In this document: one piece after another, positions 1-33,877 of the stretch
Numbering within the stretch: the first letter of the stretch is position 1
How the letters are laid out: each line of letters opens with the position of its first letter
Assembly (NCBI RefSeq): GCF_900188035.1
Contig: NZ_FZNN01000030.1
Coordinates: forward strand, 1-33,877
Source of the DNA: Puniceibacterium sediminis
Lineage (GTDB): Bacteria; Pseudomonadota; Alphaproteobacteria; Rhodobacterales; Rhodobacteraceae
Length of the DNA stretch: 33,877 bases
Direction of reading: 5' to 3'
The notes under the pieces: model-generated
The model's input: only the letters and a program-made list of their open reading frames with translations
The model's database searches: none
Told to the model about the DNA's origin: nothing
Made by a program: the position numbers and the translations under genes

Positions 1-84
1 TCAGGACCCGGTATAAGAAATCCTGCAATTTCCCGCTACTGTTTCGGCGCGATCAGGCCGCAAATTCAGACGCTTGGGAGTTGT

Positions 85-471
85 TCAGGCTGAACTAAGT
101 GTTGAAATGGCCTCCCCGACTCTTTCCAGCAGATACTGAGTTACTTTGTTGTAGTAATGGGTATTTGTTTTTTGTGCATTTGATAGGTATGCTAATAGTG
201 ACAGCTTGTTTGACATCACTCCTATCATGCCAATTGGCTGTTGAGCCAAAATCCTACAGGCATTCACCTTGTCAAAGTGGCTCATTTGGGACGCATGAAT
301 GTCGCCTTTTTTAGACCTTAGGGGGTCAATCTCGGCTAGTATCTTTTGTCGGTTGTCTTCATTAAATATTGTAGCGCACATGCAGAAATATTGCGTGGGC
401 CCAGGGCTCGGGTCGGGCTGCACGTTTTGCAGCCCGACATCTCCTGATTCATCAATTACAACCGTATACAT
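85..471 (-). CDS. DUF3800 domain protein, short or C-terminally truncated
   Basis: The 128-aa product opens with MYTVVIDESGDVG, the acidic DESG signature at the start of DUF3800 proteins, and then has a central region typical of that family. DUF3800 proteins are suspected to have an RNase H-like fold; their function is unknown and many sit in accessory or defence-rich loci. Most members I know are roughly 200-250 aa, so the C-terminal half is missing here. After the TGA the same frame runs another 27 codons to a second TGA at the window edge, which may be decayed tail. The ATG immediately follows the ettA stop (TAG|ATG, zero spacing) with only a GAGG too close to act well as an SD, so translation probably depends on ettA readthrough or reinitiation. 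Family call fairly sure, intactness doubtful. Confidence 0.7.
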   Translation of the reverse strand: MYTVVIDESGDVGLQNVQPDPSPGPTQYFCMCATIFNEDNRQKILAEIDPLRSKKGDIHASQMSHFDKVNACRILAQQPIGMIGVMSNKLSLLAYLSNAQKTNTHYYNKVTQYLLERVGEAISTLSSA

Positions 472-2127
472 CTACCTCGTGAATTTCTTGTGCTTCATCC
501 TCTTTGGCTCTGCCGCGTCTTCGCCAAGGCGGAGCTTCTTGTCTTCTTCGTAGTCCTCGAAGTTGCCTTCGAACCATTCCACGTGGCCGTCACCCTCGAA
601 TGCCAGCATGTGGGTACAGATCCGGTCGAGGAAGAAGCGGTCGTGCGAGATGACCACGGCGCAGCCGGCGAAGTCGACGAGGGCGTCTTCCAATGCGCGG
701 AGTGTTTCGACGTCGAGGTCGTTGGTCGGCTCGTCAAGGAGGAGCAGGTTGCCGCCTTCCTTGAGCAGACGGGCCATGTGGACGCGGTTACGTTCACCAC
801 CTGACAGCAGGCCGACCTTTTTCTGCTGGTCGGAACCCTTGAAGTTGAAGGCCCCGCAATAGGCGCGCGAGTTGATTTCGGCGTCCCCAAGCGTGATCAG
901 TTCGGCACCGCCGGAAATCGCCATCCAGACGTTGTCATCCGGGCTCAGATCGTCGCGCGACTGATCGACGTAAGACATCTGCACGGTGTCGCCGAGGCTG
1001 ACGGTGCCCGAGTCCGGCTTTTCGTGACCGGTGATCATCTTGAACAGCGTGGATTTGCCCGCACCGTTGGGGCCGATCACGCCGATGATGCCGCCGGGGG
1101 GCAGGGAGAAGGTCAGATCGTCGATCAGCAGGCGGTCGCCCATGGATTTGGACAAATGCTCGATCTCGAGCACCTTGGAGCCAAGACGGGGGCCGTTGGG
1201 GATGACGATCTGCGCCTTGCCGACGCGTTCCTTGACCGACTGGTCGGCCATTTTCTCATAGGACGAAATCCGCGCCTTGGATTTTGCCTGACGCGCCTTG
1301 GCACCCTGACGGATCCAGGCAAGTTCGCGTTCCAGCGTCTTTTGCTTGGCCTTGTCGTCGCGGGCCTCTTGCAGCAGGCGCTTGGCCTTTTGATCGAGCC
1401 AGGCGGAATAGTTGCCCTCATAGGGAATGCCACGGCCACGGTCGAGTTCGAGGATCCAGGACGTGATCGAATCAAGGAAGTAACGGTCGTGGGTAACGAT
1501 CAGGATCGTGCCCTTGTAGTCGATCAGGTGCTGTTGCAGCCAGGCGATGGTTTCGGCGTCAAGGTGGTTGGTCGGTTCGTCGAGCAGCAGCATTTCGGGC
1601 GCTTCGAGCAACAGTTTGCACAGCGCGACACGGCGGCGTTCACCACCCGACAGGGTCGTGACATCGGCGTCATCGGGGGGGCAGCGCAATGCCTCAAGCG
1701 CGACGTCGATCTGCGAATCGAGATCCCAGAGGTTCTCGGCATCGATCTGGTCCTGGAGCGAAGCCATCTCGTCGGCCGTCTCGTCGGAATAGTTCATTGC
1801 CAGCTCGTTGTACTTGTCAAGCTTGGCTTTTTTCGCCGCGACACCCAGCATGACGTTGCCGCGCACGTCAAGTTTCGGGTCTAGATCCGGTTCCTGCGGC
1901 AGATATCCGACCTTGGCGCCTTCGGCGACCCAGGCTTCGCCGGTGAAATCCTTGTCGTAGCCGGCCATGATCTTCATCAGCGTCGACTTACCCGAGCCGT
2001 TGATGCCGACGACACCGATCTTGACCCCGGGCAGGAAGTTCAGCTTGATGTTTTCAAAGCACTTCTTGCCGCCGGGATAGGTCTTTGAGACGCCATCCAT
2101 GTGATAGACGTATTGATAGGCTGCCAT
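472..2127 (-). CDS. ettA: Energy-dependent translational throttle protein EttA (ABC-F ATPase)
   Basis: This 551-aa ABC-F protein has two ABC domains and no membrane segments. Walker A motifs are GINGSGKST (about residues 41-49) and GPNGAGKST (about 352-360). Signatures are LSGGERRRV and LSGGERNRV, and Walker B motifs LLLDEPTNHLD and LLLDEPTNDLD, so both catalytic Glu residues are kept. A charged linker with basic repeats (about 245-300) lies between the domains. EttA binds the ribosomal E site and gates entry into elongation according to the ATP/ADP ratio. Length matches E. coli EttA (555 aa). The start is the ATG before AAYQYVYH, preceded by AAGGGG at good spacing; an upstream extension of 53 codons has no family similarity. 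Divergent from the chemoreceptor gene, and followed without a gap by the DUF3800 gene. Confidence 0.95.
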   Translation of the reverse strand: MAAYQYVYHMDGVSKTYPGGKKCFENIKLNFLPGVKIGVVGINGSGKSTLMKIMAGYDKDFTGEAWVAEGAKVGYLPQEPDLDPKLDVRGNVMLGVAAKKAKLDKYNELAMNYSDETADEMASLQDQIDAENLWDLDSQIDVALEALRCPPDDADVTTLSGGERRRVALCKLLLEAPEMLLLDEPTNHLDAETIAWLQQHLIDYKGTILIVTHDRYFLDSITSWILELDRGRGIPYEGNYSAWLDQKAKRLLQEARDDKAKQKTLERELAWIRQGAKARQAKSKARISSYEKMADQSVKERVGKAQIVIPNGPRLGSKVLEIEHLSKSMGDRLLIDDLTFSLPPGGIIGVIGPNGAGKSTLFKMITGHEKPDSGTVSLGDTVQMSYVDQSRDDLSPDDNVWMAISGGAELITLGDAEINSRAYCGAFNFKGSDQQKKVGLLSGGERNRVHMARLLKEGGNLLLLDEPTNDLDVETLRALEDALVDFAGCAVVISHDRFFLDRICTHMLAFEGDGHVEWFEGNFEDYEEDKKLRLGEDAAEPKRMKHKKFTR

Positions 2128-2315
2128 CGGAGAACCCCTTGGAGCATGTGTGAACGTTTGTCGGCTAGATAGCGAAGCGGCGCGGCAGGGGCAATGCGGT
2201 GCAGATTCTTCGCGACTTAAACACTTCTCAAGATATTCATGGTCAGTTTGCGTTGCAGCGTCTCGTTCGTGACGCTTCTGTCGCATCTCTTAATTGTACA
2301 GTGAGCTTTCCGTCC

Positions 2316-4790
2316 ATGTCCAAGAAGAACCCAGACCATATACGCAGGAATCAATGGCGTCGGCTCAAGCTGAGCATCAAGATGCCGATCATGATCGCGG
2401 TGCCGACAGCTGTGATATCTATCATAGCCGCGGTGGTCTCCTATATCGGGGGGGCTAGTGAACTGGCGCACCAGAAGACCGAAGCGCTGAGCGCGGTGCT
2501 GGATCAACGCAGCGCCGCAGTGGTTGAATGGTTCGACGGGGTCGAGACTGATCTGACCGTTCTCGCCACCAGTGTTTCAACCATCGAAGCGCTTCGTGGC
2601 TTTGATCAGGCGTGGGAAAGTGTGGGGGATGACCCGGGTGGCGAACTGCGCCGGTTGTACATCGATGACAACCCGAATGCTGTCGGTGAAAAGGACAAGC
2701 TGTCCAATGCTGATGACGGTTCGGTCTGGTCGGGGGTGCATGACACCTACCATGCCAGCATGCGCAGCTTTCAGAGCAAGTTCGGCTATAATGATCTTTT
2801 CCTTTTTGATGCTGACGGAAACAATGTCTATTCTGTCTTCAAAGAGGCGGATTTTGCGACAAATTTCCTGACTGGCGCTTTCAGCGAAAGCGGTCTGGGC
2901 AACGTGTTCCGGGCAGCCAGCGAAGGTGAGGCGGGGAAGGTGTATTTTTCGAAATTCGCCCCCTATGCACCGAGCGCCGGCGCTCCGGCAAATTTTGCGG
3001 CCACCAAGGTTGTAGATGCAACTGGTGCGGTGCTGGGTGTCGTGGCGCTACAGGTGCCCATCAATGCCTTGTCGGGTATTCTTGCCCAATCAAAGCTGCT
3101 TGGCGAAACCGGGCATGTCTATGTTGTCGATGCTGACGGGCGTGCGCTCAGCGCTGTCGGCAGAGACAACACCTTCGGTGTGCTGGAAAAATTGCCCGAC
3201 CTTCCGCAAATTCAGAGTGCGCGAACCGGCGAACAGGAAGTCTTGTATGATGTCCCCGGAGTCCTGGGCCACCAGGTCGAAGCTCTGACACGATCGCTTA
3301 CGCTTCACGGTGTCACTTGGGGTGTCATTCTTGAAGAGGATATGGCCGAAGCGACGGCGGCGGAGGCCGATCTGGCGATGTCCAGCCTGATTGAAGTAGC
3401 GGCTGTCACCCTGATCGTTATCCTGGCTTCGATCCTGATCGCGCGCAGCCTGACCAAGCGGATTTCACTGCTGGCCAGCAGTGTGAACGGGATTGCATCG
3501 GGCGATTATGAAAGTCTGGTCGAACAGGCAAAGACTGGCGACGAAATTGGCGACATCGCGCGGGCGCTGGACCGGTTCAAGACAGCCCTGCATGATGGTG
3601 AGGAAGCCACAGCCGACCGCAAGAGACTTGCCGGTGAACATGAGGTGGTGATGGCGCGCTTGCGCGCTTCCCTGGAAGCACTGTCGCGTGGGGATCTGGA
3701 TTGCGATCTTGGCAGTGATATCCCGGCCGATTACCAGGATCTTCGCCAGCATTTCAACTCTACCCTTGTCGAACTGCGCCGGATCATCGCTGAACTAAGT
3801 GACAGCGCCACTTCCATCCAGTCCGAATCCTCGGCGCTTGAAGCTTCGGCCGAACAACTGTCGAACCGCACAGAGAATCAGGCGGCCACTCTCGAAGAGA
3901 CCGCAGCGGCGATGCATGAGATCACCACAAGCGTGCAGTCCACAGCGAAGGAGTCGCAGACCATCGTGGCAGCCATCGGCGAAATGCGGGCTGGCGCGGA
4001 ACGCGGCGGCGAGGTCAAGAACCGTGCGGTCCATGCCATGGCAACGATCGAAGAATCGTCCAAGCAAATCTCGCAGATCATCCGGGTGATGGAGGATATC
4101 GCCTTTCAGACCAATCTTCTGGCGCTGAACGCGGGTGTCGAGGCGGCGCGTGCAGGTGATGTCGGACGAGGCTTTTCGGTTGTTGCCTCCGAAGTCCGGT
4201 CCCTGGCACAACGCTCCTCTGACAGTGCGGGCGAGATCCGGGACCTGATCTCTGCCTCTGCGCGCAGCGTCACGAATGGTGTGGAGCTTGTGACCGAGCT
4301 TGGCGGATCTATCGACGAAATTCTGGGTCTGGTCCTGGATGTCGCGGACCGGATGCAGAATATCGGCGCGGCGTCGGGCGAGCAATCGTCGGCCCTGGGC
4401 GAGATCAACACCGGTATCAACGAGTTGGATACGGTGACGCAGAAGAACGCGGGCATGGTGCTTGAATTCACCGACGCCGGGCGCTCTTTGAGCCAGAAAG
4501 CAATGGCGCTGCGCGAATTGATCGGGCATTTCCGCAGCAAGCAAATGCAAGCGCAAGCTGGTTCGCGGCGTCCGACGGCACCTGAACCCACCTTCCGGGA
4601 CGAGCCGTTTGATGTCGTCAGCGCGCCGGTCGAGGTTCGTGCTGCACCCCCTGCGGCGCCCGCGAAACCTGCCAAATCTGTCCAGCCCGCCAAGCCAGTC
4701 CCGCCGGCCAAAGCCGCTAAACCAGCCGCTCCGCCGCCCCCGCCAAAGCGCGCGGCAGCAGTCGGCGCAGGCATCTGGCAGGATTTCTGA
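2316..4790 (+). CDS. Methyl-accepting chemotaxis protein with periplasmic Cache-like sensor and C-terminal CheR/CheB tether
   Basis: This 824-aa transmembrane chemoreceptor has TM1 at about residues 22-45, a long periplasmic sensor (about 46-350) of Cache type judging by the FLFDADGN and VYVVDADGRAL strands, and TM2 at about 355-378. A HAMP domain and a second HAMP-like segment (LSRGDLDCDLGSDIPADYQ) follow, then the signalling coiled coil with hairpin tip FQTNLLALNAGVEAARAG. The tail is a Pro/Ala/Lys-rich linker ending in IWQDF. That fits the x-W-x-x-F pentapeptide that docks CheR and CheB, as NWETF does in E. coli Tsr. The ligand is unknown. The start at MSKKNPDH was chosen because the upstream 39 codons are unlike any receptor and because a basic N-terminus then precedes TM1. 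No che genes are nearby, so it is an orphan receptor. Confidence 0.92.
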   Translation: MSKKNPDHIRRNQWRRLKLSIKMPIMIAVPTAVISIIAAVVSYIGGASELAHQKTEALSAVLDQRSAAVVEWFDGVETDLTVLATSVSTIEALRGFDQAWESVGDDPGGELRRLYIDDNPNAVGEKDKLSNADDGSVWSGVHDTYHASMRSFQSKFGYNDLFLFDADGNNVYSVFKEADFATNFLTGAFSESGLGNVFRAASEGEAGKVYFSKFAPYAPSAGAPANFAATKVVDATGAVLGVVALQVPINALSGILAQSKLLGETGHVYVVDADGRALSAVGRDNTFGVLEKLPDLPQIQSARTGEQEVLYDVPGVLGHQVEALTRSLTLHGVTWGVILEEDMAEATAAEADLAMSSLIEVAAVTLIVILASILIARSLTKRISLLASSVNGIASGDYESLVEQAKTGDEIGDIARALDRFKTALHDGEEATADRKRLAGEHEVVMARLRASLEALSRGDLDCDLGSDIPADYQDLRQHFNSTLVELRRIIAELSDSATSIQSESSALEASAEQLSNRTENQAATLEETAAAMHEITTSVQSTAKESQTIVAAIGEMRAGAERGGEVKNRAVHAMATIEESSKQISQIIRVMEDIAFQTNLLALNAGVEAARAGDVGRGFSVVASEVRSLAQRSSDSAGEIRDLISASARSVTNGVELVTELGGSIDEILGLVLDVADRMQNIGAASGEQSSALGEINTGINELDTVTQKNAGMVLEFTDAGRSLSQKAMALRELIGHFRSKQMQAQAGSRRPTAPEPTFRDEPFDVVSAPVEVRAAPPAAPAKPAKSVQPAKPVPPAKAAKPAAPPPPPKRAAAVGAGIWQDF

Positions 4791-4917
4791 CCTCGCAGTC
4801 GAGGAGGGGCGGTCGCTGTGCTTGGCGTCCGTCCGCCTCTGAGGAAGGAAAAGACGTTGAATCCCAGCGCGATCCGGTGTTTTTGCCATAGCTATCGGCA
4901 GGGGGCACCGGACGCGC

Positions 4918-5532
4918 ATGACTTCAGACATCTCGAAGACCGGGCTGAATCTGCGCGCGGGGCAGCGTGTCGGTCTTCTGGGCGGCTCTTTCGATCCGCC
5001 GCATGCCGGCCATGTCAACATCACCAAAGAGGCGCTGCGCCGCTTCGATCTGGACAAGGTTGTCTGGCTGGTCAGTCCGGGCAATCCTCTCAAGCCACAC
5101 GGACCGGCCCCGCTGGGCGCGCGCATGGCGGCAGCGCGGGTCATGGTGAAAGATCCCCGGGTGATCATCAGCGATGCCGAGGCACGTATCGGAACGCGCT
5201 ATACCGCCGAAACGATTGCAGTTCTGCAAAAGGTGCATCCCGGGGTCCGTTTTGTCTGGTTGATGGGGGCGGATAACCTTGCCCAGTTCCACCGCTGGGA
5301 GCGTTGGCAAGAAATTATGGCGGCTCTGCCTGTTGGCGTGCTGGCCCGCCCCGGCGACCGGATTTCGGCCCGGATGTCGCGCACTGCCCGGGTATTTCGC
5401 GCAGCTCAGTTGCCCCCGCGCGCTGCCGGTCTTTTGCCACTGGCCAAGCCCCCGGCGTGGTGCTTTGTCAATGTGCCGATGCTCGATCTCAGTTCGTCGG
5501 CGATCCGCGCGCGGGGTGGTTGGTCGGGTTGA
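4918..5532 (+). CDS. nadD: Nicotinate-nucleotide adenylyltransferase NadD
   Basis: The 204-aa cytoplasmic enzyme joins ATP and nicotinate mononucleotide to give deamido-NAD and pyrophosphate in NAD biosynthesis. The nucleotidyltransferase motif [11 protein letters not shown] lies at about residues 21-31, followed by the [11 protein letters not shown] substrate loop. [14 protein letters not shown] and the C-terminal DLSSSAIR (the ISSTxIR-type ATP-binding motif) are also present. Length is normal for the family. The start ATG lies about 130 bp after the chemoreceptor, and dacB follows about 330 bp downstream. In many bacteria nadD is followed by rsfS and rlmH; neither is seen here. Confidence 0.95.
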
Positions 5533-5858
5533 AGGATATCGTTTCCATCCCCGCAGACCGCACGCCCGATCCGGCAGTTCTGCAATAGCGCCCCGCTGCA
5601 GTAGATGACAAAAGGGATCAGAAGCCGAATGTCCACGCCGAGCCCCGCCCGGTCAGCGAAAGCGGTTATCAGCCGCTTCCGTCCGATCACCACCTTGCCC
5701 GCCGGTTCGTCCGCCGGATCAGAGGCAATCGTCACCAACATCCTGGCGATGGCATTCCGAATGGCAGCGGCGACATCACGCAAAATTGCCCCGGTAAAGG
5801 CCGGTTCGCGGTCTGTCCGCTTCTTGTCTGTTCCGGCGGGCTGGGGTTACATCGGCAC
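5533..5858. other. nadD-dacB intergenic region with an unassigned open frame
   Basis: No gene here is convincing. The minus strand holds a stop-free frame from about 5848 to 5406 with plausible third-position GC. It has only TTG, GTG or late ATG starts, no recognisable SD, and runs 127 bp into the 3' end of nadD. The longest plus-strand frame (5605-5862) is Ser/Arg/Pro-rich and looks like antisense shadow. The minus frame could be a decayed gene or an unusual lineage-specific gene; I recognise no family. Confidence 0.3.
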
Positions 5859-7349
5859 ATGAAACACGATCTTACCCGCCGCGCATTTCTGTCCGCTCTG
5901 GCGGCCAGCGTTGCTGTACCTGCAGTGGCCGATGCGCCGCTGACCTCCTTGCGCCCGGTTGGCCGGGGCGAGGATATCATGCGGCGCAGCCTGCCGTCGG
6001 TCGACGCGCTGATTGCCAAGGCGCGGCTGGACGGCAGGGTTGGTTTTGCGGTGGCGAACCTTGCCAGTGGTGAGATGCTCGAAGAGCTGAACGGGCAGGC
6101 CGGCCTGCCGCCTGCGAGCGTGGCCAAGGCGCTGACATCCTCTTATGCGCTTGAAACGCTTGGGCCGGATCACAGATTCGGCACGCAGGTGATCATGACG
6201 GGCGGTCTGAATCAGGGGGTGGTGACGGGCGATCTGGTGCTGGCGGGCGGCGGTGATCCGACGCTGGACACCAACGGGCTGGCCGAGCTGGCGGCACAGC
6301 TGAAAGAGGCCGGCGTGCGCGAGGTGCGTGGGCGGTTTCTGGTTTGGGGCGGCGCGCTGCCCTATACTGCGGCAATCGATCCCGACCAGCCCTTTCAAGT
6401 TGGGTACAACCCGGCGGTGTGCGGGCTGAGCCTGAATTATAATCGCGTGCATTTCGAGTGGCGCCGAACCGGTTCGGATTACACGGTGACGATGGATGCC
6501 CGGTCGGATCGGTATCGTCCGGACGTGACCATGGCGCGGATGGAAATCGTGAACCGCGCCGCGCCGATCTATACCTACAGCGATGCTGGTGATCGGGATG
6601 AATGGACCGTGGCCCGTGGCGCGCTGGGCAGTGAGGGGGCCAGATGGCTGCCTGTGCGCCAACCGGAACGCTATGCCGGTGAGGTGTTCCAGACTTTTGC
6701 CGGATCGCAGGGCATCCGCCTGAAGGCGCCCGAAGTGGTGGCCGAGCGTCCCGAAGGCAGGGTTGTCGCCTACCTTGAAAGTGCGCCGCTGAACGAGATC
6801 CTGCAGGACATGCTGAAATGGTCAACCAACCTGACCGCCGAGATGGTCGGCCTGGCCACGACGACCCGTCGCATCGGTAAGGTTGCATCGCTGAAGGAAT
6901 CCGCCGAGGCGATGAATGCCTGGGCGAAAGAGAGCCTTGGACTGACGCATGTGGCGCTGGTGGATCATTCGGGGCTGGGGGATGACAGCCGGATCGCGGC
7001 GGCGGACATGATGAAGGTCATGCTGACCGTGCACGACCGGTTGGGTCTGAAGCCGCTGCTCAAGAGCTTTGATCTGCGTGACAGCCGCCGACGCGTGATC
7101 CCGGACCATCCGATCCGGGTGCATGCCAAGACCGGAACGCTGAATTTTGTGAGCGGTCTGGCGGGGTTCGCGGATCTGCCGGATGGCACCGAACTGGCCT
7201 TTGCGATCTTTGCCGCCAATATCCCGCGCCGCGATCAGCTGAGCCGGGAAGAGCGCGAACGTCCCCCCGGTGCGTCAGACTGGAACGTGCGGGCAAAGGT
7301 GTTGCAGCAGGCGCTGATCGAACGCTGGGGAACGCTGTACGGTGCCTGA
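5859..7349 (+). CDS. dacB: D-alanyl-D-alanine carboxypeptidase/endopeptidase, PBP4 type (peptidase family S13)
   Basis: This 496-aa periplasmic penicillin-binding protein trims or cleaves peptide cross-links of peptidoglycan. The three serine-transferase motifs are intact: SVAK (S87, K90), SxN as STN (S322-N324) and KTG (K424-G426, followed by TLNFVSGLAGFA). The N-terminus TRRAFLSALAASVAV is a twin-arginine signal ending near AVADA, so export is probably through Tat in a folded state rather than Sec; this is inference from the RR-x-F-L motif. Length is typical for S13. It lies downstream of nadD in the same direction, and ends 5 bp before the convergent small gene. Confidence 0.93.
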   Translation: MKHDLTRRAFLSALAASVAVPAVADAPLTSLRPVGRGEDIMRRSLPSVDALIAKARLDGRVGFAVANLASGEMLEELNGQAGLPPASVAKALTSSYALETLGPDHRFGTQVIMTGGLNQGVVTGDLVLAGGGDPTLDTNGLAELAAQLKEAGVREVRGRFLVWGGALPYTAAIDPDQPFQVGYNPAVCGLSLNYNRVHFEWRRTGSDYTVTMDARSDRYRPDVTMARMEIVNRAAPIYTYSDAGDRDEWTVARGALGSEGARWLPVRQPERYAGEVFQTFAGSQGIRLKAPEVVAERPEGRVVAYLESAPLNEILQDMLKWSTNLTAEMVGLATTTRRIGKVASLKESAEAMNAWAKESLGLTHVALVDHSGLGDDSRIAAADMMKVMLTVHDRLGLKPLLKSFDLRDSRRRVIPDHPIRVHAKTGTLNFVSGLAGFADLPDGTELAFAIFAANIPRRDQLSREERERPPGASDWNVRAKVLQQALIERWGTLYGA

Positions 7350-7354
7350 CGGAT

Positions 7355-7471
7355 CTAATCCGCCGTCACGCTGATTGATGGTGTCTGGCTGATGGGCGAA
7401 ACGGTGGCGCCCAGAACCGGCAGCAGGAAAAGCAGGAACGCGCCAAGCGCGGTGAATTTAAGACGGCTCAT
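7355..7471 (-). CDS. Small exported or membrane peptide, 38 aa
   Basis: The frame encodes 38 residues: a basic start (MSRLKFTALG), a hydrophobic stretch of about 12 residues (AFLLFLLPVLGA), then a short polar tail ending in SVTAD. This is the layout of a signal peptide with a tiny mature part, or a single-pass membrane peptide. A GGAG Shine-Dalgarno lies 7 nt before the ATG. It is convergent with dacB. No family is recognised. The SD plus signal-like composition is the whole evidence. Confidence 0.6.
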   Translation of the reverse strand: MSRLKFTALGAFLLFLLPVLGATVSPISQTPSISVTAD

Positions 7472-7623
7472 AATAGGTCTCCGGGGAAAATATGGTTCAG
7501 AAATCGGTGCAGAAAAATTGCACTGTCAGTATCTTACCAGAAATACGGCCGAATGTCAGTGTGGAATTCCCGACCGCGTTTCCCGGTATTTGCGCCTTGG
7601 GTCTGCGGTGGGGGGGCAGGTAC

Positions 7624-7640
7624 GGGGGCATCGTGCCCCC
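7624..7640 (-). terminator. Stem-loop downstream of the TerB-like gene
   Basis: A perfect 7-bp inverted repeat GGGGGCA-TCG-TGCCCCC lies just beyond the 3' end of the TerB-like gene. There is no clear U-run, so it may be an mRNA 3'-end stabiliser or a weak terminator. Confidence 0.45.
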
Positions 7641-7651
7641 GCTGGCCCGTT

Positions 7652-8077
7652 TCAGGCGCGCATGTGGCGTGCGCGGGCACCCCGTTCGATGGCGGCGGCG
7701 TGCAGGCGGTCCAAATTCAGCTCATACCGAATTTCTTCGAGCAGGCGCAGTTCAGATTCCCGCAACGTGCCATCGGCGGCGGCCACATCGCAGGCCAGCG
7801 CATAGGCCGTTTCATTCAGGCGTTCGGGAAGGTTGTCACGCAGCAGTCCGAACAGGGCATCCAGACCTTCTTCCTGCTCAAGCAGGTCAAACACCGTTTC
7901 GGCCATGCTGCTGATGCGGTCGTCGTGGTAGTCGGCAAAAATCGGCAGGTGGTTCACGGTCGACTGGATCTTGACCAGTTCAACGGTGCGGATGTTTTCA
8001 TCCGATGCCGAGACGGCAATCATCAGCGCCACAAGGCAATCCTGCGGGCTGAGCGGGTGTTCGATCTGGTCAGACAC
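7652..8077 (-). CDS. TerB-like (tellurite-resistance family) protein
   Basis: This 141-aa soluble, all-helical acidic protein carries two halves of TerB type. The second half contains ACDVAAADGTLRESELRLLEEI, a D-AADG-xE-xLL pattern typical of TerB and TerB-like domains. TerB-fold proteins bind metal ions, but the role of stand-alone copies is poorly known. A GTG start at 8077 was chosen because AAAGG lies 7 nt upstream and the domain begins there; a longer frame from 8269 would overlap the lysK start region. It is divergent from lysK, the two starts being about 120 bp apart. Confidence 0.75.
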   Translation of the reverse strand: MSDQIEHPLSPQDCLVALMIAVSASDENIRTVELVKIQSTVNHLPIFADYHDDRISSMAETVFDLLEQEEGLDALFGLLRDNLPERLNETAYALACDVAAADGTLRESELRLLEEIRYELNLDRLHAAAIERGARARHMRA

Positions 8078-8198
8078 AAGGTGGCCTTTCTGAATGGGGA
8101 AGTGTTGGGCAGAGATTATTGACCCGGGCAGCGGCCCGCAATAGGTAGCGGTCGTTATGACCCGCGCACCTTTTGTGCGATCCTGAAGGAGAGTCCCG

Positions 8199-9776
8199 AT
8201 GTCCGATCTGCGCGACGCTGCAATGAGCGCCAAGGCCTGGCCTTTTGAAGAAGCGCGCCGGGTGCTCAAACGTTATGAAAAGGCACCGCCGGAAAAGGGT
8301 TATGTGCTGTTCGAGACGGGTTATGGCCCATCGGGCCTGCCGCATATCGGCACCTTTGGCGAAGTGGCGCGCACGACGATGATCCGCCGGGCATTCCAGC
8401 TGATTTCGGACATTCCGACACGGCTGATCTGCTTTTCGGATGACATGGACGGGATGCGTAAGGTCCCCGAGAATGTGCCGAATCCGCGCCAGCTGGATGA
8501 ACATCTGCAAAAGCCGCTGACATCCGTTCCGGACCCGTTCGGCACGCATGACAGTTTTGGTGCGCATAACAATGCGATGCTGCGCCGGTTCCTGGATACT
8601 TTCGGGTTCGAATATGAGTTCATTTCGGCCACGGAATTCTATGCGTCCGGCAAGTTTGACGAGATCCTGCTGCGCTGCGCGGAACGTTATGACGACCTGA
8701 TGGCGATCATGCTGAAATCGCTGCGTGATGAGCGCCAGCAGACCTATTCGATTTTCCTGCCGATCCATCCTGAAACGGGCCGTGTGCTGTACGTGCCGAT
8801 CAAGAATGTGGATGCGGTCAAGGGCGAGATCACCTTTGATGACGAAACGGGGCGCGAATGGACGCTTCCCGTGACGGGCGGCCGCGTGAAATTGCAGTGG
8901 AAGCCGGATTTTGGCGCGCGCTGGGCGGCGCTGGGTGTCGATTTTGAGATGTACGGCAAGGATCACAGCACCAATACGCCGATCTATGACGGCATCTGCC
9001 GGGCGCTGGGGGAAAAGGCACCCGAGCATTTCACCTATGAGCTGTTCCTTGACGATTCAGGGCAGAAGATTTCGAAATCCAAGGGCAATGGTCTGTCGAT
9101 CGATGAGTGGCTGAAATATGCCTCGACCGAGAGCCTGTCTTATTTCATGTATCTCAAGCCGAAGACGGCCAAGCGGCTGTGGTGGGATGTGATCCCCAAG
9201 GCGGTGGATGAATACCACCAGCAGCTGCGCGCCTATGAGACGCAGGATGCGGCCGCGCGCGTGAACAACCCGGTCTGGCATATCCACGGCGGCGATGTCC
9301 CCGAAAGCCGGATGGTGGTGTCCTTTGCGATGCTGCTGAACATCGCATCCGTGTCCCATGCCGAAGACAAGGATACGCTGTGGGGGTTCATCCGCCGCTA
9401 TGCGCCTGACGCGTCGCCGGAAACCCATGGTGATTTGGATCAGGCTGCGGGCTTTGCTGTGGCCTATTATCAGGACTTCGTGAAGCCGGGCAAAGTGTTC
9501 CGGGCCGCGGATGAGAAAGAGGCCGCAGCGATGCGGGATCTGGTCGAACGCCTGCGTGCCTATGATGGTCCGGTCGAGGATGAAGCGCTGCAGACCATCG
9601 TTTTTGCCGTCGGCAAGGAACACGGGTTCGAGCCGCTGCGCGACTGGTTCAAGGCGCTTTACGAGGTGCTGCTGGGCGCAAGCCAGGGGCCGCGTTTTGG
9701 CGGGTTCATCGCGCTATATGGTGTGGATGAGACGATCGCCCTGATCGAACAGGCGCTGGCCGGCGATCTGGTCTGA
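8199..9776 (+). CDS. lysK: Lysyl-tRNA synthetase, class I (archaeal-type LysRS)
   Basis: This 525-aa enzyme charges tRNA-Lys with lysine. It is a class I synthetase: the HIGH-type motif is HIGT (residues 49-52, within [19 protein letters not shown]) and the KMSKS motif is KISKSKG (290-296). Class II LysRS motifs are absent. Class I LysRS is usual in archaea and in some bacteria, including spirochaetes and many alphaproteobacteria, where it replaces class II LysS. AGGAG stands upstream of the ATG. The C-terminal part is a helical tRNA-binding region. The gene appears to be monocistronic. Confidence 0.95.
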
Positions 9777-9871
9777 ATGGTGCGTCTGGGGGCCGGGGGT
9801 ACACCTCTGGTTCCTTTGCGGGCTTAACTTCCGGGCGCTGCATATGCTGCCGGGCAGGGGGCGGGCATCCG

Positions 9872-10546
9872 TCAGAATGTCTGCCAAATCCCCATCTTGA
9901 TGCCAAAGGTGTCGTCCCCACGTAGCCCGTAGGTCACGCCGATTTCGGCCATCCGGTTGCGCCCGAAGGGCAGGGCGACAGAGGGGGCGAGGCGGGCAAA
10001 GGGGGCAAAACCCGTCGGCCTGCCACTTTGAAATTGCAGCATGATTTTGGTCCCGCTCTCCAGCGTCACCCCGTAAGTCAGGTCCAGCTTCAGATCGGAA
10101 CGCTGGTCTAGCGGTGCGATTTCGGCGACCCCGTCGGCAGCGATCCAGCCTTGCGTGCCGAATAATTGGATCGCCCGGCCCACTGACAGGCCGGGGCGGA
10201 TCACCGGACGCCCCTCGATCCTGCCGATACCCAGTTCAAGTGCAAGTTTTGTCTGCTTGAGCGGGGTGGGCAGCGGCATGCGCAGAAAGGCAACCATCTT
10301 GCCCGCTCCGGATACTGAACGGCCCAGATCCAGCCCGAGTGTCAGGTCCTGGGTGAGGCCATATTCGGCGTATATCGTATAGTATTGCGATACCGGTTTT
10401 GCGCTGGTCCAGGTGGTCAGATCCTGCGGCCAGGACAGCCGCATATCCGATGAGACGAACCATGTGCCCTGATCGCGTGGCCATGCCCCGGCCTTTGCAG
10501 GTGCGGGAAGCAGCATCAAAACCAGCAAGGCCACAAGTATTCGCAT
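9872..10546 (-). CDS. Exported beta-barrel-like protein of unknown function
   Basis: The 224-aa product begins with a clear Sec signal peptide (MRILVALLVLMLLPAPAKA, cleavage near residue 19-20). The mature part is rich in alternating hydrophobic and polar strands and ends in GIKMGIWQTF, with a terminal Phe as in outer-membrane barrels. Repeated patterns such as YGLTQDLTLGLDLG, YGVTLESGTKIMLQF and GVTYGLRGDDTFGIKM look like antiparallel strands. I infer an outer-membrane barrel-like protein; no family is recognised. GGGAG lies 6 nt before the ATG; ten more upstream codons have no support. Confidence 0.65.
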   Translation of the reverse strand: MRILVALLVLMLLPAPAKAGAWPRDQGTWFVSSDMRLSWPQDLTTWTSAKPVSQYYTIYAEYGLTQDLTLGLDLGRSVSGAGKMVAFLRMPLPTPLKQTKLALELGIGRIEGRPVIRPGLSVGRAIQLFGTQGWIAADGVAEIAPLDQRSDLKLDLTYGVTLESGTKIMLQFQSGRPTGFAPFARLAPSVALPFGRNRMAEIGVTYGLRGDDTFGIKMGIWQTF

Positions 10547-10631
10547 CGCATTCTCCCGGTCTTCAGGATCGGGCAAGGATGGTTAATGCAATCTTAAGCG
10601 GGCGTGCGCTGCCGCGGCAGTGGTCTTTTGC

Positions 10632-10661
10632 TTGCTGCATGTGCAACATGGTCTGTAGAAT
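10632..10661 (+). promoter_or_regulatory. Predicted sigma-70-type promoter of the ParA-like gene
   Basis: A -35 TTGCTG (10632-10637) and a -10 TAGAAT (10656-10661) are separated by 18 bp, 42 bp before the chosen start codon. Both hexamers differ by one or two bases from consensus. This is a prediction only. Confidence 0.5.
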
Positions 10662-10703
10662 CGCATGGATGCAGGGTCATTCGGATTCAGGGGAGTATCG
10701 GGT

Positions 10704-11345
10704 ATGTCCGGATCAGTGATCACGGTGGCACAGCAAAAGGGCGGATCGGGCAAGACCACGGTCGCGGCCAATCTGGCGATCGGCTTTCGCCGTATGGGGC
10801 GCAGTGTTGCGCTGGTCGATATCGACCCGCAGGGGTCGTTGGGCCGGTGGTTCATGACGCGGCTGGAACAGGATCCCGCGCTGGTCGAGGGGATGGAGTT
10901 TGCCACATCCTCGGCTTGGGGGATCACCTATGAATGCCGCAAGCTGTCAGATAATTTTGATATCGTCATCGTGGATACGCCGCCAAAGGCCGACAGCGAC
11001 CTGCGCCCGGCGCTGCGCTGCGCCGATCTGGTGATCGTGCCCGTTTCGATGAGCCACGTGGACCTGTGGGCCACCGAAGGCGTGCTGGATCTGGCCAAGC
11101 GCGAGGACAAGGAAGCGCTGATCGTGATGAACCGCGCCCGTGCCGGTACGCGGCTGTCGGCGGATGTGGCGCAGGCGGCGGACAAGCTGACGGCGCGCAT
11201 CGCGTCCGCGCAGTTTGCCAACCGCGTGATCTATGCCGAGGCGCTGGGGCAGGGGCGGAGTGCCGCCGAAGGTTCGAAAACACCGGCGCGGGGCGAAGTT
11301 GATGCCCTCACGGCAGAGGTGGCGGCGCTGCTGGCAAACGGTTAA
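10704..11345 (+). CDS. ParA/MinD-family ATPase
   Basis: This 213-aa soluble P-loop ATPase has the deviant Walker A KGGSGKTT (residues 12-19), a Walker A'-type VDIDPQGS (38-45) and a Walker B-type VIVDTPPKAD. These ParA/Soj-type ATPases place DNA, proteins or division components by ATP-dependent binding to the nucleoid. It is shorter than chromosomal ParA (about 260 aa) and lacks an N-terminal HTH. No parB or centromere-like repeats are nearby, so it is an orphan ParA-like protein and not a partition locus. Start chosen at MSGSVITVAQQKGG with GGGGAG 8 nt upstream. The next gene starts 43 bp downstream, so an operon is possible. Confidence 0.85.
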   Translation: MSGSVITVAQQKGGSGKTTVAANLAIGFRRMGRSVALVDIDPQGSLGRWFMTRLEQDPALVEGMEFATSSAWGITYECRKLSDNFDIVIVDTPPKADSDLRPALRCADLVIVPVSMSHVDLWATEGVLDLAKREDKEALIVMNRARAGTRLSADVAQAADKLTARIASAQFANRVIYAEALGQGRSAAEGSKTPARGEVDALTAEVAALLANG

Positions 11346-11388
11346 GGCTGGGCCAGAAAGCCAAGGCCGCAAACCCAAGGAGTGAGAC

Positions 11389-12228
11389 ATGGATCTGGAT
11401 GCCCTGCGCGCATTGATCGTGGCGGACAGCGCCACGCGCGGTCAGCCGATTTCCAAACTGGGCTATTTCTGCGCGCCTTTCCGGCCTGCTACCGGCCCGT
11501 TTGCCGACAAGGTGATCAAGGTCTATCGCGGCCTGAACGACGATGCTGCGCTGGATCGTCTGGCCAGGTGTCACGACGATTACGCCGCTGCTCTGCGCAC
11601 GGCGGGTGTGCCGCTGCCAGTGACCGAATTCCTGTTGCTGCCGGTTGAGGGGCGCCGCGTGCCGGTGATCGTGCAGGAGGCGCTGCCGTCTGAGACCATG
11701 ATGCGCCCGCTGATGCAGTCGGGCAGCCGCGCGCAGACGATTGAGATGATGGAGTCGGCCGGGGACGTGATTGCCACCTTCTGGAACAATGCCGATCAGT
11801 TTCACACGCGCATCGGGTTTCACCCGTCGATCCGCAACTTTGCGATTGTTGATGGCCGCGCGGTGTTCTTTGATACCTTTCCGCCGCTGATCCACTATTC
11901 GCGCGAAGAGATGGGCAAGATGTTGCTGCAGTTTTCCGACAAGGCGCTGATGCGCTGGGTTGGACCCTTCCTGCAGAAAAAGGTGACCGGCATTCAGGAC
12001 GAATGGTATTCGCCTGCCGAAACGCTGGTCGGGCTGGTGGGCTCGGCCTGTCGTCTGCGCCCTGATGATGCCGGTGCCTATCTGGAGTGGGGCCGCGATT
12101 TCACCCGCCGCCGCATGACCCGCTGGGAGGATGAGGCCCTGCTGGGCATGGTCGAGCCACCGCGTCTGCCGGGATACTGGACGGGCTTCCGCAAGCTGCT
12201 GGGGCTACAGGGTGAACCGAACCTGTAG
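11389..12228 (+). CDS. Conserved hypothetical protein with kinase-like (APH-type) features
   Basis: The 279-aa soluble protein has no signal peptide. The middle reads FHPSIRNFAIVDGRAVFFDTFPP. That resembles the catalytic loop (H-x-x-x-x-N) and the following acidic metal-binding strand of aminoglycoside-phosphotransferase/kinase-like folds. An earlier KVIKVYRG strand could supply the ATP-binding Lys. It may belong to the DUF6206 group, but I am not certain. Substrate unknown. AAGGAG precedes the ATG. It follows the ParA-like gene in the same direction and may be co-transcribed. Confidence 0.55.
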   Translation: MDLDALRALIVADSATRGQPISKLGYFCAPFRPATGPFADKVIKVYRGLNDDAALDRLARCHDDYAAALRTAGVPLPVTEFLLLPVEGRRVPVIVQEALPSETMMRPLMQSGSRAQTIEMMESAGDVIATFWNNADQFHTRIGFHPSIRNFAIVDGRAVFFDTFPPLIHYSREEMGKMLLQFSDKALMRWVGPFLQKKVTGIQDEWYSPAETLVGLVGSACRLRPDDAGAYLEWGRDFTRRRMTRWEDEALLGMVEPPRLPGYWTGFRKLLGLQGEPNL

Positions 12229-12257
12229 TTCGATCGTGCGGGGCCTTTCCGGACCAA

Positions 12258-12275
12258 AGCCCCTGTTTGGGGGCT
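12258..12275 (+). terminator. Stem-loop after the kinase-like gene
   Basis: AGCCCC-tgtttg-GGGGCT forms a 6-bp GC-rich hairpin about 30 bp after the preceding stop codon. No U-run follows, so termination strength is uncertain. Confidence 0.4.
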
Positions 12276-12347
12276 GTGATGCAGTGTCGGGCCGTGCTGT
12301 GACGCTGTTTTTCGCTGTGATCCGGGGGGCGGTGCGATCACGATTCA

Positions 12348-12361
12348 TTGATCCGGATCAA
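12348..12361. promoter_or_regulatory. FNR/FnrL binding site (perfect TTGAT-N4-ATCAA)
   Basis: TTGATCCGGATCAA is an exact match to the FNR-family consensus. Its centre (12354.5) is 32 bp upstream of the centre of a -10-like TAGGCT (12384-12389). That places it at about -41.5 of a start near 12396, the geometry of a class II FNR-activated promoter. The downstream genes encode a universal stress protein and a hemerythrin, both sensible under low oxygen. Site seen directly; regulation inferred. Confidence 0.8.
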
Positions 12362-12417
12362 CGCGCGCCTGTTTACCCGGCGCTAGGCTACCCCTGTCCG
12401 ACAAGGGGAGAGACGTC

Positions 12418-12825
12418 ATGTACAGCAATATCATTGTGCCAATATCATTTGAAGACGAAGCGAAGATCGCGGCAGCCATGCGGGTCGCGCATCTGTTGCA
12501 GGCCAAGGGGGGCAAGATCACCCTGATGCATGTGATCGAGGAAATCCCGGCCTATGTCATAAATTACCTGCCGCAGGACTATATGCTTGCCTCGCGCAGC
12601 GCGATCGAGGCCGACCTGACACGGCTTGCCACGGCGCACGGACCGGCCACCCACGCGCTGGTCGAAGGCCATTCGGGGCGCACCATCCTGGAATTCGCCA
12701 AAAAGGCCGGAGCTGACCTGATTGTCATCGGATCGCACCGCCCGGGGATGCAGGATCTGCTGATGGGATCGACCGCTGCCCATGTCGTGCGCCACTCGCC
12801 CTGCGCGGTGCATGTGCTGCGCTGA
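12418..12825 (+). CDS. Universal stress protein UspA family
   Basis: This 135-aa single-domain Usp has the ATP-binding signature G-x2-G-x9-G-S/T, seen as GSHRPGMQDLLMGSTA, followed by VVRHSPCAVHVLR. Single-domain Usps form dimers that bind ATP and help cells survive starvation, anoxia or respiratory arrest. A perfect FNR box with class II spacing lies 57 bp upstream of the start, and GGGGAG precedes the ATG. The hemerythrin gene follows after 46 bp, very likely in the same transcript. Confidence 0.92.
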   Translation: MYSNIIVPISFEDEAKIAAAMRVAHLLQAKGGKITLMHVIEEIPAYVINYLPQDYMLASRSAIEADLTRLATAHGPATHALVEGHSGRTILEFAKKAGADLIVIGSHRPGMQDLLMGSTAAHVVRHSPCAVHVLR

Positions 12826-12871
12826 TTGACTTTGCCTCTGTCTGTGCCATTTGGCGGGGCAGAGGTGAGAC

Positions 12872-13420
12872 ATGACCAAATTAGCCCTGAAAGATCGCGA
12901 CCGCATGCCAGAGGCGTTGCGCGTTCTGCTGGAAACCTTTCCCCGCGACGATTGGGAGGCGCATCCGCATTTTGCGGGCCTTGTGCAGTTCTGGCTGGAC
13001 CGGCACCTGATGTTCCGTCGTCTGCTGGGCAATCTTGAGGCGGATGCCGAGGCCGCCATCGACCGCAAGATCGACCCGCAGGCCCACAAGGCACGGATTT
13101 CACGATATGGCGGGATGCTGGTCAGCCAGTTGCACGGCCATCACCAGATCGAGGATGACCATTATTTCCCGGTGCTGGGCAAGATGGAGCCGAAACTGCT
13201 GAAGGGTTTCGATATCCTTGATAAAGATCACCATGCGTTGGATGGGCTGCTGGATCGTTTTACCAGTTCAGCCAATGCGGTGTTGCAGGGACCGGGAAAG
13301 CCGGGGCCGTTTCACAAGGAACTGCTGTCCTTTGGTGCGATGCTGCATCGCCACCTGGAGGATGAAGAGGATCTGATCGTGCCGGTCATCCTGAAACACG
13401 GGCCCGATGCCCTGCACTGA
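12872..13420 (+). CDS. Hemerythrin-domain protein
   Basis: The 182-aa soluble four-helix protein shows His/acid iron-ligand patterns in helix order: FWLDRHLMFRRLLGNLE, LHGHHQIEDDHYFPVL, DKDHHALDGLLDR and LHRHLEDEEDLIVP. Hemerythrins bind a non-haem di-iron centre and store, sense or scavenge O2 or NO. The partner Usp gene and the FNR box upstream point to a role under oxygen limitation or nitrosative stress; this is inferred. A GAGG-type SD precedes the ATG. Confidence 0.88.
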   Translation: MTKLALKDRDRMPEALRVLLETFPRDDWEAHPHFAGLVQFWLDRHLMFRRLLGNLEADAEAAIDRKIDPQAHKARISRYGGMLVSQLHGHHQIEDDHYFPVLGKMEPKLLKGFDILDKDHHALDGLLDRFTSSANAVLQGPGKPGPFHKELLSFGAMLHRHLEDEEDLIVPVILKHGPDALH

Positions 13421-13424
13421 CATT

Positions 13425-13443
13425 AAAAAAGGGCGGATTGCCC
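13425..13443 (-). terminator. Short hairpin with T-run on the minus strand
   Basis: On the minus strand GGGC-AATCC-GCCC is followed by TTTTTT. The stem is only 4 bp but all G-C. It could end transcripts of the minus-strand lipoprotein gene at 13552, though it lies about 110 bp beyond that gene and overlaps the leader of the plus-strand mini-lipoprotein. Confidence 0.35.
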
Positions 13444-13457
13444 GAAAGGATTACACC

Positions 13458-13532
13458 TTGCGCCTGACACTTCTTCTGATCTGTATGACGACCCTTGCGG
13501 CCTGCGGCGTTCCCTTTGTTCCGCTGATCTGA
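13458..13532 (+). CDS. Very small lipoprotein, 24 aa, TTG start
   Basis: An AAAGGA Shine-Dalgarno lies 7 nt before a TTG codon. The frame encodes a signal peptide (MRLTLLLICMTTLAAC) with a clean lipobox LAAC, leaving a mature lipopeptide of only 9 residues starting at Cys16 (CGVPFVPLI). This resembles entericidin-size lipoproteins. Cell-envelope location is inferred from the lipobox; function unknown. It lies about 37 bp after the hemerythrin stop and could be co-transcribed with it. Confidence 0.6.
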   Translation: MRLTLLLICMTTLAACGVPFVPLI

Positions 13533-13551
13533 TCCGGTCGGCGGAAGGGGG

Positions 13552-13938
13552 TCAGCTTTTGGCTGGCTCTTCGGGGAAGAGCACCCGGCATTGTTCGGTG
13601 TCCATCGCAGCTGCTGCGCGCAGGGCGGGCAGGGCCTTGTTCAACTCGGCCAGGCGGGCCTCAAGCTTTGGGGCATCCACGGGTACGCGACGCGTCACCG
13701 GTTGGGTGTCCGTATCCCAGCACTGGTAGTATCCACCTTTGGGCAACCTGCACCAACCGAAGGTCTGACGGGTCTCGTATTTGGTCTGATAGGTGTAGCC
13801 CTGGGCGAGTTCCTTGGAAATGCGGGCGCGTTCCTGCAGCGCGGCGCTATAGGGCGCCACGGCATTTGCCTCGCACTGCTGACGCGGGGTGGCGCAGGCG
13901 GCGAGCGCCAGAAATGGGATCAGGAACAGGATACGCAT
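13552..13938 (-). CDS. Cysteine-rich lipoprotein of unknown function
   Basis: The 128-aa product starts with MRILFLIPFLALAAC, a lipoprotein signal with lipobox LAAC, and has four more cysteines in the mature part (RQQC, GWC, YYQC, EQC) that could form disulfides in the periplasm. A coiled region near the C-terminus (LEARLAELNKALPALRAAAA) suggests a helical hairpin. No family recognised. Thirteen further in-frame codons upstream lack signal-peptide logic, so the inner ATG was chosen, although its SD is weak. Confidence 0.7.
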   Translation of the reverse strand: MRILFLIPFLALAACATPRQQCEANAVAPYSAALQERARISKELAQGYTYQTKYETRQTFGWCRLPKGGYYQCWDTDTQPVTRRVPVDAPKLEARLAELNKALPALRAAAAMDTEQCRVLFPEEPAKS

Positions 13939-13984
13939 GGTGTCAGGATAGACGCCGCGAGGGGCGGCGTCCATCACAGGCTTT

Positions 13985-14239
13985 TCAGCCCTTGATTTCG
14001 ATGGCGTTGATCTTGCCCCAGCCGTTATCGGCGTTCGAGGTAAAGTCGATCATGATCACGTCGCCGGATTTCAGATCCTCGGGTACCGATTTCAGCGTTT
14101 CGAGCGACCAGACGGTCTTGTCGTCGAGAACAAGCACATTGGCCTTGCGGTCAAAGGCAACGACAGTGCCCGACGTGCTGTCGGCAAAAGCGGGGACGGC
14201 GGAAACCGCGAGAAGGGAAGCGATAAGGGCGGCGCGCAT
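13985..14239 (-). CDS. Small periplasmic protein, DUF1344-like
   Basis: The 84-aa product has a Sec signal (MRAALIASLLAVSAVPAFA, cleavage before DST) and one small beta domain: GTVVAFDRKANVLVLDDKTVWSLE followed by LKSGDVIMIDF. This is the layout of DUF1344/OB-like periplasmic proteins in alphaproteobacteria; their function is unknown. AAAGGA lies 9 nt upstream of the ATG. It precedes the Cys-rich lipoprotein gene on the same strand by 46 bp, so the two may be co-transcribed. Confidence 0.7.
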   Translation of the reverse strand: MRAALIASLLAVSAVPAFADSTSGTVVAFDRKANVLVLDDKTVWSLETLKSVPEDLKSGDVIMIDFTSNADNGWGKINAIEIKG

Positions 14240-14497
14240 GGGGGGGATCCTTTGGATCTGAGGGATAAGACGCGGGTGGTAAATGGTGCTGCTTTGCGGC
14301 CCTGCAAGAGAGCGGCGCATAAATATTTCATCAGCCTTATCAAACCGCTGTCGGCAACTGTCCCCGAAGGACCAAACGTCGTGGTGCCATCTTAATGGCC
14401 CGGTAAGATGCGAGCGATTATCATGCGCAATATCAAGACGTTGCTCAGAACGCGCACCGCTGTTATGACCCGAATCGAAGCGTGCGAGGGCTGCCCT

Positions 14498-15388
14498 GTG
14501 TCGACCACCATGAAACTGGCATTTGGCAGCCTGCTGGTAGGCTTTGTGGTCTTTGGGCTCAAGGCTCTGGCGTGGTGGATCACCGGGTCGGTCGCGCTGT
14601 TGTCGGATGCGCTGGAAAGCACGGTAAACGTGGCCACTGCCATTGCTGCGCTGATCGCCATCCGGGTTGCCGCCGTGCCGGCCGATGCCAACCACCCGTA
14701 TGGCCACCACAAGGCGGAATTCTTTAGTGCCGTGCTTGAAGGGGTGATGATCATCATCGCCGCGCTGCTGATTTTGCATCAGGCCTATGGCAGCATTTTT
14801 GCGCCGAAAGTGATCGACGCGCCGATCGAGGGCTTGCTGGTCAACGGCGCGGCGACCGTGCTGAATGCTTTCTGGTGCTGGGTTCTGATCACGCGGGGAC
14901 GGGTTGAAAAATCGCCCGCTCTGGTGGCGGATGGTCGCCATCTTCTGACGGATGTGGTGACGTCTGCGGGTGTGGCGCTGGGCCTTTTGCTGGCCACTGT
15001 CACCGGGTGGTGGATACTCGACCCTGCGCTGGCGGGCATTGTGGCGCTGAACATCCTGTGGTCCGGGTCACGGATGATCAAGGAATCGCTTAGCGGTCTG
15101 TTGGACGAAGCGGTTCCGGAAGAGACGCTGAAGGTGATCCGCGAGGTGATCTCGACCGAGGCCGGAGGCGCTGTTGAGGCGCATGATCTGCGTACCCGCC
15201 ACGCCGGGCGTGTCACCTTCATCGACTTTCATCTTGTGGTGCCGGGTGAGACGTCGGTTTCGGATGCCCACGAAGTTTGTGATCATGTGGAACTGGCGCT
15301 GAAAGAGGCGGTGCCGGACGCCAATGTCACCATTCACGTCGAGCCCGAGCATAAGGCCAAACATACCGGCATCATCGTGCTGGATTGA
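14498..15388 (+). CDS. Cation diffusion facilitator (CDF) family metal-ion transporter
   Basis: About 296 aa with six predicted membrane helices and a C-terminal cytoplasmic domain. CDF landmarks are ALLSDALESTVNV (TM2 metal-site Asp), HPYGHHKAEFFSAVLEG, and DGRHLLTDVVTSAGV in TM5 (second site, His and Asp). The cytoplasmic domain ends TIHVEPEHKAKH. These proton antiporters export Zn, Fe, Mn, Co or Cd; the metal here is not resolved. I prefer the GTG at 14498 because GAGGG lies 7 nt upstream and homologues begin near here; ATGs at 14408 and 14465 in the same frame would add 30 or 11 residues. Confidence 0.88.
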   Translation: MSTTMKLAFGSLLVGFVVFGLKALAWWITGSVALLSDALESTVNVATAIAALIAIRVAAVPADANHPYGHHKAEFFSAVLEGVMIIIAALLILHQAYGSIFAPKVIDAPIEGLLVNGAATVLNAFWCWVLITRGRVEKSPALVADGRHLLTDVVTSAGVALGLLLATVTGWWILDPALAGIVALNILWSGSRMIKESLSGLLDEAVPEETLKVIREVISTEAGGAVEAHDLRTRHAGRVTFIDFHLVVPGETSVSDAHEVCDHVELALKEAVPDANVTIHVEPEHKAKHTGIIVLD

Positions 15389-15410
15389 TCCGCCACACTG
15401 CGCCGGGCAT

Positions 15411-15446
15411 AAAAAAGGCCTGTGCGGAGGGATACGCACAGGCCTT
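15411..15446 (-). terminator. Rho-independent terminator of the small PLDc_N-like membrane gene
   Basis: A perfect 12-bp stem (15415-15426 with 15435-15446) and an 8-nt loop are followed on the minus strand by TTTTTT. It lies about 20 bp after the stop of the minus-strand gene at 15468. It may also catch CDF transcripts from the other side, though without a T-run in that direction. Confidence 0.85.
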
Positions 15447-15467
15447 CGACCGTCCGGGCAAGACTGG

Positions 15468-15653
15468 TCAGATGCGGGCGGTGGCGCCGCGCGGACCTGC
15501 CACCAACCAGGCGATGAAGCCCAGCAATGGCAGGAAGAATACCACCAGCGTCCACACGACTTTGGCCGCTGTCGAAGCGCCAGAGGTGAGGATGTTGTAG
15601 ATGGCGTAAATGTCGGCGATGAGGAGGATTAGTCCAAAAATTCCATATTCCAT
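15468..15653 (-). CDS. Small membrane protein, PLDc_N (phospholipase D nuclease N-terminal) type
   Basis: The 61-aa product has two membrane helices: MEYGIFGLILLIADIYAIYNIL and VVWTLVVFFLPLLGFIAWLVAGPRG. The pattern W-x3-V-x4-P-x2-G-x-I-x-W-x4-GPR is characteristic of the PLDc_N domain, which also occurs alone as a small inner-membrane protein of unknown role. AGGAG lies 7 nt before the ATG; 24 more in-frame codons upstream are not supported. Confidence 0.82.
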   Translation of the reverse strand: MEYGIFGLILLIADIYAIYNILTSGASTAAKVVWTLVVFFLPLLGFIAWLVAGPRGATARI

Positions 15654-15823
15654 GAGTGATCTCCTGAGCGTATTGCTGTGTGTTTGCTGACAGGACAACG
15701 CGCGAACAGGGGGCATTTGTTCCATGGAGCGTAAAGAATTGTTAAAATCTTAAGCGGGGGCATCCGGCTGAGATCGAAAAGCCATTTTCAATGCTGTCGG
15801 ACACAGCGCAGAAGAAGCCGAAC

Positions 15824-15853
15824 AAAAAAGGCTGGCCAAATTATGACCAGCCT
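15824..15853 (-). terminator. Rho-independent terminator of the entericidin-like gene
   Basis: On the minus strand AGGCTGG pairs with CCAGCCT across an 11-nt loop and is followed by TTTTTT. It sits about 70 bp downstream of the entericidin-like stop codon. Confidence 0.8.
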
Positions 15854-15925
15854 CAAATCTTGTTGGACAGCAATCGTCGCCTGCAGGAGTTATGGCAGCC
15901 TGATGATTGCGATACCGTCCTTGGA

Positions 15926-16042
15926 TCAGATTTCGTTGTCGATCGCCTGGCCCGCGTTCTGGACATCGCGTCCGGCGCCCTTGATCGTTTCGCAGGCCGT
16001 CAGGGCAAGCATGGCGCTCAGGATAACTGCAATTCTCAGCAT
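15926..16042 (-). CDS. Entericidin A/B-family lipoprotein, 38 aa
   Basis: An AAAGGA SD lies 8 nt before the ATG. The frame gives a lipoprotein signal (MLRIAVILSAMLALTAC, lipobox LTAC), then a short charged amphipathic tail, CETIKGAGRDVQNAGQAI, close to the entericidin consensus CNTxxGxGxDixxaGxaI. Entericidins are tiny membrane lipoproteins, originally described in E. coli as a toxin/antidote pair linked to stationary-phase lysis; in alphaproteobacteria the role is unclear. It has its own terminator and no partner gene, and lies upstream of nothing co-directional. Confidence 0.82.
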   Translation of the reverse strand: MLRIAVILSAMLALTACETIKGAGRDVQNAGQAIDNEI

Positions 16043-16126
16043 GACTTAATTCCTTTATTGATGCTGAACCCGAACGCGCGTCGCGCCGATTTGTTCCGCC
16101 CGCGACCAGAATGAATTCTGATATTT

Positions 16127-18322
16127 CTAACGCTTGCGCCGCTTTACGTTTCCGCCATGCATCCCGCCACGACCTGCGGTTGAGCGGCCACGGCCTTTGA
16201 CCGCCTCTTCTGATGCGCGGGCGACGGCCTGCTGGCGGGCCATCGGGTCGTCCGAGATGGCGAGATCCACGGCTTCCAGCCGCTTGACCTCATCCCGCAG
16301 GCGCGCGGCCTCTTCGAATTCGAGGTTCTCGGCAGCCTTGCGCATGTCGGTGCGCAGCCCTTCGAGCACGGTTTTCAGGTTGCCGCCATGCGCCTTGTCG
16401 ATCTTGGCCGTGACGCGGTTCATGTCCACATCGCCCTTGTAGAAGCCCGCCATGATGTCATCGACGTTCTTCTTGATCGTCGCCGGGGTGATGCCGTGTT
16501 CGGTGTTATAGGCGATCTGCTTTTCGCGGCGGCGGTCGGTTTCGCCCATCGCACGTTCCATCGACCCGGTGATGCGGTCGGCGTACATGATCACCCGGCC
16601 TTCGGAATTGCGCGCGGCGCGACCGATGGTCTGGATGAGCGAGGTTTCAGAGCGCAGGAAACCCTCTTTATCCGCGTCGAGAATGGCGACAAGACCGCAT
16701 TCGGGAATATCCAGACCCTCGCGCAGCAGGTTGATGCCGATAAGCACGTCAAAGGCACCAAGGCGCAGATCGCGCAGGATCTCGATACGCTCCATCGTGT
16801 CGATATCAGAGTGCATGTAGCGGACCTTGATCCCCTGTTCATGCATGTATTCGGTCAGATCTTCGGCCATACGCTTGGTCAGGGTGGTGACCAGCGTGCG
16901 GAACCCGTCGGCGGCCACCTTGCGCACTTCGTCCAGTAGATCGTCGACCTGCATGTCGACGGGACGGATTTCGATATAGGGGTCGATCAGGCCGGTGGGG
17001 CGGATGACCTGTTCGGTAAAGACACCGCCGGTCTGCTCCAGCTCCCACTTGGACGGGGTGGCCGACACAAATACCGACTGCGGGCGCATGGCATCCCATT
17101 CCTCGAACTTGAGCGGGCGGTTGTCCATGCAAGAGGGCAGGCGGAAGCCATGTTCGGCCAGCGTCATCTTGCGCCGGAAGTCGCCTTTGTACATGCCGCC
17201 GATCTGCGGAACCGAGACGTGGGATTCATCCGCGAAAACAATGGCATTGTCGGGGATGAATTCGAACAGGGTGGGGGGCGGTTCGCCGGGGGCACGTCCC
17301 GTCAGGTAGCGCGAATAGTTCTCGATCCCGTTGCAGACGCCGGTTGCCTCGAGCATCTCGATATCGAAATTGGTCCGCTGCTCCAGCCGCTGAGCTTCCA
17401 GCAGTTTGCCTTCGTTCACCAGCTGGTCGAGCCGCTGGCGCAGCTCTTTCTTGATCGAGATCACCGCTTGCGTCATCGTCGGTTTGGGCGTGACATAGTG
17501 CGAATTGGCGTAGACGCGGATGCGGTCGAAACTGCCGGTCTTTTCGCCGGTCAGCGGGTCGAATTCGGTGATGGATTCCAACTCCTCGCCAAAGAACGAC
17601 AGTTTCCATGCACGGTCTTCGAGGTGGGCGGGAAAGATTTCCAGCGAATCGCCGCGTACCCGGAAAGAGCCGCGCTGAAAGGCCTGATCGTTGCGCTTGT
17701 ATTGCTGGGCGATAAGGTCGGCCATGATCTTGCGCTGGTCATAATCGCTGCCGACGAGCAGATCCTGGGTCATCGCGCCGTAGGTTTCGACCGAACCGAT
17801 GCCGTAGATGCAGGACACAGAGGCGACGATGATCACATCGTCCCGTTCCAACAGCGCCCGGGTGGCCGAGTGGCGCATCCGGTCGATCTGTTCGTTGATC
17901 TGGGATTCCTTCTCGATATATGTGTCCGAGCGCGCGACATAGGCCTCCGGCTGGTAGTAGTCATAGAAGCTGACAAAGTATTCGACGGCGTTGTCCGGAA
18001 AGAACCCCTTGAATTCGCCGTACAATTGCGCGGCCAGCGTTTTGTTCGGGGCAAGGATGATCGCCGGGCGCTGGGTTTCCTCGATCACCTTGGCCATGGT
18101 GAATGTCTTACCCGTACCGGTCGCGCCCAGCAGCACCTGATCCCGTTCGCCCGCCAGAACGCCCCCCGCGAGTTCGCGGATTGCGGTCGGCTGATCGCCG
18201 GCTGGTTCGAAATCCGTCGCCATGCGGAAGCGAATGCCGCCTTCGAGCTTTTCCCGCGTTTTTGGCTCGGGGGCAGGGGCGTGCATGAGGGCGTCGGACT
18301 TGTCGGAATGGGCAAAGGGCAT
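16127..18322 (-). CDS. uvrB: UvrABC system protein B (excinuclease subunit)
   Basis: This 731-aa DNA repair helicase receives damaged DNA from UvrA and positions UvrC. Walker A is GATGTGKT (about residues 66-73), followed by the YYQPEAYV beta-hairpin region that threads DNA. DESHVS is the DEAD-box motif II. Helicase motifs [20 protein letters not shown] and QTIGRAARN follow, and the C-terminal UVR motif ([17 protein letters not shown]) binds UvrC. A basic tail ends in RRKR. The start at MPFAHSDK has GAGG 8 nt upstream; a longer frame adds 18 unsupported residues. I looked for alphaproteobacterial SOS boxes (GTTC-N7-GTTC) upstream and saw none. Confidence 0.97.
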
Positions 18323-18646
18323 GATCTTACCTCTGGGAGTGCACCACACAGGTGTTGTTTGCGGCAGGTTATTCAAGGCTTTCCCTTTTGTCAGCCGCGG
18401 CGGTATGGGTAAAGTGCCCCTGTATCATGAAATCAGTTCGATCCTGTCAGGCTTGGGGTTGTCGGCTATATGCGCCTGAAACTGCCCGGAAATCCGGCAA
18501 CGGTGGATGGGGGGATATGTCGCCCTTATGGGGCAGCATTGCCCGGCAGTGGAAAGTTAGGATGCGACACAAAGCGTGCTCGGCACCGCTTGCCCCGACT
18601 GTGCAAATTCGCGATACTGCGAGCAAGTCAAAGCAAAGGGTGTCCC
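18323..18646. other. Divergent intergenic region between uvrB and the NDUFS4-like gene
   Basis: It holds the leaders of two divergent genes and no convincing ORF. On the minus strand CTGACA, 17 bp, TAACCT could be the uvrB promoter, but the -10 match is poor. No tRNA-like cloverleaf was seen. Confidence 0.4.
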
Positions 18647-18958
18647 ATGCGCGCGCGTATCTTTCAGCCGGCTCGAACGGCCATGTCCTCGGGTCAGGCC
18701 AAGACTCATCACTGGGTTCTCGAATTCGCACCGGATTCGGCGCGTGAGGTTGATCCGCTGATGGGCTGGACATCTTCGACTGATACGCAGGCGCAGGTGC
18801 GTCTGCGCTTTGATACCAAAGAGGCGGCTCTGGAATACGCCAGCGACCATGGTATCGATGCCCAGGTCTCAGACCCGAAAGTGCGCAAGTCCAATATCCG
18901 CCCGCGCGGCTATGCCGAAAATTTCGCCGTAGACCGCCGGGGCGCCTGGACGCACTAG
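18647..18958 (+). CDS. NADH dehydrogenase (complex I) accessory subunit, NDUFS4/18-kDa type
   Basis: The 103-aa product matches the ETC complex I subunit conserved region: [20 protein letters not shown], then [27 protein letters not shown], the CoA/ligand loop [16 protein letters not shown], and the tail [17 protein letters not shown]. The family is a supernumerary subunit of alphaproteobacterial and mitochondrial complex I that contacts the peripheral arm. Full length for bacterial members. AAGGG precedes the ATG; 59 upstream in-frame codons are not homologous. The nuo operon itself is not in the window. The accessory region starts one base after its stop codon. Confidence 0.92.
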
Positions 18959-18960
18959 GG

Positions 18961-19008
18961 TGAAAATCCGGATAAAGTTATCTCGGAATCGGGGCAAGGA
19001 TTTCGCGA
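18961..19008 (+). repeat. Direct repeat copy A bordering the IS110 remnant region
   Basis: 48 bp with 41 identical to copy B at 20150-20197 in the same orientation, including a 17-bp exact core TCTCGGAATCGGGGCAA. It begins three bases after the stop codon of the NDUFS4-like gene. Confidence 0.8.
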
Positions 19009-19689
19009 GATCGATTTTGCCTCAATATGTAGTCCGCTAAGTGTGTGATGCATCCAAATGTTGAATGAGGCGAGTTCGCTCTGTTGGCGGCTTGACTCAT
19101 CACTGATAAAGCTTGGCGCAGTCCACGCGACTGACAAAATACGGTAATCTCTCGGTTCTTTCGTCGAGCACAGCGTGTCGAGGTCATCAGCCGGGTTTGC
19201 GACCGCATCAGGCACCTGGACCGCCATCAGCCATCCCCGGATGCCGTTACCGCTCCAACCGTCTGTGCGAATTTCCCTTAGCCTCATCCTAAACCCCCGC
19301 GGCGTCTTCCGTCGAAGCTTTGTGAACGCGAGCCGCTACCGCCCGGCGGCCCATGTCGCGCTGCGCCTTGCATAAACGACTGCGAGACGCGAGAAGCGGA
19401 GATCGCAAGGCCGATACGAGCCACATGGTGCCCGCGACGCGAACGGCTCTTTGTATGTACCGGCTGCTGTTCGCAAATGATTTCTGGCATGTTCTCGGAA
19501 GTCGCTCATATGTATCCGGCCTGTTGATCGACACGCGGGTCGTGGCCTTGTTGGGGTTACGCACGCGCCGTGATCTCATTAGCGGACAGGTCGATTTTGA
19601 CCATTTGGGCCGTCAGACTCTGGGGGCGTAATTTTTCCGTTCCATGCTTTGCTATCTATCGCGAACTCCTTTGGATTGCTGAGGGTCGA
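19009..19689. other. Gene-poor decayed region next to the IS110 remnant
   Basis: Open frames on the minus strand (18955-19287, 110 aa; 19289-19579, 96 aa) have no recognisable domain, odd composition (Arg/Ser-rich) and no good SD. I treat the whole stretch as degenerate accessory DNA downstream of the transposase remnant, possibly containing the former element end. Confidence 0.45.
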
Positions 19690-20186
19690 TCAGATACCGA
19701 CAGCAACCTCATCTCTTGGCGCGTCAAACGCCGTTTTAAGTCTCAAAATGCTCCAGGCCATGCGCGCCAGTTTATTTGCAAGGGCGATGGGGCCTTGTTT
19801 CGCTGCATGCGTTCTGACGCACGTATCAGCCACTCGCCAAAGCTAAAGTCGGGCCATCGATGTGGCCGCATCATGATGACTTTGGCTGCTTGGACGAACA
19901 GCATCCGTAGATATCGACTTCCTCGTTTTGAGATTCGCCCCAAGATCGTTCGCCCACCGGTGCTGTATTGTCGGGGAACGAGGCCGACCCAGGCGGCAAA
20001 GTCACGACCGCGATCAAAGGCTTCGCCTTCACCTACCGCCGCGACCATCGCCGTGGAAATCATTGGACCAATACCAGGGATCGTCATGACATTTCGGCAG
20101 TTCTCCTCGGTACGGCTGATCTCTTCGATCTCTGCTGAGACCTTGTCGATGAAAAACGGGTTAAAGTTGTCTCGGAATCGGGGCAA
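19690..20186 (-). pseudogene. IS110-family transposase remnant, N-truncated and frameshifted
   Basis: The C-terminal transposase domain of IS110-type elements is clear: TIPGIGPMISTAMVAAVG, then FAAWVGLVPRQYSTGG, LGRISKRGSRYLRMLFVQAA. The N-terminal DEDD (RuvC-like) catalytic half is absent; homology starts at about FFIDKVSAEIEEI, right inside direct repeat B. Near 19787-19797 the frame shifts: the normal C-terminal end LANKLARMAWSILRLKTAFD is read in another frame and stops at 19690-19692, while the original frame stops at 19743. The element is therefore dead unless trans-complemented. It marks the region as horizontally derived. Confidence 0.88.
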
Positions 20187-20197
20187 AGATCCCGCGA
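20150..20197 (+). repeat. Direct repeat copy B, overlapping the broken 5' end of the IS110 transposase
   Basis: Matches copy A at 18961-19008 at 41 of 48 positions in the same orientation. Bases 20150-20186 are inside the transposase-homologous frame; the rest lies outside. Confidence 0.8.
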
Positions 20198-20221
20198 CGA
20201 CATGATGCGATCTGCATATAG

Positions 20222-20238
20222 GGCGCCCATTGGGCGCC
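20222..20238. promoter_or_regulatory. Perfect inverted repeat upstream of the alpha/beta hydrolase gene
   Basis: GGCGCCC-ATT-GGGCGCC lies 22 bp before the hydrolase start codon. It could be a leader hairpin or an operator; no T-run follows. Confidence 0.5.
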
Positions 20239-20260
20239 TTAACTACATCTGGAGAGCAGT

Positions 20261-20893
20261 ATGGAATTCCTGATGAACGGCGATGCGCCTAGCCGCCCGA
20301 CCATCCTCCTGGCCCACGGTGCAGGCGCTGCGATGGACACCCCCTGGATGACGTCCGTCGCGCAAAGGCTGGCAGATCGAGGCTGCCGCGTTGCCCGCTT
20401 CGAGTTCAGCTATATGGCCGCTCGCCGCGCTGGCGGCTCCCGGCGCCCTCCGGGGAAAGCCGAGACCTACATCCCCGAGTACCTCGCAGCGATCGACGCC
20501 CTAGCCTGCGACGGACCGCTGATCATCGGTGGCAAGAGCATGGGCGGCCGTGTCGCCAGCCTCATCGCTCAGGACCTGCACGATTCCGGACGTATTCAGG
20601 GGCTCCTTTGCCTTGGCTTTCCGTTCCACGCCCCCGGCAAGCCCGAGAAGACCCGCGGCGCGCATCTCTCCAGTATCACCTGCCCAACCCTGATCTGCCA
20701 GGGCGCCCGTGACCCGTTCGTCACCCGCCAGGAGGTGGAGAGCTATCTGCTTTCACCTTCCGTAGCCTTGCACTGGCTGGAAGACGGTGACCATGACTTG
20801 AAGCCACGAAAGCGGCTCACCGGTTCCGGTCTGGAAGACCACCTCGAAAGCGCCTCGAAATTTGTGGCCGACTGGGCCGCGACGATCTTCTGA
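20261..20893 (+). CDS. Alpha/beta hydrolase, KANL3/TEX30 (COG3571) type
   Basis: The 210-aa soluble protein has the features of the small alpha/beta-hydrolase family related to KANL3/Tex30: TILLAHGAGAAMDTPWM (oxyanion region), the nucleophile elbow GGKSMGGRVAS with catalytic Ser, ICQGARDPF (catalytic Asp) and LEDGDHDLKPRK (catalytic His). Substrate unknown. An AGAG-type SD precedes the ATG. Its codon use is cytosine-rich and regular, unlike the decayed DNA around it, so it seems to be a functional passenger of the accessory region. No signal peptide. Confidence 0.85.
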   Translation: MEFLMNGDAPSRPTILLAHGAGAAMDTPWMTSVAQRLADRGCRVARFEFSYMAARRAGGSRRPPGKAETYIPEYLAAIDALACDGPLIIGGKSMGGRVASLIAQDLHDSGRIQGLLCLGFPFHAPGKPEKTRGAHLSSITCPTLICQGARDPFVTRQEVESYLLSPSVALHWLEDGDHDLKPRKRLTGSGLEDHLESASKFVADWAATIF

Positions 20894-21343
20894 AGCTGTC
20901 CTTCAACAGGAACAGCTGACGTGAGAGCAGGAAAGGTCGATCGCGCAGCCAAATGCCATGCGACACTCCCGAGCGGCAGGTCATAACATCAGCCGTCTTT
21001 AAATGGTTACTGAAAAATTCGGGCGAGATTAATCAAAATGCTCGAAGTGTCACTCCGGTATGTTTGGCTGTTTACCGGTACGCAACAAAACATACCCGAT
21101 GCGAACCGTGCATCTATTCAGAGACAGTCGCGATGCCTAATTGCGCCCAGTCAAACCGACCATTTGGTTCGCAAGAAGATTTGAAGACAACCTCGGCCTT
21201 TCGAAATTCCTCTGACATTCAAAAATGTTAAGCGGCTTGGCGGAGTTAAAACCTTGATCCATTCCATTCATTAGGATGATACTGAGCTACTGTAGCAGTG
21301 AGCGATTTACCCACCATCACATCGCCTACAATTCCTGCAAGAA
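20894..21343. other. AT-richer intergenic stretch
   Basis: No supported gene. An 8-bp inverted repeat GTATGTTT (21058-21065) / AAACATAC (21088-21095) with a 22-bp spacer could be an operator or chance. Base composition is visibly more AT-rich than neighbouring genes. Confidence 0.4.
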
Positions 21344-21541
21344 CCGGCATTGGGTGTCCCATCACGACGAAACCGCCAACGCCACGCTGATCGCAAAGAC
21401 GGATTCCTGGTACACCGGATCGAACGTGCCGGGAAAACCGCGTCGGGTGCTGTCCTACACCGGCGGCGTCGGAATATACCGCGACCTAGGCGACGAAATG
21501 GCAAGGAACGGCTACCCGTCCTTTACCATGAGCAAGGCCGA
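21344..21541 (+). pseudogene. C-terminal fragment of a Baeyer-Villiger-type flavin monooxygenase
   Basis: Within a 120-codon frame (21276-21638) the segment HWVSHHDETANATLIAKTDS, then WYTGSNVPGKPRR, SYTGGVGIYRDLGDE and NGYPSFTMS matches the extreme C-terminus of cyclohexanone/phenylacetone monooxygenase-like enzymes. They share a D-S-W-Y-x-G-x-N-x-P-G-K-P-R pattern before the terminal helix. The FAD and NADPH domains (about 480 residues) are missing and the flanking codons are unrelated, so this is a gene remnant. Confidence 0.85.
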
Positions 21542-21661
21542 CGCCCTCGCCGGCCCTTTGCCGACAATGGAGGGTCGTTCTACTGCTGCGTCCCCGAAGC
21601 ATCCATTTGTGCCTGTCGAAGCAAGCCCCAATCGTTGAAGCCTGCTGGCCGAACGGACCGG

Positions 21662-22288
21662 TCATTCCTGCGCCTGTCTCCGCCAGCCTCGCCACGCCCC
21701 GGTCCAAGGCTTGAGCCGTCCTACCGTCAGCGCCCATGCTCCGATCGTCAACCCGCACATCAAGGTCTTCGAAACACTCCCCATCGTGCCTTCGATCAGG
21801 ATCGCGTGAACTACGCTTCCGACCACCACGACGGAGGCCGCCATGGTGTGTGCAAGTCGCCAGACCTGGGGGCGAAGACGGAGCTTCTTCCTGATACCGG
21901 CGAGGAGCGCCGCTGCGATCAGGGCCCACATCGCCACGACGCCAAAGGCGGAGAACGCTGTCGGCGCGGCGAAGGTCAAAGCATCGACCATGTCAGGCGG
22001 GCTCGTGATCCACAGCCCGACGACATGCACGGCAACGGCGAGCATCAGCGCAACGCCGGTCCAGCGATGGATTCGTCGCCCGGCCTGCATCGGGAACCCG
22101 GGTAACAGCCCGGCGGCCAGCAAAGGTTGCACCAGCAGGAGTGCCAGCGCGACCACACCGGCGAATCCTGCCGCCACGTAGACGGGGGTACGATACGGAA
22201 GGTACTCGCTCCCTGCAGCAACGACCAGGGATGCGCCGATCACGCCCGCAATCGCACACCAGATGAGGATCACACGGAAGACGGTCAA
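21662..22288 (-). CDS. Ferric-reductase-like transmembrane haem protein
   Basis: The 208-aa protein has about six membrane helices. Two of them carry His pairs 14 residues apart: IHRWTGVALMLAVAVH and AHTMAASVVVVGSVVH. That is the bis-haem b pattern of the ferric reductase/NOX/MsrQ membrane domain. There is no FAD or NADPH domain, so like MsrQ it would take electrons from quinols or a separate flavoprotein and pass them across the membrane. The likely start is TTG at 22288, two bases after the stop codon of the upstream Tat-protein gene, so the two are probably translationally coupled. Family fairly sure, partner inferred. Confidence 0.8.
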   Translation of the reverse strand: MTVFRVILIWCAIAGVIGASLVVAAGSEYLPYRTPVYVAAGFAGVVALALLLVQPLLAAGLLPGFPMQAGRRIHRWTGVALMLAVAVHVVGLWITSPPDMVDALTFAAPTAFSAFGVVAMWALIAAALLAGIRKKLRLRPQVWRLAHTMAASVVVVGSVVHAILIEGTMGSVSKTLMCGLTIGAWALTVGRLKPWTGAWRGWRRQAQE

Positions 22289-22290
22289 GG

Positions 22291-22779
22291 TCAGGCAGGT
22301 TGCAGCACGAAATGCGCAGACAAGCTCGTGTCACGGGCACTCGACATGACCGGACGGAGAAAGACTGTCTCGAAGTCGCCGCTGTCGTAGGCAAGGTGCC
22401 CGTGCGGTTGTCCGAAGGTCGGCACGATCTGCGGCATCTCGAGTTGGAACATTCCGTCAGCGTTCGTCAGGGTCGCGCCGTGGCTCCTTGCGTCGCTCTC
22501 GCGACCCTCGGTGGTGTGCGCCCAGATCTGGATGCGAATACCCTCCAGCGGTACGCCGTCGCCCGCGCGACGAACGGTTCCGGACATCATGAAACCGCCC
22601 TCACCGATCCGGTCCACGATGAGCGCGCCGGGCCGGTAGTTGTTTGCCCCGCCGCGCATCGATGTGGTCGGAGCGAGGCCCTGCGCACGAACGGGCGATA
22701 TCAGGCCTGTCCCGGTGGCCAGGAATGCTGCAGCCCCTGCCGCCATGAACCTTCGGCGGGGCATCGGAGATTGTGACAT
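22291..22779 (-). CDS. Tat-exported intradiol-dioxygenase-like (transthyretin-fold) protein
   Basis: The 162-aa product starts with a twin-arginine signal (PRRRFMAAGAAAFLATGTGL), so it is exported folded to the periplasm. The mature part follows the intradiol ring-cleavage dioxygenase core: MMSGTVRRAGDGVPLEGIRI, IQIWAHTTEGRE, TLTNADGMFQLEMPQIVP, PHGHLAYDSGDFETVFLRP. The His pair of the PHxH motif is kept, but the two Tyr iron ligands of true intradiol enzymes are not evident (GRE where GRY is expected). It may be a structural or altered-metal relative. GGGAGG lies 7 nt before the ATG. It is followed directly by the haem membrane protein gene. Confidence 0.75.
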   Translation of the reverse strand: MSQSPMPRRRFMAAGAAAFLATGTGLISPVRAQGLAPTTSMRGGANNYRPGALIVDRIGEGGFMMSGTVRRAGDGVPLEGIRIQIWAHTTEGRESDARSHGATLTNADGMFQLEMPQIVPTFGQPHGHLAYDSGDFETVFLRPVMSSARDTSLSAHFVLQPA

Positions 22780-23195
22780 TGGCGGGCCTCCCTTCGTCAG
22801 AGCACGTGGTCGGGCATGAGTTTAGCGTGAATTTGGGCTCAGAAAGCATTTGCGGCCGTCGCCGCACAGACTTGTGATCAGCCCGGAGTTCCGCCCCGCG
22901 ACACCCCTTGGCGGGGTCGAACATCGGATCGACACAAGCGTATTTCTACACTTGCCGCCGCCGATGGCGGCCCAGACCTGCCTTTCATGGGGCGGCCCGT
23001 CGCTGCAGCGCAGCTTCCCCGGACCGTTCTTTCGCAGCATCGCGCAGCGTCTTCGAACAGACCAACTTCTGCAGTGCGCAGGAAACGGACCCTGCAAACT
23101 TGCGAAGCATGGTCGCCCTTCAGGACGTGACCGGCCCATAGCTGCCTTTGGCCACACCATCAAGATGCTGCAACTGAAATCAGCAAAGCTGCCGT
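22780..23195. other. Intergenic region containing a dispersed repeat copy
   Basis: No gene is supported on either strand; long frames here have no domain or SD. A hairpin CCCCGC...GCGGGG lies at about 22894-22917. The right half holds the repeat described at 23077-23151. Confidence 0.5.
23077..23151 (+). repeat. Dispersed intergenic repeat, copy 1
   Basis: 75 bp that align without gaps to 33672-33746 in the same orientation (58 of 75 identical by eye). Shared blocks include CTGCAAA, TTGCGAA and GACCGGCCCA. Weaker similarity continues about 40 bp further, to a shared GCAAAGC. Confidence 0.75.
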
Positions 23196-23894
23196 TCACT
23201 TGTTTTCAGATATCAAACTCATCCGCTTCTTTAGCGCCATTGCAAATTTTGAATTGCCTTCAGTCTTTGAGATGTAGGCAGATAGGTCAATTCCGTCGTA
23301 CGCGCTGTAGTCCTTGAGTGCGGCGTCTTCTATGCTAATCGTCCAATCTTGGGCATCAATAACAATAATTCCCGCGTCAAACAGTCGATGGAGGTCTGCT
23401 CGGAGAGGGATACCATTCCAAGCTTCATCTCCGCCGCCGCACGATACGGGGATTATGTGGGCGGCCTCCAATACTGCCAAAGTCTCGCATCCAGAAATCA
23501 GACAACGCGCGCCAAAAGTCTCGAATACCATACGGCGGAACTTAGCTTGTCCTGGCCGCTCCCAAACATCGGCTAATCTGCGCTGCCGCGCGGCTGCGAT
23601 CTCAGCCTCATTGTTCACATTTTCGATCAGTTGAAACCCAAGACCCTCGAAGTATCTTCGAAACACGTTTGTGATCGGATTATTGGTCATAGGGTTTCCG
23701 GCAAGCTCGTTAGCAAGACGGCCCAACGGTTTTACAGGATAAGCCACGCCTTCGTACATCAGAAAACCGGTACTGGACTTGCGCATCTGCCCATTCGGCT
23801 TGGGATAATTCTCATATAGCCATGCCTGACCTTCAGCTTTCACACGGTCGATGGCCTCTTCGGCTTGATCCCGATCAAAGGTTAACTCAGTCAT
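23196..23894 (-). CDS. HNH endonuclease (HNH_2-type)
   Basis: The 232-aa protein has a C-terminal HNH nuclease domain: KFRRMVFETFGARCLISGC, LEAAHIIPV (H146), WNGIPLRADLHRLFDAGII (N160, H169). This is the HNH_2 pattern found in restriction-like and phage-defence nucleases. The N-terminal 110 residues (LYENYPKPNGQMRKSSTGFL, PVKPLGRLANEL) form an uncharacterised domain that may recognise DNA. There is no methyltransferase next to it, so it is not a classical restriction pair. Codon use is less GC-biased than the backbone, in keeping with transfer. The ATG has only a weak SD. Confidence 0.85.
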   Translation of the reverse strand: MTELTFDRDQAEEAIDRVKAEGQAWLYENYPKPNGQMRKSSTGFLMYEGVAYPVKPLGRLANELAGNPMTNNPITNVFRRYFEGLGFQLIENVNNEAEIAAARQRRLADVWERPGQAKFRRMVFETFGARCLISGCETLAVLEAAHIIPVSCGGGDEAWNGIPLRADLHRLFDAGIIVIDAQDWTISIEDAALKDYSAYDGIDLSAYISKTEGNSKFAMALKKRMSLISENK

Positions 23895-24174
23895 CTTGTC
23901 AGTGCTATCCCTCAGGCCCGCGGATCGTGCTACTATCGTAGCCTTGCTCGGTCATACGAGCAATCAGTAGATGCAACCAATGATCGATTGACGAACGGCC
24001 CGAAGCTGCCACTCGCCATCAAGATGTTTGCCGCAACGCGGCTTCACCAGAGCTGACCTTCAAATATGGCGGCGACTATCTGACAGTCTTCTCCCATATT
24101 CATTCGAATTCCCAGGGTGTCGGACATGGTGAGATTGGCCGCAGAGGCGTGCGATAACACTGCAAGGCGAAACC

Positions 24175-24501
24175 TTGCGTTACAGGGCCTTACGCCGGGC
24201 CATCGTAAGGATCAGTGAGCGGGTGTTCTCCAAGACATTGAATGCACCGGAAATTGATGTGCTGGTACATCGCGAGGTCGTAGAGGTCATGCCGCCACAT
24301 GTCGAATATTGCCTGACCGACTTGGGAGTTGAAGCTGCCGAGCGGCGGCGATCTCTTGCAGATTGGATCGAAGACAGCCTGCCGCGCGTCGGCGGCGAAT
24401 GGGCGCTACGCGGTGTGATCGGGCCTGATGGGTCTGTCAGGTTACCAGAATTGACTGAATCGCTCGGTTTGCCTGGTCGCGTGGGGCGAAGAAGTGTGTG
24501 A
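24175..24501 (+). pseudogene. HxlR-family transcriptional regulator remnant, N-terminally truncated
   Basis: The translation LRYRALRRAIVRISERVFSK, then LVHREVVEVMPPHVEYCLTDLGVEAAE, matches the second half of the HxlR winged helix (R-x-L-R-x-A-I-x-x-I-S-x-x-x-x-x-x-x-L, P-x-V-E-Y-x-L-T-x-x-G). The first helices (the WT-x-x-I-L-x-x-L part) are absent, and reading upstream meets a stop after about 14 codons. The frame has no ATG start near the domain. Probably a relic of a regulator once linked to the lost oxygenase; it is next to, but not clearly part of, the TRAP operon. Confidence 0.7.
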
Positions 24502-24586
24502 AATCAAATCGCTGCACTGCTTGATAGGCTGAGGGCGATGCAATTATTGAAATATAGATTTCCCTTTTTGCACATTCATGTGTAAT

Positions 24587-24611
24587 GGTAACTTCAGGCG
24601 AGGGAATTACC
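24587..24611. promoter_or_regulatory. Candidate operator in the TRAP operon leader
   Basis: GGTAACTTC and GAATTACC form an imperfect inverted repeat (one bulged base) around an 8-bp centre, between 47 and 23 bp before the first start codon. A TetR-type repressor such as the one at 32160 could bind here. This is a weak prediction. Confidence 0.3.
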
Positions 24612-24633
24612 GCGCTAACGGAGGAGGAAAACC

Positions 24634-25641
24634 ATGAAATTCAAAACAACACTCACGGCCATTTCCCTTTTGGGAACGTTTGCAACTGGCGCAAACGCCG
24701 AAGGCAAGGAGATGTTGCTAGGCACCATGGCGGTGCCCGGCACAACCGTTGAAACCGCATCCCATCTTTTTGCCGAAAAGGTCGCCGCCGAGATGCCCGG
24801 TCAGCTTACGGTGATAGTGAACGACTCGCTGTTGAAAGGCGCTCAGCTGGCACCATCCGTCCGGGATGGGGTGGTCGACGCAGTGGTTGCAGTGCATCCC
24901 TATCTCTCTGGCTCCGAGCCTGTGATGGGGCTCCAGAACCTGCCGGGTGTCATCCGAACCGCTGAGGAATATCAAGAGGTTCTTGCTGCTTTCTGGCGAG
25001 AAGACCTGCGCTCCCTTTGGAACGACAACTGGAATTCTCATGTGGTAGCCGAAGGAGCATGGGCTACACATAACCTTTTCACCGCCAAGCCTGTAGAAAC
25101 TCCCGAGGACTTCGCAGGGCTGAAAATCCGCGTCCATAATGCCGAAACCGCGCGCTTCATCAGCCAGCTCGGTGCCCTACCCACGCCGCTGGATGCCTCT
25201 GAAATGGCCGCAGGGCTTGAACGTGGGGTGATCGACGGGCTGTTCACACCTTCGTGCTACGCCTTCAAGCAAGAGCTCTTCCGGTCTGCCTCGCATATCG
25301 GTAACTGGCAGATCGGTCCGATCCAGGGCTGGGCGATCCTGATCAACAACGATAAGTGGAATGCCCTCAGCGCGGATGAACAGGCTGCGCTGACCGACGC
25401 CGGAGAGGCCGTCGAGGCAGAGATGTGGGCGAACTTTGCAGCCAACACTGCCGAATGTGTGGACGGGATGACCGCTGAAGGGGCGAGCTACTTCGAAGCC
25501 TCCGAAGAGGACATGTCGGCCATTTTCACCGATGCGAACACTCAGCCCGTCTTTGACGACTGGAAGTCCCGCATGGCCGACAAGGGCTTTGACGGTGACA
25601 AGACGCTTGTACAGGCAATGAAAGCCACGGCGGGCGAATAA
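24634..25641 (+). CDS. TRAP transporter solute-binding protein, DctP type
   Basis: The 335-aa periplasmic receptor has a Sec signal (MKFKTTLTAISLLGTFATGANA). The mature DctP fold shows VETASHLFAEKVAAEMPGQL, ETPEDFAGLKIRVHNAE with the conserved Arg that usually clamps a substrate carboxylate, then EMAAGLERGVIDGLFTP and WAILINNDKWNALSADEQAAL. It delivers an organic acid to the membrane subunits encoded next. A strong GGAGGAGG precedes the ATG. It is the first gene of a six-gene run; the permease gene follows after 24 bp. The ligand is not readable from sequence; the linked CoA genes suggest a carboxylic acid. Confidence 0.92.
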   Translation: MKFKTTLTAISLLGTFATGANAEGKEMLLGTMAVPGTTVETASHLFAEKVAAEMPGQLTVIVNDSLLKGAQLAPSVRDGVVDAVVAVHPYLSGSEPVMGLQNLPGVIRTAEEYQEVLAAFWREDLRSLWNDNWNSHVVAEGAWATHNLFTAKPVETPEDFAGLKIRVHNAETARFISQLGALPTPLDASEMAAGLERGVIDGLFTPSCYAFKQELFRSASHIGNWQIGPIQGWAILINNDKWNALSADEQAALTDAGEAVEAEMWANFAANTAECVDGMTAEGASYFEASEEDMSAIFTDANTQPVFDDWKSRMADKGFDGDKTLVQAMKATAGE

Positions 25642-25665
25642 GCCCCAATCCCCAAGGAGAACACC

Positions 25666-27699
25666 ATGTCGTCAACCGCATCTATTGCGGCGGACCAGTC
25701 CCCTGTGCCCGCGGACACCGCGGGGGCAGGCGGCGGCTGGCAGGTCGCGGGGCTTCCCGGCGCGCTCTGTGTCGCGGCCCTTCTGGTTATCTCAGTCTTC
25801 GAGATCGTCTCGCGCTACGGGTTCAACGCGCCCACCTTCTGGGCGACCGAGATCTCGACCTATTTTGGCGTGGCGGCGGTGTTCCTGTCGCTGGCCTATG
25901 CCGAAGTGCGGGGGGAACACGTCCGCGTCGAGGCGTTTTTGGAGCAGCTGTCCGAGGCCCGGCGGGCCCCGGTTCTGCGATTGGCCAACTGGCTGGGTGT
26001 GGTGTTCATCGCCTTTTGCACGGTTGAGATGACGCGGTATCTGGTAGCGGATTACACCGCCGGGACGCGCAATTGGGGATTGTTGTCGACGCTTCTGTGG
26101 ATCCCGCAGGTGCCGGTTGTTCTCGGGCTGGCTGGGTTCACCGCGATCCTATCGTGGCGTGCGACACAGGGGGCAGGACAGCAGGCCATGGCGGTTTTGA
26201 TCGTCGCGGTTTCTGCCGTGGCGGGGTATTACGCAGGCCGAAAGGGGATGACGGTTGCCGGGCACATGGTGCCGTGGAGCCTGCTGATCGTCACCGGCGC
26301 GGCTTCGATTTCAGCCGCGATCACAACCGGCTTGCGCAGCGGGGCACTGCTGGCCAGCGTGCTGGGCCTTGCATGTGCCGCGATGATGCTGGCGGCCGGG
26401 GGCGGGCAGACTGGCGCGGCTATCGTGATCCTGATCTTCGTGTTCGCTTTCCTCGCCATGGGGATGCAGGTTGCCGTGGCGCTTGGCCTTGTCGGCGCGC
26501 TTGGCTTGATCTTTCTGCCGCCGATCCCGCAGGCGGTTGTTGTGGCCGAACGCGTTTGGAACGGCGTTAATTCCTTTACCTACACTGCCGTGCCGATGTT
26601 CGTCCTTATGGGCAGCCTTCTGATGCGCGCGGGCATTTCGCGCAGCCTGTTCGACGGGCTGGTCGTCTGGATGGGGCGGATTCCGGGGGGGCTGGCCCAG
26701 GCCACGCTGACGGCCAGCGGGTTGTTCGCGGCGCTCTCTGGCTCGTCCATCGCCACCGCAGCCACGATCGGCAAGGCGGCGGGACAGGAGATGCTGGATC
26801 GCGGTTACAAGCCGTCGCTGGCGCTTGGCTCCATCGCCGGGGGCGGGACGCTTGGGATCCTGATTCCGCCCAGTGTGCCCATGATCATCTTTGCGGCCAT
26901 GGTCGGTGTGTCCGTGACCAAGCTGTTCGTTGCGGGCATCGTGCCGGGCTTGATGGTGCTGGCCAGCATGATGGCGGCGGTCTGGATCTGGTGTCTTCTG
27001 AAACCCGAGGCAGGCCATATCGGCCGCGCTTACTCCCTGGCCGAAAAAGCCCGCGCTTTTGTTCAGTTTGGCCCGTTCCTAGCGCTGATCGTGATCGTCA
27101 TCGCATCGCTCTATTTCGGGATCGTCACCGCGACCGAAGCAGGCGCACTTGGGGCTGCCCTTGCGCTGATCCTTGCAGGTTTCTCCGGCAAGCTGTCGTT
27201 TGACATGGTCCGTGGCGCGCTGTTGGAAACGGCCGCGTTGACCGGTGGCATTCTGTTCATCGTGATCGGTGCCGGGATGCTCAGCTGGCTGGTCGATTAC
27301 CTGCGCATCGCCACAATGATGGTCGAGGCGGTCGAGGGCAGCGGCATGTCCATCGTGTCGATCTTGCTGATGCTGATGGTCGTATACCTGATCCTCGGGA
27401 TGTTCATCGACCCGATTTCCATGATGCTGATGACGGTGACGATCACCTACCCCATCGTCCTGCACGCCGGTTATGACGCACTGTGGTTCGGTATCGCCCT
27501 GATGATGATGATCGAGGTCGGACTGATCACGCCACCAGTCGGCATCATCCTCTTCGTGCTGCGCGGATTGTTCCCGCAGGCTTCGTTCCGCGAGATCTCA
27601 CTGGGGTCTCTCGTCTTTGTCGGCGTCATCCTCACGAATGTCGTCCTGATCGCCGTGTTCCCGCAGATCGTCTCCTGGCTACCGGGCCTGATGAACTGA
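25666..27699 (+). CDS. TRAP transporter fused permease, DctQM
   Basis: The 677-aa membrane protein fuses the small four-helix DctQ subunit (about residues 25-165, with TEISTYFGVAAVFLSLAYAE and HVRVEAFLEQL) to the large DctM subunit. Extra hydrophobic helices lie between (about 165-255). DctM landmarks include FVLMGSLLMRAGISR, FAALSGSSIATAATIGKAAG, GSIAGGGTLGILIPPSVPMI and EVGLITPPVGIILFVL. It imports the solute with sodium co-transport, as TRAP systems do. AAGGAG precedes the ATG. Confidence 0.93.
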   Translation: MSSTASIAADQSPVPADTAGAGGGWQVAGLPGALCVAALLVISVFEIVSRYGFNAPTFWATEISTYFGVAAVFLSLAYAEVRGEHVRVEAFLEQLSEARRAPVLRLANWLGVVFIAFCTVEMTRYLVADYTAGTRNWGLLSTLLWIPQVPVVLGLAGFTAILSWRATQGAGQQAMAVLIVAVSAVAGYYAGRKGMTVAGHMVPWSLLIVTGAASISAAITTGLRSGALLASVLGLACAAMMLAAGGGQTGAAIVILIFVFAFLAMGMQVAVALGLVGALGLIFLPPIPQAVVVAERVWNGVNSFTYTAVPMFVLMGSLLMRAGISRSLFDGLVVWMGRIPGGLAQATLTASGLFAALSGSSIATAATIGKAAGQEMLDRGYKPSLALGSIAGGGTLGILIPPSVPMIIFAAMVGVSVTKLFVAGIVPGLMVLASMMAAVWIWCLLKPEAGHIGRAYSLAEKARAFVQFGPFLALIVIVIASLYFGIVTATEAGALGAALALILAGFSGKLSFDMVRGALLETAALTGGILFIVIGAGMLSWLVDYLRIATMMVEAVEGSGMSIVSILLMLMVVYLILGMFIDPISMMLMTVTITYPIVLHAGYDALWFGIALMMMIEVGLITPPVGIILFVLRGLFPQASFREISLGSLVFVGVILTNVVLIAVFPQIVSWLPGLMN

Positions 27700-27729
27700 T
27701 CGAAACCAAATAAGGGAGGAGGAATTCCC

Positions 27730-29364
27730 ATGCCAAATATTGATCTACCCCCGCAGATCGCCGTCCGAGTCGCCGATCTGACCGCCACCTTCTCGGCCCC
27801 CAATGCCTGTGCAACGCAGCAGCTCTGCGACCGGCATCCGGCGGACCGCGTGGCCTATCGCATTATCGGCGGCGGCGCGCCGGTCGACCTGACCTTCGGG
27901 GCGCTGAAGGCCCGTTCCGAACGACTGGCCAGCGGGCTGTCCAAACTGGGTTACGGCCCCGGTGACCGGATCGCGACGCTGATGTCCAAGGGCGAGGATT
28001 ACCTTGTCACGCTGCTGGCCGTCTGGCGGCTGGGGGCGGTCTACGTGCCGTTGTTCACCGCCTTTGCGCGCGGCGCCATCGAAATGCGGCTGGAGGCGAG
28101 CGGCGCCCGGCTGGTAATCTGCGATGCGGCGCAGCGGTCCAAGTTGGGCGGTCTGGCCCTGCCCGAACTAAAGGTTGGTCAGTTCGGGAAGGCAGGAGCC
28201 GACCTGTCCATGCAGAACATCGAGGCCAGCGGGGACGATGCCTTTCCCGCCCATGCCGCGGGCGGCGATGGCGCGGTGATCGAGGTCTATACCTCGGGCA
28301 CGACCGGCAAGCCCAAGGGCGTCGTTGTGCCTCTGCGCGCCTGGGCCGGGTTCCAGGCTTATGGTGAATTCGGCCTTGGCCTGACGCACGGGGACGTTTT
28401 CTGGAACGCCGCTGATCCGGGCTGGGCCTATGGGCTCTATTTCGGGGTGATTGCGTCGCTGACAAACGGCGTGACCGCGATCATGCACACCGAAAAGTTC
28501 ACCCCCGAAGGCACCTTGGCAGTGTTGCGGGATCAGGGGGTCACGAACTTTACCGCCGCGCCGACGGTCTACCGCAGCCTCAAGGCGCATGGGGTCGGGC
28601 CGGAGCCGATCCGACTCAAAAACGCCTCCAGCGCCGGAGAGCCGTTGACACCGGATGTGAACGAATGGGCTCCAAAGACGCTCGGGGTCGAGGTGCATGA
28701 CCACTTTGGCCAGACCGAGGCCGGAATGCTGGTGAATAACCATCACCACCCCGATCTGAAGCGTCCGATCAAGCCGGGGTCGATGGGCCAATCGCTGCCC
28801 GGCTGGGACATGACGGTGGTCGACCCCGACACACACGAAGAGCTTGGCCCCGATCAGCCCGGCCTACTGGCGGCGCGCCTTTCGGAAAGCCCATTTGCGT
28901 GGTTTTCAGGCTATCGCAGCGCCCCCGAGAAGAACGTTGAGCGGCTAACGCCTTGTGGCCGCTGGTATCTGACTGGCGATCTGGCGCAATATGATGCCGA
29001 AGGGTCTTTCCGTTTTTCATCGCGGGATGACGACGTGATCATCATGGCGGGCTATCGGATCGGGCCGTTCGACATCGAATCCGTGATCTCGACCCACCCG
29101 GCCGTGCGCGAGGTTGCCGTGGTTGCGGTGCCGGACGAAATCCGGGGCGAAGTTCTGGAAGCCGTCGTCGTGCTGAACGCGGACTTCACAGCGTCCGACG
29201 ACCTGTCGGATGAGATCAAGCAGAAGGTCCGCACGGACTATGCCACCTATGCCTATCCGCGCCGGGTGCATTACCGCGAAGACCTGCCCAAGACACCCTC
29301 GGGCAAGATCCAGCGCTTCTTGATCCGTCAGGATCTGCGCCGTGCGCTCGAGGTGTCGGAATGA
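27730..29364 (+). CDS. AMP-forming acyl-CoA ligase (acyl-CoA synthetase, medium-chain/aromatic-like)
   Basis: The 544-aa adenylate-forming enzyme activates a carboxylic acid to its CoA thioester through an acyl-AMP. The P-loop VYTSGTTGKPKGVV lies at about residues 186-199. Motif HDHFGQTEAG, the YLTGD motif, the hinge GYRIGPFDIES and the catalytic Lys in KTPSGKIQR (about 526) are all present. The hinge and overall layout resemble medium-chain acyl-CoA or benzoate/acetate-type ligases; the acid is unknown. GGGAGGAGG precedes the ATG. The stop overlaps the next start by 4 bp (ATGA), showing coupling with the dehydrogenase. Confidence 0.92.
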   Translation: MPNIDLPPQIAVRVADLTATFSAPNACATQQLCDRHPADRVAYRIIGGGAPVDLTFGALKARSERLASGLSKLGYGPGDRIATLMSKGEDYLVTLLAVWRLGAVYVPLFTAFARGAIEMRLEASGARLVICDAAQRSKLGGLALPELKVGQFGKAGADLSMQNIEASGDDAFPAHAAGGDGAVIEVYTSGTTGKPKGVVVPLRAWAGFQAYGEFGLGLTHGDVFWNAADPGWAYGLYFGVIASLTNGVTAIMHTEKFTPEGTLAVLRDQGVTNFTAAPTVYRSLKAHGVGPEPIRLKNASSAGEPLTPDVNEWAPKTLGVEVHDHFGQTEAGMLVNNHHHPDLKRPIKPGSMGQSLPGWDMTVVDPDTHEELGPDQPGLLAARLSESPFAWFSGYRSAPEKNVERLTPCGRWYLTGDLAQYDAEGSFRFSSRDDDVIIMAGYRIGPFDIESVISTHPAVREVAVVAVPDEIRGEVLEAVVVLNADFTASDDLSDEIKQKVRTDYATYAYPRRVHYREDLPKTPSGKIQRFLIRQDLRRALEVSE

Positions 29365-30125
29365 CGATGCGGGGTTATTCAGGAATTGTGACCGGGGCCG
29401 CCTCCGGCCTCGGCCGAGCTACCGCCGAACGGCTGGCGGCAGAAGGCGCGCAGTTGGTGCTAATGGATATGAACGCCGAGGGTCTGGAGAGGGTCCGCGC
29501 CACGCTTCCCGGCACCCATGTAGCGGCCGTTGCTGACATCCGCGATCCTGATCAGGTGCGCGCGGCGGTGGATGCGGGTGCCAAGGCCTTTGGTGCCCTG
29601 CGGTTTGTGGTTAACTGTGCCGGCATCCCGTCTGCGGCCAAGACCGTGTCGCGAGGCGTCGCGCATGACCTGGACCTCTGGAATCGCGTCATCGGCATCA
29701 ACCTGACCGGATCGTTCAACGTGCTGCGTCTGGCGGTAGAGAAGATGGTTGACAACGACCCGGATCCCGATGGCCAGCGTGGGGTGATCGTCAACACCAG
29801 CTCCATCGCAGCGTTTGACGGGCTCAAGGGGCAGGCCGCCTATACTGCCAGCAAGGCAGCGATTGCGGGCATGACCTTGCCGATCGCGCGGGATCTGGCC
29901 GATTACGGCATCCGGTGCCTGGCCATCGCACCTGGCGTGTTCGAGACCGAATTGACTGCCAGCGTGCCTGAGAAGGGCCGCGAAGCGATGGAGCGCAACT
30001 TCCTTTTCCCGCGCCGCACCGGTCATCCGGCTGAATTCGCCGACATGGTGCTGACGCTGATCACGAACCCCTACCTGAATGGCGAATGCGTCCGCATCGA
30101 TGGCGGCACGCGCTTTGCCCCATAG
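29361..30125 (+). CDS. Short-chain dehydrogenase, 3-hydroxyacyl-CoA dehydrogenase type 2 (HSD10)-like
   Basis: The 254-aa Rossmann enzyme has TGAASGLGRATAERL (nucleotide binding, about residues 10-24), NCAGI, the catalytic Ser in NTSSIAAFDG, and YTASK (Y161, K165). The tail NPYLNGECVRIDGGTRFAP and GVFETELTASVPEKGREAM are close to the human HSD17B10/bacterial 3-hydroxyacyl-CoA dehydrogenase type. It would oxidise a 3-hydroxyacyl-CoA to the 3-ketoacyl-CoA with NAD. Alternatives are BadH-like cyclic hydroxyacyl-CoA dehydrogenases. The thiolase gene follows after 18 bp. Confidence 0.9.
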   Translation: MTMRGYSGIVTGAASGLGRATAERLAAEGAQLVLMDMNAEGLERVRATLPGTHVAAVADIRDPDQVRAAVDAGAKAFGALRFVVNCAGIPSAAKTVSRGVAHDLDLWNRVIGINLTGSFNVLRLAVEKMVDNDPDPDGQRGVIVNTSSIAAFDGLKGQAAYTASKAAIAGMTLPIARDLADYGIRCLAIAPGVFETELTASVPEKGREAMERNFLFPRRTGHPAEFADMVLTLITNPYLNGECVRIDGGTRFAP

Positions 30126-30143
30126 GCCACCGGAGACCTAATA

Positions 30144-31310
30144 ATGACCCAAGATGTCTATATCCTCGGCACCGCCAGAACCCCGATAGGGGGCCTGTTG
30201 GGCGAATTGTCGGGCCTCAGTGCCACCGAACTGGGGGCGCATTCCGCCCGTGCGACGGTCGAGCGCTCCGGCCTGAGCCCCGAGGCGGTCGAGCAGTGTT
30301 TCATGGGCTGTGTCCTACCCGCAGGGTTGGGGCAGGCCCCGGCACGACAGGTCGCCCTGTCCGCGGGCCTGCCCCGGTCGACGCAGGCCACAACAGTGAA
30401 CAAGATGTGCGGATCGGGCATGCAGGCTGCGATTCTGGCGCACGACCGGATCAAGGCGGGCGGCGCGTCGGTCATTCTTGCAGGTGGGATGGAAAGCATG
30501 TCCAACGCCCCGCATCTGTTGCCGCGCCAACGGCAGGGGATCAAGTTCGGCAACGGGACGATCATCGATTCCATGTCCCGTGACGGTCTGGAAGATGCCT
30601 ATGAACCCGGCGCGTTGATGGGCCAGTTTGCGGATCGTTCCTCGGTCGCACATCAGGTCAGCCGCGAAGAACTGGACGATTTTGCCATTATGTCGCTGGA
30701 ACGCGCCATGGCCGGGGCCTCAAGCGACGAAATCGCCGAGGTCGAGGTCACCTCGCGCCGTGGGGTGCAGGTCGTGAGCACCGACCAACAGCCCCGCAAT
30801 GCGGATATCGCCAAGATCCCGCAGTTGAAGCCGGCCTTTGGCCCAGAGGGGCGCACAACGGCGGCCAATGCGTCGTCGATCTCGGATGGGGCGTCGACCA
30901 TGATCCTTGCGGCGGCCGAAGCCGTTCCAGCGCACGCGCCCCGCGTGCGCATTCTGGGACATGGCTGCTATGCCGCTGATCCCGACCAGTTCTGTTCCGC
31001 GCCGGGCTTTGCCATGGCGGACCTGCTGTCGCGGATCGGATGGGGGGCAGAGGATGTCGACCTCTACGAGGTGAACGAAGCCTTTGCCGTGGTCCCCATC
31101 CTTGCCGCGCGCCACATCGGTGTTTCGCTGGACAAGGTGAACATCCGCGGCGGTGCCTGCGCCCTTGGTCACCCAATCGGGGCCAGCGGGGCGCGTATTG
31201 TGACGACTCTCGTCAACGCCTTGATCGCACGCGGTGGCGGGCGGGGCATAGCCTCGATCTGCCTCGGCGGCGGAGAGGCGTTGGCCATGGCACTGGAGGT
31301 GACCGGATGA
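30144..31310 (+). CDS. Thiolase (acetyl-CoA C-acyltransferase)
   Basis: The 388-aa enzyme keeps all catalytic residues: nucleophile Cys89 in NKMCGSGMQAA, NEAFAVVP, His343 in GHPIGASGARI, and Cys373 in SICLGGGEALAM. Length is normal. It cleaves 3-ketoacyl-CoA with CoA to acetyl-CoA (or propionyl-CoA) and a shortened acyl-CoA; the direction is inferred from the importer and ligase in the same operon. The last four bases overlap the start of the crotonase gene (ATGA). Confidence 0.93.
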   Translation: MTQDVYILGTARTPIGGLLGELSGLSATELGAHSARATVERSGLSPEAVEQCFMGCVLPAGLGQAPARQVALSAGLPRSTQATTVNKMCGSGMQAAILAHDRIKAGGASVILAGGMESMSNAPHLLPRQRQGIKFGNGTIIDSMSRDGLEDAYEPGALMGQFADRSSVAHQVSREELDDFAIMSLERAMAGASSDEIAEVEVTSRRGVQVVSTDQQPRNADIAKIPQLKPAFGPEGRTTAANASSISDGASTMILAAAEAVPAHAPRVRILGHGCYAADPDQFCSAPGFAMADLLSRIGWGAEDVDLYEVNEAFAVVPILAARHIGVSLDKVNIRGGACALGHPIGASGARIVTTLVNALIARGGGRGIASICLGGGEALAMALEVTG

Positions 31311-32089
31311 CACAGACCCAAGCACAGGAAAAAGCACACGCCCTGACCCGGATCTGCCGGGTCGAAGACGGGATCGCCTGGATCACCATGGACCGTCCCG
31401 ACAAGGCCAATGCCGTCAGCACCGCCCTGCTGGGCGATATCCTTGAAGCACTGGATGCGGCCGAGGGAACACCCAGTGTCAACGCAGTGGTCTTCTCGGG
31501 CGAGGGGCGGCATTTCTGTGCCGGCGCTGACCTGTCCGAATTTCTAGCCGAAGGCCCGTCGGCCTTTCGCCGCCTTCTGAACGCCTTCCGCGAGGTTTGC
31601 ACCCGTTTCGAACACTCGCCCCTGCCGATAATCGCCATGGCGCAGGGGGCCACACGGGCCGGTGGTCTTGAGCTGATGCTCTGCTGTGATGCTGTGGTCG
31701 CGGATGAAGGCGCCACAATCGGCGACGCGCATATGTTGCGCAACCTGCTGCCGGGGGGCGGCAACAGCGTCCGCCTGCCGCGCAGCATCGGGCATCAACG
31801 CGCCAAGTGGATGATCCTATCGGGCCAGTCGATCTCGGCAAAGCAGGCGCAGGACTGGGGGATCGTGACCCAATGTGTGCCGCAGGGCGACCTGCGCTCA
31901 GAAACCCTCAGCGTGGTGGCTGAAATGACCGTGGGGCATCGCGATACCATCGCCCGCGCGAAATCGCTGCTGGTCGCTGCGGACACGCTTGGATTTGAAG
32001 AGGCGCTGGAGAACGAGATCGTGCAGCTCGAGCAGCATTCCACAAGCCAGGCTCTGAGAAAAAGCTTGGCCGGGTTCCTCGGCACCTGA
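31307..32089 (+). CDS. Crotonase-fold protein (enoyl-CoA hydratase/isomerase family) with altered active site
   Basis: The 260-aa protein has crotonase landmarks: AWITMDRPDKANAVS, FSGEGRHFCAGADL (first oxyanion-hole region), AQGATRAGGLELMLCCDAVV (second, with Glu122), then LPRSIGHQRAKWMILSGQSI. Rat crotonase uses Glu144 and Glu164, 20 residues apart; here Glu122 is kept but the position 20 residues on is His142 (IGDAHML instead of FGxPE). PGGGNS also replaces PGxGGT. Simple hydratase chemistry is therefore doubtful; an isomerase, hydrolase or other crotonase reaction is possible. Last gene of the operon, start fixed by the ATGA overlap. Confidence 0.85.
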   Translation: MTQTQAQEKAHALTRICRVEDGIAWITMDRPDKANAVSTALLGDILEALDAAEGTPSVNAVVFSGEGRHFCAGADLSEFLAEGPSAFRRLLNAFREVCTRFEHSPLPIIAMAQGATRAGGLELMLCCDAVVADEGATIGDAHMLRNLLPGGGNSVRLPRSIGHQRAKWMILSGQSISAKQAQDWGIVTQCVPQGDLRSETLSVVAEMTVGHRDTIARAKSLLVAADTLGFEEALENEIVQLEQHSTSQALRKSLAGFLGT

Positions 32090-32159
32090 CTTGGGGCGGT
32101 GCGCTGGCGGCCAGCTTCCGGTGCGCCAACGCGCCTTGTAACCTCAAGGCGAAACGCAG

Positions 32160-33005
32160 CTAACCGGACGCCTTTCCGACAACCGCGCGCACACAGAAGT
32201 CGGCGATCGCCTCGACCTGGACCAGTTGCTCAGCCGCAGTGATATCGTTGACCCGGGCAATCGGGCCAACCAATGCCTCGAACAAAGACCCAACAATGCA
32301 AGCGGCTGACACTTGCGCGGGTTGATCCACAAAGGCCCCTTCGTGAATGCCCCGGTCAATCACTGTCTCGAATACGCGCATCAGTTTCTGGCGATATCGC
32401 AGCCGCTCGACCTCAATCTCGCTTTCGACGGGTTCGGCGACAAGCGCATACCCCATCCGGCGCCCCCGGATCGCCCGGCTGCCGAAGGTGTAGGCGCACC
32501 GACGCAGGATTTCCTTGGCAGGCTCGTCCCCCATGGCGATGCCGGCCACGACATCGACCTCATGCTGGGATACATGCGCGACGACTTTGACCAGCAGGTC
32601 TGTGCGCGACTTGTAATTGCGATACAGCGTCCCTTGGGCAAGCCCGGCGCGTTCGGCAATTGTGCTGACCTGTGCGTCACGAAAACCCACCTCGGACACG
32701 AGTTCTATTGCGGCCGCCAAGAGCCGCGCTTTCTTGTCATGCTGCGGAAAGGCAACCATTCCCGGCGTGTCAGTCAGTAAAGCTGGCGCAGATGCCGGCA
32801 GTTCAGGAGCAACCCCGGAGTGCATCGCCTCATGCTCAAGATACCAATTTTCAGCAAAGCGGCGTGCTTCATCAAGATTTTCGGTCTTTGTGCTTGCCCG
32901 CTCGCTCACACCACCAAAACTGCCCTGACATTGCCAGTAGCGACTGTTTGCTCTGCGGTACAGGTTTACCCTGCCTCCGACCGCCTCGTGTTTTTCACTT
33001 TTCAT
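32160..33005 (-). CDS. TetR-family regulator with N-terminal phage-integrase arm-type DNA-binding domain
   Basis: From the ATG at 33005 (AGGA about 9 nt upstream) the protein is 281 aa. Residues 12-60 (RVNLYRRANSRYWQCQGSFG, STKTENLDEARRFAENWYLE) read like the arm-type DNA-binding domain at the N-terminus of tyrosine integrases (V-x-L-Y-x-R-x-x-S-x-Y-W, R-x-S-T-K-T-x). After a Pro/Ala linker (61-88), residues 90-140 form a TetR helix-turn-helix (AAIELVSEVGF, STIAERAGLAQGTLYRNYKS). The rest is a helical ligand/dimer domain. It is convergent with the catabolic operon and probably controls it. Two in-frame upstream starts exist, up to TTG at 33071. Confidence 0.85.
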   Translation of the reverse strand: MKSEKHEAVGGRVNLYRRANSRYWQCQGSFGGVSERASTKTENLDEARRFAENWYLEHEAMHSGVAPELPASAPALLTDTPGMVAFPQHDKKARLLAAAIELVSEVGFRDAQVSTIAERAGLAQGTLYRNYKSRTDLLVKVVAHVSQHEVDVVAGIAMGDEPAKEILRRCAYTFGSRAIRGRRMGYALVAEPVESEIEVERLRYRQKLMRVFETVIDRGIHEGAFVDQPAQVSAACIVGSLFEALVGPIARVNDITAAEQLVQVEAIADFCVRAVVGKASG

Positions 33006-33877
33006 GGTATCCAAGTCCTGCCGTGTGAAAAATTTATAATCAAAAATCAGTGTTTTCACAATGTTCTTCAAATTCAGATGTCCAAGGCTGCAATGGCGGT
33101 GCGGGACTTAACGCAAATTGGGCCATTTCGACCTTTGGCACCCGGTTGGAGCTGTTTGTTCGCGAGAGTTGCGGCAAAATTCCGGACCGCAAAGGCGCGT
33201 GTGGTATGAGGTCGCCCGACTGCATCGCCAAGACATTTGATCTGCATCATGCCGCAAGCCGTCATTTCCCTGTCGAAAAGTTTCTCTATTTGTTTAGCGC
33301 GGCTCGGGCCGGTTACAGCGCAAGTCAACCAATTGGACGGCTGCAGTCGATCGGTTACCCTCTCATGCAAAATGGTGTTTATGGGGCGATCTCTGGACCA
33401 GAAGCCCCGCTAAGAACTCGGTCGAAAATTGCCGGGCAACTGCTGGGAATGGCCATAGCTGATTTCAGTGTCGATCAGCTGTAGGTTGACTTGCAAGGCC
33501 AAGCTCAATGTCCAATTTTAGGCTGAGGACCTGTAGCGCGTTCGTGCAAGCGGCGAATGGCAGCTTCCCGCCCTCTGTGTCGATGACGTCAAGGTGGGCA
33601 GGGATCACGATGACCGGCAGAAAAGGGCTGGGAGCGGTCGAGCGTCATGCTGTGCCTGGGCGTCAGCAAAGCGCAGGAAGCGGTCGCTGCAAAGTTGCGA
33701 ACCGTGATCGGCCTTGATGCCACGACCGGCCCAAACCGGCCTTTCGCTATGCAGTTGTCTTGCCGCAGTGCAGCTAGGCAAAGCGGATGGGGTGGATAGC
33801 TCCTGCTCCACCCGGCGTCGCAATGCGCCATACTGCAGTTGTCTATCACTGCTAGGAAAGGAGCTACCCAATGCAAG
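33006..33877. other. Gene-free end region with repeat-like sequence
   Basis: Frames here (plus 33050-33484; minus 33074-33370 and 33589-33876) have no domain, no SD and chance-like composition. Two of the minus frames share VRNFAAT, suggesting related decayed repeat units. The TetR-gene promoter must lie in the first part. Confidence 0.5.
33672..33746 (+). repeat. Dispersed intergenic repeat, copy 2
   Basis: Ungapped partner of 23077-23151 (58 of 75 identical by eye), same orientation, also outside genes. Confidence 0.75.

Follow-up and report, generated by a model that had tools for sequence, protein, structure and literature searches.

An integrase-derived arm-type domain joined to a TetR/FadR-type regulator, and candidate arm-like sites at its presumed targets

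Tyrosine recombinases carry a catalytic domain with conserved R...HxxR...Y residues, and arm-type sites typically lie beside the integrase start, repeated and helically phased. That integrases can repress their own promoters is indicated by IntS of the Mesorhizobium element ICEMlSym(R7A), which acts as a negative regulator of the promoter of its own gene, beside arm-type sites, and lowers PintS-lacZ by about 25% (PMC11963761). IntS differs from the protein described here in being a full recombinase, with the arm consensus TGKTGGTATC. The double TetR regulator Mce3R of Mycobacterium tuberculosis is reported to bear two DNA-binding units per chain (PMC11667970), but both are of the TetR type, whereas the second unit of the present protein is of integrase origin. 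The TetR part of the present protein has the TetR-type FadR of Bacillus as top structural match (PDB 5gp9 and 3whc, the latter with stearoyl-CoA), at 17-18% identity and without an integrase-type domain in FadR. By sequence it resembles a TetR subfamily typified by Paraburkholderia WP_071336744 (L083; 51-53% identity over about residues 90-279, five plasmid records), which likewise lies beside CoA-ligase (AMP-binding), SDR and thiolase genes but has no arm domain. The other part resembles the N-terminal domains of alphaproteobacterial integrases such as L030 (388 aa) and L073 (on an IMG/VR contig), in which, unlike here, core-binding and catalytic domains follow. Among the titles and abstract openings searched, no described TetR regulator with an integrase arm-type domain was found.

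The window analysed is the whole 33,877-nucleotide stretch of Puniceibacterium sediminis DNA (33.9 kb). It carries a real fusion gene, in which a TetR/FadR-type acyl-CoA regulator is joined to the 5' end of a gene for a tyrosine integrase. The gene and the presumed target operon are composed as follows.

32160 to 33005, minus strand: fusion gene, 281 aa (arm-type domain, linker, TetR regulator), from open reading frame reading; its orthologue from 5001 of the Actibacterium lipolyticum locus aligns without an indel
32817 to 33005, minus strand: integrase-derived arm-type domain, residues 1-63, from homology and AlphaFold2
32736 to 32816, minus strand: linker, residues 64-90, from the full-length structure model
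32163 to 32735, minus strand: TetR/FadR-type regulator, residues 91-281, from Pfam TetR_N and the Foldseek top match
32616 to 32618, minus strand: codon for Asn130, which lies in the predicted recognition helix, from an alignment of 34 homologues
33033 to 33061, minus strand: promoter-like TTGTGA-17-TATAAA upstream of the fusion gene, found by eye
24634 to 25641, plus strand: solute-binding protein of a TRAP transporter (DctP), encoded by the first gene of the operon presumed to be the target
25666 to 27699, plus strand: fused TRAP DctQM permease
27730 to 29364, plus strand: AMP-binding acyl-CoA ligase
29361 to 30125, plus strand: SDR dehydrogenase
30144 to 31310, plus strand: thiolase
31307 to 32089, plus strand: enoyl-CoA hydratase family protein

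The reading frame, which an earlier note on this DNA had described as continuous, runs unbroken through 281 codons from an ATG at 33005 to a stop at 32160-32162, exactly where that note had placed it. Its choice of a start that includes the extra domain was also upheld: by eye, AGGA lies 10 nt upstream of this ATG, and a well-spaced Shine-Dalgarno sequence was not found at Met83, which of the in-frame ATGs is closest to the TetR part. By eye, an AT-rich promoter-like stretch lies directly upstream of the integrase-derived start; a consensus sigma-70 scan of 32000-33500 reported no promoter. The fusion, the homology of its arm domain and the retention of that domain are well supported.

Residues 1-56 or 5-56 of the protein aligned without gaps to integrase N-termini. 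The closest matches (50% identity for L029, 52% for L030) came from the same bacterial family and were integrases or pieces of them, and identity to integrase N-termini in other alphaproteobacteria was 43-49%. Local-alignment scores against five integrases were 25.7-28.9 standard deviations above the mean of 500 shuffles per integrase. The arm domain retained 13 of 14 integrase-conserved columns, the exception being a change of Lys to Arg. At the strand-turn, the fusion has V-S-E, whereas close integrases mostly have K/R-N-R/H, a difference that may mean weaker or altered recognition. All six scanned integrases of the group matched Phage_integrase (PF00589). This model was absent from the 281 residues in the Pfam scan, and the protein, having no catalytic domain, is not a tyrosine recombinase. 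No Pfam, NCBIfam or PHROGs model matched residues 1-90, and the identity of the N-terminus rests on direct homology to integrases; residues 1-84 gave one sub-threshold match, to DUF6538 (E 0.24). At the DNA level, the 5' end of the fusion had just a 15-nt match to the fetched loci (E 0.54). No relative of the source integrase was detected elsewhere in the same genome at E 0.01, the arm domain and likewise one integrase of the group were unmatched in phage records, and a pattern-based scan of viral contigs found no relative of the fusion.

AlphaFold2, run on five sequences, predicted strands at residues 4-8, 13-17, 24-30 and 33-38 and a helix at 44-62, with a mean pLDDT of 82 over residues 1-75; the N-terminus is thus predicted to be folded rather than disordered, the alternative that the earlier note had raised against itself. 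In the full-length model, residues 64-84 had pLDDT below 50 and separated the arm domain from a confident TetR fold, and the protein is predicted to consist of two folded domains on a flexible linker. The predicted topology of the arm domain fits an AP2-like fold (beta-sheet plus C-terminal helix), with library E-values that were not significant: the top Foldseek match in the PDB was the AP2 domain 6sy0 (probability 0.91, E 0.075) and the best viral E-value was 0.04. The viral integrase A0A6J7WRP6 superposed on the arm domain at 1.1 A over 48 columns (E 0.15), and a sequence-profile search of the PDB gave a single match at E 0.86. The predicted fold supports the arm-type assignment and alone is no proof of it; the proof lies in the homology of the sequence.

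The TetR part scored 46.5 bits against TetR_N (PF00440; cut-off 24), which identifies a helix-turn-helix, and its all-helical ligand and dimer core matched FadR and others with a Foldseek probability of 1.00, Bacillus FadR structures being the best PDB matches. Pfam models of the TetR C-terminus matched below cut-off only. Sequence homology and the predicted fold therefore bear out the proposal that an integrase arm-type domain precedes a complete TetR regulator. The predicted recognition helix carries Asn130 in both species that have the fusion, whereas all 34 arm-less homologues aligned, the Paraburkholderia-type subfamily among them, have an aromatic residue or His at this position (Tyr in 27, His in four, Trp in two, Phe in one).

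The second species is Actibacterium lipolyticum (locus L021, genome G334), in which a fusion of 96% amino acid identity stands beside the same acyl-CoA-type operon; the architecture that the earlier note had asked for among homologues was thus found once. Across 394 genomes of the same family, the arm domain matched in 17, at 18 places, all of which were read: two were the fusions of P. sediminis and A. lipolyticum, and the rest were full-length integrases or frames of 56-212 aa without a TetR part. The TetR part was found in two of the 394 at E 1e-18 or better. Searching 385 genomes of the class at E 1e-9 gave 41 places in 30 genomes, categorised by matched span, with frames read for 26 of 27 new loci, as one fusion (that of P. 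sediminis), 29 TetR-only and 11 arm-only. Among 361 genomes of the order, nine places in eight genomes comprised the same fusion, five TetR-only and three arm-only loci (four frames read); the family, class and order sets overlap. A pattern scan of genome contigs yielded six loci, the A. lipolyticum fusion and five TetR-only. The fusion was absent from the other Actibacterium genome searched, and none of the 21 plasmid records with matches covered 80% of the protein.

Thirty-four arm-less TetR homologues were collected, two of them cut by a contig end, and no arm domain preceded the TetR part in any of the 32 that could be assessed. Open frames would permit longer N-termini in some (up to 100 residues), and the arm domain matched none of these, its three matches to the extended frames (E 0.24-0.54) lying away from the TetR start. 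The possibility that homologues all start near residue 85 thus proved half true: the domain is missing from all 32, but A. lipolyticum has a full-length fusion. The known carriers are these two species only, and they have the cluster in common by descent or transfer, so that the candidate sites in the two are not independent.

The fusion gene is convergent with the TRAP/acyl-CoA operon. Synteny with A. lipolyticum extends over positions 24155-33573 (about 9.4 kb), where DNA identity is 84-90%, and the flanks are unmatched. The block looks horizontally acquired, because a match to the hydratase at E 1e-40 was found in just one other among five genomes of the genus, at 36% identity. Upstream of the fusion gene, A. 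lipolyticum lacks a stretch of about 240 bp (33185-33425), homology resuming at 33425-33573; upstream of the A. lipolyticum fusion, in a region without a DNA match in the window, lies a gene for an Imm11-type immunity protein (L021:3285-3971, minus strand). Upstream of dctP, at 24157-24501, the window contains a fragment of an HxlR-type regulator (51 bits), probably a decaying gene, since the corresponding A. lipolyticum stretch has indels. On the minus strand at 19743-20186 is what looks like a C-terminal piece of an IS110-type transposase, which suggests a past rearrangement left of the cluster.

Comparison of the two species revealed selection on the extra domain. Residues 1-65 had a dN of 0.006 and a dS of 0.168, against 0.019 and 0.166 for the TetR part. 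Six of the seven changed codons in residues 1-65 were synonymous and one was nonsynonymous (P 0.0004, or 0.0075 with synonymous sites weighted twofold). Selection on the arm and TetR parts was not significantly different (Fisher P 0.66), and the fusion gene is free of indels between the two species. The arm domain is under purifying selection.

Many of the integrases related to the arm domain share a repeated motif. Direct repeats of CTTACACA, 11 bp apart, lie within about 90 nt before the integrase starts of L065-L067, L070, L088, L029, L110, L106, L102 and others, and a subgroup has CTAGCACA at the same 11-bp spacing. After removal of duplicates by the last 80 nt, 36 of 43 integrase-type upstream regions, including those of broken integrases, were distinct; TTACACA occurred on the sense strand in 19 of them and on the antisense strand in one, against a mean of 0.73 and a maximum of 4 in dinucleotide shuffles. 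Seventeen adjacent one-mismatch pairs were exactly 11 bp apart, the next most frequent spacing being 8 bp with four pairs. Judged from these upstream sequences, the TTACACA repeats are probable arm-type sites of this alphaproteobacterial integrase group, for which we know of no described ones.

Candidate sites of this kind, and one resembling a TetR operator, occur at the presumed targets of the fusion.

24568 to 24585, plus strand: TTGCACA-N4-TGTGTAA, an inverted pair resembling arm-type sites, with starts 11 bp apart, within the operon promoter, from motif, matrix and genome scans
33024 to 33060, no strand assigned: a pair of oppositely oriented TTTCACA sites, each differing from TTACACA at one position, around the fusion promoter and also present in A. 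lipolyticum
24549 to 24562, no strand assigned: GAAATATAGATTTC, with a weak likeness to the operator that the TetR clade has in Burkholderiales, lying 5 bp ahead of the arm-like pair; rank 2 in the window when scored against the sites of that operator

TTACACA occurs once in the window on either strand, at 24579 in the dctP promoter, facing TTGCACA at 24568. This assembly and that of A. lipolyticum each contain a single match to TTRCACA-N4-TGTGYAA, located in both at the dctP operon promoter, and the reversed control pattern has no match in either genome. Scored with the integrase-site matrix, the operon pair ranked 2 and 17 in the window, where a single site at 21848 slightly outscored it, and 1 and 7 in a 16.5-kb A. 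lipolyticum stretch. The sites at the fusion promoter (33024 and 33054) were weak by matrix, ranking 257 and 72 in the window, and were unlike the operon pair in orientation and spacing. The 31 one-mismatch sites in the window formed just two pairs within 40 nt, at the operon and fusion promoters; A. lipolyticum has both of these, along with two more pairs elsewhere in its 16.5-kb stretch. Shuffled promoter DNA contained an exact site with a one-mismatch partner at a frequency of 0.0004, and two one-mismatch sites, as at the fusion promoter, at 0.05. Among 8192 strand-symmetric 7-mer classes, 18 paired in both promoters, nine of them also in A. lipolyticum, and two, TTACACA and TTGCACA, gave an exact conserved pair; the pair, 7-mer and permutation figures are guides, as the distance limits of 7-40 nt and the 133-nt promoter windows were chosen with the sites known. 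Pairs were formed by 10 of 210 permutations of TTACACA in the dctP promoter, by five in the fusion promoter and in both by one, TTACACA itself. The integrase repeats had been noticed before the window was tested, and the operon palindrome had already appeared earlier in the analysis. The direct-repeat array of the integrases, at two mismatches or fewer, was absent from this genome (reversed control: one forward, one reverse) and matched once in A. lipolyticum, against two matches of the reversed control.

The arm-less relatives have different operator candidates. Upstream DNA was assessed for 32 of the 34, L024 and L059 having too short a stretch, and the 32 include several that are closely related to one another. 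TGAA-N6-TTCA occurred within 350 nt upstream in 18 (0.24% in mononucleotide shuffles) and the Burkholderiales palindrome in five, so that 23 of 32 had either; the arm-site pair occurred in this range in none, and is present for the A. lipolyticum fusion. The nine with neither were six remote homologues (<60 bits), L049, L111 and L113, the last two having the palindrome elsewhere in the locus. This palindrome, TTAAGTGAAAT-N3-GATTCACTTAA, is near-invariant in seven Burkholderiales loci (L022:4717, L023:4716, L083:8755, L084:8795, L111:3244, L112:2252 and L113:3273) and is the operator candidate of the Paraburkholderia-type subfamily; TGAA-N6-TTCA is that of more distant members, in most of the remaining, alphaproteobacterial, arm-less loci. 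The latter was absent from the dctP and fusion promoters of both species and from the whole window, where 0.51 occurrences were expected and absence alone is unsurprising. GAAATATAGATTTC had a score of 2.7, against 34.7-40.2 for the training sites. Comparison of the dctP and fusion promoters for a shared TetR-type operator gave nothing clear.

Taken together, we consider it likely that the gene encodes a working regulator in which the captured arm domain supplies or swaps DNA specificity. A TetR dimer, through linkers of about 25 residues, would set its two arm domains on the inverted TTGCACA-N4-TGTGTAA pair of the operon promoter; the weaker TTTCACA sites at the promoter of the fusion gene itself might also be bound. 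Much of the DNA specificity would then come from the arm domains, as it does from the TetR helix-turn-helix in arm-less relatives, and the operon would stay repressed until the TetR core binds an acyl-CoA-like ligand. The shared fusion and synteny, the selection, the conserved columns, the sites in both promoters, Asn130 and the contrast in operators argue for this reading. Against it stand the orientation of the sites (direct in the integrases, inverted in the operon pair), the V-S-E strand-turn, the weak sites at its own promoter, the restriction to two related species and the degenerate TetR-like palindrome at the operon promoter. More tentatively, the operator may have been switched in both species: the domain would have been captured, the helix-turn-helix would have drifted (Asn130), and the operator of the clade would have been lost from the operon promoter and replaced by the arm-type motif of the integrase. 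If so, this would be a clean bacterial case of a transcription factor that captured a DNA-binding domain from a mobile element and had its targets rewired, one in which the former operator (seen in relatives), its replacement and the sites of the source integrase group can all be observed. Regulatory rewiring by domain capture would become directly testable in vitro, and arm-type sites are predicted for the integrase group.

The earlier note had allowed either a repressor with two DNA contacts or a decayed relic, and the former, in which binding is predicted, fits better. In the relic case, the 5' end of the integrase gene would have given a promoter, a ribosome site and a leader peptide, and the domain would fold and be tolerated but read no DNA. 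The altered strand-turn residues, the very narrow distribution, the promoter-like stretch seen by eye directly before the integrase-derived start and the weakness of the own-promoter sites would all suit this, yet a passive leader accords poorly with purifying selection similar to that on the TetR part, with 13 of 14 conserved columns or with arm-type-like pairs at precisely the two promoters concerned, and we regard it as unlikely.

A different explanation, which we find quite improbable, is that the altered TetR helix-turn-helix, or another regulator, reads the pair at 24568-24585, the likeness of this pair to the integrase repeats being chance and the arm domain serving, for example, in protein contact. 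The motif was derived from upstream regions of integrases in other genomes, only those 18 7-mer classes pair in both promoters, and 23 of 32 arm-less relatives have another operator candidate while none has the arm-site pair; these points weigh against it, even though the pair is palindromic like TetR operators, Asn130 could alter the specificity of the helix-turn-helix, and the half-sites of the TetR clade (GTGAA) overlap in sequence with the TTTCACA variant. That the TetR part alone is made, from Met83, with the upstream frame untranslated, agrees with the arm-less state of all 32 assessable homologues but is scarcely credible given the codon-level purifying selection and freedom from indels in residues 1-88, the poor Shine-Dalgarno context of Met83 and the promoter-like stretch before the ATG at 33005.

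The arm domain was also found on Bradyrhizobium plasmids, in five matching records, of which two were opened and one was translated. There, a 145-aa protein annotated as hypothetical (L098:1495-1932 and L099:1495-1932), encoded beside a TrlF-type ATPase, contains the arm domain and the apparent start of the next integrase domain, and is probably a truncated integrase.
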